DNA of 64,000 nucleotides, taken from positions 1 through 64,000 of the forward strand of contig NZ_JALTON010000039.1 of assembly GCF_027000115.1 (NCBI RefSeq), written 5' to 3'. Under the pieces are notes generated by a model, which did not search any database, was not told where the DNA came from, and saw only the letters and a program-made list of their open reading frames with translations. Shown here piece after piece: positions 1 to 64,000 of this stretch. Every line of letters begins with the position of its first letter. Position 1 is the stretch's first letter. Origin of the DNA: Thiohalobacter sp. GTDB taxonomy: Bacteria; Pseudomonadota; Gammaproteobacteria; Thiohalobacterales; Thiohalobacteraceae. Position numbers and translations under genes: made by a program.

Positions 1-250
1 CATCGCCGGCCATCAGGGCATCGAGACTGCGAAACAGGCGCACCAGCAGCGCGGCCAGCTGCCACTCGCTGCTCCCTTCCTTCAATAGATGCCTGCCGGC
101 GGCCATCCGCGACACCGTCGACTCGGAGATCCCCAGAACCCGGGCCAGCTGGGCCTGGGACAGGCCCAGGATGCGCGCCGCGTTGAGGGTGGCGGTAGTC
201 AGAACCCGCGCGCGGTCATCGGCGCCGGCGGTACGGGCGTGCGTGGCCAT
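1..250 (-). CDS. MbcA/ParS/Xre-type antitoxin, N-terminal part (runs off window edge)
   Basis: Only the first 83 residues are inside the window and the gene continues past its left edge. The start is ATG with GGGAGAGG just upstream. Residues from about 27 to 55 read as an Xre-like helix-turn-helix (LGLSQAQLARVLGISES), followed by a segment matching the MbcA/ParS/Xre antitoxin family, in which this helix-turn-helix precedes a C-terminal antitoxin domain. Such proteins usually neutralise and co-repress a RES-domain toxin (MbcT/ParT/Res) encoded directly downstream, which here would lie outside the window. The toxin partner is therefore inference. A stand-alone regulator is the alternative. Confidence 0.7.
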   Translation of the reverse strand, partial: MATHARTAGADDRARVLTTATLNAARILGLSQAQLARVLGISESTVSRMAAGRHLLKEGSSEWQLAALLVRLFRSLDALMAGD

Positions 251-495
251 GTCCCTCTCCCCTGAATCCCGTCACATGAAACCATAGACCGGGAATGTTG
301 CAATGGCAAGCACCGACAGGACCTCTTCGCGGCGCCCGATACAGTCACGGAAGGGCGCCGACAACATGTCTGACATGGCCCGCGGTCGCAGACAGGGGTA
401 TCCGAGAGCACAACCAGGGGCTGGACGGCTCCGCGCACGATCTGGTCACGTCCGGCAGCGGGAGGGGGTTGAAGCCGAGCTTCAACTGATTGATA

Positions 496-1737
496 TCATT
501 TAAGTAAATGCGATACCAGCCCGTCGGCCAGCTTGGGCTCGAACCAGGTCGACTTGGGCGGCATCACCTCGCCGGCGTCGGCCACGGCCATGAGGGCATC
601 CATGGGGGTGGGGAAAAGCGAGAAGGCGACTGCCATCTCGCAGCTGTCGACGCGCTTCTCCAGTTCGCCGAGGCCGCGGATGCCGCCGACGAAGTCGATG
701 CGCTTGTCGCGACGGGGATCGCTGATGCCCAGTACCGGTTCCAGCAGGTTGTCGGCGAGCAGGCTGACGTCCAGGCGCTTGACCGGGTCGTCGGCGGGAA
801 TCCGCGTCGGGTCGATGTCCAGGCGGTACCACTGGCCGCCGAGGTACATGCCGAACTGGCCGGGGTGTTCGGGCCGCACCGGCGCCTCGCTGGGAGTCAC
901 ACGGAAGGCCTCGGACACGCGGGCCAGGAATGCCTCCGGGCTGAGGCCGTTGAGATCGGTGACCACCCGGTTGTAGTCGAGGATCTTCATCTGCTCGTGG
1001 GGGAAGATGACGGAGAGGAAATAGTTGTAGGGCTCCTCGCCGGTGTGCTGCGGATTGGCGGCGGCGCGTGCCTTGGCCACCCGCGAGGCGGAGGCAGAGC
1101 GGTGATGGCCGTCGGCGATGTACAGGGCGGGCATGGCGTCGAAGCGGCGGGTGATGTCGTCGATCAGGGCCGGATCGCTGACCACCCATAGCCGGTGACG
1201 GATGCCGTCGTCGGCCTCGATGTCGACCTCCGGCGGCGCCTCGGTGACCGAGGCCAGCAGGGCGTCCAGTTCCGGGTCGGCACGGTAGGCCAGCAGCACG
1301 GGGCCGGTCTGGGCATCGAGGGCGTCGATCTGACGCACCCGGTCGTCTTCCTTGTCCGGGCGGGTGAATTCGTGCTTGCGGATGCGGTTGCTGTCGTAGT
1401 CCTTGACCGAGGCCGCGGCCACCAGGCCGGTCTGCACATGATCGCCCATCTGCAGCTGGTAGACGTAGTAATGCGGCGTCTCGTCCTGGACCAGGATGCC
1501 TTCCTCGCGCATGCGCGCCAGGTTTTCCGCGGCCTTGGCGTACACGGCCGGATCGTAGGGGTCCGTACCCTCCGGCAGGTCGATCTCCGGCTTGGAAATG
1601 TGCAGGAAGCTCCAGGGCTTGCCGGCAGCCCGCTCGCGCGCCTCGGCGCTGTTGAGGACATCGTAGGGCGGCGCGCAGACATCGGCGGCGCGACCCGCCA
1701 CGGGGCGCAGGCCGGCAAAGGGTCGGACGAGGGGCAT
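496..1737 (-). CDS. DUF1015 family protein
   Basis: This 413-residue soluble protein matches the DUF1015 family along its whole length. Visible family marks are the N-terminal RPFAGLRP and APPYDV segments, the FLHISKPE stretch, and the ADGHHRSASA motif near residue 210. That motif resembles the DGHHR signature of ParB-fold phosphotransferases such as free-serine kinases, so a nucleotide-dependent small-molecule kinase role is possible but unproven. No signal peptide or membrane segment is seen. It is transcribed alone, upstream of nothing in the same direction except the distant antitoxin gene, and htpX lies 75 bases behind it. Function is not established for the family. Confidence 0.85.
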   Translation of the reverse strand: MPLVRPFAGLRPVAGRAADVCAPPYDVLNSAEARERAAGKPWSFLHISKPEIDLPEGTDPYDPAVYAKAAENLARMREEGILVQDETPHYYVYQLQMGDHVQTGLVAAASVKDYDSNRIRKHEFTRPDKEDDRVRQIDALDAQTGPVLLAYRADPELDALLASVTEAPPEVDIEADDGIRHRLWVVSDPALIDDITRRFDAMPALYIADGHHRSASASRVAKARAAANPQHTGEEPYNYFLSVIFPHEQMKILDYNRVVTDLNGLSPEAFLARVSEAFRVTPSEAPVRPEHPGQFGMYLGGQWYRLDIDPTRIPADDPVKRLDVSLLADNLLEPVLGISDPRRDKRIDFVGGIRGLGELEKRVDSCEMAVAFSLFPTPMDALMAVADAGEVMPPKSTWFEPKLADGLVSHLLK

Positions 1738-1812
1738 TGAGGACTCCTGGGATGGGTTGCGTTCGAGGCGGCGTATTCTAGCAGCCCGCGGGAAAGCCGG
1801 GCCAGCCGCTGT

Positions 1813-2700
1813 TCAGGCCGCCTGCGCCAGCCGGGCGATGCGTTCCTCAAGCGGCGGGTGGCTCATGAACAGGCGCTTGATGCCGTGGGCCCAGCCCCCA
1901 CCATTGATGCCGAACGCCGCGAACTGGTCGGGCAACTGCGGCGGCGCATGGGCCTGCTGCAGACGCTCGAGCGCGGCGATCATCTTCCGCCGCCCGGCCA
2001 GCGCCGCACCGCCGGCGTCGGCACGGAATTCGCGCTGGCGGGAGAACCACATCACGATCATGGTCGCGAGCACGCCCAGCACCAGCTCGGCGACGATGGT
2101 GGCGATCCAGAAGCCCGGACCATGGCCGCGCTCGTTGCGAAACACCAGGCGGTCCACCAGGTAGCCAATCACCCGCGAGAAAAAGATGACGAAGGTGTTG
2201 ACCACGCCCTGGATCAGCGCCAGCGTGACCATGTCGCCGTTCGCGACGTGCGACACCTCATGGGCCAGCACCGCTTCGGCCTCGTCACGGCGCATGGTCT
2301 GCAGCAGACCGGTGCTGACCGCCACCAGCGCGCTGCGCGCCGAGGGTCCGGTGGCGAAGGCATTGACGTCGGGGGAGTCGTAGATGGCCACCTCGGGCAT
2401 GGGGATGCCGGCCATCTCGGCCTGGGTGGCAACGGTCTGCAGCAGCCACTGCTCGGTGGCGTTTGCCGGTGTCTCGATGACCCGGGCACCGGTCATGCGC
2501 TTGGCCGACCACTTGGAAATCAGCAGCGAGATCAGCGCGCCACCGAAGCCGAACACGGCGGAAAACACCAGCAGCGCATTGATATCCAGTCCCGCCCCCT
2601 GCGCATCCAGGATGCGTTCCACGCCGAGCAGGCGCAGGGTGACACTCAGCACCAGGATCACGGCCAGGTTGGTGGCCAGAAACAGAAATACGCGTTTCAT
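1813..2700 (-). CDS. htpX: HtpX, inner-membrane zinc metalloprotease
   Basis: HtpX is a heat-shock-linked M48 protease that degrades misfolded inner-membrane proteins together with FtsH. The 295-residue product has the family length. It has two N-terminal membrane segments (about 4-24 and 41-62), the zinc site HEVSH at residues 147-151, hydrophobic stretches near 155-175 and 190-215, the EFRAD segment supplying the third zinc ligand, and the C-terminal SHPPLEERI motif. The active site therefore faces the cytoplasm, as in E. coli HtpX. It stands alone with its own ATG. A second M48 enzyme, the periplasmic BepA, is encoded near the right end of the window. Confidence 0.96.
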
Positions 2701-2856
2701 CGACAGACTCCGGAAAACGGGGCCAATACGGGAGCCGCGATCATGCGGGCGGCGCGGGAAGGTTTCAACCCTTGCGGAAGCAGGGCCGCGCCGCCATCAT
2801 AGGCCGATCTCCGCGGCCACCCGGCCGCCCCGCGCACGGACCCTGGAGGCCGGACC

Positions 2857-4347
2857 TTGCCTCGACCGATCGAGCCTGCCCGCGAGGGCACCCTGTCGCG
2901 ACTCTGGCTGCGCGTCGCCGGACGGCTCCCCATCACCCACAAGCTGTCGCTGGCCATCTCCTTCCTGATGGTGGCCTGCATCGGCATGCTGTCGGTGCTC
3001 ATCGTCCAGAACCAGACCCGCATCCTGCGCACCCAGATCGACCGCCTCGGCACCACGGTCGCTGCCCAGATGGCACGCTCGGTGGCCGAACCCATCCTCG
3101 CCGACGACAAGCTGGCGCTGGGCGTGCTGGTGACCAACCTGGCCGCGGACGAGAATGTGCTGGGCACCGCCGTGCTGGGCGCCGACGGGCAGGTGCTGGC
3201 CACCGCGGGCATCCTCCCCCGGCAGCTCGACAGCATGCCGCTGGAACAGCTCAACCGGCTGGAATGGACGCCCGAGGCCGGCACCCTCAACACCCGCAAC
3301 CTGATCCTCTACAGCCAGCCGGTACGGGTGCGCGACCTGGTCGCCGGCCATGTGCTGGTGGCGCTCAACGGCACCGAGTGGGACGCCGCCGCGCGCAACG
3401 CGCTGGGCTCCATCGCCGGCGTCAGCCTGGTGGTGCTGCTGATCGGCGGCGCGCTGACGGTCTGGATGAGCCGTCGCCTGTCGCGCCCCATCTACGAACT
3501 GATCGATGCCAGCGAGGCGCTGCACGACGGCCGCTACGATGTCCGCTTCCCCGAGCACCGCAACGACGAACTGGGCAACCTGATGGCGCGCTTCAACCGT
3601 TTCGCCGAGGACCTGGCCCGCAAGCACCACGCCGAACGCACGCTCTCGCGCTATCTGTCGCCGCGTCTGGCCGAGACCCTGCTCACCGGCTCGCCGACCG
3701 AACTCGGCGGCCAGCGGGTGGAGGCCAGCGTGCTCTTTGCCGACATCGTCGGCTTCACCGGCATGGCCGAGGGCATGAACCCCGAGGAAGTCGCCGAGCT
3801 ACTCAACCGCTACTTCGCCCACTTCGTGCGCGCCAGCGAGCTGACCCACGGGCTGGTCGACAAGTACATCGGCGACTGCGTGATGCTGGTGTTCGGCGTA
3901 CCCCAGTCCGATCCCGAGCATGCCTTCCATGCCGTAACCTGCGCCCTGGCCATCCAGCGCCTGGTGGCGCGCGAGAATGCCGAGCGCGAGGCACGCGGCC
4001 AGACGCCCGTGCGCTTCCGGCTGGGCCTCAACGCCGGCGAAATGCTGGCGGGCAACATGGGCAGCCAGGAACGCATGGAGTACACGGTGCTCGGCGACTC
4101 GGTGAACCTGGCCTCGCGCCTCTCCGCCGCCGCCGAGGGGGGGCAGATCCTGGTTACCGAGGCCTTCTACCAGCGCCCGGAAATCCGCGACCGGGTGGTG
4201 GCGCGCAAGCACCGCGCCATCCGCCTCAAGGGCATCAGCCGCCCCGTGGATACCTATCTCATCACCGGCCTGACTGCCCCCTATCGCGAGGTCTTCGAAC
4301 ACCAGGTGGACCAGATCTGGTGGCGGGACCTGCGCCGCAGCGCATGA
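2857..4347 (+). CDS. Membrane class III adenylate cyclase with HAMP domain
   Basis: The enzyme makes cAMP from ATP at the inner face of the membrane. The 496 residues comprise a first membrane helix (about 29-51), a periplasmic sensor region of about 130 residues, a second helix (about 185-205), a HAMP linker (206-258) and a class III cyclase domain (about 288-470). Metal-binding Asp296 (FADIVGF) and Asp340 (YIGD) are present. Adenine-selecting Lys336 and Asp414, and transition-state Asn417 and Arg421 (GDSVNLASR), are also present, so it should be active and ATP-specific. The start is TTG, chosen because GGAGG lies seven bases upstream. It overlaps the next gene by four bases (ATGA), indicating an operon with the lipoprotein. 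The sensed signal is unknown. Confidence 0.9.
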   Translation: MPRPIEPAREGTLSRLWLRVAGRLPITHKLSLAISFLMVACIGMLSVLIVQNQTRILRTQIDRLGTTVAAQMARSVAEPILADDKLALGVLVTNLAADENVLGTAVLGADGQVLATAGILPRQLDSMPLEQLNRLEWTPEAGTLNTRNLILYSQPVRVRDLVAGHVLVALNGTEWDAAARNALGSIAGVSLVVLLIGGALTVWMSRRLSRPIYELIDASEALHDGRYDVRFPEHRNDELGNLMARFNRFAEDLARKHHAERTLSRYLSPRLAETLLTGSPTELGGQRVEASVLFADIVGFTGMAEGMNPEEVAELLNRYFAHFVRASELTHGLVDKYIGDCVMLVFGVPQSDPEHAFHAVTCALAIQRLVARENAEREARGQTPVRFRLGLNAGEMLAGNMGSQERMEYTVLGDSVNLASRLSAAAEGGQILVTEAFYQRPEIRDRVVARKHRAIRLKGISRPVDTYLITGLTAPYREVFEHQVDQIWWRDLRRSA

Positions 4348-5336
4348 ACAAACCCGGTCCGCTTCCGGCCCTGCTGCTGGCGGCGCTGCTGGCCGGCTGC
4401 AACACCCTCCCCACCGGCGGCGGGCTGCCGGCCGCTGCCCGCGCGGAACTGGAGCGCGCCGCGGCAGCCCTGGGCGACGCGCCGGACGAGAACGCCCGCG
4501 ACCGCTTCGTCGCCCGCGTGCTGGCCCGGTCCGAACGGCTGGAGCGGGCCGGGCGGCTGGCCGACGCGCTGGCCCTGGTGGATGCGGCAAGGCAGCGGCT
4601 GCCTGATCTGCGCTTCGATGAACGCGCCGATGCCCTCGGGCTGAAGCAGGCGGCGGCCCTCCGCCGCCAGAGCCATGCCGAGCGGCTCAGCGCCATTCGC
4701 ACCCGCCTGCAGCAACGCGCGCTGTTGCAGGCACGTGCCCGCATCGCGCCCCTGGATCTGCGCCGACGGCTGAGCCTGCAGCGACTCGAGGCGCAGTTGG
4801 GGGAGGATCAGGCCTGGCTGGCAACCTGCGCGGGGGGCGGGGATGCAGCCGCGAGGGACTGCAAGGCCCTGCTGGATGACCTGAACCCGGCGCGCGCGCG
4901 AGCCGCGCCGGCCGAGCGGCGGCCGGTGCCGCCTGCCCGGCCCCCGGCGAAACCGGCCGCGGAAGAGGACACGGCCCAGAAGATACGCCGCCTGCACCAG
5001 ACCCTGCAGGCACAGATGAAGCAGGGCGACCTGCGCGCGGCGCGCAACACCGTCGGGCGCCTGATCAACCTGCAGGGGGCCCGGCCCGGGCTGGTAGACC
5101 TGAGAGCGGCCATCGACCGCGCCATCGACGCACGCGTCGGCGAACTCATGGCGCAGGCCGAGGACGCCTACCGGCGTCAGCAGTTCCAGCGCGCGCGGGA
5201 CAACTGGAAGGCGGTACTGGCGCTGGATCCGCGCCACGAAAAGGCGCGGGAGCTGCTGGAACGGGTGGAAACGGTGATTCGCAACCTGGAGTCGCTGGAA
5301 CGCGAGGAACCGCGCGAGCGCGCGACCCCGGAGTGA
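4344..5336 (+). CDS. TPR-like lipoprotein cotranscribed with the cyclase
   Basis: The 330-residue product begins with a lipoprotein signal, and the lipobox LLAGC places the lipidated cysteine at residue 19. Residue 20 is Asn rather than Asp, so outer-membrane sorting is expected. The middle is helical and rich in Ala, Arg and Leu, followed by a Pro/Ala linker near residue 195. A C-terminal region from about 215 carries tetratricopeptide-like helices (AEDAYRRQQFQRARDNW, LDPRHEKA). The start codon overlaps the cyclase stop, so the two are translationally coupled. A scaffold or modulator role for the cyclase is inference from context. No named family is recognised. Confidence 0.8.
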   Translation: MNKPGPLPALLLAALLAGCNTLPTGGGLPAAARAELERAAAALGDAPDENARDRFVARVLARSERLERAGRLADALALVDAARQRLPDLRFDERADALGLKQAAALRRQSHAERLSAIRTRLQQRALLQARARIAPLDLRRRLSLQRLEAQLGEDQAWLATCAGGGDAAARDCKALLDDLNPARARAAPAERRPVPPARPPAKPAAEEDTAQKIRRLHQTLQAQMKQGDLRAARNTVGRLINLQGARPGLVDLRAAIDRAIDARVGELMAQAEDAYRRQQFQRARDNWKAVLALDPRHEKARELLERVETVIRNLESLEREEPRERATPE

Positions 5337-5339
5337 ACA

Positions 5340-5359
5340 ACCGGGTCGCCGGACCCGGT
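5340..5359. terminator. Hairpin between convergent genes
   Basis: An 8-bp perfect stem (ACCGGGTC with GACCCGGT) and a 4-base loop lies between the convergent lipoprotein gene and the small gene after parC, touching the latter's stop codon. It has no clear T-tract, so it may act as a weak terminator or only as an RNA end-stabilising hairpin. Confidence 0.4.
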
Positions 5360-5586
5360 CAGCCCTCGTCGATCTTCTCGAGGACCAGCGAGGGGATGTC
5401 TCCCGGCCGATAGTACTGGAACTGGCCGCGCATCTGCTCGAAGAAGCGGTCCCGCGCTTCCTCGCTGTCGAACCACCGGGTCCATTCCCAGTTGGCGCCC
5501 AGCAGATGCGGCGCGCTCATCGGATCCCCCTGCGGCAGACGCCCGCGTACCCCGTAGCGTTTCATCTCCGTCCCCACATCCAGCAT
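5359..5586 (-). CDS. Small conserved hypothetical protein downstream of parC
   Basis: This 75-residue acidic, aromatic-rich protein contains the segments LLGANWEWTRWFDSEEARD and YYRPGDIPSLVLEKI. Its ATG directly follows the parC stop (TGA then ATG), with GGAG six bases before it, so it is translationally coupled to parC. Two internal ATGs (residues 8 and 23) are alternative starts. The composition looks like a genuine folded protein rather than a high-GC shadow. Similar small proteins after parC in related bacteria are recalled but could not be checked. There is no membrane segment or signal peptide, and no function can be assigned. Confidence 0.65.
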   Translation of the reverse strand: MLDVGTEMKRYGVRGRLPQGDPMSAPHLLGANWEWTRWFDSEEARDRFFEQMRGQFQYYRPGDIPSLVLEKIDEG

Positions 5587-7842
5587 TCAGGTCTCCACGC
5601 GCATGGCGGCAACCTTCTGAAAACCACGCGGAAGCTTCTTGCCCCTGCGTCCCCGTTCGGCCTGGTAGCCGGCCAGTTCGCCGCGCCTGAGCTTCAGATG
5701 GCGCTTGCCCGCCTGGATCACCAGGGTTCCCTGCTCCGGGACCACCGCCATGCCCCGGACGAACTCTTCGCGGGCCGCTAACTTCTTGGACGGGATTGAC
5801 TGGATCTTATTCCCTTTGCCGCGCGCCATCTCCGGCAGCTCACTGACCGGAAAGGCCAGCGCCTGGCCCTCGGTGTTGACCGACACCAGCCAGTCGCTGG
5901 CCGGGTCGGTCACCGGTTGTGGCGGCAGCACCTGCGCACCCGTCGGCACCTTGAGCACCAGCTTGCCGTTGCGGTTGCGGGCCATCAGGTCGCCCAGCCG
6001 CGCCACGAAGCCATAGCCGGCGTCGGTTGCCAGCAGCACGCGCTGGTCCTCGCCGCCCATCAGCAGGCCCACGAAAGCGGCGCCGTCGGGCGGGTTCAGA
6101 CGGCCGGTGAGGGGCTCGCCATGGCCGCGCGCCGAGGGCAATGAATGCGCCGGCAGGGCGTAGGCGCGGCCGGTGGAGTCGAGGAAGACCACCGTCTGGT
6201 TGCTGCGTCCCCGGGCGTGGGCCAGGTAGCGGTCCCCGGACTTGTAGGAGAGGGTTTCCGGATCCACCTCGTGACCCTTGGCCGCACGCACCCAGCCCTT
6301 CTCCGACAGCACGATGGTCACCGGCTCGCTGGGCACCAGCGCCGTCTCGTCGAAGGCCTCGGCTGCCGCCCGCGCGACCAGCGGCGAGCGGCGGTCGTCG
6401 CCGAACTTCTCGGCATCGGCGGCGATCTCCTTGCGGATCAGCGTCTTCAGGCGCCGCTTCGAGCCCAGGGTGCGCTCCAGTTCCTCGCGCTCCCGGGCCA
6501 GTTCCTGCTGCTCGTCGCGGATCTTCATCTCCTCCAGCCGCGCGAGCTGGCGCAGGCGGGTGTCGAGGATGTAGTCGGCCTGGGCCTCGGAGAGCGAGAA
6601 GCGACGGATGAGGACCGGGCGCGGCTCGTCCTCGGTACGGATGATGCGGATCACCTCGTCGAGATTCAGGAAGGCGATCAGCAGGCCGTCGAGCAGATGC
6701 AGCCGGCGCACCACCTTGTCCAGCCGGAACTGCAACCGACGGCGCACGGTCTCGGTGCGGAACTGCAACCACTCCTCGAGGATGCGCCTCAGATCCTTGA
6801 CCTGGGGTCGGCCGTCGATGCCGATCATGTTGAGGTTGATGCGGTAGCTGCGCTCCAGGTCAGTGGTGGCGAACAGGTGCGACATCAGCGCATCCATGTC
6901 CACCCGACTGGAGCGCGGCACTATGACCAGGCGGGTCGGGTTCTCGTGGTCGGACTCGTCGCGCAGGTCCTCGACCATGGGCAGCTTCTTCGCCTGCATC
7001 TGCTGGGCGATCTGTTCCAGCACCCGCGCACCGGCCACCTGGTAGGGCAGTGCGGTGATGATGATCTCGCCCTGCTCGACCTCGTAGCGCGCGCGCATGC
7101 GCACCGAGCCGTTGCCGGTCTCGTAGGCCTTGATGATCTCCTCCCGCGGCGTGACGATCTCGGCCTCGGTGGGGAAGTCCGGGCCCTGGATGTGCGCGCA
7201 CAGGGCGCGCACGTCGGCCTTCGGATCCTCGATGAGATGAATGGCCGCCGCCGCCACCTCGCGCAGGTTGTGGGGCGGAATGTCGGTCGCCATGCCGACG
7301 GCAATGCCGGTGGCCCCATTGAGCAGCACGTTGGGCAGGCGTGCCGGCAGCAGCTTCGGCTCTTCCAGAGTACCGTCGAAATTGGGCGCCCAGTCCACCG
7401 TGCCCTGCCCCAGCTCGGACAACAGCAGCTCGGCATAGGGTGCCAGCCGCGCCTCGGTATAGCGCATGGCGGCAAAGGACTTGGGATCGTCGGGCGAGCC
7501 CCAGTTGCCCTGACCGTCGACCAGCGGATAGCGGTAGGAAAAGGGCTGGGCCATGAGCACCATGGCCTCGTAGCAGGCGCTGTCGCCGTGCGGATGGAAC
7601 TTGCCGAGCACGTCGCCGACGGTGCGCGCCGATTTCTTGAACTTGGCCGTCGCCGACAGCCCCAGTTCGGACATGGCATAGACGATGCGGCGCTGTACCG
7701 GCTTGAGGCCGTCCCCGACGTGCGGCAGGGCGCGGTCGAGGATGACGTACATGGCGTAGTCGAGATAGGCCTTTTCGGTGAAACGCCCGAGCGGCAGGCG
7801 CTCGACGCCCTCGAAGTCGATTTCCGGGTTACGGGTGGTCAT
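5587..7842 (-). CDS. parC: DNA topoisomerase IV subunit A
   Basis: ParC forms the A2B2 decatenase with ParE, cutting and rejoining DNA to separate daughter chromosomes. The 751 residues are typical. The N-terminal breakage-reunion domain holds the catalytic Tyr128 in RYTEARL. The quinolone-determining region reads [12 protein letters not shown], with Ser88 and Glu92 both in the sensitive form. A long coiled tower region follows (about 360-480), and the C-terminal beta-propeller-like domain ends the protein. It is ParC rather than GyrA because it pairs with the nearby ParE and lacks the GyrA box. A PilZ gene separates it from parE. Confidence 0.96.
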
Positions 7843-7936
7843 GGGACGGCGGAAGCTCCACGCAATCGGTTACGGATGGCCGAATGGCCGCCGCACATGA
7901 TACACGATCGTGAAGCCGCCCCGGCCGGGGCGCGGG

Positions 7937-10495
7937 TCAGGAGACGCCGGCCTCCGCCTCCGGTTCGGTCACCGCAACGCGGCGGCGTTCCCGCGCCAGC
8001 GCGACCTGGGCGGTGATGTCGACCAGCTCGCCCAGGCCCATCACCGACAGCACCGCCTCCTGCAGGCGGGCGGCGCGGTGGCGCGACTGGCCGCGGATGA
8101 AGTCCACCGCCTTGTCCAGCTCCAGCTTGTTCATCTCCAGACTGTAGGTGGCCGTGAGTTTGACAAAGCAGTGCCGCTCGGCGGCCAGCGCGCGGTCGAT
8201 GAAGGCGACACGTTCCTCCTCGCTGTTGAACTCCAGCTCGGTGGCCGCGTGCAGGATCTCGACGCCGGTGGCCTCGTCGCGTTCGCGGTAACAGTAGACC
8301 TCCATCTCCACCGGCGAGGGCCGCCGATGCTCGGTCTGGGCGTCACGCGCCATGCTGCCGATCTGCTGGTACAGGGCCAGGACCAGCCGCGGGTCGGTGA
8401 GGAAGGAGAAGTCATAACCGCCGTCGGGCATCCGGAAGAACTCGGCCAGCGGCACCGGCTCGTCGGGCACCGCCACCTGCTGCAGCACCCCGCCGCCGGC
8501 CTCGCCGCGGGCGATAAAGAAGGGCAGGCCGACGATGTTGCGCGCGATCAGCCCTTCGTAGGCCCGGGAGATCGCCGCGCTCAGGGTATCCTGGAGATCG
8601 ACCGCCAGCTTGTCCTTGTTCTTGCTGATAAGCTCGACAAAGAAATCGTCGATCTTGTATTCGTCACGGTTGCGCATGCGCTCCAGCATGATGGCCGTCT
8701 GCTGGCCCGGCTGGGTGGCCACCACCCGGTAGGGGACGGCCTGCAGGTTGAGGCTGGGGCGCTTCTTCTGCAGGCTGATCAGGGCCACCTTCAGCTCGTC
8801 GCCGACCTGGATGCCGGGATCGCCGTCCACCATCACCGCCAGACCCCGGGTGGAAATGTCCCGCGTGCGCCCCTTGATGCGGCTGCGGCCGGCGGTCAGC
8901 TCCACCGCCGTCTCGGCCAGGTAGCGGTCCTCGCGACGGCGCTCGACATAGCCGAAGCGGATCAGCCGCGGACGCAGGCGCCCGGCGTCTGCGCTGCCGC
9001 AGCCTTCCATGCCCGGCAGCCGCCGGCGTTCGTGGCCGCACCAGCACTCGATGCCGGTCACGTCGTGATTCTCGACACCGCGCGCCTCGGCGGCGAACCA
9101 GATGGCCTCGGCCTGCTCGGTGATATTCACCATCACGCAGGCGAAGCTGATACGTTCCAGCGCCTCCCGCAGTCTTTCCGCCTCCGCCGGCGACTTTTCC
9201 CACAGCCGCTCGCTGGCCATCTCGAACTTCTTCATGCTCGGCTCGCGGAACGGCAGTGCGCAGGGCTGGACCTTGACCACGCAGTGCTCGCGATGGGAGA
9301 GCGCATAGCGCACGAAGCGGCCGAAGGCCTCGGCATCCGGCGCCTCGAAGTCGGCCAGGCTCTGGATGCGGTATTCCCCGCCCTCCTTCTGCCGGCACAT
9401 GGCGATCACCACTTCCTCGCCCTGCTCGTAGCGGGCCACCCGCTCCGGCAGGCAGATGGCGGAGAAGTCGTGGCTGTCGACACTGGAATGGAAAAAGTGG
9501 GCGAACGGCTGGTTGCCGTCGGTCACCGCCACCGCCTCCACCCGCAAGCCGTCGTCCTCGCGGCGCAGGAAGAAGGGAATGGACAGCATGCTCTCGGTGT
9601 AGATGCGCTCGTAGAGCCATGCCTGAATGGAGATGAAATCATCCTCCACATCCAGCTTGTACTTGCGCCGGAAGCGCTGGATGAGATCCACCACGAATTC
9701 GCTGAAGCCGGCCGGCCGGTCCGACTCGCGCATGCGCAGCCGCAGCAGCGTATCCGTGCCACGGGTGTCGCAGCCGACGATCTCGTACGCCAGATCGTGC
9801 AGGCGCGGCTTCGGGTTCTGCTCGGCCAGCGCGGGGAAGGTCACCAGCAGCTCGCGCCCCAGCGGAAACGGCATGCGCCCCTTGACCGTCAACTGCAGGC
9901 CGGAAATCGAGATGTCGCGCGAGGAGGCGGACAATTCCTGCGCCCCCAGCCTGAGCGTCACCGGGGTCACATACTGCAGGCGTTCCTCGCGGCGCTTCTT
10001 GAAATAGCCGAAGGGCACCGTGTCCGGGTTGAAGCGACGCTCGCGCGGATCGTCCTGCCGGTCCTCGCCCGCCGCGCCTCCGCCCCCGCCGCTGCCGGAG
10101 GCGCGCTTGCGGACTTCCACGGCACGCTGCTCCGCCAGCTCGCGCTTGCGCTCGGCCTCGCGCATGGCCTTGTTGGTGTGACTGCCATTGACGATGGCCT
10201 CGTAGGTGCCCACGGTGAAGACACCGTTCTGCTCGTTGACCCCCTTCTGGTAAATGCCGTAGGAGACATCATCGAGGTAGAACACGCGGTTGTTGAGCAG
10301 ATAGCGGCGGCACTCGCCGGGCACCTTGCCACGCATGTCGATGGTCTCGAAACAGGGACGCAGCAGACGCTTGCGCTCCATCTTTTCGAGAAAGCGGCCG
10401 GTCTCGGAATCGGCGGTCACCACCTCGGTGACCAGGGTCTTCTCGCCCGCCCCGGGCCTCAGACTCTTGTAATGGTTGACCTTGATCTGCGCCAT
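7937..10495 (-). CDS. Large cytoplasmic protein with two PilZ domains
   Basis: The 852-residue protein carries two separate PilZ c-di-GMP-binding signatures. The first is RREER at 168-172 with DISISG at 194-199. The second is RRREDR near 520 with DISTRG near 545. Both keep the RxxxR and DxSxxG residues that contact the dinucleotide. Residues 1-110 form an unrecognised N-terminal domain, then comes a charged linker with a glycine run (about 112-150). Each PilZ is followed by about 250 residues of similar architecture (FFVELISKNKDKL versus FVVDLIQRFRRKY), so the protein looks like an internal duplication. No membrane segment is seen. It lies between parE and parC on the same strand. Its output target is unknown. 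Confidence 0.85.
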   Translation of the reverse strand: MAQIKVNHYKSLRPGAGEKTLVTEVVTADSETGRFLEKMERKRLLRPCFETIDMRGKVPGECRRYLLNNRVFYLDDVSYGIYQKGVNEQNGVFTVGTYEAIVNGSHTNKAMREAERKRELAEQRAVEVRKRASGSGGGGGAAGEDRQDDPRERRFNPDTVPFGYFKKRREERLQYVTPVTLRLGAQELSASSRDISISGLQLTVKGRMPFPLGRELLVTFPALAEQNPKPRLHDLAYEIVGCDTRGTDTLLRLRMRESDRPAGFSEFVVDLIQRFRRKYKLDVEDDFISIQAWLYERIYTESMLSIPFFLRREDDGLRVEAVAVTDGNQPFAHFFHSSVDSHDFSAICLPERVARYEQGEEVVIAMCRQKEGGEYRIQSLADFEAPDAEAFGRFVRYALSHREHCVVKVQPCALPFREPSMKKFEMASERLWEKSPAEAERLREALERISFACVMVNITEQAEAIWFAAEARGVENHDVTGIECWCGHERRRLPGMEGCGSADAGRLRPRLIRFGYVERRREDRYLAETAVELTAGRSRIKGRTRDISTRGLAVMVDGDPGIQVGDELKVALISLQKKRPSLNLQAVPYRVVATQPGQQTAIMLERMRNRDEYKIDDFFVELISKNKDKLAVDLQDTLSAAISRAYEGLIARNIVGLPFFIARGEAGGGVLQQVAVPDEPVPLAEFFRMPDGGYDFSFLTDPRLVLALYQQIGSMARDAQTEHRRPSPVEMEVYCYRERDEATGVEILHAATELEFNSEEERVAFIDRALAAERHCFVKLTATYSLEMNKLELDKAVDFIRGQSRHRAARLQEAVLSVMGLGELVDITAQVALARERRRVAVTEPEAEAGVS

Positions 10496-10598
10496 GAATC
10501 CCCGACGTGCCGCAGGCGCGGCACCGATTCTTCTTTAAAAACATGAAGTTGATATACCGGACCTGAGTCGCCCGGTGCGGCGGGGGACGGTCCGTGAC

Positions 10599-12482
10599 CT
10601 ATATATCGGCCAGGTCGCCGTTTTTCTCCAGCCAGGCGCGGCGGTCCGCGACCCGCTTGCGGGCCAACAGCATGTCCATCAGCCGGTGGGTGTCGTCGCC
10701 CGGCTCCAGGGTGAGCTGGACGAGACGGCGGGTATCGGGATTGATGGTGGTCTCACGCAACTGCATGGGGTTCATCTCGCCCAGGCCCTTGAAACGCTGC
10801 ACGCTGACCTTGCCCTTGAGGCCCTCAGCGGCGATACGGTCCATCACGCCCTGCTTCTCGGCGTCGTCGAGTGCATAGAACACCTGCTTGCCGACATCGA
10901 TGCGATACAGCGGGGGCATGGCCACGTACACATGCCCGGCCTCGACCAGCCGCCGGAAGTGGCGCAGGAACAGCGCGCACAGCAGGGTAGCGATATGCGC
11001 GCCGTCGGAATCGGCGTCGGCGAGGATACAGATCTTGCCATAGCGCAGGCCGTCCAGGTCGTCGGAACCGGGATCGACACCGATGGCCAGCGAGATGTCG
11101 TGCACCTCCTGGGAGGCCAGCACCTCGGCCGGATCCACTTCCCAGGTGTTGAGGATCTTGCCGCGCAACGGCATCACGGCCTGGAACTCGCGGTCGCGCG
11201 CCTGCTTGGCGGAGCCGCCGGCCGAGTCACCCTCGACCAGGAACAGCTCGGTGCGCTTCGGATCGCTGGCGGTGCAGTCGGCCAGCTTGCCGGGCAGCGC
11301 CGGCCCCGCGGTAACCTTCTTGCGCACCACCTTGCGCCCGGCCCGCATTCGGCTCTGAGCGGACTGGATGGCCAGCGCTGCGATGCGCTCGCCGGCCTCG
11401 GTGTGCTGGTTGAGCCAGAGACTGAAGGCATCCTTGACCACGCCGGCGACGAAGGTCGCGCACTCGCGCGAGGACAGCCGCTCCTTGGTCTGGCCGCTGA
11501 ACTGGGGGTCTTCCAGCTTGACCGAAAGGATGTAGGCACAGCGGTCCCAGACATCGTCCGGCGTGATGCGCACCCCGCGCGGCAACAGGCTGCGGAACTC
11601 GCAGAACTCGCGCATGGCCTCGGTGAGCCCGGTGCGCAGGCCGTTGACGTGAGTGCCGCCCTGCGGCGTCGGGATCAGGTTGACATAGCTCTCGGTGACC
11701 AGCTCGCCGCCCTCCGGCAGCCACACCACCGCCCACTCGGCGGCCTCGTGCGCACTGGCCAGGTTGCCGGTGAAGGGCGCTTCCGGCAGGCGCTCGGCGC
11801 CGTCGAGGGCCTCGACCAGATAGTCGCGCAGGCCGCCCTCGTAGCACCATTCCTCGCGCTCGCCGGATACCTCGTCGACAAAGCGGACCTTGAGCCCGGG
11901 ACAGAGCACGGCCTTGGCACGCAACACATGGCGCAGCCGCGGCAGCGAGAACTTCGGCGAATCGAAGTACTGCGGATCCGGCCAGAAACGCAGCCGGGTA
12001 CCCGTGTTCTGCTTGCCGACGGTACCGACCACCTCCAGGTCGGAGACCTTATCGCCATGGGCGAAGGCGATGTTGTACTCCTTGCCGCCGCGTCGCACCC
12101 AGACCTCCAGATGCTTCGACAGCGCGTTGACCACGGACACGCCGACCCCGTGCAGGCCGCCGGAGAACTGGTAGTTCTTGCTGGAGAACTTGCCGCCCGC
12201 GTGCAGCCGGGTGAGGATCACCTCCACCCCCGGCACGCCCTCCTCCGGGTGGATGTCCACCGGCATGCCGCGGCCGTCGTCGCGCACTTCCAGCGAGCCG
12301 TCCTTGTACAGGGTGACCTCGATCAGCCGCGCGTGGCCGGCGATGGCCTCGTCCACGGCATTGTCGATCACTTCCTGGGCCAGGTGATTGGGCCGGCTGG
12401 TATCGGTGTACATGCCCGGGCGCTTGCGCACCGGCTCGAGGCCGCTCAGGACCTCGATGGAAGCGGCATCATACTGACTCAT
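10599..12482 (-). CDS. parE: DNA topoisomerase IV subunit B
   Basis: ParE is the ATPase half of topoisomerase IV. The 627-residue length is normal. The GHKL ATP site includes Glu37, Asp40 and Asn41 (EVIDNAVDEA), DDGRGMPV and the glycine-rich lid GGLHGVGVSVVNALS. The TOPRIM domain has the EGDSAGG motif near residue 417 and the DADSDG metal-binding stretch. It ends with a typical RRLVQLTLE segment. The gene lies upstream of the PilZ and parC genes in the same direction, with a gap of about 100 bases to each, so the three may be cotranscribed. The CNP1-like gene is 30 bases upstream. Confidence 0.97.
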   Translation of the reverse strand: MSQYDAASIEVLSGLEPVRKRPGMYTDTSRPNHLAQEVIDNAVDEAIAGHARLIEVTLYKDGSLEVRDDGRGMPVDIHPEEGVPGVEVILTRLHAGGKFSSKNYQFSGGLHGVGVSVVNALSKHLEVWVRRGGKEYNIAFAHGDKVSDLEVVGTVGKQNTGTRLRFWPDPQYFDSPKFSLPRLRHVLRAKAVLCPGLKVRFVDEVSGEREEWCYEGGLRDYLVEALDGAERLPEAPFTGNLASAHEAAEWAVVWLPEGGELVTESYVNLIPTPQGGTHVNGLRTGLTEAMREFCEFRSLLPRGVRITPDDVWDRCAYILSVKLEDPQFSGQTKERLSSRECATFVAGVVKDAFSLWLNQHTEAGERIAALAIQSAQSRMRAGRKVVRKKVTAGPALPGKLADCTASDPKRTELFLVEGDSAGGSAKQARDREFQAVMPLRGKILNTWEVDPAEVLASQEVHDISLAIGVDPGSDDLDGLRYGKICILADADSDGAHIATLLCALFLRHFRRLVEAGHVYVAMPPLYRIDVGKQVFYALDDAEKQGVMDRIAAEGLKGKVSVQRFKGLGEMNPMQLRETTINPDTRRLVQLTLEPGDDTHRLMDMLLARKRVADRRAWLEKNGDLADI

Positions 12483-12512
12483 TCGGAACGACCTCGGGGT
12501 TGCGGGCCGGCA

Positions 12513-13049
12513 TCAGAGTTCGGGCGGGATGTCGTCATGGCGGATGCGGCGGCGGATCTCTGCCACTGGCAGCGGTTCGCCCTCCAGCCGGCAGAAGTAG
12601 TTGCGATAGAGCAGGTAGCGATAGGCATCGGTGCCCCAGTCGTGCAGCGTCGACCAGGCCGTTTCCCCCAGCGACTGCCAGCGCCCGCGCGCGAGATAGG
12701 CGTAGCTGCGCCACTCGCCGCCGTCGCAGCGGATACCCTCGAAGAAGACGTTGCGCGCCCCGGACGGCGATTCCAGTGCCAGCACGTAGCGCACCACGCC
12801 ATCGGCACCCACTTCGACGCTGTCGGGCACCAGCGCCATGTCCATGACCGCCCCGCCCGGCCGCGCCGACAGCCGTACCCAGTCACCGTCGCCCGGGACC
12901 GGCGGCAGAACGAAATCGGCCTCGGCCCAGGGCGTCGGCGGACTGAACTCACCCGGGATGTCGGGGCTGTCTTCCTGATCCGCCCGCAGGGGCATGGCAC
13001 CGAACGCGAGCAGGGCCAACAGAACAGTTTGCAGGAGCCTGGGGATCAC
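12513..13049 (-). CDS. CNP1-like secreted protein
   Basis: The 178-residue product begins with a signal peptide (hydrophobic residues about 4-19, likely cleavage after residue 23). The remainder matches the CNP1-like family: a WAEADFVLP segment, repeated aromatic residues, and two cysteines (in GIRCDGGEW and NYFCRLEG) that could form a disulfide in the periplasm. The start is GTG with GGAGGT close upstream. It sits directly before parE on the same strand, an arrangement recalled from other proteobacteria. No biochemical role is known for the family. Confidence 0.75.
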   Translation of the reverse strand: MIPRLLQTVLLALLAFGAMPLRADQEDSPDIPGEFSPPTPWAEADFVLPPVPGDGDWVRLSARPGGAVMDMALVPDSVEVGADGVVRYVLALESPSGARNVFFEGIRCDGGEWRSYAYLARGRWQSLGETAWSTLHDWGTDAYRYLLYRNYFCRLEGEPLPVAEIRRRIRHDDIPPEL

Positions 13050-13210
13050 GGGACCTCCGCTTGGGTTGCGGGCATTCTACTCGGAGGTCCGCCCTGCTGG
13101 CGAGTACCGATCGTGAATAGCGGCGGCGGCTTGCAAAAACGGGGAACGGTGCGCGCAGCACACCCTGCCCACTGTCCGCACAGGCCAGATCCGGTGTCAT
13201 GGTTCGTGTT

Positions 13211-13792
13211 TCAATCGAGATCGGCGACCAGCGAGGCGCGCACGGGTTCCTCGAGCACCCCCTCGTGGTTGTATTCGGGATGATCGACGCCGGCGCGGAT
13301 GGGGGCGCCGGACTTGGCCGCCGCCACCATCTCGGGCGTCAGCTCGAAGCGCAGGAAATGGACCGAGGAGGTCTTGTCCTCGGTGTCGCGCTCCATGTCC
13401 TCGTCGGCGATGGCGTATACGCGCGGCAGGTCACCCACCTGCACCCAGACCCGGTCCTCGATGCCGACCAGGCGCGCCAGCACCTTTCGTCGCTCGTCGG
13501 GTTCCGGCACCTCGATCATGAAGGTGGCCTTCCAGTTGCTGCCATCGGGGATGAGCGGGTTATAGGCCGCCAGCTCGTCCTCGATGCCCTCGGCCTCGAA
13601 GATGCGCTCGATGCGCAGCATCTCCTGGACCTGGTACTGCATGGTGAGCCGGTCCTCGAAGTAGAGGGTGGCCATCGGGCCCAGCGGCACCTTGCGGTTG
13701 GCCTTGTGCGCCATCACCCGGGCACGGAACTCCGGCCGGATGCGGTCGTATTCCTCGAGACTGTGCAGATCCTGACGCGTGAGCTTGCTCAT
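13211..13792 (-). CDS. DUF3501 family protein
   Basis: The 193-residue soluble protein matches DUF3501 from end to end, with N-terminal LTRQDLHSLEEYDRIRPEFR, a central RVMAHK and LYFEDR, and C-terminal SVHFLRFELTPEMV. It is the last gene of a three-gene operon behind rubrerythrin and the Fe-S oxidoreductase. The same trio recurs in many proteobacteria, so a role in peroxide or oxidative-stress handling is inferred from the partners rather than from its own sequence. It has few cysteines and no visible cofactor motif. Confidence 0.85.
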   Translation of the reverse strand: MSKLTRQDLHSLEEYDRIRPEFRARVMAHKANRKVPLGPMATLYFEDRLTMQYQVQEMLRIERIFEAEGIEDELAAYNPLIPDGSNWKATFMIEVPEPDERRKVLARLVGIEDRVWVQVGDLPRVYAIADEDMERDTEDKTSSVHFLRFELTPEMVAAAKSGAPIRAGVDHPEYNHEGVLEEPVRASLVADLD

Positions 13793-13907
13793 GTTTTCCT
13801 CTCCGGGGTACGGGTTGCCCTCTGGTCAATGGCCACGGAATCCGCTGTATCCACGATAACGGTCTTTCGGTGTTGACGATGGGAACCAGGCATGGCAACC
13901 GACGGGT

Positions 13908-15266
13908 TCAGATGCCGTAGGCCTTGCGCAGCAGCGTCATCGGGTGCTCCGGCGCCCTGTCGCGACCGAGGCCGTTCTCGATCTGGTGACCGGCCATGGG
14001 ACAGTCGCTCGAATAGTGATCGGCGCCGGCCTTCTGCACCCGGTTGACCACCGGCCTGCCGATCTTCATCGACACTTCGTGAAACTCGCTCTTCACCGCA
14101 TAGGTGCCATCGTGCCCCGAACAGCGTTCGATGGTATCGATGGCGGTATCCGGCACCAGCGACAGGACCTCCCGCGTCTTCAGGCCGATGTTCTGCACCC
14201 GAAGATGGCAGGCCACCTGGTAGGCGACCTTGCCCAGTGATCCGGTGAAGTCGGTCTTGAGCAGGCCATGGCGATGGCGCAGAGCGAGGTATTCGAACGG
14301 GTCATAGATGTGGTCGCGCACCCGCGCCACGTCGGCATCATCCGGGAACATCAGCGGCAGTTCCTGCTTGAACATCAGCACGCAGGAAGGCACCGGGGCG
14401 ACGATGTCCCAGCCGTCGGCGATCAGCTTGACCAGCTCGGGAATGTTGGCCTCTTTCGCCCGCGCCACCGCCTCCAGATCGCCCAGCTCCAGCTTGGGCA
14501 TGCCGCAGCACTGTTCCTTTTCCACCAGCCGCACCGGGATGCGGTTGTGCTCGAACACCGCCACCAGGTCCTCGCCGATGTCGGGCTCGTTGTAGTTGCC
14601 GTAACAGGTGGCGAACAGGGCGACCTTGCCGGTGGTGGGGCCGGCGGGCTCCGGCGCCACGGCCAGTGGCTGGTGATCGGCCAGCCGCCGGCGCAGGGTC
14701 CGGCTATGGTATTGTGGCAGCAGCGCATCCGGATGTACGCCCAGCGCCTTGTCCAGCAGATCGCGCATGGGCTCGGAGCGGTTGGCCGCGTTGACCACCT
14801 GCGACACCACGGGGATGCTCGCCAGCTTGCCGATGGCATCGGTCGAGGTCAGCAGCTTGTCGCGCGCCCTGAAACCGCCGTTACGGAACTTGACCGCCTT
14901 GGCACGCAGCATGAGATGGGGGAAATCGACGTTCCATTCATGCGGCGGCACGTAGGGACACTTGGTCATGAAACAGAGGTCGCACAGATAGCAGTGATCG
15001 ACCACGTCCCAGTAGACCTCGCGCGGCACACCGTCGAGTTCCATGGTCTCGGACTCGTCGATGGCATCGAACAGGGTCGGGAAGGCGTTGCACAGACTGA
15101 AGCAGCGCCGGCAGCCGTGACAGATGTCGAACACCCGTTCCAGCTCGGCGAACAGATCTGTCTCGTCGTAAAAGGCAGGATCCTGCCAGGCCAGCGGATG
15201 GCGCTGCGGGGCCTCCAGACTGCCCTCGCGGCGACCCTCGCCGGAAGACTGCGACTCGTTCGACAT
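13908..15266 (-). CDS. GlpC/HdrD-like Fe-S oxidoreductase subunit
   Basis: The 452-residue cytoplasmic protein has two ferredoxin-type cysteine clusters: Cys49-52-55-59 with normal spacing, and Cys92-95-98-103, whose last gap is four residues instead of three. The C-terminal part resembles cysteine-rich CCG domains of heterodisulfide reductase and GlpC. The first has an intact CCGMP motif, while in the second the CCG is replaced by CSGHDG. It probably passes electrons between a donor and the co-encoded rubrerythrin, giving a peroxide-reducing chain. That is inference from operon context. No FAD or membrane subunit is encoded nearby. DUF3501 follows about 115 bases downstream. Confidence 0.85.
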   Translation of the reverse strand: MSNESQSSGEGRREGSLEAPQRHPLAWQDPAFYDETDLFAELERVFDICHGCRRCFSLCNAFPTLFDAIDESETMELDGVPREVYWDVVDHCYLCDLCFMTKCPYVPPHEWNVDFPHLMLRAKAVKFRNGGFRARDKLLTSTDAIGKLASIPVVSQVVNAANRSEPMRDLLDKALGVHPDALLPQYHSRTLRRRLADHQPLAVAPEPAGPTTGKVALFATCYGNYNEPDIGEDLVAVFEHNRIPVRLVEKEQCCGMPKLELGDLEAVARAKEANIPELVKLIADGWDIVAPVPSCVLMFKQELPLMFPDDADVARVRDHIYDPFEYLALRHRHGLLKTDFTGSLGKVAYQVACHLRVQNIGLKTREVLSLVPDTAIDTIERCSGHDGTYAVKSEFHEVSMKIGRPVVNRVQKAGADHYSSDCPMAGHQIENGLGRDRAPEHPMTLLRKAYGI

Positions 15267-15325
15267 GGGCGATGCCTCCTTCTGCCATGACCGGGCGGCG
15301 CACCTTTACCGGGCGCCGGGAAAGA

Positions 15326-15348
15326 CAGGGGGCCACGCGGGCCCCCTG
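15326..15348 (-). terminator. Possible intra-operon attenuator hairpin
   Basis: A 9-bp perfect stem (CAGGGGGCC with GGCCCCCTG, 5-base loop) lies between the rubrerythrin stop and the Fe-S gene start. On the minus strand it is followed by TCTTT. The short T-run suggests partial termination, which would make rubrerythrin more abundant than the downstream subunits. Confidence 0.45.
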
Positions 15349-15376
15349 CTGCTTGCTTCGACCTGCGCTGCCGGGA

Positions 15377-15796
15377 TCAGCTGTCGAGGCTGTCCAGGGC
15401 CTTCTGGAAGCGGTTGGCGTGCGAGCGCTCGGCCTTGGCCAGGGTCTCGAACCAGTCCGCGATCTCGTCGAAGCCCTCGTCACGCGCCGTCTTGGCCATG
15501 CCCGGGTACATGTCGGTGTACTCGTGGGTCTCGCCGGCGATGGCGGCCTTGAGGTTGTCGGCGGTGCCGCCGATGGGCAGTCCGGTGGCGGGATCGCCGA
15601 CGGCTTCCAGGTACTCCAGATGGCCGTGGGCGTGGCCGGTCTCGCCTTCGGCGGTGGAACGGAACACGGCGGCCACGTCGTTGTAGCCTTCCACGTCGGC
15701 CTTGGCCGCAAAGTAGAGGTAGCGGCGGTTGGCCTGGGATTCACCGGCGAATGCGGCCTTCAGGTTCTCTTCGGTCTTGCTGCCTTTCAGTTCCAT
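15377..15796 (-). CDS. Rubrerythrin, ferritin-like domain only
   Basis: Rubrerythrins reduce hydrogen peroxide at a diiron site. The 139-residue protein holds all diiron ligands: Glu19, Glu52 and His55 (ExxH), Glu89 with Glu92, and Glu123 and His126 (ExxH). It lacks the C-terminal rubredoxin domain of classic rubrerythrin, so it needs an external electron donor; the co-transcribed Fe-S oxidoreductase is the obvious candidate. The start is ATG with AGGAGG upstream. It is the first gene of the operon and lies behind a good promoter and a palindromic operator candidate, which suggests stress-responsive expression. Confidence 0.92.
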
Positions 15797-15860
15797 GCTT
15801 GCCTTCCTCCTGCTGAGTTCAAGATCGGGGAACGACGGCGTCCGTCCCCCACGGGGGTTA

Positions 15861-15875
15861 TTAGACAGAGTCTAA
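15861..15875 (-). promoter_or_regulatory. Palindromic operator candidate of the rubrerythrin operon
   Basis: A perfect inverted repeat, TTAGAC-AGA-GTCTAA, lies just downstream of the predicted start point of the rubrerythrin promoter. A repressor bound there would block transcription. It does not match Fur or LexA consensus. An Rrf2/IscR-type or other redox regulator is a guess. Confidence 0.55.
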
Positions 15876-15886
15876 AGCTGATCGTG

Positions 15887-15915
15887 ACTTTAATCAGGAC
15901 CGCGATGCCTGTCAA
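15887..15915 (-). promoter_or_regulatory. Sigma-70 promoter of the rubrerythrin operon
   Basis: On the minus strand a perfect -35 (TTGACA) is followed after 17 bases by TAAAGT. The predicted start is near 15880, about 85 bases before the rubrerythrin ATG. Confidence 0.65.
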
Positions 15916-16010
15916 CACCCGCGGCGGCGATTGACCCGCCCCGGCATCGCACGTAGGGTTTGCCAATTGTACGCGCATGCTCCCGTGCAAGGCCACAGAG
16001 ACCGATCCCG

Positions 16011-16244
16011 TTGGCGAAGAAACGCACCCCCGAATTCGAAAAGGCCCTGGCCGAGCTCGAGGCCCTGGTGGAAAGACTGGAACAGGGCGACCTCAGCCTG
16101 GAGGAATCCCTCAAGGCCTTCGAGCGCGGCATCCAGCTCACCCGCACCTGCCAGCAGGCCCTGGCCGAGGCCGAACAGAAGGTCGAGCAGCTGCTGGCAG
16201 AGGACGGCAGCCCCGAACCCCTGGACCGTGAACCCGACGCCTGA
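16011..16244 (+). CDS. xseB: Exodeoxyribonuclease VII small subunit
   Basis: XseB is the small helical subunit of exonuclease VII, which degrades single-stranded DNA in both directions. The 77-residue protein matches the family closely ([35 protein letters not shown]). A TTG start is chosen because it gives the family-typical N-terminus LAKKRTPEF. The ribosome site is weak, and an upstream in-frame TTG would add 17 unlikely residues. It overlaps ispA by 17 bases and heads the xseB-ispA-dxs operon as in E. coli. The large subunit xseA is not in the window. Confidence 0.9.
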
Positions 16245-17133
16245 CGCCCTGCCCGCCTTCCTCGGCGACTGCCAGACACGCATCGAGCGCGCACTGGACC
16301 GCTGGCTGCCGGCGGCCGACGCCCATCCCGCGCGCCTGCACGCGGCCATGCGCTACGCCGCGCTGGACGGCGGCAAGCGGGTGCGGCCGGTGCTGGTGTA
16401 CGCCACCGGCCAGGCGGTGGGCGCCGACACCGAACTGCTGGATGCACCGGCGGTGGCGGTAGAGTGCATCCACGCCTATTCGCTGGTGCACGACGACCTG
16501 CCGGCCATGGACGACGACGACCTGCGCCGCGGCAAGCCCACCTGCCACAAGGCCTTCGGCGAGGCCGAGGCCATACTGGCCGGCGACGCCCTGCAGACCC
16601 TGGCCTTCCATGTCCTTGCCCACTGGGCCCCGGGCGCCCTGCCGCCGGAGGTGCGGCTGCGCATGATCGACATCCTGGCCATGGCCGCCGGCTCGCGGGG
16701 CATGGTCGGCGGCCAGATGATCGACCTGCAGTCGGTCGGCCAGTCACTGGCCATCGCCGAACTCGAGGACATGCACATCCACAAGACCGGCGCCCTGATC
16801 CGCGCCAGCGTGCTGCTCGGCGCCCTGTGCGACCCTGGCATCGACAGCCCGCTGCTGGAAAAGCTCGACCACTACGCCAAGTGCGTCGGGCTGGCGTTCC
16901 AGATCCAGGACGACATCCTGGACGTCGAGGGCGAAACCGAGGAACTCGGCAAGGCGGCGGGCGCCGACGCCGCCCGCGACAAGCCGACCTATCCCAGCCT
17001 GCTGGGCCTGGACGGGGCCCGGGCCCGGGCCCGGGAGCTGGTCGAGGACGCCCTGGCCAGCCTGCGCGCCCTGGACCACCGCGCCGACCCCCTGCGCTGG
17101 CTGGCGGAGTACGTCATCGCCCGCCGCGCCTGA
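16228..17133 (+). CDS. ispA: Farnesyl diphosphate synthase (geranyltranstransferase)
   Basis: IspA condenses isopentenyl diphosphate with dimethylallyl and geranyl diphosphate to give farnesyl diphosphate, the precursor of undecaprenyl carriers and quinone side chains. The 301-residue length is typical. The first aspartate-rich motif, [10 protein letters not shown], begins near residue 90, and the second, DDILD, near 229. GGKRVRP and the Gln and Lys pocket (FQIQDD, HKTGALI) are present. The GTG start lies inside the xseB coding end. dxs, whose product feeds the same pathway, is the next gene but also has a promoter of its own. Confidence 0.95.
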
Positions 17134-17135
17134 CC

Positions 17136-17164
17136 TTGTATCTGCCCCGGCCACCCCCGATAAT
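17136..17164 (+). promoter_or_regulatory. Promoter candidate for dxs
   Basis: TTGTAT, a 17-base spacer and GATAAT lie in the short gap between ispA and dxs, starting three bases after the ispA stop. This would let dxs, queD and folE2 be transcribed independently of xseB-ispA. Confidence 0.5.
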
Positions 17165-17187
17165 TGCGGGTTTCCCGGTGGCCCCAG

Positions 17188-19086
17188 ATGACAGACTCCC
17201 CCCAGTTCCCGCTGCTCGCGACCATCGATTCGCCGGCCGACCTGCGCAGGCTGCCGGAGGCGGAACTGCCGGCGCTCGCCCGCGAACTGCGCGCCTTTCT
17301 CATCGACAGCGTCAGCCGTACCGGCGGCCATCTGGCGGCCGGTCTGGGCACGGTGGAGCTGACCCTCGCCCTGCACTACGTCTACCGCACCCCGGAAGAC
17401 CGGCTGGTGTGGGATGTCGGCCACCAGAGCTATCCGCACAAGATCCTCACCGGCCGGCGCGAGCGCATGGCCAGCCTGCGACAGCGCGGCGGCCTGGCCG
17501 GCTTCCCGCGCCGCGAGGAGAGCGAATACGACACCTTCGGCGTCGGCCACTCCAGTACCTCCATCAGCGCCGCACTGGGCATGGCGCTGGCCGCGCGACG
17601 CGCCGGCAGCCGGCGGCGGGTGGTGGCGGTGATCGGTGACGGCGCCATGACCGCCGGCCAGGCCTTCGAGGCCCTGAATCACGCTGGTGATGCCCGCGCC
17701 GACCTGCTGGTGATCCTCAACGACAACGAGATGTCCATTTCGCCCAATGTCGGCGCCCTGTCCAGCCATCTGGCACGGCTGCTTTCCGGGCGCATGTACG
17801 CCACGGTGCGCGAGGGCGGCAAGCGCATCCTGCGCAACCTGCCGCCGGTGGCCGAGCTGGCGCGCCGCGCCGAGGAACACATGAAGGGCATGGTCGTCCC
17901 CGGCACCCTGTTCGAGGAAATGGGCTTCAACTACCTCGGCCCGATTGACGGCCACGACCTGCCGGCGCTGGTATCGACCCTGCGCAACGTGCGCGAACTG
18001 CGCGGACCGCAACTGCTGCACGTGGTCACCCGCAAGGGCAAGGGCTATGCCCCGGCCGAAGCCAATCCCTGTGCCTACCACGGCGTCGGCCGCTTCGACC
18101 CGGTGACCGGCGAGTGCGAGTCGACACCGGCCACGGGTCCCACCTACACCCAGGTGTTCGGCGACTGGCTGTGCGACATGGCCGAGACCGACCCCTCGCT
18201 GGTCGCCATCACCCCGGCCATGCGCGAGGGCTCCGGACTGGTCGAATTCTCCAGACGCTTCCCGGACCGCTATTTCGATGTCGGTATCGCCGAGCAGCAT
18301 GCGGTGACCCTGGCCGCAGGGCTTGCCTGCGAGGGACTGCATCCGGTGGTGGCCATCTACTCCACCTTCCTGCAACGCGGCTACGACCAGCTCATCCACG
18401 ACGTGGCCCTGCAGAACCTGCCGGTCACCTTTGCCATCGACCGCGCAGGGCTGGTCGGGCCTGACGGCCCGACCCATACCGGCAGCTTCGACCTCGGCTA
18501 CCTGCGCTGCACGCCCAACCTGGTGGTGATGGCACCGGCCGACGAGAACGAGTGCCGGCGCATGCTGACCACCGCGCAGCGCCACCCCGGCCCGGCCGCG
18601 GTGCGCTATCCGCGCGGCACCGGCCCGGGCGTGGCCGTGTCCCCGGAACTGGTGCCGCTGCCCCTCGGCCGCGGCGAGATCCGCCGGCAGGGGCGCGAGG
18701 TCGCCATTCTCTCCTTCGGCAGCCTGCTCGACCGCGCCCTGGCCGCAGCCGAGGCCCTGGATGCCACCGTGGCCAACATGCGCTTCGTCAAGCCGCTGGA
18801 CACCGAGCTGCTGCAGCAACTGCTGTCCGGGCACCGGCTGTGGGTAACGCTGGAGGACAATGCCCTGGCCGGCGGCGCCGGCTCGGCGGTGGCCGAATGG
18901 CTGGCCGACCAGGGCCAGGCCATGCCCCTGCTGCGGCTGGGCCTGCCCGACGCCTTCATCGAACAGGGCAGCCGCGACGAACTGCTGGCCGAGTGTGGCC
19001 TGGATGCCGCCGGCATCCGCCGATCCATTGCACACAGGCTCGCCCGGGGAAATTGCGCCGCCCCGGACGATCGCCTAGTATCCTAG
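17188..19086 (+). CDS. dxs: 1-deoxy-D-xylulose-5-phosphate synthase
   Basis: Dxs joins pyruvate and glyceraldehyde 3-phosphate to form DXP, the first step of the MEP isoprenoid pathway and a precursor of thiamin and pyridoxal phosphate. The 632-residue enzyme shows the thiamin diphosphate motif [18 protein letters not shown] with LNDNEMSIS (about residues 150-190), [10 protein letters not shown]-type residues near 75, and the catalytic-glutamate segment [15 protein letters not shown] near 368. The C-terminal transketolase domain includes RYPRGTGPG. The ATG start has only a weak ribosome site. It stands in the conserved xseB-ispA-dxs order. Confidence 0.97.
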
Positions 19087-19108
19087 CGTTTCACTCAGGA
19101 ATAGAGCC

Positions 19109-19489
19109 GTGACTGCCCGCTACCAGCTGCGCGTCCTTACTGAATTCGCCTCTGCCCATACCCTGAGCGGGTATCCGGGCGCCTGCTCGCGCATGCATGG
19201 CCACAACTGGAAGGTCGAGGTGGAGGTCGAGGCCGACGCGCTGGACGAGATCGGCATGGCCATCGACTTCAAGGCCATCAAGCGCGCCGCCAACGAGATC
19301 GGCGACCGGCTCGATCATCGCTATCTCAACGAACTCGAACCCTTCACCGAGGTCAACCCGACCGCGGAGAACATCGCCGCGTACTTCTACCGCGAACTGC
19401 AGCGCAAGCTGAACGACGAACGCGTGCGGGTGAGATCGGTCACCCTGTGGGAAACCGACCGCGCCTGCGTCAGATACTCAGAGGACTGA
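19109..19489 (+). CDS. queD: 6-carboxytetrahydropterin synthase (queuosine pathway)
   Basis: QueD converts dihydroneopterin triphosphate to 6-carboxy-tetrahydropterin on the way to preQ0 and queuosine in tRNA. The 126-residue protein has zinc ligands His17, His30 and His32, nucleophile Cys26 (CSRMHGHNW), the Asp69-His70 pair and the pterin-anchoring Glu115 (LWETDRA). The CxxxHxH pattern separates it from eukaryotic pyruvoyl-tetrahydropterin synthase. The start is GTG. folE2, which makes its substrate, follows after four bases, so the two form a substrate-linked pair. Other queuosine genes are not in the window. Confidence 0.92.
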
Positions 19490-19493
19490 ATCC

Positions 19494-20309
19494 ATGAGCA
19501 GCCCCCGGCCGGCCAAGTCCGGCACCGACATCGCCGACGTGCAGAGCAGCCGCGACACCCGGCAGATCGCCATCGACAAGGTCGGCATCAAGGACATCCG
19601 CCACCCGGTGCGGGTACGCGACCGTTCCGGCGGCGAACAGCACACGGTGGCCAGCTTCAACATGTACGTGAACCTGCCGCACAACTTCAAGGGCACGCAC
19701 ATGTCCCGCTTCGTGGAGATCCTGAACCGCCACGAGCGCGAGATCTCGGTGGAATCCTTCAAGGAAATGCTGAGCGAGATGGTGGAACTGCTCGAGGCCG
19801 AGGCCGGGCACATCGAGATGTCCTTCCCCTACTTTGTCAACAAGGCCGCGCCAGTGTCCGGCGTGGAAAGCCTGATGGACTATGACGTCAGCTTCATCGG
19901 CGAAATCTCCGACGGCGTGCCGCGGATGAACATCAAGGTGGTGGTGCCCGTCACCAGCCTCTGCCCCTGCTCCAAGAAGATCTCCGACTACGGTGCCCAC
20001 AACCAGCGCTCGCATGTCACCGTCAACGTACGCACCCGCGGCTTCGTCTGGATCGAGGAGATCATCGAACTGGTCGAACAGGAGGCCTCCTGCGAACTCT
20101 ACGGCCTGCTCAAGCGCCCCGACGAGAAGGCCGTCACCGAGCGCGCCTACGACAACCCCAAGTTCGTCGAGGACATGGTCCGCGACGTCGCCGCCCGCCT
20201 CAACGACGACGACCGCATCGCGGCCTATGTGGTGGAATCAGAGAACTTCGAGTCCATCCACAACCACAGCGCCTATGCCATGATCGTGAAGGACAAGACA
20301 GGGGCCTGA
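19494..20309 (+). CDS. folE2: GTP cyclohydrolase IB
   Basis: FolE2 converts GTP to dihydroneopterin triphosphate, the entry to folate and queuosine synthesis. Unlike FolE it does not depend strictly on zinc. The 271-residue protein has the family's DIRHPV segment, the metal site with Cys157 and Cys159 ([20 protein letters not shown]), His169 and His174, and the C-terminal NHSAYAM. It is tightly linked to queD. No Zur-like site was recognised in front of the pair. Downstream lies a non-coding repeat island rather than another operon gene. Confidence 0.96.
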
Positions 20310-20330
20310 GGCGTCCCGAGTGTCGGGTAG

Positions 20331-20946
20331 GATGGGCAAAGCGAAGCGTGCCCATCGGATGACTGCAAGAGCGCCACGGACGACACGGAAAGCACGGACA
20401 GAGTGAGTGTCCGCTCTGTCACCCCGGAGCAGGATGGGCAAAGCGAAGCGTGCCCATCAACCGAGTGCCGGTTCGCACCACCAGGCGGGAGTGAACCATT
20501 CCACCTTTTTTCCGCCCCTGCCGGGCGGGTTACTTTTCTTTGCCCGGCCAAAGAAAAGTAACCAAAAGAAAGGCCGCCCCGCTGCCGCCCCCTTCGGGTG
20601 CCCTGCGCTTCTCGCGGGCCGCGGGGCCGCGCGCAACTCGCTGCGCTCAGACACTCGCGCGGCCTGATCCGCGTCCCGCTGCGATGCTCGGGGCGGCAGA
20701 GGGGACCCGAATCCGGGTCGGTGGCCGGGCTGGCCGCCAGCCAGCCCGGCATCATTCTTCTGTCCGTGCCTTTCTTGTCGGCCGTGGCGTTCTTGCGAGG
20801 TTCCGATGGGCACGCTGCGCTTTGCCCATCCTGCCCCGGGGTGACTACGCGGGGTGAGCGGGCGGACATTCGATCTGTCCGTGCCTTCCGTGTCGTCCGT
20901 GGCGCTCTTGTGGTTTTTCTGATGGGCACGCTTCGCTTTGCCCATC
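20331..20946. repeat. Intergenic repeat island with nested inverted units
   Basis: The roughly 690-base gap between folE2 and the PilZ gene holds no credible gene. It contains four copies of a 26-bp imperfect palindrome beginning GATGGGC (20331-20356, 20433-20458, 20805-20830, 20921-20946); the first two are inverted relative to the last two. A 35-bp unit beginning AGAGCGCCACGG (20368-20402) recurs inverted at 20874-20908 with one mismatch, and more diverged near 20760-20794. Together they give arms of about 72 bp facing each other over 470 bp. An 11-bp GC-rich hairpin occurs at 20724-20750. The same 26-bp unit recurs twice near 32.3 kb. Dispersed repeats of this kind are known from other gamma- and betaproteobacteria and are often mistranslated as small proteins. 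Confidence 0.85.
20528..20563. repeat. 15-bp perfect hairpin inside the repeat island
   Basis: GGTTACTTTTCTTTG pairs perfectly with its complement across a 6-base CCCGGC loop. This A/T-rich stem within GC-rich DNA is the core of a widespread intergenic repeat type and could form a cruciform or a strong RNA hairpin. Its role is unknown. Confidence 0.8.
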
Positions 20947-20997
20947 CTACGCGGGGTGACGGGCGCGCGCTCGCTCTGGCTGCGTCGTCCAATGCAG

Positions 20998-21660
20998 TCA
21001 CTGCTGCATCTGCTCGTACACATAGCCATGCAGCAGGATGGCGTCCATCTCCTCGACCATCTGGAACTCGACGCCATAGTGCCAGGCAACGATCTCGCCG
21101 GCATCGTCGTGCTGTTCTCTCACCGAACGCACCAGGGCATTGAGCTTCATGTACTTCTCCACACCGGCGACAGGCACGCGGGCGGTGATGACCAGCAGGT
21201 CCTCCGCCCGGGCGATGGGCCGGTCGCTGCTGACCAGGGCACCGGCGGTGCTGATGTCCTCGATCGTGGCACGGCTGTCCTGCATCTTCGCGGGATCGTC
21301 GGGGCTGGGGTGGGATACGCTCACCGGCAGGTCGGCCCGCACCCGCACCGCCTTGCGTACCACGATCTTCTCCAGTTCCGAGGGATAGGCCAGATGCAGG
21401 TGCGGGTAGGGCCGCAGTGCGGAATACAGGATCTGACTGTTGAAGGCATAGCAGTTGCGGCCCGACATCATGCGCACCACCAGCGGCTGGCCCTCGCGCA
21501 CCAGCATCACCTTGCGGTCGACCCTGGGCGTGGTGATGATGACGCTGCCACCCGGCAGATAGCCGATGACCTTGGCCGCGAACTTGCGTTCGTCGTGGCC
21601 GACGAACTGCAGCTGCAGCGGATCACCTACATTGAGACGAAGCCCGGTTTCCCTTTCCAT
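20998..21660 (-). CDS. YcgR-like PilZ protein (flagellar brake type)
   Basis: The 220-residue protein has an N-terminal YcgR-like beta domain (about 1-95) and a C-terminal PilZ domain. The PilZ domain carries RKAVR near 101-105 and DISTAG near 137-142, the c-di-GMP-contacting residues. YcgR proteins slow the flagellar motor when c-di-GMP is high. Three chemoreceptors occur elsewhere in the window, but no flagellar genes, so the target is inferred. The ATG start is preferred; an upstream in-frame TTG would reach into a foldback element beginning seven bases before the ATG. That element probably carries or displaces the original promoter. Confidence 0.82.
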   Translation of the reverse strand: MERETGLRLNVGDPLQLQFVGHDERKFAAKVIGYLPGGSVIITTPRVDRKVMLVREGQPLVVRMMSGRNCYAFNSQILYSALRPYPHLHLAYPSELEKIVVRKAVRVRADLPVSVSHPSPDDPAKMQDSRATIEDISTAGALVSSDRPIARAEDLLVITARVPVAGVEKYMKLNALVRSVREQHDDAGEIVAWHYGVEFQMVEEMDAILLHGYVYEQMQQ

Positions 21661-21667
21661 GTCAGTA

Positions 21668-21858
21668 TTAACCCGGCAACCCAATATGTCGTGTTCAGCC
21701 GGGCCTTCCCCTTGATCTTGAACCTGTCAGGGATGCAGAGAAAGCCCCTGCCCGGCGTTGTGGCGCTTGCCAAGGGCTGGGGCCATTGCCTGCGAGCCAC
21801 GCCTTGTTCAGCGCCTTTCTCTGCATCCTGAACACGATATATTGGATTGCCGGGTTAA
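21668..21858. mobile_element. MITE-like element flanked by TTAA
   Basis: A foldback element sits between two TTAA copies (21668-21671 and 21855-21858). Its ends are 26-bp inverted repeats starting CCCGGCAA (21672-21697 and 21829-21854, three mismatches). A further 14-bp perfect inverted pair (21731-21744 and 21815-21828) directly extends the right arm but is separated by 33 bp in the left arm, so the ancestral terminal repeat was probably 40 bp with a later insertion. It contains no gene. The right TTAA contains the TAA stop of the protease gene. This fits a transposed non-autonomous element with a 4-bp target duplication; the parent transposase is not in the window. Confidence 0.7.
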
Positions 21859-22556
21859 TAACGCTTCCTCAGCACCAGGTGGTCACCCTCGTTGGCCAGC
21901 CGCAACCGCCCCAGGAAGGACATGCCCAGCAGCAGCTCACGGGGATTCGGCCCTTCCAGCACCACGGCCTCGACATTGTTGAGTTCGATGCTGCCCACCC
22001 GGACGCGATCCAGGCGTATGCGCCAGGCCGGCTCCGCGCGCGAGGCGGTCATGACCCGTACCGGCTCGCCCTCGACCCGAAAGTCGATACCCAGGCGGCG
22101 CGCCTGATCGCCGTTCATGGCGATCATCGAGGCCCCGGTATCGACCAGAAACTTCACTGGAAAGCCATTGATGCTGCCGATCGTACGGAACATGCCGCCA
22201 CGATCGCGCCAGATGACCACCTGGGCGCCGGCATCGGCCCGGGCTGCTTCCCCCAGCTCCCGCGCCCGCGCGCCGAGCCGGACCCGCAACTCGCGGCCCT
22301 CGTGGCGGAAACGCGCGGCACCGTCCTCCACCGCCACCAGTTCCAGGCCGTCGGGGGTGCGCTGCCCGATCCGCAGCCTGTGCTGCACGCCGTCCACGCG
22401 CACGATGGCCTGCTGCCCGAACAGCGCCAGCACCTCGATGTCGGCCGCCAGAACCGGGATCCCCCATACCAGCAGGAAAAAACCGGTGGTGATCCACTTT
22501 CGCAAGGACGTGTCCACCTGTCCGGCCGGATCCGTATCCATCCTCTTCTCGTCCAT
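21855..22556 (-). CDS. Secreted retropepsin-like aspartic protease
   Basis: The 233-residue protein has an N-terminal hydrophobic segment (about 21-37) with likely cleavage after AA at 38. A roughly 90-residue beta-rich region follows, then a clan AA aspartic protease domain with the active-site motif VDTGAS (Asp139-Gly141) preceded by INGFPVKF and followed by LLGMSFL. A single catalytic motif implies a homodimer, as in retroviral proteases. It is probably periplasmic or membrane-anchored. Substrates are unknown for this bacterial family. The final codons are Tyr then TAA, with the TAA belonging to the TTAA flank of a foldback element. pgpA lies 62 bases upstream on the same strand. Confidence 0.82.
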   Translation of the reverse strand: MDEKRMDTDPAGQVDTSLRKWITTGFFLLVWGIPVLAADIEVLALFGQQAIVRVDGVQHRLRIGQRTPDGLELVAVEDGAARFRHEGRELRVRLGARARELGEAARADAGAQVVIWRDRGGMFRTIGSINGFPVKFLVDTGASMIAMNGDQARRLGIDFRVEGEPVRVMTASRAEPAWRIRLDRVRVGSIELNNVEAVVLEGPNPRELLLGMSFLGRLRLANEGDHLVLRKRY

Positions 22557-22618
22557 CCTCGCTGCCTGGTTTCCGAACCGACAGTGGCCCGGCCGCCACC
22601 CGGCGACCGCTCCGTTTG

Positions 22619-23101
22619 TCAGGGAACCGGCAGCGCCTGGGCCAGCCCCAGGCAGGCTGCCGCCAGGGCACCTGCCACAAGGTCATCGGCCATGATCCCG
22701 ATTCCTCCAACGACACGTTGATCCAGAACCCGGATCGGCCAGGGTTTGACAATATCGAAGAGCCGGAACAGAAGAAAGCCCGCCACCACCCAGGGCCACT
22801 CGGGCGGGACGAAGGCCAGCGTCACCAAAAGCCCCGCCACCTCGTCCCAGACGATGCCCGGGTGATCGTGCGCGCCCAGGGCGCGCGCGGCCCGGCCGCA
22901 GAGCCAGATGCCACCCACGGCCGCCGCCAGCGTCGCCAGCAGGTAGCCCGCCGGCGGCAGCTGCGCCAGCAACCACCACAGCGGCAGCGCAGCCAGGGTG
23001 CCGAAGGTACCGGGCGCCACCGGGGCCAGGCCGCTGCCGAGGCCAAAGGCCAGCAGGTGGCCCGGATCCCGCAGCAGCCGCAGGGGGACGGGGCCTGCCA
23101 T
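22619..23101 (-). CDS. pgpA: Phosphatidylglycerophosphatase A
   Basis: PgpA removes the phosphate from phosphatidylglycerophosphate at the inner membrane to give phosphatidylglycerol. The 160-residue protein has the family motifs GLAPVAPGTFGT near residues 25-36, VWDEVAG near 84-90, FRLFDIVKPWP and MADDLVAG, and about four membrane segments. Its ATG shares a base with the thiL stop (TGATG), so it is translationally coupled. The order nusB-thiL-pgpA is the same as in E. coli. Confidence 0.95.
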   Translation of the reverse strand: MAGPVPLRLLRDPGHLLAFGLGSGLAPVAPGTFGTLAALPLWWLLAQLPPAGYLLATLAAAVGGIWLCGRAARALGAHDHPGIVWDEVAGLLVTLAFVPPEWPWVVAGFLLFRLFDIVKPWPIRVLDQRVVGGIGIMADDLVAGALAAACLGLAQALPVP

Positions 23102-24060
23102 CAGGGGCCTCCGAAATGGTCGAAGCCGCCGGGTGCCGGCCGTTCCCGGCCGTCGGCGTCGATCAGCCGCAGCCCCGGCTCGGCCTCGATCTCGCCGATC
23201 CACGTCACCGGCCAGCCGATGGCCGCCATGCGGGTGTTCATTGCCGCCTCGGCCGCCGGCGGCAGGGTGAAGCAGAGCTCGTAGTCGTCGCCGGCGCCGA
23301 GGGCGAGCCGCAGACCCTCCGCCTCGTCCGCCTGCGCCGCGCGCAGGGCCGCCGAGCGTGGCAGCCGCTCGGCCGCCACCCGCGCGCCCACGCCGCTGGC
23401 CTGAAGCAGATGCCCCAGGTCTGCCGCCAGGCCATCGGAGACGTCGATGGCGGCGGTCGCCAGCCCGCGCAGGGCCCGGCCGGCGGCCAGCCGCGGCTCG
23501 GGCCGGTCCAGCCGCCGGCGCAGCGCCTCGGGCACGGGTTTTCCGGCCTCGAGCAGGGCCAGTGCCATGCCGGCATCGCCCAGGCTGCCGGTGACCCAGA
23601 TGCCGTCACCCGGCCGTGCCCCGGCACGAGTCAGTGCCTCGCCGCTGGGCACCCGGCCGGCCAGGGTGACGGTGACGGTCAGGGCGCCGCGGGTGGTGTC
23701 GCCGCCGACCAGCGCGACGCCATGGGCCGCGGCCAGCGCGCCGAAGCCCGCGGCGAACCCGGCCAGCCAGGCCGCGTCGGCCTCGGGCAGGGTGAGCGCC
23801 AGCGTGGCCCAGGCCGGCTCGGCGCCCATGGCCGCGAGGTCGCTGAGATTGACCGCCAGCGCCTTGTGACCGACCGCCTCGGGCGCGGTCGCCCCGGGGA
23901 AGTGCACGCCGGCAACCAGGGTATCGGTGGCCAGCACCAGGTCCTGCCCCGCCGGCATCGCCAGCAGGGCGGCGTCGTCGCCGATGCCCAGGCGCACATC
24001 GTCCCGCGGCGGCGTGAGCCCCGCGAAGTAACGATCGATGAGGGAGAATTCGCCGGGCAT
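23101..24060 (-). CDS. thiL: Thiamine-monophosphate kinase
   Basis: ThiL phosphorylates thiamine monophosphate to the active cofactor thiamine diphosphate. The 319-residue protein begins with the family-typical GEFSLIDRYF and has the Mg/ATP motif GIGDDAALL with ATDTLVAGVHF, then the NLSDLAAMGA and GGDTTRG segments and IDVSDGLAADLGHL near residue 210. The ATG start is chosen on this N-terminus. The reading frame stays open upstream but without a family match. It overlaps pgpA by one base and sits behind nusB. Confidence 0.96.
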   Translation of the reverse strand: MPGEFSLIDRYFAGLTPPRDDVRLGIGDDAALLAMPAGQDLVLATDTLVAGVHFPGATAPEAVGHKALAVNLSDLAAMGAEPAWATLALTLPEADAAWLAGFAAGFGALAAAHGVALVGGDTTRGALTVTVTLAGRVPSGEALTRAGARPGDGIWVTGSLGDAGMALALLEAGKPVPEALRRRLDRPEPRLAAGRALRGLATAAIDVSDGLAADLGHLLQASGVGARVAAERLPRSAALRAAQADEAEGLRLALGAGDDYELCFTLPPAAEAAMNTRMAAIGWPVTWIGEIEAEPGLRLIDADGRERPAPGGFDHFGGP

Positions 24061-24104
24061 GGTTGTGTCGGACTCGGTCTCTGGCTGTGCGTCCGGCACC
24101 GGCA

Positions 24105-24554
24105 CTACCGCCCCTGGTACTCCACCTGGCGCAGGTCGCGCGCCACCCGGTCGAGCACGCCGTTGACGAAGGTATGTGCCTGCTCGGCACCGAACTTGCG
24201 GGTCAGGGCAACGGCCTCGTTGAGCACCACGCGATAGGGCACGTCGATGCGGTCGCGCAGCTCGCGGGTGGCCAGCCTGAGCACGGCGCGCTCGACCGGG
24301 TCGACCTCGTCGGGCTTGCGGTCCAGATAGGGCCGGTACAGACCATCGATCTCCGCGACGTCCTGGATGACCCTTTGCACCAGCTCCCGGAAGTACTCGC
24401 CGTCGGCGCCGCGGTACTCGTCCGAATGCTCGAACTGGGCCAGCAGCTCGCCGGGATCGGTGGCCGTCATCTGCCACTGGTACAGGGCCTGCAGGGCCAG
24501 CCGCCGGGCACGCGAACGCGCCGCCGCCTGCGGATTGCCGCGGGCCGCCGCCAT
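24105..24554 (-). CDS. nusB: Transcription antitermination factor NusB
   Basis: NusB binds BoxA RNA with NusE (ribosomal protein S10) and supports rRNA antitermination. The 149-residue all-helical protein has the family length and the RRLALQALYQWQ start, the DRKPDEVDPVERAVLRLA middle, and the VVLNEAVALTRKFG and FVNGVLDRVAR end. The Arg-rich N-terminus is usual for the RNA-binding face. It lies five bases after ribH, as in E. coli, so it shares the riboflavin operon transcript. Confidence 0.97.
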   Translation of the reverse strand: MAAARGNPQAAARSRARRLALQALYQWQMTATDPGELLAQFEHSDEYRGADGEYFRELVQRVIQDVAEIDGLYRPYLDRKPDEVDPVERAVLRLATRELRDRIDVPYRVVLNEAVALTRKFGAEQAHTFVNGVLDRVARDLRQVEYQGR

Positions 24555-24559
24555 CGCCC

Positions 24560-25036
24560 TCAGTCTCCCAGCTCGCGCAGCAGATCGACCATCTCGATCG
24601 CCGACAGCGCGGCCTCCACCCCCTTGTTGCCGGCCTTGGTGCCGGCGCGTTCGATGGCCTGCTCGATGGTATCCACGGTCAGCACGCCGAAGGCCACGGG
24701 GAGGTCATACTGCATGCCCACCTGGGCCAGCCCCTTGGTGCACTCGCCGGCAACGTATTCGAAATGCGGCGTGCCGCCACGGATCACCGCGCCCAGCGCG
24801 ATGATGGCGTCATAGCGCCCCTGCGCCGCCAGCCGCTTCGCCGCCAGCGGCATCTCGAAGGCGCCCGGCACCCGGATCACGTGCAGGTTCTCGGGCTCGG
24901 CACCGTGGCGCTTGAGGGTGTCGATGGCACCGGCCAGCAGGCTGTCCACCACGAAGCTGTTGAAGCGCGACACCAGCAGCGCGAAGCGGGCGCCCCTGGC
25001 CGTCATCCGGCCCTCGTATTCCTTGATCTTGCTCAT
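24560..25036 (-). CDS. ribH: 6,7-dimethyl-8-ribityllumazine synthase
   Basis: RibH condenses 3,4-dihydroxybutanone 4-phosphate with the ribityl-aminouracil to form lumazine, the penultimate step to riboflavin. The 158-residue protein has [12 protein letters not shown], the [10 protein letters not shown] phosphate-binding segment, and [15 protein letters not shown] with the catalytic His. It usually assembles as pentamers or 60-mers. It lies between the ribB-like gene and nusB on the same strand. Confidence 0.97.
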
Positions 25037-25082
25037 CGTTCGTCTCCAGAGCTGAAGCGGGCCGCCGCGCCCGCCGGGGATT

Positions 25083-26186
25083 TCAGTACACGTACTCGGT
25101 CACTTCCAGGCCGAAGCCGGTGATGCCGTGCATCTTCTTGGGCGCGCTCAGCACCCGCATGCGCTTCACGCCGAGATCGGCGAGGATCTGTGCGCCGATG
25201 CCATAGGTCCGCAGTTCCTCGCGCAGGCGCTTGGGCATTTCGGTATGCGCACCCTGGTCGCGGTAGTGCTCGATGCGGCGGATCAGCGCCTGCGGATCCT
25301 CGGGCTTGCCCAGCACGATGACGATGCCGCTGCCTTCCTGCGCGATGCGCTCCATGGCACTGCGCAGCGGCCAGCCACAGTCACTGACCGTCGCATCGAG
25401 CAGATCACACAGGGTGCGCTGCACATGCACCCGCACCAGCACCGGCTCCTCCAGGTCGATATCACCGTGCAACAGGGCCAGGTGGACGTTCTTGTCGATG
25501 GAATCCTCGTAGGCCACCAGCCGGAATTCGCCATGGGCCGTGGGCAGCAGGCACTCGCTGACCCGTTCCACCGTCTTTTCGTTCTCGATGCGGTAGTGGA
25601 TGAGATCGGCAATGGTCCCGATCTTCAGACCATGTTCGGCGGCGAACCTCTCCAGGTCGGGTCGCCGCGCCATGGTGCCGTCCTCGTTGAGGATCTCCAC
25701 GATCACCGCCGCCGGCTCCAGCCCCGCCAGGCGCGCCAGATCGCAACCGGCCTCGGTATGCCCGGCACGAGTGAGCACGCCACCGGGCTGCGCCATCAGC
25801 GGGAAGACATGCCCCGGCTGTACCAGATCGCTGGGCTGCGCGTCCGGCGCCACCGCCTTCTGGATGGTGACGGCGCGGTCGTGCGCGGAGATGCCGGTGG
25901 TTACCCCTTCGGCGGCCTCGATGCTGACCGTGAAGGCGGTACCCAGCGCGGCGCTGTTGTCCTGCACCATGGGATTCAGCCCCAGCTGCCGGCAGCGCTC
26001 GCGGGTCAGGGTCAGGCAGATCAGCCCCCGGCCATACCTGGCCATGAAGTTGATGTCTTCAGGCGTGACCGCGCTGGCGGCCATCACCAGGTCGCCCTCG
26101 TTCTCGCGGTCCTCGTCATCCATGAGGATGACCATCTTGCCCTGACGGATATCCTCGATCAGTTCTTCGGTCGTGTTCAGCGCCAT
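25083..26186 (-). CDS. ribB: DHBP synthase fused to a degenerate cyclohydrolase II domain (RibBX type)
   Basis: The N-terminal half (about 1-200) is 3,4-dihydroxy-2-butanone 4-phosphate synthase, with [11 protein letters not shown] and RAGHTEA giving the acidic metal site and catalytic His. The C-terminal half aligns with GTP cyclohydrolase II but has lost its chemistry. Against E. coli RibA the zinc-site region HSECLTGD reads HVQRTLCD and RCDCG reads VSDCG, so two of three zinc cysteines are gone. The catalytic Arg region is also replaced. This is the RibBX architecture known in Proteobacteria, and a separate ribA should exist elsewhere. The 367-residue length fits. Annotating it as bifunctional RibBA would be misleading. 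Confidence 0.9.
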
Positions 26187-26263
26187 GTCTTCTTCCGGTG
26201 AGGGGTGAGGCGTGAGGGCGTGGAGAGAACATCCCTACTGGCCTGCGCATCACGCCTCTTGCC

Positions 26264-26920
26264 TCACTCCTTCAGAAATCCGTGTTCGGCGAGGAAGGCC
26301 TCGCCGAGGCCGCCCCCGGCCGCTGCCCGCTCGCCGAGCAGCAGTCGTTCCAGGTAACGGGCTATGATATCCGCTTCCAGATTCACTTTCCGCCCCGGCC
26401 GGTATTCGTCGAGGGTGGTTTCAGCCAGGGTGTGGGGCACGATGTTCAGGTCGAACAGGGCGCCGTCGACGGCGTTCACTGTCAGGCTGACCCCGTCGAC
26501 GCAGATCGAACCCTTTTCCGCGATGTACTTCGCCAGCGCCGCCGGCGCCCGGATGCGGAAGCGCTCCGAGCGTCCGTCGCTGCGGCGTTCCACCACCTCG
26601 CCCACGCCATCTACGTGGCCGCTGACCAGGTGTCCGCCCAGCCGGGTGGTCGGCAGCAGGGCCTTTTCCAGATTCACCCGCGTGCCCACGCGAAAGTCCC
26701 CGAATACGGTACGCGCCAGCGTCTCGCCCGAGACATCCGCCCGGAAGCCGTCGCCGGGCAGCTCGACCGCCGTCAGACAGACACCGGACACGGCAATGCT
26801 GTCGCCGGGCGCCACGTCCGACAGGTCCAGCTTGCCGGTGCGAACCCGCACCCGCAGGTCCGCGCCCTTCGGCTCCAGTGCGGCGATCTCGCCCACGGCC
26901 TCGATGATTCCGGTGAACAT
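26264..26920 (-). CDS. ribE: Riboflavin synthase alpha chain
   Basis: The enzyme dismutates two lumazine molecules to riboflavin and the ribityl-aminouracil. The 218-residue protein has two lumazine-binding repeats, each with its signature: MFTGIIEAVG and SGVCLTAVE in the first, GHVDGVGEV and SICVDGVSLTVN in the second. The ATG that gives MFTGII is chosen because the family starts this way and AGGAAG lies upstream. The frame remains open upstream into a tandem repeat but without a match. The start lies close to the 114-bp repeat array. Confidence 0.96.
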   Translation of the reverse strand: MFTGIIEAVGEIAALEPKGADLRVRVRTGKLDLSDVAPGDSIAVSGVCLTAVELPGDGFRADVSGETLARTVFGDFRVGTRVNLEKALLPTTRLGGHLVSGHVDGVGEVVERRSDGRSERFRIRAPAALAKYIAEKGSICVDGVSLTVNAVDGALFDLNIVPHTLAETTLDEYRPGRKVNLEADIIARYLERLLLGERAAAGGGLGEAFLAEHGFLKE

Positions 26921-26946
26921 GGTCTGCTTCCTGTCAACGTTTCCAC

Positions 26947-27268
26947 GATAGCCACTGAATCCACGGGATCCACCGGCATCCACTATTCAAACACACTGTC
27001 CGGCATACTCGGGTTCAGTGAGTTCAGTGGATTCCGTGGCCGTTTCTCTCATTCCGATCCGATAGCCACTGAATCCACGGGATCCACCGGCATTCACTAT
27101 TCAAACACACTGTCCGGCATAGTCGGGTTCAGTGGGTTCGGTGGATTCCGTGGCCGTTTCTCTCATTCCGATCCGACAGCACTGGATCCACGGGATCCAT
27201 CCGCTTTCACTATTCAGGCACACTGCCCGGCCCATGCGGTCTCAGTGGATTCGGCGGATTCCGTGGCC
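26947..27268. repeat. Tandem array of a 114-bp unit between ribE and ribD
   Basis: The 350-base gap holds two nearly identical 114-bp units (from 26947 and from 27061) and a third, diverged and shorter unit from 27175. Each unit begins GATAGCCACTGAATCCACGG and ends near GGATTCCGTGGCCGTTTC, so its two ends are roughly inverted to each other and each unit can fold. A fragment of the same type occurs at about 13830-13855 upstream of the DUF3501 gene. No gene or riboswitch is seen. Transcription through ribD-ribE must cross the array. Confidence 0.9.
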
Positions 27269-27273
27269 ATCGA

Positions 27274-28377
27274 TCAACGCGGCTCCGGTACCGCCGTGAT
27301 CCGCCAGTCATGGCCGACGGCGCGGATGTCACGGATCGCCAGCGGGATGCGCTGGTCCATGCGCGACACGCCTGGGAGGTGGAACAGGCCCCGGGCCTCG
27401 TCGCCCATCAGGTGCGGCGCCATGTAAAGGATCAGCTCGTCGATCAGGCCGGCGCGGAGCACGGCGCCGGCGAGCACGGCGCCGGTCTCGAACAGCACTT
27501 CGTTGATCTCGCGGCGACCCAGCTCGTCGAGCACGGCCTCCAGGTCCAGCTGGCCGTCGCGGGCGGGCATGACCCGCACCTCGGCGCCGGCGGCCTCCAG
27601 TTCGGCGCGGTGGCCGCCGGCGTCGCGGGCGGTCAGCACCAGCGTCTGCCCCGGCAGCGACAGCATGCGCGCGGTCGGCGGCATGGCGAGATGGCTATCC
27701 AGCACCACCCGCAGCGGCTGTTCGACCGGCCCTTCGTCCGCCGGCAGTCGCGCCGTCAGCGAGGGATCGTCGGCCAGCACCGTGCCGGCGCCGGTGACGA
27801 TGGCCGAACTGCGCGCGCGCAGCCGGTGCACGTCCGCCCGCGCCGCGTCACCCGTGATCCACCGGCTCTCGCCGGAACGCATGGCCGTACGGCCGTCGAG
27901 GCTCATGGCCAGCTTGCAGCGCACCCAGGGCCGGCCCCGCTGCATGCGGCGGATGAAGCCCGGATTCAGGGCCGCGGCCTCGGCCTCCAGCACCCCGGTC
28001 TCGGTCTCGATGCCGGCCGCCTCCAGCCGCTGCAGCCCCTTGCCCGCGACCTGGGGATTGGGGTCGCGCATCGCCGCCACCACTCGCGCCACCCCGGCCT
28101 CGACCAGGGCCTCGCTGCAGGGCGGTGTGCGACCCTGGTGGGCGCAGGGTTCGAGCGTGACATAGGCGGTCGCGCCACGCGCCCGCTCGCCCGCCGCGCG
28201 CAGGGCATGGATCTCCGCATGCGGCTCCCCCGCGCGCCGGTGCCAGCCCTCGCCCACCACCTCGCCGTCGCGCACCAGCACGCAGCCCACCCGCGGGTTG
28301 GGGTCGGTGGTGTAGAACCCGCGGCGCGCGAGTTGCAGCGCGCGGGCCATGTGGCGATGGTCGTCGGCGGTTGCCAT
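27274..28377 (-). CDS. ribD: Bifunctional pyrimidine deaminase/reductase of riboflavin synthesis
   Basis: RibD deaminates and then reduces the pyrimidine product of GTP cyclohydrolase II. The 367-residue enzyme has a cytidine-deaminase-like domain with zinc ligands His53, Cys78 and Cys87 and catalytic Glu55 (HAEIHAL, PCAHQGRTPPC). An NADPH-dependent reductase domain follows from about 150 (KLAMSLDGRTA, WITGDAARADVHRLRA, LFETGAVLAGA). The ATG at MATADDHRHMARAL is chosen on family length. Its stop lies beside the last unit of the tandem repeat. nrdR is directly upstream on the same strand. Confidence 0.96.
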   Translation of the reverse strand: MATADDHRHMARALQLARRGFYTTDPNPRVGCVLVRDGEVVGEGWHRRAGEPHAEIHALRAAGERARGATAYVTLEPCAHQGRTPPCSEALVEAGVARVVAAMRDPNPQVAGKGLQRLEAAGIETETGVLEAEAAALNPGFIRRMQRGRPWVRCKLAMSLDGRTAMRSGESRWITGDAARADVHRLRARSSAIVTGAGTVLADDPSLTARLPADEGPVEQPLRVVLDSHLAMPPTARMLSLPGQTLVLTARDAGGHRAELEAAGAEVRVMPARDGQLDLEAVLDELGRREINEVLFETGAVLAGAVLRAGLIDELILYMAPHLMGDEARGLFHLPGVSRMDQRIPLAIRDIRAVGHDWRITAVPEPR

Positions 28378-28459
28378 GGATCGGTCAGGCGTTAGGCAAG
28401 GAGTGTCCGCAAGCCGTGCGGTTCCCGCAACCCTTTCCTCACGCCTCACACCTCACGCC

Positions 28460-28963
28460 TCACTCCTCATCCGGTATCAGCGGAATCTGGTCACGCCGCT
28501 CCTCGGGTGTGGGCTCGCGTTCGAGGCGCTCGATCTCCTCGCGGAAGGCGTTGACATCCTGGAAGCTGCGATACACGGACGCGAAGCGCACATAGGCGAC
28601 CTGGTCGAGGGAGCGCAGCTCGTCCATGATCCATTCTCCGAGCTGCTGCGAGGAGAGTTCGCGTTCGCCCGCGGCGTGCAGGCGGTGCTGGATGCGCTCG
28701 ATGGACGCCTCGACCTGTTCGGTCGCCACAGGCCGTTTCTCCAGCGCGCGCAGGATGCCGGCGCGCATCTTTTCCTCGTTGTAGGGCTCGCGGGTGCCGT
28801 CGCGCTTGACGATGCGCGGCATGACCAGCACCGCCTGCTCGAAGGTAGTGAAGCGCTCGCCGCAGCTCAGGCACTCGCGCCGCCGGCGCACTTGCGTCCC
28901 TTCGCTGGCCAGTCGCGAATCGATGACCTTGGTTTCCTCGGCGCCGCAGAAGGGACAGTGCAT
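28460..28963 (-). CDS. nrdR: Ribonucleotide reductase transcriptional repressor NrdR
   Basis: NrdR represses ribonucleotide reductase genes in response to ATP and dATP levels. The 167-residue protein starts with a zinc ribbon (Cys3, Cys6, Cys31, Cys34), followed by an ATP-cone domain with VVKRDG-type residues ([18 protein letters not shown]). Length and order glyA-nrdR-ribD are usual for gammaproteobacteria. No NrdR boxes were identified in this window, so its targets lie elsewhere. Confidence 0.97.
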
Positions 28964-28979
28964 CTGGATTCAGATACAG

Positions 28980-29055
28980 GATACAAGATGCAAGATGTAA
29001 ACCGATCGAAGATCGATCTCCTCCAACTTGTATCTTGTATCTTGCATCTTGTATC
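28980..29055. repeat. 17-bp perfect inverted repeat between glyA and nrdR
   Basis: GATACAAGATGCAAGAT at 28980-28996 pairs perfectly with 29039-29055, reaching the glyA stop codon. The arms continue in short ATACAAG/CTTGTAT repeats, and the loop contains a nested CGATC-GAA-GATCG hairpin. The A/T-rich arms contrast with the GC-rich surroundings. It may end or stabilise the glyA transcript. No T-tract marks a classic terminator. Confidence 0.8.
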
Positions 29056-30311
29056 TATTTTTCGTAGACGGGGAAGCGCCTGCAGAGATCGAGCACCTTG
29101 CCCTTGACGGACTCGATCACGGCCTGGTCGCCACGGCTATCGATGATGTCGCACATCCAGCCGGCGAGTTCACGGGCCTCGGCCTCGCCGAAACCGCGGG
29201 TGGTCATGGCCGGGGTGCCGATGCGGATGCCGCTGGTGACAAAGGGCGACTGGGGATCGTTGGGCACGGCGTTCTTGTTCACCGTGATGTTGGCCGCGCC
29301 CAGCCAGGCATCCACGTCCTTGCCGGTGAGGCCGGCCTCGATGAAGCTGACCAGGAACAGGTGATCGTCGGTACCCTTCGATATGACGTCATAGCCGCGT
29401 TCCATGAACACCTCGGCCATGGTCCGGGCATTGACCAGCACCTGCTGCTGGTAGGCCTTGAACTCGGGTTGCAGAGCTTCCCTGAAGGCGACTGCCTTGG
29501 CGGCAATGACATGCATCAGCGGGCCGCCCTGGGTGCCGGGGAACACCAGTGAGTTGAGCTTCTTCTCGATTTCCGGGTTGGCCTTGGCCAGGATCAGGCC
29601 GCCGCGCGGGCCGCGCAGGGTCTTGTGGGTGGTGGTGGTGGTCACGTCGGCGATCTGCACCGGGCTGGGATAGAGACCGGCGGCCACCAGGCCGGCGACG
29701 TGCGCCATGTCCACGAACAGGTAGGCGCCCACCGAATCGGCGATCTCGCGGAAGATGTTCCAGTCCAGGGTGCGCGAATAGGCGGAGAAGCCGCCGACGA
29801 TCATCTTCGGCCGATGCTCGCTGGCCAGGCGCTGGATCTCGTCGTAGTCGACCAGGCCGGTCTCGGGATTCAGGCCGTACTGGACGGCATTGAAGATCTT
29901 GCCGGAGAAGTTGACCTTCGAGCCATGGGTCAGGTGCCCGCCGTGGGCGAGACTCATGCCGAGAATGGTGTCGCCCGGCGCGCACAGCGCGAGATAGACC
30001 GCGGCATTGGCCTGTGAGCCGGAATGGGGCTGGACGTTGGCGTAGTCGGCACCGAACAGTTCCTTGGCCCGATCTATGGCGAGCTGCTCGGCGATGTCCA
30101 CGTACTCGCAGCCGCCATAGTAGCGCTTGCCCGGGTAGCCCTCGGCGTACTTGTTGGTGAGCACCGAACCCTGCGCCTCCATGACCCGCGGGCTGGCATA
30201 GTTCTCGGAGGCGATCAGCTCGATGTGCTCCTCCTGTCGGCGCTCCTCGGCCTGGATGGCGGCCCACAACTCCTCGTCGAAGCCCGCGATGCGCATGTCT
30301 TTGCCGAACAT
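29055..30311 (-). CDS. glyA: Serine hydroxymethyltransferase
   Basis: GlyA interconverts serine and glycine with tetrahydrofolate, the main source of one-carbon units. The 418-residue length equals that of E. coli GlyA. Visible motifs are [14 protein letters not shown] near residue 30, [13 protein letters not shown], and the pyridoxal-phosphate lysine in [14 protein letters not shown] near residue 230. It is divergent from ettA and leads the glyA-nrdR-rib cluster. GcvR, a regulator of glycine cleavage, is also encoded in this window. Confidence 0.97.
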
Positions 30312-30454
30312 TCGGTCACTCCCGTATCTGGCGTCCCCGCCGCCCGCCCTCCGGGCGGCGGAAACGGCCATGATACCGGAATCCGGGTGACTCTGGCAGA
30401 CCTCATGGACCCACCCCGGAATCCGCAAGGCGGCGATGGATTAGGCAGCGGCCA

Positions 30455-30484
30455 TTGCTGCCCTTCCCATACGACTCCTATAAT
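30455..30484 (+). promoter_or_regulatory. Sigma-70 promoter of ettA
   Basis: A consensus -10 TATAAT is preceded after 18 bases by TTGCTG. It lies 40 bases before the ettA start, in the divergent gap with glyA. Confidence 0.6.
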
Positions 30485-30524
30485 TGGGCCTGCCTTTCAA
30501 TCTCCGAAAAAAACGGACCCTCCC

Positions 30525-32189
<1,665 letters not shown>

Positions 32190-32245
32190 ACGCCCGGGCA
32201 TCGCTTTCGGTCGACACAACCCGAAACATGCAGGGCACGGTCCCG

Positions 32246-32321
32246 TGATGGGCACGCTGCGCTTTGCCCATCCTACGGCTGACCGGATCCGTAGGATGGG
32301 CAAAGCGCAGCGTGCCCATCA
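32246..32321. repeat. 33-bp perfect inverted repeat between ettA and msrQ
   Basis: Two GATGGGC-type 26-bp units, the same as in the 20.3-21 kb island, stand in opposite orientation with their CCTACGG extensions. They form a perfect 33-bp inverted repeat around a 10-base loop. It lies between the convergent ettA and msrQ genes, where it could stop transcription from both sides or form a cruciform. Confidence 0.9.
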
Positions 32322-32354
32322 TCACCCGCGGAGTTACCCCCGCCGCATCCGACC

Positions 32355-32975
32355 TCACGCGCCGGACGTACCTCGCCGCACCGCCGGCACCTGCCTGTCC
32401 CGCACAGCCGGCCGCCGCTGCCAGAGCAGCACCACCAGCAGCACGGCATAGACCAGCGGCTCGCGCAGATCCGCCTTGACCAGCCACAGATAGTGCAGCA
32501 CTCCCAGCACCGGCACCACATAGGCCAGCCGGTGCAGCCGCTTCCAGTTCCGTCCCAGGCGGCGCATCATGTCGTTGGTCGAAGTCACGGCCAGCGGCAC
32601 CAGCAGCAGGAACCCCAGCATGCCGACGGTGATGAAGGGCCGCTTGATGATGTCGCGCAGGATCTCGTCCCAGAAGAAGAACTGGTCGAGCCAGAGATAG
32701 GTCAGCAGGTGCAGGCTGGCATAGAAGAAGGCGAACAGGCCCAGCATGCGCCGCACCCGGATCGGCCACCCCCAGCCGAAGCGCTGCCGCAACGGCGTCA
32801 TCAGCAGGGTCAGCAGCAGCAGGCGCAGCGTCCACTGCCCGGTCTCGTGGGTCACCGCCTCGATGGGGTTCGCGCCCAGGCGGTCGGTCAGCAGCGCAAA
32901 CAGCAGCCAGACCGCCGGCAGCAGACAGGCAAGAAACAGCGAAGGCTTCAGGATTTGCCGGGATTTCATCAACAT
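32355..32975 (-). CDS. msrQ: MsrQ, heme-binding membrane subunit of the MsrPQ system
   Basis: MsrQ passes electrons from the quinone pool or flavin reductase to MsrP for repair of oxidised periplasmic methionines. The 206-residue membrane protein has about six helices, and histidines that may ligate heme occur in the YASLHLLTYLWLDQ and RLHRLAYVVPVLGVLHYLW segments. Starts at 32975 or 32969 are equally possible. A longer upstream start gives an unlikely N-terminus. It follows msrP by about 120 bases on the same strand. Confidence 0.92.
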   Translation of the reverse strand: MLMKSRQILKPSLFLACLLPAVWLLFALLTDRLGANPIEAVTHETGQWTLRLLLLTLLMTPLRQRFGWGWPIRVRRMLGLFAFFYASLHLLTYLWLDQFFFWDEILRDIIKRPFITVGMLGFLLLVPLAVTSTNDMMRRLGRNWKRLHRLAYVVPVLGVLHYLWLVKADLREPLVYAVLLVVLLWQRRPAVRDRQVPAVRRGTSGA

Positions 32976-33096
32976 CTGGCCACAAGGGTACAGGGAACGG
33001 GCCGAAAGGGCGCTGCCCCGGAATCTCACTGCGCTTCATCGGGGCTGCGCCGGCCGCCATCCAGGGTTCGGTGTTTTCCGTGGCGCGCCCGCAGTT

Positions 33097-34029
33097 TCAG
33101 AAATACTTCCGCAGGTCCATGCCCGCATACAACTGCGCCACCTGATCGCCATAACCGTTGAACATCAGGGTCCGGCGCTTGCGAAACTCGCCAATGCGGC
33201 GCTCCGTGCGCTGGCTCCAGCGCGGATGAGAGACCTCCGGATTGACGTTGGAATAGAAACCGTATTCCTTCGGCGCGGCGCGCATCCAGGTGCTCACCGG
33301 CTGCCGTTCCACGAAACGGATGCGGACGATGGACTTGATGCTCTTGAAGCCGTACTTCCAGGGCACCACCAGCCGCAGCGGCGCGCCGTTCTGGTTGGGC
33401 AGCACCTTGCCGTAGAGCCCGACGGCAAGAATGGTCAGCGGATGCAGGGCCTCGTCCATGCGCAGGCCCTCGACATAGGGCCAGCGCAGGATGGGCCAGC
33501 GCTGGCCGGGCATCTGTTCGGGATCGTGCAGGGTCTGGAACTCGACGAACTTCGCCTTCGCCGTGGGTTCGAAGCGCCTGAGCAGCGGCCCCAGCTCGAA
33601 GCCGATCCAGGGAATCACCATCGACCAGCCTTCCACGCAACGCAGGCGATAGATGCGTTCCTCCAGCGCATGGGGACACACCAAGTCCTCCAGCGCCAGG
33701 GTGCCGGGCTTCAGGCACTCACCCTCGACCGTGACCGACCAGGGATCGGTCTGCAGGCGGTGCGCCTCGTCGGCGGGATCCTCCTTGCCGGTGCCGAATT
33801 CATAAAAATTGTTGTAGCCGGTGACATGGCGCAAGGGCGTGAGTTCGTCCCGCTCGCCCTCGGCGACACGGTAGCCCGCCACCGACAGCGCCGCGGAGGC
33901 CGCGGCGGGCATCAGCCCGGCGCCCGCGATCAGCCCCGCGCCCTGCAGGAAGCGGCGCCGCTCGCGGTACACGGATTCGGGCGTGATTTCCGATGCCGGG
34001 ATGGGCGGCGGTCGAAAGCGTCTGGACAT
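33097..34029 (-). CDS. msrP: MsrP, periplasmic molybdopterin methionine sulfoxide reductase
   Basis: MsrP reduces protein-bound methionine sulfoxide in the periplasm. The 310-residue precursor has a twin-arginine signal (RRRFLQG near residues 24-30 with a following hydrophobic stretch), so it is exported folded with its cofactor. The sulfite-oxidase-fold domain includes [10 protein letters not shown], the molybdenum ligand Cys131 in [10 protein letters not shown], and [13 protein letters not shown] near residue 220. The length fits the family. msrQ lies downstream. Confidence 0.96.
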
Positions 34030-34096
34030 GGATTCCCCTCGGCGGCCGGGCCTGTTGCTGTTCCGACCCCCTCCGGGGCGGGCAGTTCCCTCGGGG

Positions 34097-37000
34097 TCAG
34101 CCCACCCACACCCGGGCGTTGCGGAACATGCGCATCCAGGGACCGTCCTCGCCCCAGTCGTCCGGATGCCAGGAGTGTTGCACGGTACGGAACACACGCT
34201 CCGGGTGGGGCATCATGATGGTGACACGGCCGTCGAGGCTGGTGACCCCGGTGATGCCCTGCGGCGATCCATTGGGATTGAAGGGGTAGGTCTCGGTGGC
34301 GCGGCCGCGGTTGTCCACGTAATGCAGCGCCACCTGGCCGGCGTCGCGCAGGCCGGCGAGCTGGGCGGCATCGGCAAACTCGGCCCGGCCCTCGCCGTGG
34401 GCGACGGCGATGGGCATCCGCGAACCGGCCATGCCGGCCAGCAGGATGGAGGGCGATTCGTCGATCTCCACCAGCGAGAAGCGCGCCTCGAACTGCTCGC
34501 TGAGGTTGCGCTCGAAGCGTGGCCAGCTGCTGGTGCCGGGGATCAGTTCGCGCAGGCCGGCCAGCATCTGGCAACCGTTGCAGACGCCCAGGGCGAAGCT
34601 GTCGTCGCGCGCAAAGAAAGCGGCGAAGGCATCGCGGGCCGCGTTGTTGAAGAGGATGGTCCTGGCCCAGCCGAGGCCGGCACCGAGCACGTCGCCGTAG
34701 GAGAAGCCGCCGCAGGCGACCAGTCCCTTGAAGTCGTGCAGCGCGATGCGCCCGGCAAGGACATCGCTCATGTGCACGTCGATGCAGTCGAAGCCGGCGC
34801 GGTCGAAGGCCGCGGCCATTTCCAGCTGGCCATTGACGCCCTGCTCGCGCAGGATTGCCAGCCGCGGCCGCGCGCCACCGATGAAGGGGGCGGCGACGTC
34901 TTCCGCGGGATCGAAGGACAAGGCAACGCTGATGCCGGGATCGGCCGCATCCAGCAGCCGGTCGTATTCCTGCTGCGCGCACTCGGGGTTGTCGCGCAGC
35001 GCCTGCATGCGATAGCTGGTCTCCGACCAGATGCGGTGCAGCTCGCCGCGCGCGGCCTCGAACAGCAGCCGGTCGCCCTGCCGGAAACGCAGTCGATCGT
35101 CCGCGGCAGGATGCCCGATGACGTGGCTGTGCCGGCCCAGGCCGGCGGCCTTGAGCCGTTCGCGCACCGTCTGCAGATCATCGGCGCGCACCTGCACCAC
35201 GGCCCCCAGCTCCTCGGCGAACAGGGCGGCGATGGCGTCCTCGCCCAGCCCGGCGAGATCGACGTCCAGCCCGCAGTGGCCGGCGAAGGCCATCTCGCAC
35301 AGGGTCGCCAGCAGCCCGCCGTCGGAACGGTCGTGATAGGCCAGCAGCAGGCCGTCGGCATTGAGTGCCTGGATGACGGCGAAGAAGGCCTTCATGGCCC
35401 GGGGGTCGTCGAGATCCGGCGGGTGATGACCGATCTGCTTGTAGACCTGCGCCAGCGCCGAACCGCCGAGGCGGTTGTGGCCCTTGCCCAGATCGATGAG
35501 CAGCAGTGCGCTGTCGCCCCGGTCCAGCCGCAACTGCGGAGTAAGTGTGCGGCGCACGTCGGTGACCGGTGCAAAGGCGGTCACGATCAGCGACAGCGGC
35601 GCGGTCACCGCCTTCGATTCTCCGTTCTCCTCCCACACCGTCTTCATCGACAGCGAGTCCTTGCCCACCGGAATGGCGATGCCGAGTTCCGGGCACAGCG
35701 CCTTGCCGACAGCGCGCACGGTGTCGAACAGCTTCGCATCCTCGCCCGGATGGCCGGCCGGCGCCATCCAGTTGGCCGACAGCCGTACCTGGCGCAGCTC
35801 GGCAATGGGGGCGCTGGCGATGTTGGTCAGGGCCTCGCCCACCGCCATGCGCCCCGAGGCCGGACCATCCAGGAGCGCCACCGGCGTACGCTCGCCCATG
35901 GCCATGGCCTCGCCACGATAGCCCTCGTAGTCGGTGGTGGTGACGGCGGCATCGGCCACCGGCACCTGCCAGGGACCGACCATCTGGTCGCGCACCACGG
36001 TGCCGGTCACGCTGCGATCGCCGATGGTAATGAGGAAGGTCTTGTCGGCCACCGCGGGCAGGCGCAGCACGCGCGCCACGGCATCGGCCAGATCGATGCC
36101 CGCAGTCTCGAACTCCGGCTTGTGGAAGGGCCGGTGATGCACGTCGCGCAACATCTTGGGCGGCTTGCCCAGCAGCATCTCCAGTGGCAGGTCGACGGGA
36201 TTGTTGTCGAAATAGCCGTCGCCCACCACCAGCCGCTCGTCCTCCGTGGCCTCGCCGACCACGGCGAAGGGACAGCGCTCGCGCTCGCACAGGGCCTGGA
36301 ATGCCTCCAGCCGCTCGGGCGCTACGGCGAGCACGTAGCGTTCCTGGGACTCGTTGCACCAGATCTGCATCGGCGACATGCCGGGCTCGTCGTTGGGGAA
36401 GGCGCGCAGCTCGAAGCGGCCGCCACGGCCGCTGTCGTGAACCAGCTCCGGCAGGGCGTTGGACACGCCGCCGGCGCCGACGTCGTGTATGGAGATGATG
36501 GGATTGTCCTCGCCCATCGCCCAGCAGCGGTCGATGACCTCCTGGCAGCGGCGCTCCATTTCGGGGTTGCCACGCTGCACCGAGGCATAGTCCAGGTCCT
36601 CGGCGCTGGCGCCGGAATCCATGCTCGACGCCGCCCCGCCGCCGAGGCCGATGAGCATGGCCGGGCCGCCGAGCACGATCAGTTGCGCACCGACCGGGAT
36701 ACGCCCCTTCTCTACATGCTCGGCCTTCAGGTTGCCGTAGCCGCCGGCGATCATGATCGGCTTGTGGTAGCCGCGCACTTCCTCGCCCTCGGGGCCGGGC
36801 ACCTTCTCCTCGAAGGTGCGGAAGTAGCCGCAGAGGTTGGGACGGCCGAACTCGTTGCCGAAGGCGGCCGCGCCCAGCGGCCCCTCGATCATGATGTCCA
36901 GCGCGGAGACGATGCGATCGGGGCGCCCGTGGTCGGTCTCCCAGGGCTGCTCGAAGCCGGGGATACGCAGGTTGGACACCGAGAACCCGGCCAGGCCCGC

Positions 37001-37984
37001 CTTGGGCTTGCCGCCGCGACCGGTGGCGCCCTCGTCGCGGATCTCGCCGCCGGAACCGGTCGCCGCGCCCGGGAAGGGCGAAATCGCGGTCGGGTGGTTG
37101 TGCGTCTCCACCTTCATCAGGATGTGCGCGGGCTCGTCGTGCGCGGCATAGCGCCCGTCGGGCCCGGGATAGAAACGGCGCGCGGGGTGACCCTCGATGA
37201 CTGCGGCATTGTCCTTGTAGGCCGACAGCACGCCCTCGGGACTGGCCCGATAGGTCTCGCGGATCATGCCGAACAGGGTTTCCTCGCGCGGCTCGCCGTC
37301 GATCACCCAGTTGGCGTTGAAGATCTTGTGCCGGCAGTGCTCGGAATTGGCCTGCGCGAACATCATCAGCTCGACGTCGGTGGGATTGCGGCCCAGCGCC
37401 TGGTAGTTCTCCACCAGATAGTCGATCTCGTCGTCGGACAGGGCCAGGCCCCAGGCCCGGTTGGCCACCAGCAGCGCGTCGCGCCCGCCGCCGAGCAGGT
37501 CGACCGTCTCCAGCAGCGCAGGCTCGGTGACCCGGAACAGCACCTCGGCATCCTCGATGCTGTTCAGCACCGTCTCGGTCATGCGGTCGTGCAGCAGGGG
37601 CAGCAGGCGCTCGCGGGCGGCAGCGTCCAGCGGCGCCTCGGCGGTCACCCGGTAGGCGATGCCGCGCTCGATGCGGTGAATCATGCCCAGCCCGCAGTTG
37701 TGGGCGATGTCGGTGGCCTTGCTGGCCCAGGGCGAGATGGTGCCCAGCCGCGGCACCACCAGGAACAGCGCCGCATCCTCCGGGGCATCCACCCGCGCCG
37801 GTCCATGGCTCAGCAGCCCCTCCAGCACCCGGCGCTCGGCCTCGCTCAGCCGGCGCTCGGGGTCGATGAAGTGCTGGTACTCGGCATGGATCGCGGTGAC
37901 CGGGACGCCGGCCTCGCGGGCACGTTCGATGAGCTTGCGGGTGCGGAAGGGGGACAGCGCCGGACCACCGGGCAGGTGCAGCAT
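34097..37984 (-). CDS. purL: Phosphoribosylformylglycinamidine synthase
   Basis: PurL converts FGAR, glutamine and ATP to FGAM in purine synthesis. The 1295-residue single-chain form is typical of Proteobacteria. It has an N-terminal PurS-like region, two AIRS-like synthase halves ([47 protein letters not shown]) and a C-terminal glutaminase with nucleophile Cys near residue 1136 (GVCNGCQML) and a catalytic His in MMPHPERVF near 1260. The start is ATG. It is transcribed alone. A strong hairpin lies just upstream, and no PUR-box was recognised. Confidence 0.97.
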
Positions 37985-38013
37985 GACGGGCCTCGATTCA
38001 GAACCTTGACGGT

Positions 38014-38052
38014 CGAAGGGGCCTCGGCCGGTGGGCGCCCGAGGCCCCTTCG
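38014..38052 (-). terminator. Strong hairpin between the chemoreceptor and purL
   Basis: A 14-bp perfect stem (CGAAGGGGCCTCGG and its complement) with an 11-base loop lies between the purL start and the chemoreceptor stop. Because both genes run leftward, it is in the purL leader and upstream of purL, downstream of the receptor's 3' end. No long T-tract is seen, so it may be a terminator for the receptor or a leader element of purL. Confidence 0.5.
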
Positions 38053-38128
38053 GGAAGGGCCGAATGATACTGGAAGAGACCCGCCCGAACCAGCGAGGGC
38101 AGCGGGGAGAACAGGCCCGATTTGTGGC

Positions 38129-40144
38129 CTACACGCTGAAGCGCCCCACCAGGCCGTCGAGGCGGGAGGAGGCCCCGGCCAGCTCGCCCAGGAAGCCCTC
38201 GACCTCGCGCGTGAGCTGCGCGTTCTCGTCCTCGATGCGCGACATCTCCTCCACGTGGCCGGCGATCTCCTGGGTGGCGGTGGACTGCTCGCGGGCAGCG
38301 TGGGCGATGTGGGACACCAGGTCGGTCATGGCGTTCACGCTGCCGGCCACGCGCTCGATGGTCGTCGAGGTCTGGTCCACGCTGCCGATGAGCGAATCGG
38401 TGACGTTGGAGACGTTGCCCATCACCCCCGATAGCTCCTTGCTCGAATGTTCGTTGGCCTTGAGTAGGTCGGTGATCTGGGCGGTGGACTGCTGGGTTTT
38501 CATGGCAAGCTGGCGCACCTCGTCGGCCACCACCGCGAAGCCGCGGCCGAACTCGCCGGCACGGGCGGCCTCGATGGCGGCATTCAGCGCCAGCAGGTTG
38601 GTCTGGTCAGCGATTTCGTTGATGACCGCGACCATGTCCAGCATGTTGCGCCCCTTGGTGCCGATATCGTCCACCTGCTCCTGCAGGGCCCGAATCTGGG
38701 CATGCATGTCATGGGCGCGACGCGCCATGTCGCGCACCATGTCGGCACCGGACTGAACCTCGTCGCGCGCCTTGCCGGCCTCTTCGCTGGCCAGTTCGGC
38801 GTTGCGCGCGATTTCCGCGCTGGTGGCGGACATCTCCTCGGTGGCTGTCGCGGTACTGCGCGCACGGTCCGCCCCCTGGGTGATGTTCCCGGCCACCACG
38901 GCCACCTCGTCGCTGGCCTGCCGGGAGCGGTCGGCCACCTCGCCGGCGACCCCGGCCACTTCCCGGATCATGCCCTGGAGGTCGTCCATCATCTTGTTGA
39001 AATAGCGCGAAACCTGACCCAACTCGTCGGCGGACTCGACCGGCACCCGCCGGGTCAGGTCCCCCTCGCCGTCGGCGAATTCCTGGAAGACCTCGCGCAG
39101 GCGCTGTACCGGGTCCACCGTGTGGCGGCCGACCAGGAAGGCGACCAGCAGCCCCAGCACCAGGCCCAGCACAGCCAATCCGCCCACCACCAGACGGGCA
39201 TCTGCCATGTCGGCACGGAGTGCTACGCTGGTATCCTCGATACGCTGGCGTTCGTACCCGGCCAGGCGCTCCAGGTCGTCCCCGATCTCCCGCACCAGGG
39301 GGCCGAGGCGCTCGCGCACCAGCCAGGCATCGGTGCGCCAGCGCCCTTCGGCCTCGAAACTGCTCAGCTTGCGGGCGTTCGCGACATACTGCTCATAGAA
39401 CCCGGCGAACTGTTCGAGGCTGTCCTCCTGATCGAAGGTCAGCAGCTCGCCAAAGGCGCGCAGCCGCTCCATCCGCTTGCCGACATCCTCCAGATACATG
39501 TTCAGCTCTTCCAGCGCATGGCCACGGAAAGCCAGATAGCCCCGCATCGCCGCCAAGGCATTGGCCCAGGCGTAACGCAAATCGTGCACATCCGACATGA
39601 GCTGCTTGCGGGTGGCGTCGGCGGGCTCTTCCTGCTCGGAGAGGATCATCTGGGTGAGCAGGTTCAGCATCTGCCGGGCAAGCGGGTTGAGGTGTTCCGA
39701 CGCATAGGCGATCGCGGGGATGTTCCGCGCGTTGTCGCCGACCAGCGCCAGCAGCTCGCTGCCCTCGACACCAAACTGCGCCACGCCCTTGTCGATTTCG
39801 GCCAGCAGTTCGGCAGCCTCGTCATCCCCCGCCACGCGACCGGCAAGCGTCGCCAGCCGGCTGCGGGTCGCCTGCAACGCCCGCTCGTAGGCCTCGCGAT
39901 GCTGCGCCTCGCCGCTCAGGAGATAGAACCCCAGCGCGCCGGCGGCTTCGTTGAGTTCCCCGGTCACCGCCAGCGAATCCAGCACGACCGGTTGTTGCTC
40001 GTCGACCATGCGCGCGATCTGGCGTTCGACCCGGGACTGGCCCAGAAAGGCAATGGCCGATATCGCCAGCAGCAGCGCCAGCAGGCTGCCATAGCCGAGC
40101 CAGGACTTCTGGCGCATGGTGAGGTGGTGCAGCGGGTTTTTCAT
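38129..40144 (-). CDS. Methyl-accepting chemotaxis protein with large helical sensor
   Basis: The 671-residue receptor has a membrane helix at about 14-34, a periplasmic all-helical region of about 270 residues, a second helix at about 314-336, a HAMP domain and a long coiled signalling domain. The CheA/CheW-binding hairpin tip is [20 protein letters not shown]. The large helical sensor resembles HBM-type domains that bind organic acids, which is inference. There is no C-terminal pentapeptide for CheR tethering. The start at MKNPLHHL is chosen because GGAGG lies upstream. No che genes are adjacent, so the kinase is encoded elsewhere. Confidence 0.9.
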
Positions 40145-40248
40145 GATGCCTCCGGCAGTGATTCGTCCTGCGGACATTCACTGTGTCGGCAGACCGATGC
40201 AGGGCTTTACCGGCGGCCCGCATCCGAAATTCCCGTACGTGCGCGGGG

Positions 40249-41013
40249 TTATGAGGCAATCATCCGCCAGTCCAGCCCCGTGTCCTGCTCGGCCACCGCG
40301 ATCCAGTCCGCGCCGCAGCCGAGCGCATCGGCGAGTGCGGCCCGGGCCAGGGCGGGACGATTGTTCTTCTCGCTGAGATGGGCAGCCACCAGGTGCTGCA
40401 ACCGGCTGCAATCGAGACGCCCGAGCAGTTCCGCGGCCTGGCCGTTGCTCAGGTGTCCCAGGCCACCGCCCACCCGGGCCTTGAGGGCCGGCGGATAAGG
40501 GCCGCACGCCAGCAGATGGGGATCGTGGTTGCACTCCAGCACCAGGGCATCGCAGGCGTCCAGCGCCGCCACCACGCAGGGCGTGGGCGCGCCCAGATCG
40601 GTGAGCACGCCCAGGCGACGGGCGCCGTCCGAGAAGGCGAACTGGCAGGGCTCGCGCGCGTCATGCGGCACGGGAAAGGGCGTGATCTCGAGGTCGCCGA
40701 TGGCGAAGGACTCGTGGCCGGAGTGCCACTCGACCACGGGCAGGTCGGTGTCACGCGTGGCCAGCGCGGTACCGGCCGTCATCCACACCGGCGTGCCGTG
40801 GCGGCGTGCGAAGGGCGCCACACCACGGATATGGTCGCTGTGCTCGTGGGTGACCAGCAGGGCGTCGATGTCGCCGGGGGCAAGCCCCAGCCGGCCCAGC
40901 CGGCGCTCGGTCTCGGCCACCGAGAAGCCGCAGTCGATCAGCACCCGGCTGTTGCCGGCCTCGACCAGTGTGGCATTGCCCCGACTGCCGCTGCCGAGCG
41001 AAGCAAAACGCAT
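40249..41013 (-). CDS. Metallo-beta-lactamase-fold hydrolase (YycJ-like)
   Basis: The 254-residue protein begins with the LGSGSRGNATLVE segment typical of the YycJ/WalJ group and has the metal motif THEHSDH at residues 55-61 (HxHxDH), with further ligands in VPHDAREP, DLGAPT and AHLSEKNN. These enzymes are predicted to act on nucleic acids, for example as 5'-exonucleases linked to DNA repair, but substrates are not proven. It is cytoplasmic. It lies 34 bases after bamC on the same strand, so bamC and this gene are probably cotranscribed with dapA. Confidence 0.88.
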   Translation of the reverse strand: MRFASLGSGSRGNATLVEAGNSRVLIDCGFSVAETERRLGRLGLAPGDIDALLVTHEHSDHIRGVAPFARRHGTPVWMTAGTALATRDTDLPVVEWHSGHESFAIGDLEITPFPVPHDAREPCQFAFSDGARRLGVLTDLGAPTPCVVAALDACDALVLECNHDPHLLACGPYPPALKARVGGGLGHLSNGQAAELLGRLDCSRLQHLVAAHLSEKNNRPALARAALADALGCGADWIAVAEQDTGLDWRMIAS

Positions 41014-41047
41014 CAGGCCCCGCGCCCCGCCAGCCGGACGGCATGGC

Positions 41048-42154
41048 TCACTTGAGCTGTTCCTCCAGCAGGGTGAGGATGCGCCGCGCGGTACGGGAGT
41101 TGTCCCGGCGACCCTCGACATCCTCCACGGTAACGCGGGTCTCGCCGCCCTCGCCGACGAGGCGGACACGGTAGGCCGTGCCCTCGTCCGGCGTCCGGTC
41201 GCGCCAGAAGGCCAGCTTCGACAGGATACCCTTGTTGCGGTCCTCGGCCAGCGGATCCCGGTAGCGTACGAAATACAGCCCCTGCGAGCGGTCGCGGTCC
41301 TCGACCGCAAAGCCGATCCGGTCCAGGGCGATGCCGGTGCGTCGCCAGGCGCGGGAGAAATCCTCGTGCACCTTGAGCAGGGTCTGGCCGCCGGTGTCGG
41401 TGACCAGGGTGGCCCGCGGCTGGCCGGCGGCGCGTGCCTGCGCCAGCTGGGCGGCGGCCTTCTGTTCCTCGGTGCCCAGGAACACCATCAGCCGCTTCAG
41501 CATCTCGGCCTCCAGTTCCGGATCACTGGCGCGCGGCTTCCATATGGTGCCGGTACTTTCGTCGGGGGTACCCTCGACCACCTCCTCCATGCCGCGATGG
41601 GACAGATAGATCTCGGTCCCCTGGGCGGTGCGCTCCATGCGCACCCGGAACTTGTCGCGGGTGGCAGCGGAATAGAGGAAGTTGAGCGCCTTGCCGATGG
41701 TGCGGCGGATCGGATCCTGGGGGATGTCGGCGCGGTTCTCGGCCCACTCGGTTTCGAGGATGCCGACCTGTGGATCGTCCACGGTCAGCAGAAACCCGTT
41801 CTTCAGCCAGAACTCTCGCACCCGCGGCCAGACCTTCTCCGGCGGCGCCTCGACTACCAGCCAGCGCGCGTCGCCGTCACGCTCGATATGCATGTCCGGC
41901 TGCACGGGCAGCACTCTGGACTGTTCCGGGCGGGGCGCGGCACCGCTGGCGGCGTACTCGGAATAGGTGGCGCTGGGCACCACCATGCTGTCCTGGAGCC
42001 CGCTGGCGGACAGGTCCGGCGGGATCTCCAGCGGCGGCTCGCTGCGACTCTGCTTGTAGTCCACCTTCTTGGGCATCACCTTGTCGAGCGTGCCGCAACC
42101 GGCCAGCAGGGTGGCGGCCAGCAGGCCGGGAAGCAGTCGAAGCATGTTGGACAT
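41048..42154 (-). CDS. bamC: Outer membrane assembly lipoprotein BamC
   Basis: BamC is an accessory lipoprotein of the BAM complex that inserts beta-barrels into the outer membrane. The 368-residue product has a lipobox LLAGC with Cys20, the unstructured N-terminal segment with PPLEIPPDLS that contacts BamD, and two helix-grip domains (about 90-210 and 240-365). The ATG start leaves a poor ribosome site; a GTG six bases upstream is an alternative. The bamC-dapA order is the same as in E. coli. Confidence 0.93.
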   Translation of the reverse strand: MSNMLRLLPGLLAATLLAGCGTLDKVMPKKVDYKQSRSEPPLEIPPDLSASGLQDSMVVPSATYSEYAASGAAPRPEQSRVLPVQPDMHIERDGDARWLVVEAPPEKVWPRVREFWLKNGFLLTVDDPQVGILETEWAENRADIPQDPIRRTIGKALNFLYSAATRDKFRVRMERTAQGTEIYLSHRGMEEVVEGTPDESTGTIWKPRASDPELEAEMLKRLMVFLGTEEQKAAAQLAQARAAGQPRATLVTDTGGQTLLKVHEDFSRAWRRTGIALDRIGFAVEDRDRSQGLYFVRYRDPLAEDRNKGILSKLAFWRDRTPDEGTAYRVRLVGEGGETRVTVEDVEGRRDNSRTARRILTLLEEQLK

Positions 42155-42182
42155 GGGCACGGTTACCTGTATGTGAAGCGGT

Positions 42183-43061
42183 TCATTCGAGCACGCCGGC
42201 CTGGCGCAGGGCCGCGCGCACGCGATCGTGATACTGCGGTGACAGGGGGGTCAGCGGCAGGCGCAATCCGGGCGGGATCAGCCCCATCTCGGCCAGCGCC
42301 CACTTCACCGGAATCGGATTGGCTTCCACGAACAGGTCACGGTGCAGCGCCTCCAGCCGGTGGTTGATGGCCTCGGCGCGCGCCCGGTCGCCGGACAGCG
42401 CCGCCTCGCACAGCTCGTGCATGGCCCGCGGCGCCACGTTGGCGGTGACCGAGATCACACCCCTGCCGCCCATCAGCATCAGCTCCATGGCGGTGGCGTC
42501 GTCGCCACTGTAGAGATCCAGCCGCTCGCCGCAGCAGTCGAGGATGGCGCGGGCACGGTCGAGATCGCCGGTGGCCTCCTTGATGCCGACGATGTTGGAG
42601 ATGTGCGACAGCCGTTCGACCGTCTCCGGGCGCATGTCGCAGGCCGTCCGCCCGGGCACGTTGTAGAGGATCTGCGGGATCGGCACCGCCTCGGCCACCG
42701 TCTTGTGGTGCTGGTACAGGCCCTCCTGGGTGGGCTTGTTGTAATAGGGGGTGACCAGCAGGCAGGCATCCGCGCCGGCCTCCATGGCGCAGCGGGTCAG
42801 CCGAATGGCCTCGCTGGTGGCATTGGCGCCGGTGCCGGCGATCACCGGCAGGCGGCCGGCCGCGAGCTCGACGCAGCGGCGGATCAGGGCACAGTGTTCT
42901 TCCTCGTCCAGGGTGGCCGACTCACCGGTGGTGCCGACGGCAACGATGGCATCGGTCCCCTGGCTGACGTGGCATTCGATCAGACCGGCAAGACTGTCGT
43001 CGTCGACCGCCCCGTCCTCCCGCATCGGGGTGACCAGCGCGACCATGCTGCCGTGAAACAT
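42183..43061 (-). CDS. dapA: 4-hydroxy-tetrahydrodipicolinate synthase
   Basis: DapA condenses pyruvate with aspartate semialdehyde, the first step committed to lysine and diaminopimelate. The 292-residue enzyme has every catalytic residue at the E. coli position: Schiff-base Lys161 (GIKEATGD), Tyr133 (ILYNVPGRT), and Thr44 and Thr45 (VGTTGES). GGAG lies upstream of the ATG. bamC follows after 28 bases, and gcvR and bcp lie close by on the opposite strand, preserving the E. coli neighbourhood. Confidence 0.97.
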
Positions 43062-43202
43062 GTACCTGCTCCGTGAATGTCGGGGCCCTGAACCGGCCAC
43101 ATACTACTTGCCCGCCTCACCCCTGACAAGGCAGCCGCCGGCGCTGGCAGCGGGGGCCGGCGCTCTAGTATGCTTGCCGAAAAAGCCAGGAGACACACCC
43201 AC

Positions 43203-44282
43203 ATGCAGGAAGACGAGGCCATACGCGAGATCCGCATCAACCCCATCGTGCCGAGCGAGTCGGTGCTGGTGGCCACCGCGCGTTCCATGCGTCCGCGCAA
43301 GGAGGAGGCTCCCGCCCCGAGGGACACCCGCAAGCACGTGGACACCTGCCCCTTCTGCGCCGGCAACGAGCACATGACGCCACCCACCATCCAGGCCTGG
43401 CCGGACGAGGCCGACTGGCGGATCCGGCTGGTGGAGAACCTCTATCCCGTGCTCGGTGACGACCGCCAGTCCAGCAATCTGGTATTCGGACTGCAGCAGG
43501 CCATCGAGGGCTACGGCCGTCATGAGGTCTTCATCGACCATCGCGACCATGGCATCGCCCTGCACGAGATGAGCCATGACCACCTTGCCCTGCTGTTCGG
43601 CGCCTACCGCGACCGCATGCAGCAGCTCTACGATGCCGACCCCCGCCTGCGCTACGTGCTGGTGTTCAAGAACTTCGGCCCGGCCGCGGGCGCCAGCATC
43701 GCCCACACCCACAGCCAGATCATTGCCATGCCGGTAGTGCCGGAGAATGTCTACAACGAGATCACCCACAGCCGCGCCTACTACCGCGAGAACCACCACT
43801 GCGTGTTCTGCGCCCTGATCGACGAGGCGCTGACCTTCGAGGCCACCATCTACGACCGCAGCTCTGGGCAGATACGGCGCAGGATCAATGTCGGCCAGTA
43901 CGTGGTCGAACGGGGCGAGCGCTTCATCGCCATCAAGCCCTTCGCCAGCCGTTTCGAATGGGAGGTGCACATCCTGCCCCTGAACCACCAGAGCGACTTC
44001 CTGGAGATCACCGACGCCGACCGCCGCGACCTGGCCCAGGTGATGCAACGCACCATGGCGCGTCTGGACGCCGTCATCGGCGGCGCCCAGTACAACTATT
44101 TCCTGCACTCGCGGCCGCGGGGAGAGGACTACGAGGACTGTGGACAGAGTTATCACTGGCACCTGGAGATCTGCCCGCGGACCTCGATCCCGACCGGCTT
44201 CGAGCTCGGCTCCGGTCTGTTCGTCACCACCATCAGCCCCGAGGAGGCCGCGGCGCGGCTGAGGGCGGTCGAACTCGACTGA
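43203..44282 (+). CDS. GalT-like HIT-superfamily nucleotidyltransferase
   Basis: The 359-residue protein resembles galactose-1-phosphate uridylyltransferase. Residues 49-52 form a CPFC metal site, the active motif HTHSQ near 170 replaces the classic HPHxQ, and a second CVFC pair and a YHWHLEI segment follow. It belongs to the DUF4931/GalT-related group, whose members may act as sugar-phosphate nucleotidyl transferases or phosphorylases. There are no galE or galK genes beside it, so a Leloir role is doubtful. The ATG with AGGAGA upstream is preferred over an earlier start. It is inserted between dapA and gcvR relative to E. coli. Confidence 0.8.
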   Translation: MQEDEAIREIRINPIVPSESVLVATARSMRPRKEEAPAPRDTRKHVDTCPFCAGNEHMTPPTIQAWPDEADWRIRLVENLYPVLGDDRQSSNLVFGLQQAIEGYGRHEVFIDHRDHGIALHEMSHDHLALLFGAYRDRMQQLYDADPRLRYVLVFKNFGPAAGASIAHTHSQIIAMPVVPENVYNEITHSRAYYRENHHCVFCALIDEALTFEATIYDRSSGQIRRRINVGQYVVERGERFIAIKPFASRFEWEVHILPLNHQSDFLEITDADRRDLAQVMQRTMARLDAVIGGAQYNYFLHSRPRGEDYEDCGQSYHWHLEICPRTSIPTGFELGSGLFVTTISPEEAAARLRAVELD

Positions 44283-44346
44283 ATCGCAGCCCGGCGGTGG
44301 TAGACTTGCAGCAGGACGAACCCGGGCGGAGGCCCTGCCAGTCACC

Positions 44347-44877
44347 ATGAGCAACTATCTCGTCATCTCGGCCGTGGGCGAAGACCGCCCCGGACTGGTC
44401 GACCGCATCTCGCGCTGCATCCTGGACCACGAGGGCAGCATTGCCGACAGCCGCATGACCGTGCTGGGCGGCGAATTCGCCATCATTCTGCTGGTTTCCG
44501 GCAACTGGAACAGCATCGCCAGGCTGGAGACGGCACTGCCGGCACTGGGCGAGGAACTGGGCATGGTCATTACCACGCGGCGCACCGCCTCGCGCGAGCC
44601 GGCACGGGACCTGCTGCCCTATGCCGTGGACGTGGTGGCCCTCGACAACCCCGGCATCGTGCACCGGCTGGCCAACTTCTTCTCCCGGCGCAGCATCAAC
44701 ATCCAGGATCTGGCCACCAGCAGCTACGCCGCGCCGCATACCGGCACCCCCATGTTCGCCGTGCACATGACGGTGGATGTGCCGGCGAGCACCCACATCG
44801 CCAGCCTGCGCGAGGAATTCATGGACTTCTGCGACCAGCTCAACCTGGACGCCGTCATCGAACCCGCCAAGAACTGA
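44347..44877 (+). CDS. gcvR: GcvR-like double ACT-domain regulator
   Basis: GcvR binds glycine and antagonises GcvA to control the glycine cleavage operon. The 176-residue protein consists of two ACT domains (about 3-80 and 90-170), starting with YLVISAVGEDRPGLVDRIS and VVALDNPGIVHRLANFFS. It lies 11 bases upstream of bcp, the same pair as in E. coli. No GcvA gene is present, so regulation of glycine cleavage is inferred from family and synteny. Confidence 0.88.
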   Translation: MSNYLVISAVGEDRPGLVDRISRCILDHEGSIADSRMTVLGGEFAIILLVSGNWNSIARLETALPALGEELGMVITTRRTASREPARDLLPYAVDVVALDNPGIVHRLANFFSRRSINIQDLATSSYAAPHTGTPMFAVHMTVDVPASTHIASLREEFMDFCDQLNLDAVIEPAKN

Positions 44878-44888
44878 GAGAGGCCATC

Positions 44889-45377
44889 ATGAGCGTCAGC
44901 GTCGGCAAGAAGGTACCCGACTTCAGACTGCCCGCCACCGGCGACAGGGAAATCCGCCTGTCGGACCTGCGCGGCAAGAACGTGGTGCTCTATTTCTACC
45001 CGAAGGACAGCACCCCGGGCTGCACCAACGAGGCACGCGACTTCCGCGACAGTTTCAGCAAGTTCAAGCGACAGAATACGGTCATACTGGGCGTGTCCCG
45101 CGACAGCCTGCGCAGCCACGAGAACTTCAAGGCGAAACAGGACCTGCCCTTCGAGCTGTTGTCCGATACCGAGGAAAAGGTCTGTCGCCAGTTCGACGTC
45201 ATCCGGGAAAAGAACATGTATGGCCGCAAGGTCATGGGCATAGAACGCAGCACCTTCCTCATCGACCCGGAGGGCCGGCTGGTCCGGGAATGGCGCAAGG
45301 TCAGGGTGCCGGGCCATGTCGACGAGGTACTTCAGGCCGTCAAGGATCTGAACAAGGCCGCCCGCGGCAAGGCCTGA
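44889..45377 (+). CDS. bcp: Bcp-type thioredoxin-dependent peroxiredoxin
   Basis: Bcp reduces hydrogen peroxide and organic peroxides in the cytoplasm. The 162-residue protein has the peroxidatic Cys45 in STPGCTNEA. The resolving cysteine found five residues later in E. coli is Arg50 here, and the only other cysteine is Cys99 (EEKVCRQF). It therefore works either as a 1-Cys enzyme or with Cys99. It is cotranscribed with gcvR and probably with the PhoH gene 13 bases downstream. Confidence 0.93.
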   Translation: MSVSVGKKVPDFRLPATGDREIRLSDLRGKNVVLYFYPKDSTPGCTNEARDFRDSFSKFKRQNTVILGVSRDSLRSHENFKAKQDLPFELLSDTEEKVCRQFDVIREKNMYGRKVMGIERSTFLIDPEGRLVREWRKVRVPGHVDEVLQAVKDLNKAARGKA

Positions 45378-45390
45378 ACGGACCCCCGGC

Positions 45391-46788
45391 ATGACCGAAA
45401 AGCGCCTGTTCGTGCTCGACACCAACGTGTTGATGCATGACCCCACCGCCCTGTTCCGGTTCCAGGAACATGGCGTATTCCTGCCCATGGCCGTGCTGGA
45501 GGAGCTGGACCACGCCAAGAAGGGCACTTCCGAGGTCGCCCGCAACGTGCGCCAGGTGAACCGCTTTCTGGATGACCTCACCCGGCGCGCCTCGCCCGAT
45601 GACATCGCCGCCGGCATCCCGCTGGCAATGGAGGGCATCGAGGACGCAAGCACCCTGGCCGCCAGCGGCACCCTCTACCTGCAGACCCGCAGCATGGAGT
45701 ATGAACTGCCGGCCGCACTGCCCGGCAACAAGCCGGACAACGACATCCTCGGCACCGCGCTGGCGCTGCAGAAGGAACGCCCGGGCACACCGGTCACACT
45801 GGTGTCCAAGGACATCAATCTGCGCATCAAGGCTGCCATCCTCGGCCTGCGCGCCGAGGACTACTACAACGACCAGGTCCTCGAAGACGTCAACCTGCTC
45901 TACAGCGGGTTGGCCGAGCTCGATGCCGGTTTCTGGGACACCCACGGCGACCATCTCGAGTCCTGGCAGGAGGAAGGCAGAACCTTCTACCGGCTGCGCG
46001 GCCCGCAACTGGCCGAACTGCTGCCCAACCAGTGCGTGTTCGTGGAGGGCGGGCGCGGCTTCGAAGCGCTGGTGCACGAGATCGGTGCGGACGGCGTGGT
46101 GCTTGAACTGGCCGAGGACTACCGCAAGCCCAATCACAGCGTCTGGGGCATCACGGCCCGCAACCGGGAACAGAACTTCGCCCTCAACCTGCTGATGAAT
46201 CCCGACATCGACTTCGTCAGCCTGGTAGGCCAGGCCGGCAGCGGCAAGACGCTGCTGACCCTGGCCGCGGGCCTGACCCAGGTGCTGGAGGACAAGCGTT
46301 ACAGCGAGATCATCATGACCCGGGTCACGGTACCGGTCGGCGAGGACATCGGCTTCCTGCCCGGCACCGAAGAGGAAAAGATGACGCCTTGGATGGGCGC
46401 GCTGATGGACAATCTGGAGGTGCTCACCCAGACCGACGCCGGCGACTGGGGGCGCGCCGCCACCAACGACCTGCTGCAGAGACGGATCCGCATCCATTCC
46501 CTGAATTTCATGCGCGGGCGCACTTTCCTCAACAAGTTCCTCATCATCGACGAGGCCCAGAACCTGACCTCCAAGCAGATGAAGACCCTGATCACCCGCG
46601 CCGGACCGGGCACCAAGGTGGTGTGCCTGGGCAACATCGCCCAGATCGACACCCCCTACCTCACCGAGACTACCTCCGGGCTCACCTACGTCGTCGACCG
46701 TTTCAAACCCTGGGTCCATGGCGGCCACATCACCCTCCGCCAGGGCGAGCGCTCGCGGCTGGCTGATTTTGCGGCGGAGGTGTTGTGA
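45391..46788 (+). CDS. PIN-PhoH family ATPase/ribonuclease
   Basis: The 465-residue protein joins an N-terminal PIN nuclease domain (about 4-135, with acidic Asp10 in FVLDTNVLMHD and further acidic residues such as DNDILGTAL) to a C-terminal PhoH ATPase. The ATPase has Walker A GQAGSGKT near residue 283, Walker B FLIIDEAQN near 385, and TRAGPGTKVV. Related PhoH2 proteins unwind and cleave RNA. It is soluble. It follows bcp closely, and its Walker motifs appear intact. Confidence 0.92.
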   Translation: MTEKRLFVLDTNVLMHDPTALFRFQEHGVFLPMAVLEELDHAKKGTSEVARNVRQVNRFLDDLTRRASPDDIAAGIPLAMEGIEDASTLAASGTLYLQTRSMEYELPAALPGNKPDNDILGTALALQKERPGTPVTLVSKDINLRIKAAILGLRAEDYYNDQVLEDVNLLYSGLAELDAGFWDTHGDHLESWQEEGRTFYRLRGPQLAELLPNQCVFVEGGRGFEALVHEIGADGVVLELAEDYRKPNHSVWGITARNREQNFALNLLMNPDIDFVSLVGQAGSGKTLLTLAAGLTQVLEDKRYSEIIMTRVTVPVGEDIGFLPGTEEEKMTPWMGALMDNLEVLTQTDAGDWGRAATNDLLQRRIRIHSLNFMRGRTFLNKFLIIDEAQNLTSKQMKTLITRAGPGTKVVCLGNIAQIDTPYLTETTSGLTYVVDRFKPWVHGGHITLRQGERSRLADFAAEVL

Positions 46789-46803
46789 GGCGTGAGCAAA
46801 GGG

Positions 46804-46834
46804 TAGCCCGGGTGGAGCGGAGCGCAACCCGCGG
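46804..46834. repeat. Dispersed GTAGCCCGGGTGGAGCG-type repeat unit
   Basis: A short imperfect palindrome (GTAGCCCGGGTGGAGCGGAG... ending CAACCCGCGG) follows the PhoH stop. Units of this type are common between genes in gammaproteobacteria. It lies directly after a GTGAGGCGTGAG heptamer-like repeat that also occurs near 26205 and 28440. Confidence 0.55.
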
Positions 46835-46914
46835 AACCACGCCTTTCCTCCCGAACCCCTGATCCAGGCCTCCCCCTGGTGCTCTCGATGCGGAACGCCA
46901 TGGGCCGGCAGTGC

Positions 46915-47991
46915 TCAGGATGCGGCAGGCTCCGCGGCATCCTCCGCCGGCCGCCGCGGCCAGGCGCGCAATACGGCCTGGACCAGCGTGGCCAGCGGGA
47001 TGGCGAAGAACACGCCCCAGAATCCCCACAGGCCGCCGAACACCAGCACGGCGACGATGATGGCCACCGGGTGCAGGTTGACCACCTCCGAGAACAGCAG
47101 GGGCACCAGCACGTTGCCGTCCAGGGCCTGGATCACGCCGTAGGCGACCAGTATCCAGGCAAAATCCGCTGACCAGCCGAACTGGAAATAGGCGATCAGG
47201 GCCACCGGCACCGTGACTGCGGCGGCACCGATATAGGGAATGACCACCGACAGCCCGACCAGGGTCGCCAGCAGCACGGCATAGTTCAGCCCCATGAACT
47301 TGAAGGTGGCATAGGTGACGCCGCCGACGATGAAGATCTCCCACACCTTGCCGCGCACATAGTTGCCGATCTGCATGTTGACCTCGTGCCAGACCTGCGC
47401 GGTCAGCGCCCGGTCGCGCGGCAGGTAGCCAGCGATCCAGCCGAGGATGCGCGCCTTGTCCTTCAGAAAGAAAAACACCAGCACCGGAACCAGAATGAGA
47501 TAGACCAGGAGGGTGATGATGCTCAGGAGGGAGGCCACCGACAACGACAGCACCCGCTGCCCCAGCGCGGCCAGCTCGGCGCGGATGGTGGTCATGAGCT
47601 GGGTGACCTGCTCGTCGCTGATGAAGGCGGGATAGCGTTCGGGCAGCCGCATCAGCTTCTCCTGACCGGTGGCGATCATCTCCGGCAGTTGCTGAAACAG
47701 CTGGGTGACCTGCGCCGACAGGCGCGGCACCACGACCAGCATCAGGAACAGCAGCAGCAGCATGAAGGCAAGGAATACCAGGGTCACCGCCAGGGTGCGC
47801 CTGAGACCGCGTCGCTCCAGCACGCCCACCAGGCCCTCCAGCAGATAGGCGATGACCACGCTGGCCAGCACCGGCGCCAGCATGTCGCCGAAGGCGATGA
47901 TGACCAGGGTACCGAGGATCAGCAACAGGGCCAGGATGACCACCTGCGGGTCCGAGAAGTAACGCTGGAACCACTGGCGGATGACGTCCAT
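46915..47991 (-). CDS. perM: PerM/AI-2E family membrane transporter
   Basis: The 358-residue protein has about eight membrane helices in the AI-2E exporter pattern, with a long amphipathic stretch between the third and fourth helices, the VVIPYIGAAAVTVPVALIA segment and VVNLHPVAIIVAV near the end. The name comes from autoinducer-2 export by TqsA, but most members have other or unknown substrates. The E. coli homologue perM lies in the same bcp-bepA region. The start shares a base with the preceding small gene (TGATG). Confidence 0.85.
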   Translation of the reverse strand: MDVIRQWFQRYFSDPQVVILALLLILGTLVIIAFGDMLAPVLASVVIAYLLEGLVGVLERRGLRRTLAVTLVFLAFMLLLLFLMLVVVPRLSAQVTQLFQQLPEMIATGQEKLMRLPERYPAFISDEQVTQLMTTIRAELAALGQRVLSLSVASLLSIITLLVYLILVPVLVFFFLKDKARILGWIAGYLPRDRALTAQVWHEVNMQIGNYVRGKVWEIFIVGGVTYATFKFMGLNYAVLLATLVGLSVVIPYIGAAAVTVPVALIAYFQFGWSADFAWILVAYGVIQALDGNVLVPLLFSEVVNLHPVAIIVAVLVFGGLWGFWGVFFAIPLATLVQAVLRAWPRRPAEDAAEPAAS

Positions 47992-48383
47992 CAGCCCCCC
48001 CGCTCGGCGCGGTATTCCTCGTAGCAGCGCGCGAACACCGCCTCCAGCTCATCGATCACCTCGCCTGCATCGCGGCGCATGATGACATGCTGCGTGACCA
48101 GGCCCGAGGTCTCGTTCAGCATCTTCTGCTTGTCCAGCATCGGATAGGTCGCCGCCAGGCGCTTGAGCGCCTTGATCACCGATTCCTGCTCGGGGCGGGG
48201 AATGGGCCGCGGCGTCTCTATGACCGGCGCGGCAGGGGTTTCCATGGGCCGGGAGGCAACCGGATCGGGTGCCGGCGGCTGCTGGCGGCTGCACAGGAAT
48301 TCGGCGAAGTCGACCAGCGTCTGCCGGCCGGATTCCGGCAGGCGCGCGGCCAGTTCATTGAGACGATCGATGAGATCGGACAT
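47991..48383 (-). CDS. Conserved hypothetical protein, DUF2281-like N-terminus
   Basis: The 130-residue soluble protein has an N-terminal helix pair (LAARLPESGRQTLVDFAEFL) that resembles DUF2281/VapB-like segments. A Pro-rich linker at about 35-65 follows, then a helical C-terminal part (VIKALKRLAATYPML, VIDELEAVFARCYEEYR). It is translationally coupled to perM. No catalytic motif is visible and the function is unknown. Confidence 0.7.
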   Translation of the reverse strand: MSDLIDRLNELAARLPESGRQTLVDFAEFLCSRQQPPAPDPVASRPMETPAAPVIETPRPIPRPEQESVIKALKRLAATYPMLDKQKMLNETSGLVTQHVIMRRDAGEVIDELEAVFARCYEEYRAERGG

Positions 48384-48454
48384 GCACCCTCACTCGGGAA
48401 GCGGAATGTACCGATAATAGCGAGCTGGCGCGGATTTCGCACCAGTCGGGCGAC

Positions 48455-49360
48455 TCAGTCTTCCCGGTGGGTCTTGCAGTAGTTGCGCGCGAACTCCAGC
48501 AGCTCGTCCATGGCCAGGTGGCGGAACTTCTGCTTCTGATGCACGAAGGAGAAAGGACGTTCCAGCGGCGGATCCAGCGGCAGCGCCACCAGGGTGCCCA
48601 ACTGCAGTTCCTTGTGGATGGTGGCCCGCGAGACGATGGAGACCCCCATGCCCGCCTCCACCGCGCCCTTGACCGCCTCGGGACTGCCCAGTTCCATGCA
48701 CACACTGATTTCGTTGATGTTGAGCTTGCAGCGCTGCAGGTATTCCTGGATGACTTCGCGCGTGCCCGAACCCTCCTCGCGGCAGATGTAGGGGTGCTGG
48801 AGCAGCTCCTGGATCCTGATCACCTTTTTCCCGGCCAGCGGATGCTTGGGCGGCACGATGGCCACCAGTTCGTCCATGCGGCAGACCTCGACCACCAGGT
48901 TCTTGTTGGAAACAGGCGCCTCGACCACACCCAGGTCGATGACATTGTTCTCGACCATGGAGACGATGCCCTCGGTATTGGAAACCTTGAGCTGAACGTT
49001 GACCTCCGGATACTTGACCCGGAAATCGCCCAGCAGCGCGGGCAGCATGTACTCGGCAATGGTAGTGGAGGCGCCGATCATGATGACACCGCTGATCTCG
49101 CCGGTCATCTCGCGGACCGCGTTCTCCATCTCGTCGTAGAGCTCGAAGATGCGATCGGCGTATTCGTAGACGCGGCGGCCCGCCTCGGTCAGGCTGATGC
49201 GGTTGTGGGTGCGGTCGAACAGACGGGTGTTGAAATGTTCCTCGAGCTGGCGCACCTGGAAGGTGACTGCCGGCTGCGTCATGTGTAGCGTCTCGGCTGC
49301 CTTGGTGAAGCTCAGCATCCGGGCGACGGTATGAAAAACCTGTAGTCTGCGATCAGCCAT
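48455..49360 (-). CDS. LysR-family regulator (CysL/CbbR-related)
   Basis: The 301-residue protein has an N-terminal winged helix-turn-helix (about 1-65, FTKAAETLHMTQPAVTFQVRQLEEHFNTRLF) and a substrate-binding domain with GASTTIAEYMLPALL. The sequence resembles the CysL/CbbR branch that controls sulfite reduction or carbon fixation genes. No cbb genes are adjacent. The upstream RND genes run the same way, so the classic divergent target is absent. It has its own promoter with an A/T-rich palindrome that may be the autoregulatory site. The effector is unknown. Confidence 0.88.
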   Translation of the reverse strand: MADRRLQVFHTVARMLSFTKAAETLHMTQPAVTFQVRQLEEHFNTRLFDRTHNRISLTEAGRRVYEYADRIFELYDEMENAVREMTGEISGVIMIGASTTIAEYMLPALLGDFRVKYPEVNVQLKVSNTEGIVSMVENNVIDLGVVEAPVSNKNLVVEVCRMDELVAIVPPKHPLAGKKVIRIQELLQHPYICREEGSGTREVIQEYLQRCKLNINEISVCMELGSPEAVKGAVEAGMGVSIVSRATIHKELQLGTLVALPLDPPLERPFSFVHQKQKFRHLAMDELLEFARNYCKTHRED

Positions 49361-49434
49361 CTGTTCTGCGCCATGCTCGGTCGGGTGACCCCGGGATGCC
49401 CCCGGAGGCGGCCAATCCTAACAGGTAGCGCGCA

Positions 49435-49462
49435 AATATAAAATATTTTGATACCGACACAA
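49435..49462 (-). promoter_or_regulatory. Promoter and A/T-rich palindrome before the LysR gene
   Basis: On the minus strand, TTGTGT and TATATT are 16 bases apart. The spacer contains the perfect palindrome AAAATATTTT, a plausible LysR-type site covering the promoter. It is one of few A/T-rich stretches in the region. Confidence 0.5.
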
Positions 49463-49484
49463 TCCCCGACTTTTCGCCCCGGAA

Positions 49485-52400
49485 TCAGGCGTGTCGCCGC
49501 CAGCGCAGGGCATAGTAGAGGGTCGGGATCACCACCAGGGTCAACAGCGTGGACACCAGGATGCCGAAGATCAGCGAAATCGCCAGCCCGCTGAAGATGG
49601 GGTCGTCGAGGATGAACAAGGCCCCGAGCATCGCTGCCAGGCCGGTCAGCACGATGGGCTTGGCGCGCACCGCCCCGGAGCGCAGCACCGCTTCCTCGAA
49701 GGGCACACCGCGCGCCACCTCGTCGTTTATGAAATCCACCAGCAGGATGGAATTGCGCACGATGATGCCGGCCAGCGCAATCATGCCGATCATGGAAGTC
49801 GCGGTGAACGGCTTGCCCAGCAGGGCATGGCCCGGCATGACCCCGATCAGGGTCAAGGGGATGGGCGCCATGATGATGAGCGGCACCAGGTAGGACCGGA
49901 ACTGGGCCACCACCAGCAGGTAGATGAGGATCAGTCCCACCGAATACGCCAGCCCCATGTCGCGGAAGGTCTCGTAGGTCACCTGCCACTCGCCGTCCCA
50001 CTTGAGGCTGTAACGATAGGGATTCTCGGGCTGGCGGATGAAATACTGCTCCAGCGGCTCGCCGTCGGCCAGCGGCTGCTCTTTCAGTTGCGCGGCCATC
50101 TCGAACAGACCGTACAGCGGGCTGTCCAGCGCGCCGGTCATGTCACCGGTCACGAACACCACCGGCAGCAGATCCTTGTGGTAGATGGCATGCTCGCGCG
50201 TGGAACGCTCGGCACGCACCACGTCGGCGAGCGCCACCTGCGATCCGTCCCGCCCGCGCAGTTTCACCGCCAGCAGGCGTTCGATGTGATCCCGGTCCGC
50301 AACCGGCAGTTCCAGCCGCACCGGCACCGGATACTTGTCGGTCTCGCGGTGCAGCCAGGTGACATCGGCGCCGTCGAGCAGGTCGCCCACGGCACGCACG
50401 ATCTGCGCCTGCGACAGCCCCAGCCGCGCCGCCCGCTGGCGGTCCACACGCAACACCCACTTGGGCGCGGCCGCCTCCACGCTGTCATCGATGTCCACGA
50501 TGTCCGGCGTGTTCTCGAACAGCGCCCGTACCTGACGCGCCACTGCGATCTGCCCGTCGTAGTCGAGGCCGTAGATCTCCGCCACCAGCGGCGACAGCAC
50601 CGGTGGCCCCGGCGGCACCTCGACCACCTTGACACTACCGCCATGCCGCCGCGCGATCTCCGCCAATGCCGGCCGCACCGAGCGCGCGATGTCATGGCTC
50701 TTGCGCTCGCGCGCGTGCTTGTCCACCAGATTGACCTGGATGTCTCCCACCTGCGCCCCGCTGCGCAGATAGTACTGGCGCACCAGGCCGTTGAAATTGA
50801 TGGGTGCGGCGGTGCCTGCGTAGATCTGGTAGTCGGTCACCTCGGGCACCGCGGCCAGCGTCGCCCCCATCTCGGCGAGCACCGCCGAAGTGCGTTCCAG
50901 GCTGGTGCCCTCGGGCATGTCCAGAATCACCTGAAACTCGGACTTGTTGTCGAAGGGCAGCATCTTGAGCACCACCCACTGCATGCCGGCCAGACCCAGG
51001 GACGCCAGGATCAGCACCAGCACGCCCACGCCCAGCAGCCGCCGCGCGCCGCGCCCGTCCGCGCCGCGCAACAGCGGCCCCACGAAACGCTGGAACAGCC
51101 GGTATACACGGGGCGATACGCCGCTGCCGGCCCCGCCGTGCGTATCCCCAGTGACCGCGCGCCGCCGGAACACCTGCCAGGTCATCCAGGGCGTGAACAC
51201 AAAGGCGACTGCCAGCGAGATCAGCATGCCGATACTGGCATTGATGGGGATGGGACTCATGTAGGGCCCCATCAACCCGGTAACGAAGGCCATGGGCAGC
51301 AGCGCCGCGATCACGGTGAAGGTGGCCAGGATGGTCGGCCCGCCGACCTCGTCCACCGCCAGCGGGATGGCCTCGGCCAGTTTCCTGCCCCCCATCTGCA
51401 TGTGTCGGTGGATGTTCTCCACCACCACGATGGCGTCATCGACCAGGATGCCGATGGAAAAGATGAGCGCGAACAGGGACACGCGATTGAGAGTGAAGCC
51501 CCACGCCCAGGAGGCGAACAGGGTGATGGCCAGGGTGATGATGACGGCCAGCCCCACGATCAGGGCCTCGCGCCAGCCCAGCGCGATCAGCACCAGCAGC
51601 ACCACGGAGGCGGTGGCGAAGACCAGCTTCTTGATCAGGGTCTGTGCCTTGTCGTCGGCGGTGACACCATAGTTGCGGGTGATGCTGATCTCGACATCGT
51701 CCGGGATCAGGATACCGCGCAACTGCTCGAACCGGGTCAGCACCTGCTCGGCAATATCCACCGCATTGGTGCCCGGCTTCTTGCCGATGGCCAGGGTGAC
51801 GGCCGGAAACATCGCGCCCGCGTCGGCATCGCCGCCGGCCGGACCGGGCACGTGCCAGGCGAGCTGTTCAGGCTGGTCGGGGCCCAACCGCACCTCGGCA
51901 ACATCGGCCAGAAACACCGGCCGGTCCCCGTGCATGCCCACCACCAGTTGCGCCACCTCCTCGGGCCGGCTGAGAAAGCGCCCGGCACGCACCGGCACCT
52001 CGCGATCGTCCGCCACCAGCGCACCCCGGTCATCCGAGACATTGGCGGCGGCCAGGGCGGCACGCAGGTCGTCCAGCGACAGGCCCATGCCCGCCAGCCG
52101 CGCCGGATCCAGCAACACCCGCACCACCCGCTCGGGACCGCCCAGGGTATAAATCTCGCGGGTACCGGGCACGCGCTTGAGTTCAGCCTCCAGCGCGTGC
52201 GCCACCTGCTCGAGTTCGTAGGCACCCTTGTCCGGATCGCGGCTCCACAGGGTGGCAGCGACGATGGGGACGTCGTCGATGCCCTTGGGCTTGATGATCG
52301 GCTGGCCGGCACCCAGCCCTGGCGGCAACCAGTCCTGGTTGGAAAACACCGCATTGTAGAGCCGCACGATGGCCCGGGTACGGTCCTCGCCAACCTCGTA

Positions 52401-52703
52401 TTCGACCGTCAGCACGGCCAGACCCGGCCGCGACATGGAATAGATGTGCTTGACCCCGTCGATCTCCGACAGCACTTGTTCGGCCGGCGTGGTGATCAGG
52501 TGTTCGACCTCGGTGGCCGAGGCCCCGGGCAGGGGGATGAACACATTGGCAAAGGTCACGTCGATCTGCGGCTCTTCCTCCCGTGGGGTAACACCCACTG
52601 CAAACAGGCCGAGCAGGAAGCCGACCAGCGCCAGCAGCGGCGTGATCTGGGAATGCAGGAAACGCCGGGCAACCGCACCGGACAGGCCGAGACGTTCGCT
52701 CAT
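49485..52703 (-). CDS. RND efflux permease
   Basis: The 1072-residue inner-membrane pump has the RND layout: one N-terminal helix, two large periplasmic loops and twelve helices in total. The proton-relay aspartates lie in IGILVDDAIVVVENIHRH near residues 417-418. A long Pro/Gly loop around 505-560 precedes the second half. It exports compounds with the co-encoded adaptor. No outer-membrane TolC gene is adjacent. Substrate class cannot be read from the sequence. Its start overlaps the adaptor stop by four bases. Confidence 0.93.
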   Translation of the reverse strand: MSERLGLSGAVARRFLHSQITPLLALVGFLLGLFAVGVTPREEEPQIDVTFANVFIPLPGASATEVEHLITTPAEQVLSEIDGVKHIYSMSRPGLAVLTVEYEVGEDRTRAIVRLYNAVFSNQDWLPPGLGAGQPIIKPKGIDDVPIVAATLWSRDPDKGAYELEQVAHALEAELKRVPGTREIYTLGGPERVVRVLLDPARLAGMGLSLDDLRAALAAANVSDDRGALVADDREVPVRAGRFLSRPEEVAQLVVGMHGDRPVFLADVAEVRLGPDQPEQLAWHVPGPAGGDADAGAMFPAVTLAIGKKPGTNAVDIAEQVLTRFEQLRGILIPDDVEISITRNYGVTADDKAQTLIKKLVFATASVVLLVLIALGWREALIVGLAVIITLAITLFASWAWGFTLNRVSLFALIFSIGILVDDAIVVVENIHRHMQMGGRKLAEAIPLAVDEVGGPTILATFTVIAALLPMAFVTGLMGPYMSPIPINASIGMLISLAVAFVFTPWMTWQVFRRRAVTGDTHGGAGSGVSPRVYRLFQRFVGPLLRGADGRGARRLLGVGVLVLILASLGLAGMQWVVLKMLPFDNKSEFQVILDMPEGTSLERTSAVLAEMGATLAAVPEVTDYQIYAGTAAPINFNGLVRQYYLRSGAQVGDIQVNLVDKHARERKSHDIARSVRPALAEIARRHGGSVKVVEVPPGPPVLSPLVAEIYGLDYDGQIAVARQVRALFENTPDIVDIDDSVEAAAPKWVLRVDRQRAARLGLSQAQIVRAVGDLLDGADVTWLHRETDKYPVPVRLELPVADRDHIERLLAVKLRGRDGSQVALADVVRAERSTREHAIYHKDLLPVVFVTGDMTGALDSPLYGLFEMAAQLKEQPLADGEPLEQYFIRQPENPYRYSLKWDGEWQVTYETFRDMGLAYSVGLILIYLLVVAQFRSYLVPLIIMAPIPLTLIGVMPGHALLGKPFTATSMIGMIALAGIIVRNSILLVDFINDEVARGVPFEEAVLRSGAVRAKPIVLTGLAAMLGALFILDDPIFSGLAISLIFGILVSTLLTLVVIPTLYYALRWRRHA

Positions 52704-53725
52704 TCGGCGCTCCCGGCCTTGTAGGCGCGCGCCGCAGCCACCGGATCGGTGGCCACCCGCTCGCTGGCCTTCAAGCCGGCGAGCACCACCTGGCGGCCAT
52801 CATCGAGGCGCCGGCCGGCGCGAATCTGGCGGAGCTGCGGCCGCCCATCGGCGGCCTGCACATAGACGGCCGTGACCTCGCTGCGCCGCAGTACGGCACG
52901 GGCCGGCACCACCGGCTGCTCGACCCGCTCCAGGGGAAAGGCCACTTTCACCAGCATGCCGGGGAAGAGCCCGGGCGTACCTTCGGGCAGATAGGCGCGG
53001 ACCTTGAAACTGTGGCTGCGGGCATCGGCCCGGGGATAGACGGTGACGCGGACCGCATCCAGGGCACGTCCCTCATCGAGCAGCACCCGTGCCTTGCGCT
53101 CGCGGCGCACCGCCGCCAGGTGGCGTTGCGGCACATGAGTGACTACGCGCAGCCGCTCCAGGGACACCCCGGTCAGCAGCGGCTTGCCGGGTGCGGCGAT
53201 CTCGCCGACGTCGATGTGGCGTTCCGTGACCCAGCCGCTGTAGGGCGCGCGCACCACCGTATGCTCCAGTTGCTCGCGGGCCTCGGCCAGCGCGGCGCGG
53301 GCCTGCTCGGCGCGGGCCTCGGCGGCCTTGAGCGCCGCCTCCGCACGATCCATGGCCGAGCGCGCCACCAGCTTGCGCTCGAAGATGCGCCGGACACGTT
53401 TGTATTCCGCGCGGGCCTCGGCCAGTCGTGCCTCGGCCTCGGCCAGACGTGCCTCCGCCTGCCCGACGCGGGCGCGCTGCTCGCGGTCCTTCATGCGCAG
53501 CAGCACGGCGCCCTTCTCGACGTAGTCGTCGACGTCGAACAGGATTTCCTGCACCTCGCCGCCGGTCTGTGCCGTGACCGTGGCCTGGCTCACCGCTTCG
53601 ACCTCGCCCTCCAGCACCGCCTCGACGGGAACAGGCACCGCCTCGACCGTCACCCAGGCCATGTCTTCCGCGGCGACTACCGCGCCGACCATCCACAGCA
53701 ATCCCACTGCCAGCATGCGCCGCAT
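52700..53725 (-). CDS. RND periplasmic adaptor (HlyD/MFP family)
   Basis: The 341-residue adaptor has a signal peptide (about 2-20), a lipoyl half motif (VTAQTGGEVQEILFDVDDYVEKG), a long coiled-coil hairpin rich in Ala, Glu and Arg (about 100-175), a second lipoyl half (VVRAPYSGWVTERHIDVGEIAAPG), a beta-barrel and a C-terminal proximal domain. It links the pump to an outer-membrane channel. The ATG at MRRMLAVG has AGGAG upstream; longer starts lack a ribosome site. It is the first gene of the pump operon. Confidence 0.92.
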   Translation of the reverse strand: MRRMLAVGLLWMVGAVVAAEDMAWVTVEAVPVPVEAVLEGEVEAVSQATVTAQTGGEVQEILFDVDDYVEKGAVLLRMKDREQRARVGQAEARLAEAEARLAEARAEYKRVRRIFERKLVARSAMDRAEAALKAAEARAEQARAALAEAREQLEHTVVRAPYSGWVTERHIDVGEIAAPGKPLLTGVSLERLRVVTHVPQRHLAAVRRERKARVLLDEGRALDAVRVTVYPRADARSHSFKVRAYLPEGTPGLFPGMLVKVAFPLERVEQPVVPARAVLRRSEVTAVYVQAADGRPQLRQIRAGRRLDDGRQVVLAGLKASERVATDPVAAARAYKAGSAE

Positions 53726-53820
53726 CGTTGTCGAGCTCCTGCGAGAGAATGGGGACATCATGATAACAGGCAGTCGCGCCGCCGGAAGCCGCGATGCATT
53801 CGAAGCGCGCCAAAAAGCAG

Positions 53821-53842
53821 AAACCCGCCGGTCGGCGGGTTT
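53821..53842 (-). terminator. Terminator after the short chemoreceptor gene
   Basis: A 9-bp stem (AAACCCGCC with GGCGGGTTT, 4-base loop) lies between a chemoreceptor stop and the adaptor start. On the minus strand it ends in T residues with a further T-run five bases on, a Rho-independent pattern. Confidence 0.65.
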
Positions 53843-53868
53843 CATGTCGGATCGAAAGGGCGCGGAGC

Positions 53869-55047
53869 CTACATCCGGAACTGCGCCATCAGACCCTGCA
53901 ACTGGACGGACAGCCGCGCCAGTTCCTCGGAGGCCGAGGCGGTCTGCTGGGCGCCGGCAGCGGTCTGGTCGGACAGGTCGCGGATGCTGGCGACATTGGC
54001 ATTGATCTCGGCGGCCACGGCACTCTGTTCCTCGGCCGCGCTGGCGATCTGGGTATTCATGTCGTTGATGGTGGCAATGGCGCCGGCGATCTCGCCCAGC
54101 GACTCGGCTGCCTTCTCAACCTGCTCGGAACTGGCGGTGGCCATGTTCTGCGCCTCTTCCATCACCTTCACCGCATCCACTGCACCGGCCTGCAGGCGCT
54201 CGATCATTTCCTGGATCTCCTGGGTGGACTGCTGGGTGCGGCTGGCCAGTGTACGCACCTCGTCGGCCACTACTGCGAAACCACGGCCCTGCTCGCCGGC
54301 GCGCGCCGCCTCGATGGCCGCGTTCAGCGCCAGCAGGTTGGTCTGCTCGGCGATACCGCGGATCACGTCCAGCACCATGCCGATGTTCTCGGACTCCTGC
54401 TCCAGGCGGTGGATGACATCTGCGGCCTTCTCGACCTCGCTGACCAGGCGCTCGATGCCGGCCAGCGCCTCGGTGGACACCAGTGCGCCGGCGCGGGCAT
54501 CGGAATCCGCGGCCTGGGCCGAGTGGGCCGCGCTGGCGGCGTTCTGCGCAACCTCCTGGACCGTGGCGGTCATCTCGTTCATGGCCGTGGCCACATGCTC
54601 GATCTCGGCCTGCTGCTGCTGGACGCCCTTGCTGGCCTCGTCGGTGACCGCGGACATTTCCTCCGCGGCCGAGGCGAGCTGGGTGGTGGCACCGCTGATC
54701 TCGCCGATCATCTTACGCAGGTTCTCCGCCATGCGGTTGAAACTGGTAATGATCTCGCCGATCAGGTCGTGGCTTTCCATTTCACAGTGGTGCGAGACAT
54801 CGTTGCGGCTGATGGCATTGGCCACTTCCGAAATGCGACGCAGCTTCTGCAACAGGATGACGTTCACCAGCCAGTAATTGACCGCCCCCAGCGCGACGCC
54901 GGCGACCAGGCTGGCAACCACGAACCCGGTGAACATACCCTCCTTCCAGTCGACGAAGAACCGGGCGAACACGGGGAAGGAGGCGCCCATCACCAGCCCG
55001 AAGCCGACGCTGGCGATCAAGAGATTCCGCAAGATGCTGGGTTTCAT
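53869..55047 (-). CDS. Short methyl-accepting chemotaxis protein
   Basis: The 392-residue receptor has two closely spaced membrane helices (about 7-27 and 38-62) with almost no periplasmic loop, then a HAMP segment and a signalling domain with the tip [20 protein letters not shown]. Without an external sensor it may read membrane or energy state, or a partner protein. The start at MKPSILRN has AGGATT upstream. Its tip region is nearly identical in DNA to the next receptor, indicating a recent duplication or gene conversion. Confidence 0.88.
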
Positions 55048-55186
55048 GAGGTAATCCTGTCCTGCTTTCGATTCAGTCCGGCCCGACCACCCCTGAGCGC
55101 GGCCCTGCCGTTTTTTCGACGTTTCAAACTTCCCACCCGGTACCGGGGCAAGAATCGGGCCGTTCATGCCGGCCCGGCCTTCATGT

Positions 55187-56338
55187 TCAGAAGCGGGCGA
55201 TCTCGTCGCGCAGTCGCTCCAGTTCCTCGGCGGCCTGGGACAGCCCGGCCAGCACCTCGCCGGCGCTCCGCGTCCGGGTCTCGCTGGCTTCGACGATGGC
55301 CTTGATCGACAAGACTGCGGCACTCTGCTCCTCGGCCGCGCTCGCCACCGTGGTGTTCATGCCGTCGATGGTCTGCACATAGCCGCCGATCTCTGCCAGC
55401 GAGACACAGGCGTTCTCCATCATCTCCTCGACCACGGTGACCTGGCCGGTGCCCTCGGACATGACACCGGTCGCCTCCTGCGCCTTCTGCTGCAGGGCCT
55501 CGATCATTTCCTGGATCTCCTGGGTGGACTGCTGGGTACGACTGGCCAGGGTGCGCACCTCGTCGGCCACCACCGCGAAACCACGGCCCTGCTCGCCGGC
55601 CCGCGCCGCCTCGATGGCGGCATTCAGCGCGAGCAGGTTGGTCTGCTCGGCGATGCCACGGATCACGTCCAGCACGGCTCCGATGTTCTGCGACTCGTGC
55701 GACAGCCGCTCGACCGCGCCGCTGGCCCGCTCGATATGGCCGCTCAGGCTGGTCATGGAACCCATGGCCTCGGTCATCACCACCTTGCCCTTGTCGGATT
55801 CCTGCAGTGCCTGGTGGGTGGACTCGGCAGCCGAGGCGGCATTGTTGGCGATCTCCTCGACCGCGGCCGCCAGCTCATCGACGGCGATGGAGGCCTCGCG
55901 CTGGCCCTCGTCGGCGGCGGCACATTCGGAAACGGTGGCGGCAATCGCGGAAACCTGATCGGCCACAGCGCCCAGCGCCCCGGCGAAGGCATGGAAGCTG
56001 TCGCTGCGTTCGGCAACGCTGGCCGACAGCGCGCCGAAGGCAGCGGCGACATTCTCCGGAACGCCGTCACCACCGGCGTCGAGGCGGGCCGAGGTATCGC
56101 CGCCGGCAAGCTGCTCCAGCCGCCCGCTTAGCGCCTGCATGGCCCGCTGGCCAGCCGCAGCAGCCAGCAGGGCGGGGACGCCAGCCAGGGCGCCGACCAT
56201 GAGCATCAGACCGCCGGGCGCGTCGTCGAACCAGCCGAAACCAAGCCAGCCGGCCAGTCCAGCCAGTACCAGAATCAGGACCGGAGCGGCCAGCAGGGGG
56301 GTCTTTATCTTTCGAAACAGGACTTTCGGGGTGTGCAT
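55187..56338 (-). CDS. Short methyl-accepting chemotaxis protein, second copy
   Basis: The 383-residue receptor has two adjacent membrane helices (about 14-34 and 42-64) and no separate periplasmic domain. Its signalling core shares the tip [20 protein letters not shown] and long flanking stretches with the neighbouring receptor, while the N-terminal half and the methylation helices differ. No C-terminal CheR-binding peptide is seen. The gene is on the same strand as its paralogue with a 139-base gap. Confidence 0.88.
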
Positions 56339-56465
56339 ATGGACATTCTCCGAAGCTGTGGCAGACCGGTCTTCCTCCGGGGGTGCCGCCCGCCGTTGCG
56401 TTCCTCACACCCCATAGCGACTGCCGACGGCAAAACTGTAGCCCGCACAGCATCAGGGCCGACAC

Positions 56466-56488
56466 AAAAAACCCCGGTAGTGCCGGGG
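56466..56488 (-). terminator. Rho-independent terminator upstream of the second chemoreceptor
   Basis: The stem CCCCGG/CCGGGG with a 5-base loop is followed on the minus strand by six T residues. It lies in the 500-base gap between the DUF302-like gene and the chemoreceptor and should end leftward transcripts from the former. The rest of that gap, outside the foldback element, shows no gene. Confidence 0.7.
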
Positions 56489-56566
56489 TCGAGGATCGCG
56501 GGCGGGGTCGGGAAAACCAAACTGCCCCCGCCCGGGGCCGACAGAAGCAGCGTGTTCCACTGCTGC

Positions 56567-56612
56567 GCCCCTGGTGCAATATGCGGGCTAGCCCGCATAT
56601 TGCACCAGGGGC
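56567..56612. repeat. 46-bp perfect palindrome, two element ends back to back
   Basis: The palindrome consists of two opposite copies of the end sequence GGTGCAATATGCGGG sharing one central CTAG. Its right half is the left end of the adjacent foldback element. The left half is a second, outward-facing end whose own element is not clearly present; a diverged match lies near 56438-56458. Confidence 0.85.
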
Positions 56613-56849
56613 TGCGGATGATGGCGGATTTGCAGCCGGGCTCGGGGGATGCTGGAGCGAAAGCCGTAGCCGTCGCTACGGCTTGAGTGAAGCACCCCCG
56701 AGGCCGAGCGAAAATCCGCCAGGGCCGCAGCAGGAAGCGGGCGGGCACAAATCGTACTCCGGACCATGGGCAAAAAATCCGGTTCATTACGTACCAGGAC
56801 AACAAGTTGGCTCCCGCCCGCTTCCGACCTGGTGCAATATGCGGGCTAG
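56588..56849. mobile_element. MITE-like element flanked by CTAG
   Basis: A 262-bp non-coding element has perfect 18-bp terminal inverted repeats starting CCCGCATATTGC, flanked by CTAG on both sides (56588-56591 and 56846-56849). Inside are a hairpin with a 9-bp stem (56662-56683), a longer imperfect stem around it, and a 13-bp perfect pair (56733-56745 with 56813-56825), so the whole element folds back on itself. The right CTAG contains the TAG stop of the neighbouring gene. It has no open reading frame of its own. The pattern fits a non-autonomous transposon with a 4-bp duplicated target. Confidence 0.75.
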
Positions 56850-57784
56850 GGTTCGCCGCCTACCGCCAGGGTCAGCACCTTGCGGACCGCCTCGGGACTG
56901 GGCATCAGGTTCATGAAGCTGTTCTTGCCCATCATCTTGAGATCGGGACGGCTGACTGCCATGCGGAAACGCATGTGCAGGGCCACCACCTTGTCGCCGT
57001 CGACCATGACTTCATAGGGCAGGTAGGGCGTCACCTTCAGTTCCTCGAAGTCCACCACCCCCATGATCCACTGATCGTCGGCATACTTGTCGCCGCCTTC
57101 CGGCATCCGGCGCCGCACGCCGAAGACAGTCTGTTCCGTGCCGGGAATGTCGATACGGTAGATCTTGCTGACACCCACTTCGTTGTTGGCCAGATGCTTC
57201 TCCACCTGGGCCACCGCTTCCCGGTAACTGCCGTACTTGGCCAGTTCATAGGGGTCGTCGAAGTATTCCATGCCGAAGGTATAGTGATACTTCTTGAGCT
57301 TGCGCGCGGTCAGCCCCCGCTTCGAGCCGTAGGTCTCGATGTTGCCCAGGGCCTTGGCCAGCGCGTCCGCAGTGTTCGACAGGTCGCTCTTGAGCCGGTA
57401 GGCCAGCGCCATGTAACGGGGGTTGTAGTAGGCCACCTGGATCTCGTCACCCACCTGCGTGACCGCAGCCCGCTGGGGTGCGGCGAACCCGCCCATCGGC
57501 GAACGGGCGGCGACCTTCTTGAGGGCATCGCTGGTGAAAACGATGATCCGCGCATCGTCGACGTGGGCATTGTCGTCGTAGGGATCGAACTCGGCGACGA
57601 TCTCGAAACCGGCGCCTTCCAGGTTTTCCTTCACTTCCTGGACCTTTTCGTCAAAGTCGGCCGTGCCCCGCCAGGCCAGCACAAAGGGCTTGTAGCGTTC
57701 CGCCGCCTGCACCGCGCCGGCCATGGGCAGCAGCAAGGCCACGGAGGCCAGCATCGCCAGAATCCATTTCAAGGTCTTGTTCAT
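56846..57784 (-). CDS. Secreted protein with DUF302-like domain
   Basis: The 312-residue product has a signal peptide (hydrophobic about 8-22, cleavage near residue 26). The mature N-terminal half (FDEKVQEVKENLEGAGFEIV, IIVFTSDALKKVAARSPMGGF, QVAYYNPRYMALAYRL) follows the DUF302 pattern. The C-terminal half is unrecognised and contains a phenylalanine/tyrosine-rich stretch and an MMGKNSFMNLMPSPEAV tail. The ATG with AGGAGG upstream is preferred over earlier starts. It is periplasmic, with function unknown. Its TAG stop is part of the CTAG at the edge of a foldback element. Confidence 0.78.
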   Translation of the reverse strand: MNKTLKWILAMLASVALLLPMAGAVQAAERYKPFVLAWRGTADFDEKVQEVKENLEGAGFEIVAEFDPYDDNAHVDDARIIVFTSDALKKVAARSPMGGFAAPQRAAVTQVGDEIQVAYYNPRYMALAYRLKSDLSNTADALAKALGNIETYGSKRGLTARKLKKYHYTFGMEYFDDPYELAKYGSYREAVAQVEKHLANNEVGVSKIYRIDIPGTEQTVFGVRRRMPEGGDKYADDQWIMGVVDFEELKVTPYLPYEVMVDGDKVVALHMRFRMAVSRPDLKMMGKNSFMNLMPSPEAVRKVLTLAVGGEP

Positions 57785-57950
57785 TCCAGATTTCCTCCTC
57801 ATCCCAACAGGGCTGTCCGTGATACGTGTCTCGATCGCTTTCGGCATTCCGAAGCAGAATCTGTAGCCTACCGACAGAAAAACGGGGATCACCCGCCAAG
57901 GATGACCCCCGTTCGTTCCATCACTCATGCATGGGTGCGCAACCCTGGCG

Positions 57951-59357
57951 TCAGAACTTCCAGGCGTAGCTCAGCTCCAGTGCATTCTGGTCCATGCCGA
58001 TGGATGCGTCATAGCCGAATCCCGCGAACCCACCAGATGTGGCCGTAAAGGCATGCGACTGATCCTCGCGGAAGGCATGCATGTAGGTCACGCTCAGCTC
58101 GTTGTAGGCACTGGGCGAATAGGTGAAGCCCAGGGTCAGGTGACGCTTGACCACGCCGGGCGCCAGAATGTTGAACAGGTTCTGATCACTGTCAATGGGG
58201 TTGCCGCCGACATTCAGGCCACCGCGAAAGGTCCACTGGTTGTTGTACTGATAGTCGACACCCAGCTTGACCACGGTGATGTCGTCCCAGCCAAAGCCCC
58301 AGCCGTCATTACCTCCAAGCGCACCGGCACCACTATAGTTGGCGCCAGTCCCAAGCACAGAGGCCAACGCACCAAAGAATTGATCCGCGGTCGGACCGTC
58401 ATTGGCGATAGACGCTACGCCGCTGTACAGGATGCGCTGTACATCCAGGGCAACCGTGGTCTTGGGATTGACCTGGATGGCAAGGCCTACGCCAAACTGG
58501 GCGGGAATATCGAAATCACCCTGCTCGGCGAACAACCCCCTGTACTGATCGAACTCTTGCATGTAGATCTTGGAGGAGGCCTGGGCACCTAGGGTAATGT
58601 TGTTGGAGATCTTGCCTGTCCAGCCAACACGGATACCAGCGCCCCAGGCTTCATCGTCGCCCTGATTGGTCACATTGGCGCCGTCGGTGGACAGCCCCTT
58701 GAACAAGCCGAGGCCGTAGGCACGAAACCGCTGATGACCAATCAGCAGCGAGGCGCCGACGGTGTGGTTCTGATTCAACTGCGTAGCCACGGTGGGCGCT
58801 ATGATGACCTGGGCTAGATTGACACCCAGCGTGGAGTACGGCTGGGCATCGGGATCGGCCGCCAGTCCCGCGGCAACAGCAGGCGCGATACCCCCGATCA
58901 TGCCAGCAAAGGCCGGGATCGCGGGCCCCATCGCATTGGTGTAGATGTTGGAATTGTAACGGGTGTTCATGCCCCCGTTGGCTGCAATGCTCAAGCCCAC
59001 GGTCATGTTGCCCATATTGAACGCAAATCCCGCATGTGGAATGGCAAACACCGTGGCAGCACTATCGACCTTGCCCGTGTCGGCGCCCCCCATGCGCGTG
59101 GCGTCAAGGCGCGCATCACGCAGCGGGCTGAACAGCTCCACACCCACGTCCATGCGATTGCCGACCTGGGCAATGCCCGCCGGGTTGATGGCGGATGCCA
59201 TGGCATCCTGGGAGAAAGCAATGCCGGCACCAGCCATCCCCCGGTTCTTGGTGCCATAACCGATCTTGAAGTAGCCGTTGGTGGCGTGGACTGCGGGTGC
59301 AGCAAGCACTGCGGCGACCGCTGCGGCAACCACAGAACCTTTGAAGGTCACGTTCAT
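57951..59357 (-). CDS. FadL-family outer membrane porin A
   Basis: FadL-type barrels let hydrophobic compounds cross the outer membrane. The 468-residue precursor has a signal peptide (cleavage after HA near residue 25). The N-terminal plug region contains GYGTKNRGMAGAGIAFSQDAM and NPAG near residue 58, and it ends in the barrel-typical aromatic residue (LSYAWKF). AGGAGG lies before the ATG. It is divergent from a second FadL gene but only distantly similar to it, so this is not a recent duplication. The transported compound is unknown; long-chain fatty acids and aromatic compounds are family examples. Confidence 0.9.
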   Translation of the reverse strand: MNVTFKGSVVAAAVAAVLAAPAVHATNGYFKIGYGTKNRGMAGAGIAFSQDAMASAINPAGIAQVGNRMDVGVELFSPLRDARLDATRMGGADTGKVDSAATVFAIPHAGFAFNMGNMTVGLSIAANGGMNTRYNSNIYTNAMGPAIPAFAGMIGGIAPAVAAGLAADPDAQPYSTLGVNLAQVIIAPTVATQLNQNHTVGASLLIGHQRFRAYGLGLFKGLSTDGANVTNQGDDEAWGAGIRVGWTGKISNNITLGAQASSKIYMQEFDQYRGLFAEQGDFDIPAQFGVGLAIQVNPKTTVALDVQRILYSGVASIANDGPTADQFFGALASVLGTGANYSGAGALGGNDGWGFGWDDITVVKLGVDYQYNNQWTFRGGLNVGGNPIDSDQNLFNILAPGVVKRHLTLGFTYSPSAYNELSVTYMHAFREDQSHAFTATSGGFAGFGYDASIGMDQNALELSYAWKF

Positions 59358-59446
59358 GGGTGTATCCCTCCTGGCAGAGACCTGTGACAAATTCGTTGTT
59401 TTTACGCGACAACCCGTCGTGGCGCTCGCAACAGCATGGCGACCCC

Positions 59447-59461
59447 TTGACGGATTGTCAA
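59447..59461. promoter_or_regulatory. TTGAC-N5-GTCAA inverted repeat between divergent fadL genes
   Basis: A perfect 5-bp inverted pair with five-base spacing lies in the shared upstream region. It may be an operator for one or both porins, and its right half also gives TTGACA on the minus strand, a possible -35 element for porin A. Confidence 0.35.
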
Positions 59462-59514
59462 ATCCCTGCGAAACAAGCAAACTCTGTGCCGTTTTTTTTG
59501 AACCCGGCCATCCG

Positions 59515-59544
59515 TTGTACCAACACAACAGATCTCGGGATAAA
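59515..59544 (+). promoter_or_regulatory. Promoter candidate for fadL B
   Basis: TTGTAC and GATAAA are 18 bases apart, about 80 bases before the porin B start. Each box matches consensus at four positions, so support is moderate. Confidence 0.4.
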
Positions 59545-59624
59545 GACCGCCACCATCCCATTTTGTGATTCAATTGCGGCTGGCTTCGGCCACAACAACG
59601 CAGTTCAATCGCGAGGAGCATAGA

Positions 59625-60971
59625 ATGCAGCACAGCACCCACTGGAAGATCGCCGCCGTCACTGCCGGCGCATTGACATTGGCGGGGACCGCGCAGGGCG
59701 CAGGATTCGCCATCATCGAACAGGGCGTCAGCGGTCTGGGCAACGCCTACGCGGGCGCCGCCGCCAGTGCCGAGGATGCCACCACGGTATTCTTCAACCC
59801 CGCCGGCATGACCCGACTGTCGGGCGCGCGGCTTACCCTTGCCGGACACATCATCCGTCCCTCGGCGAAGTTCTCCGACAGCGGGACCACCGATGCGCTC
59901 GGCAACCCGATCGCCAGCGGCGGCAACGGCGGCGATGCCGGCGGCGTGGCGCTGGTGCCCAATGCCTACTACACCCGTCCGCTCGACAACGACACGATCC
60001 TGGGCATCGGCATCAACGCTCCCTTCGGACTCACGACCGAGTATGACGATAACTGGGTCGGCCGCTACCAGGCCATCAAGTCCGAACTCAAGACCGTCAA
60101 CATCAATCCGAGTCTGGCCTGGAAGGCCAGCGATCGCTGGTCACTGGGCGCCGGCATCAATATCCAGTATATCGAAGCGGAGCTGAGCAATGCACTGGAC
60201 ACCGGATCGATCTGTTACGGCCTCGCCGGCCCGGCCACCTGTGGGCTGTTCGGCCTCGCGCCCCAGCAGGCCGACGGCAAGGCCACGATCGAAGGCGACG
60301 ACTGGAGCTTCGGTTTCAACCTCGGCGCCCTCTACGAATTCGATGTGGACAGCCGGATCGGTATCGCCTACCGCTCCAGAATCAGCCATACCCTCAAGGG
60401 TAATGCCGACTTCACCATTCCTGCTGCGTTCCAGAACTTTCTCACGGCGGCCAGCAGCACGGCCTTCTCCGACACCGGGGCAAGCGCCAGTGTCTCCCTG
60501 CCCGAGACCCTCTCCGTCAGTGCTTATCACGCGCTCGACGAGCGCTGGGCCATCCTGGCCGACGTGACCTGGACGCGCTGGAGCCGATTCAAGGAACTGC
60601 GGGTCCGCTTCGATTCCGGTCAGCCCGACAGCGTCACCGACGAGCACTGGGAGAATGCCTTGCGTTACTCGCTCGGGATGAACTACCGCTACAATGACCG
60701 GTGGCTGCTGCGGGCCGGCGTGGCCTTCGACGAGGAACCGATCCCCGATGCCGCGCACCGCACGCCGCGCATCCCCGGCAACGACCGCCGCTGGCTTGCG
60801 CTCGGGGCCAGCTACCGCGGCTCGGCCCGCATGAGCTTGGACGTCGGCTATGCCCACCTGTTCGTCAGGGACACGCCGATCGCCCATGCCAGCAGCTCCG
60901 CGGGGAGCATCATCGGCAACTACGACAACAGCGTGGACATCCTCAGCGTCCAGATGAACTGGACATTCTGA
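59625..60971 (+). CDS. FadL-family outer membrane porin B
   Basis: The 448-residue protein has a signal peptide (cleavage after QG or GA near residue 24), the plug with GAGFAIIEQGVSGLGNAYAG, and the NPAGM motif near 62. Its barrel repeats include GINAPFGLTTEYDDNWVGRYQA, a family hallmark, and it ends with an aromatic residue (MNWTF). It matches FadL/TodX more classically than porin A. The start with GAGGAG upstream is chosen. The shared upstream region with porin A suggests joint control. Confidence 0.93.
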   Translation: MQHSTHWKIAAVTAGALTLAGTAQGAGFAIIEQGVSGLGNAYAGAAASAEDATTVFFNPAGMTRLSGARLTLAGHIIRPSAKFSDSGTTDALGNPIASGGNGGDAGGVALVPNAYYTRPLDNDTILGIGINAPFGLTTEYDDNWVGRYQAIKSELKTVNINPSLAWKASDRWSLGAGINIQYIEAELSNALDTGSICYGLAGPATCGLFGLAPQQADGKATIEGDDWSFGFNLGALYEFDVDSRIGIAYRSRISHTLKGNADFTIPAAFQNFLTAASSTAFSDTGASASVSLPETLSVSAYHALDERWAILADVTWTRWSRFKELRVRFDSGQPDSVTDEHWENALRYSLGMNYRYNDRWLLRAGVAFDEEPIPDAAHRTPRIPGNDRRWLALGASYRGSARMSLDVGYAHLFVRDTPIAHASSSAGSIIGNYDNSVDILSVQMNWTF

Positions 60972-60992
60972 CAGTCGTTCCGTCCGCTGCCG

Positions 60993-61015
60993 CCCTGGTG
61001 CAATATGCGGGTTAA
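60993..61015. repeat. Solitary element end with TTAA flank
   Basis: The sequence CCCTGGTGCAATATGCGGG is followed by TTAA. It matches the right end of the 56.6-kb element over the full terminal repeat. No matching left end is seen in the preceding porin gene, so it is a remnant or a captured end. Confidence 0.7.
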
Positions 61016-61037
61016 GGCCCCGGCAGATGCCGGGGCC
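61016..61037 (+). terminator. Terminator of fadL B
   Basis: A strong GC stem of 9-10 bp (GGCCCCGGCA with its complement) is followed by TTGCTGTTTT on the plus strand. It starts directly after the TTAA of the element remnant. Confidence 0.6.
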
Positions 61038-61093
61038 TTGCTGTTTTCGTGCACTCCGTGGCGTTCTGTCTGTCACCACATTGCGCGACACAC

Positions 61094-61125
61094 AAAAAAC
61101 GGCCCGGGTACACCCGGGCCGTTTT
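61094..61125. terminator. Bidirectional terminator between fadL B and tusA
   Basis: A 10-bp perfect stem (ACGGCCCGGG with its complement, 4-base loop) has an A-run on its left and T-run on its right, so it can stop both the plus-strand porin and the minus-strand tusA transcripts. Confidence 0.85.
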
Positions 61126-61175
61126 CTCAAAGGCTGGCGAACGCCCAGCGTCCGCCGATCAGGAATACTCCGTGA

Positions 61176-61406
61176 TCAGGCCTTCTTGATCAGGAAGTGG
61201 AACTTGCCACCCTCTTCCTTGGACTCCAGCAGCGCGTTGCCGGTCTGCTTGGCAAAGGCCTCGAAGTCCTTCACCGAGCCGGGATCGGTCGCGATGATGT
61301 GCAGCACCTTGCCACTGCCCAGACCCGCCAGGGCCTTCTTCGCGCGCAGGATCGGCAGCGGGCAGTTCAGGCCGGATGCGTCCAGTTCTTCGTCCCAATT
61401 CGCCAT
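61176..61406 (-). CDS. tusA: Sulfur carrier protein TusA
   Basis: TusA carries a persulfide on a conserved cysteine and passes it on in tRNA thiolation or, in sulfur oxidisers, to the Dsr or sHdr systems. The 76-residue protein has Cys15 in NCPLPILRAKKAL, the CPxP motif, and a family-typical two-layer fold. It has its own promoter and lies close to a rhodanese gene, a pairing often seen in sulfur-oxidising bacteria, where both take part in cytoplasmic sulfur transfer. The window does not show which pathway it serves. Confidence 0.95.
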   Translation of the reverse strand: MANWDEELDASGLNCPLPILRAKKALAGLGSGKVLHIIATDPGSVKDFEAFAKQTGNALLESKEEGGKFHFLIKKA

Positions 61407-61495
61407 AAGGAGTACTCCTCTGTTTTTCGTTTCGATCGTAAAAACCGGCCAGTGGAAATCGGAATTCGGTTGGCCACCCTTGTGAAAGAAGTGCG

Positions 61496-61524
61496 TTTAT
61501 AAGGGAAGTGCCTCGCAAACGCAA
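61496..61524 (-). promoter_or_regulatory. Sigma-70 promoter of tusA
   Basis: TTGCGT and TATAAA are 17 bases apart on the minus strand, about 90 bases before the tusA start. Confidence 0.6.
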
Positions 61525-61565
61525 GTCCGGGGAATGCCGGCAGAAGTTGCCGCTCCTCGAAGCGC

Positions 61566-61922
61566 TCAGGCGATCGCCGGGTCGGCCGCCGGCGCCACCA
61601 CCGGCAGCCCGGCGCGCGCCCAGTCGATGATTCCACCACGCAGGTTGATGATACGCTCGGGAGCGGCGCCGCGGCTGATCAGATACATGCAGGCCTGGGC
61701 CGAGCGGGCGCCGCTGCGGCAATAGAGCACGGTGGGCCGGTCACTGGCGATCAGATCCTGCTCCCGCAATGGAATCAGGTGCATCGGCAGGGGCTCGCCA
61801 CCGGGAATCATGCCTTGGGCCATTTCCTGGGGCGAGCGGATGTCGAGCAGGCGCAGCCCGTCGGAATCTTCCTCCAATCTGCGTGCCAGGGTGTTTGCGT
61901 CGATCTCCGTCATGCCGAACAT
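61566..61922 (-). CDS. Single-domain rhodanese
   Basis: The 118-residue protein is one rhodanese domain with LLDIRSPQEMAQGMIPG near residues 25-41 and the persulfide-forming Cys68 in LYCRSGARS. It moves sulfane sulfur between donors and acceptors in the cytoplasm, as there is no signal peptide. GAGG eight bases before the ATG decides the start; an ATG three codons downstream is also possible. Its neighbour TusA is a natural partner. Its promoter lies just upstream. Confidence 0.92.
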   Translation of the reverse strand: MFGMTEIDANTLARRLEEDSDGLRLLDIRSPQEMAQGMIPGGEPLPMHLIPLREQDLIASDRPTVLYCRSGARSAQACMYLISRGAAPERIINLRGGIIDWARAGLPVVAPAADPAIA

Positions 61923-61955
61923 GGTCAGGTCCTCGTCCCGGAATATTAGCATTTC

Positions 61956-61985
61956 ATAATATATGAGCACATCGGTCGGTTTCAA
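61956..61985 (-). promoter_or_regulatory. Sigma-70 promoter of the rhodanese gene
   Basis: TTGAAA and TATTAT are 18 bases apart on the minus strand within an A/T-rich stretch, 34 bases before the rhodanese start. Confidence 0.6.
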
Positions 61986-62075
61986 GCGCCCCCACCGGCG
62001 GCGGCGCGGCCGCACGCCTTTGCGGCCGCGGGCTGGCCGCGGAACCGTGCTTGCCGTATGGTGGTCGCAGTAGCC

Positions 62076-63557
62076 ATGACCCACCGCTCCCGAGTTGTGC
62101 CCGCAGCCCTCCGCCGCACCCTCCCCGCCCTGCTGATCGGACTGGCCAGCGCCTGCCCGGTACCGGCCGCAGCCGACCCGCTGGCCCTGCCGGACATGGG
62201 CGACCCCTCCGGTCAGACCCTGTCGCCCGCCACGGAATCCGCGCTGGGCGAGGCCTTCATGCAGCAGCTGCTGGCGACGACCGAGCTGGTGGAGGACCCG
62301 GAACTCGACCGCTACATTGCCGAACTGGGCGCCCGGCTGGTCGCCGCCAGCGACGCGCCGGACCGGGCCTTCCACTTCTTCCTGGTCCGCGACCCCAGCA
62401 TCAATGCGTTCGCGGCCCCCGGCGGCCACATCGGCCTCCATACCGGCCTGTTGCTGGCCGCGCGGAGCGAGAGCGAACTCGCGGCGGTGCTGGCCCACGA
62501 AATCGCCCATGTCACCCAGCGTCATCTGGCCCGGGCCTACGACAGCGCCAGCCGCATGAGCCTGCCCACTGCCGCGGCCATCCTCGCCGCCATCCTCATC
62601 GGCACCCAGAACAGCGAGGCCGGCCAGGCCGCACTCATGACCGTGCAGGCCGGCAACATTCAAAAGCAGATCGATTTCACCCGCGGCAACGAACGCGAGG
62701 CAGACCGCATCGGCATGCAAATGCTGGCCCGCACCGGCTTCGATCCGCTGGGCATGCCCGCCTTCTTCGAACGTCTGCAGGCCCAGACCCGCTATTATGG
62801 TGACCGGATCCCGCCCTTCCTCAGCACCCATCCCGTCACCCGCGACCGCATCGCCGATGCCCAGGCGCGAGCCGACCAGCTCCGCCCTGCGCGGCCGCGT
62901 GACGAACTCGACTTTCACCTGATGCGGATGCGCCTGCGCGTGCTGGAAAGCCGCGACCCGGCCCGGCTGCATGCCGAACTGGCGGCCGGCGAGACCGGAC
63001 TGCCGGAGACCGCCCGAAGCTACGGACTGGCCCTGGCCGAGCTGCGCAACGGCGCCCCCGAGCGCGCGCAGAGTCGACTGGCGGCCCTGCACCGCGCCGA
63101 CCCGGACCGACTCAGCTACCGCCTCGCGCTGGCCAAGGCGCTGGACCGCGCCGGCCGTCGCGACGCCGCGCTGCGCCTGTACCGTGATACCCTCGCGCTC
63201 TACCCGGGAAACCTGATCGTCGCCCGGCAGCTGGCGCGCACATTGCTCGACGGCGGACAGCCCCGTGCCGCCCATGATCTCCTCGACCCGCTCCTGCGCC
63301 AGAATTCCAGCGCGCCCGCATCGGCCTATGCATTGCTCGGCCGCGCCGCCCGCGCCATCGGCCGCAGCGCCGATGCGCACGAGGCCATGGCCGAATACCA
63401 TGCGCGAAAGGGCCAGCTGCACGCCGCCATCGAACAACTGAAGCTGGCCCTGGAGGCAGAAGACGCGGACTTCTACCAGCGCGCACGGCTGGAAGCACGG
63501 CTGGCCGCGCTGGAGCGCCAGGCGCTGGCTCGAAAAAACGCGCTCAAGGGGGAATAA
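62076..63557 (+). CDS. bepA: BepA-type periplasmic M48 metalloprotease with TPR domain
   Basis: BepA is a periplasmic chaperone-protease that assists or degrades outer-membrane proteins such as LptD. The 493-residue protein has a signal peptide (hydrophobic about 15-30), the zinc site HEIAH at 141-145, the third ligand in GNEREADRIGMQML, FLSTHPVTRDRIADA, and a C-terminal TPR domain from about 290. This layout distinguishes it from HtpX. An ATG six codons upstream is an alternative start. It is encoded with BamC in the same window, and both act in outer-membrane assembly. Confidence 0.93.
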   Translation: MTHRSRVVPAALRRTLPALLIGLASACPVPAAADPLALPDMGDPSGQTLSPATESALGEAFMQQLLATTELVEDPELDRYIAELGARLVAASDAPDRAFHFFLVRDPSINAFAAPGGHIGLHTGLLLAARSESELAAVLAHEIAHVTQRHLARAYDSASRMSLPTAAAILAAILIGTQNSEAGQAALMTVQAGNIQKQIDFTRGNEREADRIGMQMLARTGFDPLGMPAFFERLQAQTRYYGDRIPPFLSTHPVTRDRIADAQARADQLRPARPRDELDFHLMRMRLRVLESRDPARLHAELAAGETGLPETARSYGLALAELRNGAPERAQSRLAALHRADPDRLSYRLALAKALDRAGRRDAALRLYRDTLALYPGNLIVARQLARTLLDGGQPRAAHDLLDPLLRQNSSAPASAYALLGRAARAIGRSADAHEAMAEYHARKGQLHAAIEQLKLALEAEDADFYQRARLEARLAALERQALARKNALKGE

Positions 63558-63712
63558 ACGCGCGCATCCTGCCGTCAAACGGCTAGAGTGCATCTGGATC
63601 GGGATGCACGGCATGGGCGTGAAATGCCGGAAGTCCGTCACATTGCACCCCGGAAGGCCAAAGGCCCACAAAGAACCGTACAACCGGTAAAAGGTGTCGA
63701 GGCGTCGCGGCT

Positions 63713-63741
63713 TTGACTCGCGCAGAGAGCGGGACTATATT
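63713..63741 (+). promoter_or_regulatory. Strong sigma-70 promoter of the SoxX-like gene
   Basis: TTGACT and TATATT are separated by exactly 17 bases. The leader of about 110 bases ends with AGGAGG before the ATG. The 150 bases before the promoter hold only a 7-bp hairpin (63588-63609), with no gene or clear operator. Confidence 0.75.
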
Positions 63742-63857
63742 CGATCCACTAATGCCCGGACCATACACAACGCTGACCCGAAACGGGCCGGGGCTCGTTC
63801 CCCGAAGCAGGCGCCCACGGTTCACAATCGCTTTTTCCATCCACTGAGGAGGCACCG

Positions 63858-64000
63858 ATGCGGCTACGTTCAAGCATCATTTCGACTGCAGCTTCCATGG
63901 CCATCGCGCTGGGAAGCCTCGCCCTTGCCCCCGCTTCGAACGCGGTGGCTGCCGAAGCCGGCAACTCCGTGATCGAGCAGGGCAAGGAGATTGCCTTCAA
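63858..64000 (+). CDS. Secreted protein start, SoxX-like (truncated by window end)
   Basis: The first 47 residues are a signal peptide (hydrophobic about 14-24, cleavage after VAA near 32) followed by EAGNSVIEQGKEIAF. This mature start resembles SoxX and related c-type cytochromes, where a similar segment precedes the heme-binding CxxCH. The heme motif itself lies beyond the window, so the call is inference. AGGAGG lies six bases before the ATG. If correct, it would head a sox thiosulfate-oxidation cluster, consistent with TusA and rhodanese nearby. Confidence 0.5.
   Translation, partial: MRLRSSIISTAASMAIALGSLALAPASNAVAAEAGNSVIEQGKEIAF

What the first reader, a model, noticed from the sequence alone, without database searches (positions are those of the whole stretch)
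56588..56849. Second foldback element, also inserted at a stop codon (CTAG)
A 262-bp element with perfect 18-bp ends beginning CCCGCATATTGC is flanked by CTAG on both sides. One CTAG contains the TAG stop of the DUF302-like gene. With the TTAA element this gives two unrelated interiors with CCCG-starting ends and YTAR targets at stop codons. YTAR always contains TAR, so a YTAR-targeting element can insert at a stop codon and preserve the protein. IS5-type transposases are known to duplicate YTAR.
Basis: partly seen in the sequence, partly recalled or inferred. Interest (0 to 1): 0.8.

Follow-up and report, generated by a model that had tools for sequence, protein, structure and literature searches.

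The report
Transposon carrying conserved RNA at stop codons
The 262-bp stretch is a small jumping-DNA element that depends on another element's enzyme (the IS1380 type, not IS5); it often sits exactly at gene stop codons without harming the protein, and its inside holds a previously uncatalogued folded-RNA-like structure that is conserved across about 30 genera of Gammaproteobacteria.

Summary
The genome has 24 near-full copies and 172 end matches. In a sister genus the orthologous gene ends at the same residue in an empty ...CCCTAG site. Neither is in this genome, so this is an orphan non-autonomous IS1380-type element (MITE). Stop-codon insertion is enriched: 31/86 versus 42/483 non-coding YTAR sites (OR 5.9; 3.3 after GC and CTAG adjustment), and 15/25 versus 15/104 in one-per-genome copies; a six-genome check is weaker and autonomous IS1380 copies show no excess. 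Unexpectedly, the interior is not a random foldback. A 137-nt structured module starts 16-17 bp inside one end, has compensatory changes in 28 of 32 base pairs, occurs in 34 of 369 gammaproteobacterial genomes, nearly always inside such elements, is absent from 60 autonomous IS1380 loci, and is not in Rfam. An RNA role is likely but not shown.

The parts
56592..56845 (+). 254-bp non-autonomous IS1380-type element (MITE); 18-bp perfect terminal inverted repeats CCCGCATATTGCACCAGG
56588..56591 (.). left copy of the 4-bp target CTAG; also the flank of the older copy
56846..56849 (.). right copy of the target CTAG, containing the TAG stop (minus strand) of the neighbouring gene
56592..56609 (+). 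left terminal inverted repeat (18 bp)
56828..56845 (-). right terminal inverted repeat (18 bp)
56609..56745 (+). conserved 137-nt structured module (covariance-model match over its full length, 137.1 bits, E 2.3e-24; this copy is among those the model was built from)
56733..56825 (.). right half of the element: 13-bp hairpin arms 56733-56745 / 56813-56825 around a fast-diverging interior
56567..56587 (-). surviving end of an older copy facing the new one across the shared CTAG; its interior further left is decayed and its far border is uncertain
56846..57784 (-). gene whose stop codon is the target; ortholog in the sister genus ends at the same residue with an empty CCCTAG
56463..56494 (-). 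terminator-like hairpin, matching the sister genome's sequence shortly after the stop, now displaced from the gene by the insertions
60994..61011 (-). third end in the window, solo, flanked by TTAA (61012-61015), about 40 bp after the stop of gene 59625-60971

Best explanation
The feature is one copy of an old family of non-autonomous DNA transposons (about 240-255 bp) moved in trans by IS1380-family DDE transposases. Shown by sequence: ends of the IS1380 type, a 4-bp YTAR target duplicated on insertion, many copies, no transposase in this genome, and a 137-nt interior module whose base-pairing (not its sequence) is conserved at a fixed distance from one end across gammaproteobacterial lineages. 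Inferred: (i) the transposase cuts at YTAR, and because YTAR contains TAR and is rare inside GC-rich genes, many tolerated sites are stop codons, where the duplicated target restores the stop and the protein is untouched; (ii) the module is kept by selection, most likely as RNA, because G-U pairs far outnumber A-C mismatches on the modelled strand and unpaired internal loops are kept. What that RNA does (helping the element move, or acting on read-through from the neighbouring gene) is not shown; I think a role in the element's own transposition is slightly more likely, since the module keeps a fixed place relative to the end and no fixed orientation to host genes.
For: Transposase identity: a 1.64-kb element with the same ends carries an ORF matching PF13701 (E 1.7e-171) and NF033539 IS1380 (E 5.5e-127). 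Of 41 autonomous IS1380 loci scored for ends, 31 have identical 4-bp flanks: CTAG 21, TTAG 5, TTAA 1, CTAA 1, ATAG 1, CTAC 1, TTAT 1, with CC-starting inverted ends of this type. Target: identical non-palindromic repeats at MITE copies (ATAG twice, CTAT twice, TTAG once) show a 4-bp duplication. Stop codons: 31/86 vs 42/483, OR 5.9, p 7e-10; adjusted log-odds 1.19, bootstrap 0.56-1.81; one-per-genome 15/25 vs 15/104, OR 8.9, p 9e-6, and 14 of 16 genes at these stops (own genome left out) have Pfam domains, including sigma-70, RF-1, THDPS and ZapD. Module: MAFFT alignment, 14/32 pairs changed on both sides, 0/500 shuffles reach the covariation score; model-aligned sets 27/32 and 28/32; G-U 58 vs A-C 6; 34/369 genomes at E<=0.001; matched terminal repeats around the module in 28 of 30 best-hit genomes, nearly all 14-17 bp from it; no Rfam match above threshold.
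Against: Mobility by IS1380 is inferred from ends and target, not observed; no IS1380 transposase with these ends is in this genome or in the closed sister genome that has hundreds of ends. The stop-codon excess is weaker in six other genomes (13/37 vs 28/150, OR 2.4, p 0.04; no excess under CTAG-only or 3'-proximity controls) and absent for autonomous IS1380 (12/38 vs 74/263). Genes were called by a home-made codon-usage caller, or by ORF length alone in two sets. Later structure alignments were fitted to the model and lean towards it. One genome (G296) carries the module without these ends. Correction of imperfect DNA palindromes could mimic part of the covariation.
Confidence: 0.8

Rival explanations
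1. IS5-family MITE: an IS5-group transposase that duplicates YTAR moved it.
For: IS5-group elements are known to target YTAR (general knowledge); one relative (G008) has a DDE_Tnp_1 element with CTAG flanks and ends GGAACCTCTGCACA.
Against: No DDE_Tnp_1 gene in the own genome; such elements in relatives whose ends could be read have unrelated ends; IS1380 copies have the same ends and target.
Confidence: 0.04
2. The paired structure is only a DNA palindrome (foldback) kept by hairpin-mediated template correction, with no RNA function.
For: The element is foldback-like overall (z -14.5), and within one genome the module is nearly constant, which gene conversion could give.
Against: Across genera the helices change on both sides while the internal loops between them stay unpaired; palindrome correction would tend to erase loops. 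G-U 58 versus A-C 6 on one strand. The right half of the same element diverges much faster.
Confidence: 0.25
3. The stop-codon excess reflects only purifying selection: insertions elsewhere in genes or regulatory DNA are lost, and stop codons are simply where YTAR is tolerated. (About the stop-codon part only; compatible with the best explanation.)
For: Few insertions lie inside genes; autonomous IS1380 copies sit at ORF stops at 12/38, no more than the local YTAR background; insertion sites differ strongly from background in local GC.
Against: In the own and sister genomes the excess persists against YTAR sites within 30-60 bp after stops (OR 4.0-5.3) and after GC/CTAG adjustment.
Confidence: 0.6
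4. REP/BIME-type repeat moved by a RAYT (HUH) transposase.
For: Short, palindromic, mostly intergenic, high copy number.
Against: Target duplications of 4 bp and matched terminal inverted repeats shared with a DDE-transposase element.
Confidence: 0.02

Closest known systems
IS1380 family (PF13701 / NF033539), prokaryotic relatives of piggyBac (used as outgroup to piggyBac in PMC10813416)
   Same: Terminal repeats of CC(C)G-ATATT-GCA type and a 4-bp YTAR (mostly CTAG) duplication
   Different: No transposase gene; about 250 bp; carries a structured module not found in the 60 autonomous IS1380 loci searched. IS1247 of this family is recorded with 5-bp repeats (PMC3281130)
Bacterial MITEs such as Tn3-derived TIMEs (PMC4133298)
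   Same: Short, non-autonomous, multicopy, ends matching an autonomous transposon
   Different: Interior is a conserved covarying structure shared across many genera, not unrelated filler
Transposon-borne structured RNAs (omega/HEARO RNAs of IS200/IS605 and IS607, bridge RNAs of IS110; general knowledge, not compared here beyond Rfam)
   Same: A structured RNA-like segment at a fixed place near a transposon end
   Different: Carrier is a gene-less IS1380-type element; no Rfam 15 match

Membership tests
IS1380-type non-autonomous element (MITE) | Terminal inverted repeats matching autonomous IS1380 elements | tested here: met
IS1380-type non-autonomous element (MITE) | Same target and 4-bp duplication as autonomous copies | tested here: met
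IS1380-type non-autonomous element (MITE) | Multiple copies, no transposase gene inside | tested here: met
IS1380-type non-autonomous element (MITE) | Mobilised in trans by an IS1380 transposase | not testable with these tools
   needs a mobility assay
IS5 family | IS5-family (DDE_Tnp_1) transposase with the same ends | tested here: not met
   (borders of some sister-genome elements were not resolved)
Known Rfam RNA family | Match at or above the gathering score over the module | tested here: not met
   only sub-threshold chance hits
Conserved structured RNA | Compensatory base changes above shuffled and slid controls | tested here: met
Conserved structured RNA | Transcribed and folded in cells | not testable with these tools
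   no expression data
REP/RAYT repeats | No target duplication | tested here: not met
   identical 4-bp duplications

The most novel reading that the evidence does not exclude
A long-lived family of DDE-type non-autonomous transposons whose true cargo is a functional structured RNA: the module has persisted across about 30 gammaproteobacterial genera while the element's ends have changed among IS1380-type variants, and the elements settle at stop codons where they do little harm. The RNA may act in transposition or on neighbouring transcripts.
Probability: 0.45. Interest if true: 0.87.

Novelty: new variant of a known kind. Interest (0 to 1): 0.76.

Why it matters
MITEs are usually seen as short-lived deletion products with meaningless interiors. 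A gene-less transposon family that keeps a covarying structure across many genera suggests a function for the interior and gives a testable case of an RNA carried by a DDE transposon. It also makes measurable whether YTAR-targeting elements exploit stop codons, and corrects the transposase assignment from IS5 to IS1380.

Tried and rejected
IS5/DDE_Tnp_1 partner in the own genome: none. DDE_Tnp_1 elements of relatives: those with readable borders have other ends; for some groups the border comparison failed because copies lay on opposite strands or had decayed. PF13701 in the order: no partner for these ends. Plasmids and phages: no match. Rfam: nothing. Module in autonomous IS1380 loci: 0 hits. 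Orientation of the module relative to the nearest upstream gene: 18 antisense, 10 sense, p 0.18; at one-per-genome stop sites 12 antisense, 5 sense: a lead only. Far border of the older copy: its interior aligns only weakly to short copies (16/300 shuffles reach it). Literature on IS1380 MITEs or RNA-bearing MITEs: nothing found in the open library. Alignment A3 contained reverse-strand matches and was not used.

Full report
Observation. The element is exactly as described: CTAG, 254 bp with perfect 18-bp inverted ends, CTAG. The right CTAG holds the TAG stop of the minus-strand gene 56846-57784. The genome (2.65 Mb, 63 contigs) has 172 matches to the 18-nt end with up to 3 mismatches against 1 for the reversed control and 24 near-full copies, the closest 97-98% identical. 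The left CTAG is shared with the end of an older copy, so the site was hit twice. In the sister genus the orthologous gene (about 84% identical where aligned) ends at the same residue in ...CCC TAG with no element; a terminator-like hairpin that follows the stop there is found displaced at 56463-56494 here.

Which transposase. No DDE_Tnp_1 gene is in the genome. A class-wide scan found the YTAR + end pattern in 24 of 369 genomes, against 1 genome for the reversed control. In one of them a 1.64-kb element with these ends holds an IS1380-family transposase. Its relatives in GTDB were examined: of 41 loci scored for ends, 31 have identical 4-bp flanks next to CC-starting inverted ends, 28 of them YTAR (CTAG 21, TTAG 5, TTAA 1, CTAA 1) and three one base off (ATAG, CTAC, TTAT). 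The transposase of the first element is 100% identical in a Thiohalobacter MAG and in the Acidihalobacter MAG, whose contig is the one where it was first seen. No IS1380 gene with these ends exists in the own or the closed sister genome, so the copies here are orphans.

Stop codons. In the own and sister genomes 31 of 86 YTAR-flanked insertions lie at stop codons, against 42 of 483 other non-coding YTAR sites (OR 5.9; 4.0-5.3 against sites within 30-60 bp after stops; 3.2 for CTAG only). Insertion sites are GC-richer than background; adjusted for GC and CTAG the odds ratio is about 3.3 (bootstrap 1.75-6.1). One copy per genome in 25 genomes gives 15/25 versus 15/104 by ORF length, and 14 of the 16 genes involved outside the own genome have Pfam domains. 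Against this, six other genomes give 13/37 versus 28/150 (p 0.04) with no excess under the CTAG or 3' controls, and autonomous IS1380 copies give 12/38 versus 74/263. The fair statement is that a third or more of insertions sit at stop codons, in excess of background in most but not all comparisons; selection alone may explain it.

The module. Aligning 24 copies showed that one half barely varies while the other diverges. The conserved half recurs in elements of other families with both sides of the stems changed. An 11-sequence MAFFT alignment gives 95.5% paired cells, 14 of 32 pairs changed on both sides, no shuffle reaching the covariation score, and a collapse when slid by one column. A covariance model extended this: 34 of 369 genomes in 29 genera match at E<=0.001. 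Around the best match of 30 genomes, matched terminal repeats were found for 28, nearly all CCnG-starting and 14-17 bp from the module (the G335 and G001 pairs are less standard), in elements of 238-272 bp. On that 30-genome set 28 of 32 pairs change on both sides and G-U outnumbers A-C 58 to 6; this alignment was fitted to the model. The end variants seen (ATATTGCAC, ATTTCTCAC, ATATTTCAT) parallel those of autonomous IS1380 elements. Rfam has no such family, and 60 autonomous IS1380 loci lack it. In one genome (G296) a related module sits in a different repeat without these ends.

Verdict. The element works like, and by ends and target belongs with, IS1380-type MITEs. The new part is the conserved structured module. 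That it acts as RNA is the most likely reading but is not shown.

Noticed in passing
window 21668-21858: Second multicopy element family: TTAA + 183 bp with CCCGGCAACC... ends + TTAA, about 8 longer copies in the genome; the right TTAA holds the TAA stop of gene 21855-22556. Its transposase was not identified.
   Followed up: partly
L042:7041-7179, L017:7005-7145, L211:188-327: A shorter class of about 130-140 bp with the same ends, lacking the structured module.
   Followed up: partly
L235-L254 (G001, closed sister genome): About 344 end matches (up to 1 mismatch) in 3.0 Mb; diverged interiors still match the module's covariance model, and other copies carry a REP-like GATCGCGGCCTGGAGGCCGCTCCTAC segment.
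   Followed up: partly
L346-L350 (G296): The module's apical hairpin occurs in a different short repeat closed by GGGTCGCTG / CAGCGACCC without YTAR ends.
   Followed up: partly
L317, L324: Element lies between two converging genes whose ORFs both end at the flanking CTAG.
   Followed up: no
window 20324-20956 and 32246-32321: Other inverted-repeat clusters with the motif GATGGGCACGCTTCGCTTTGCCCATCCTAC.
   Followed up: no
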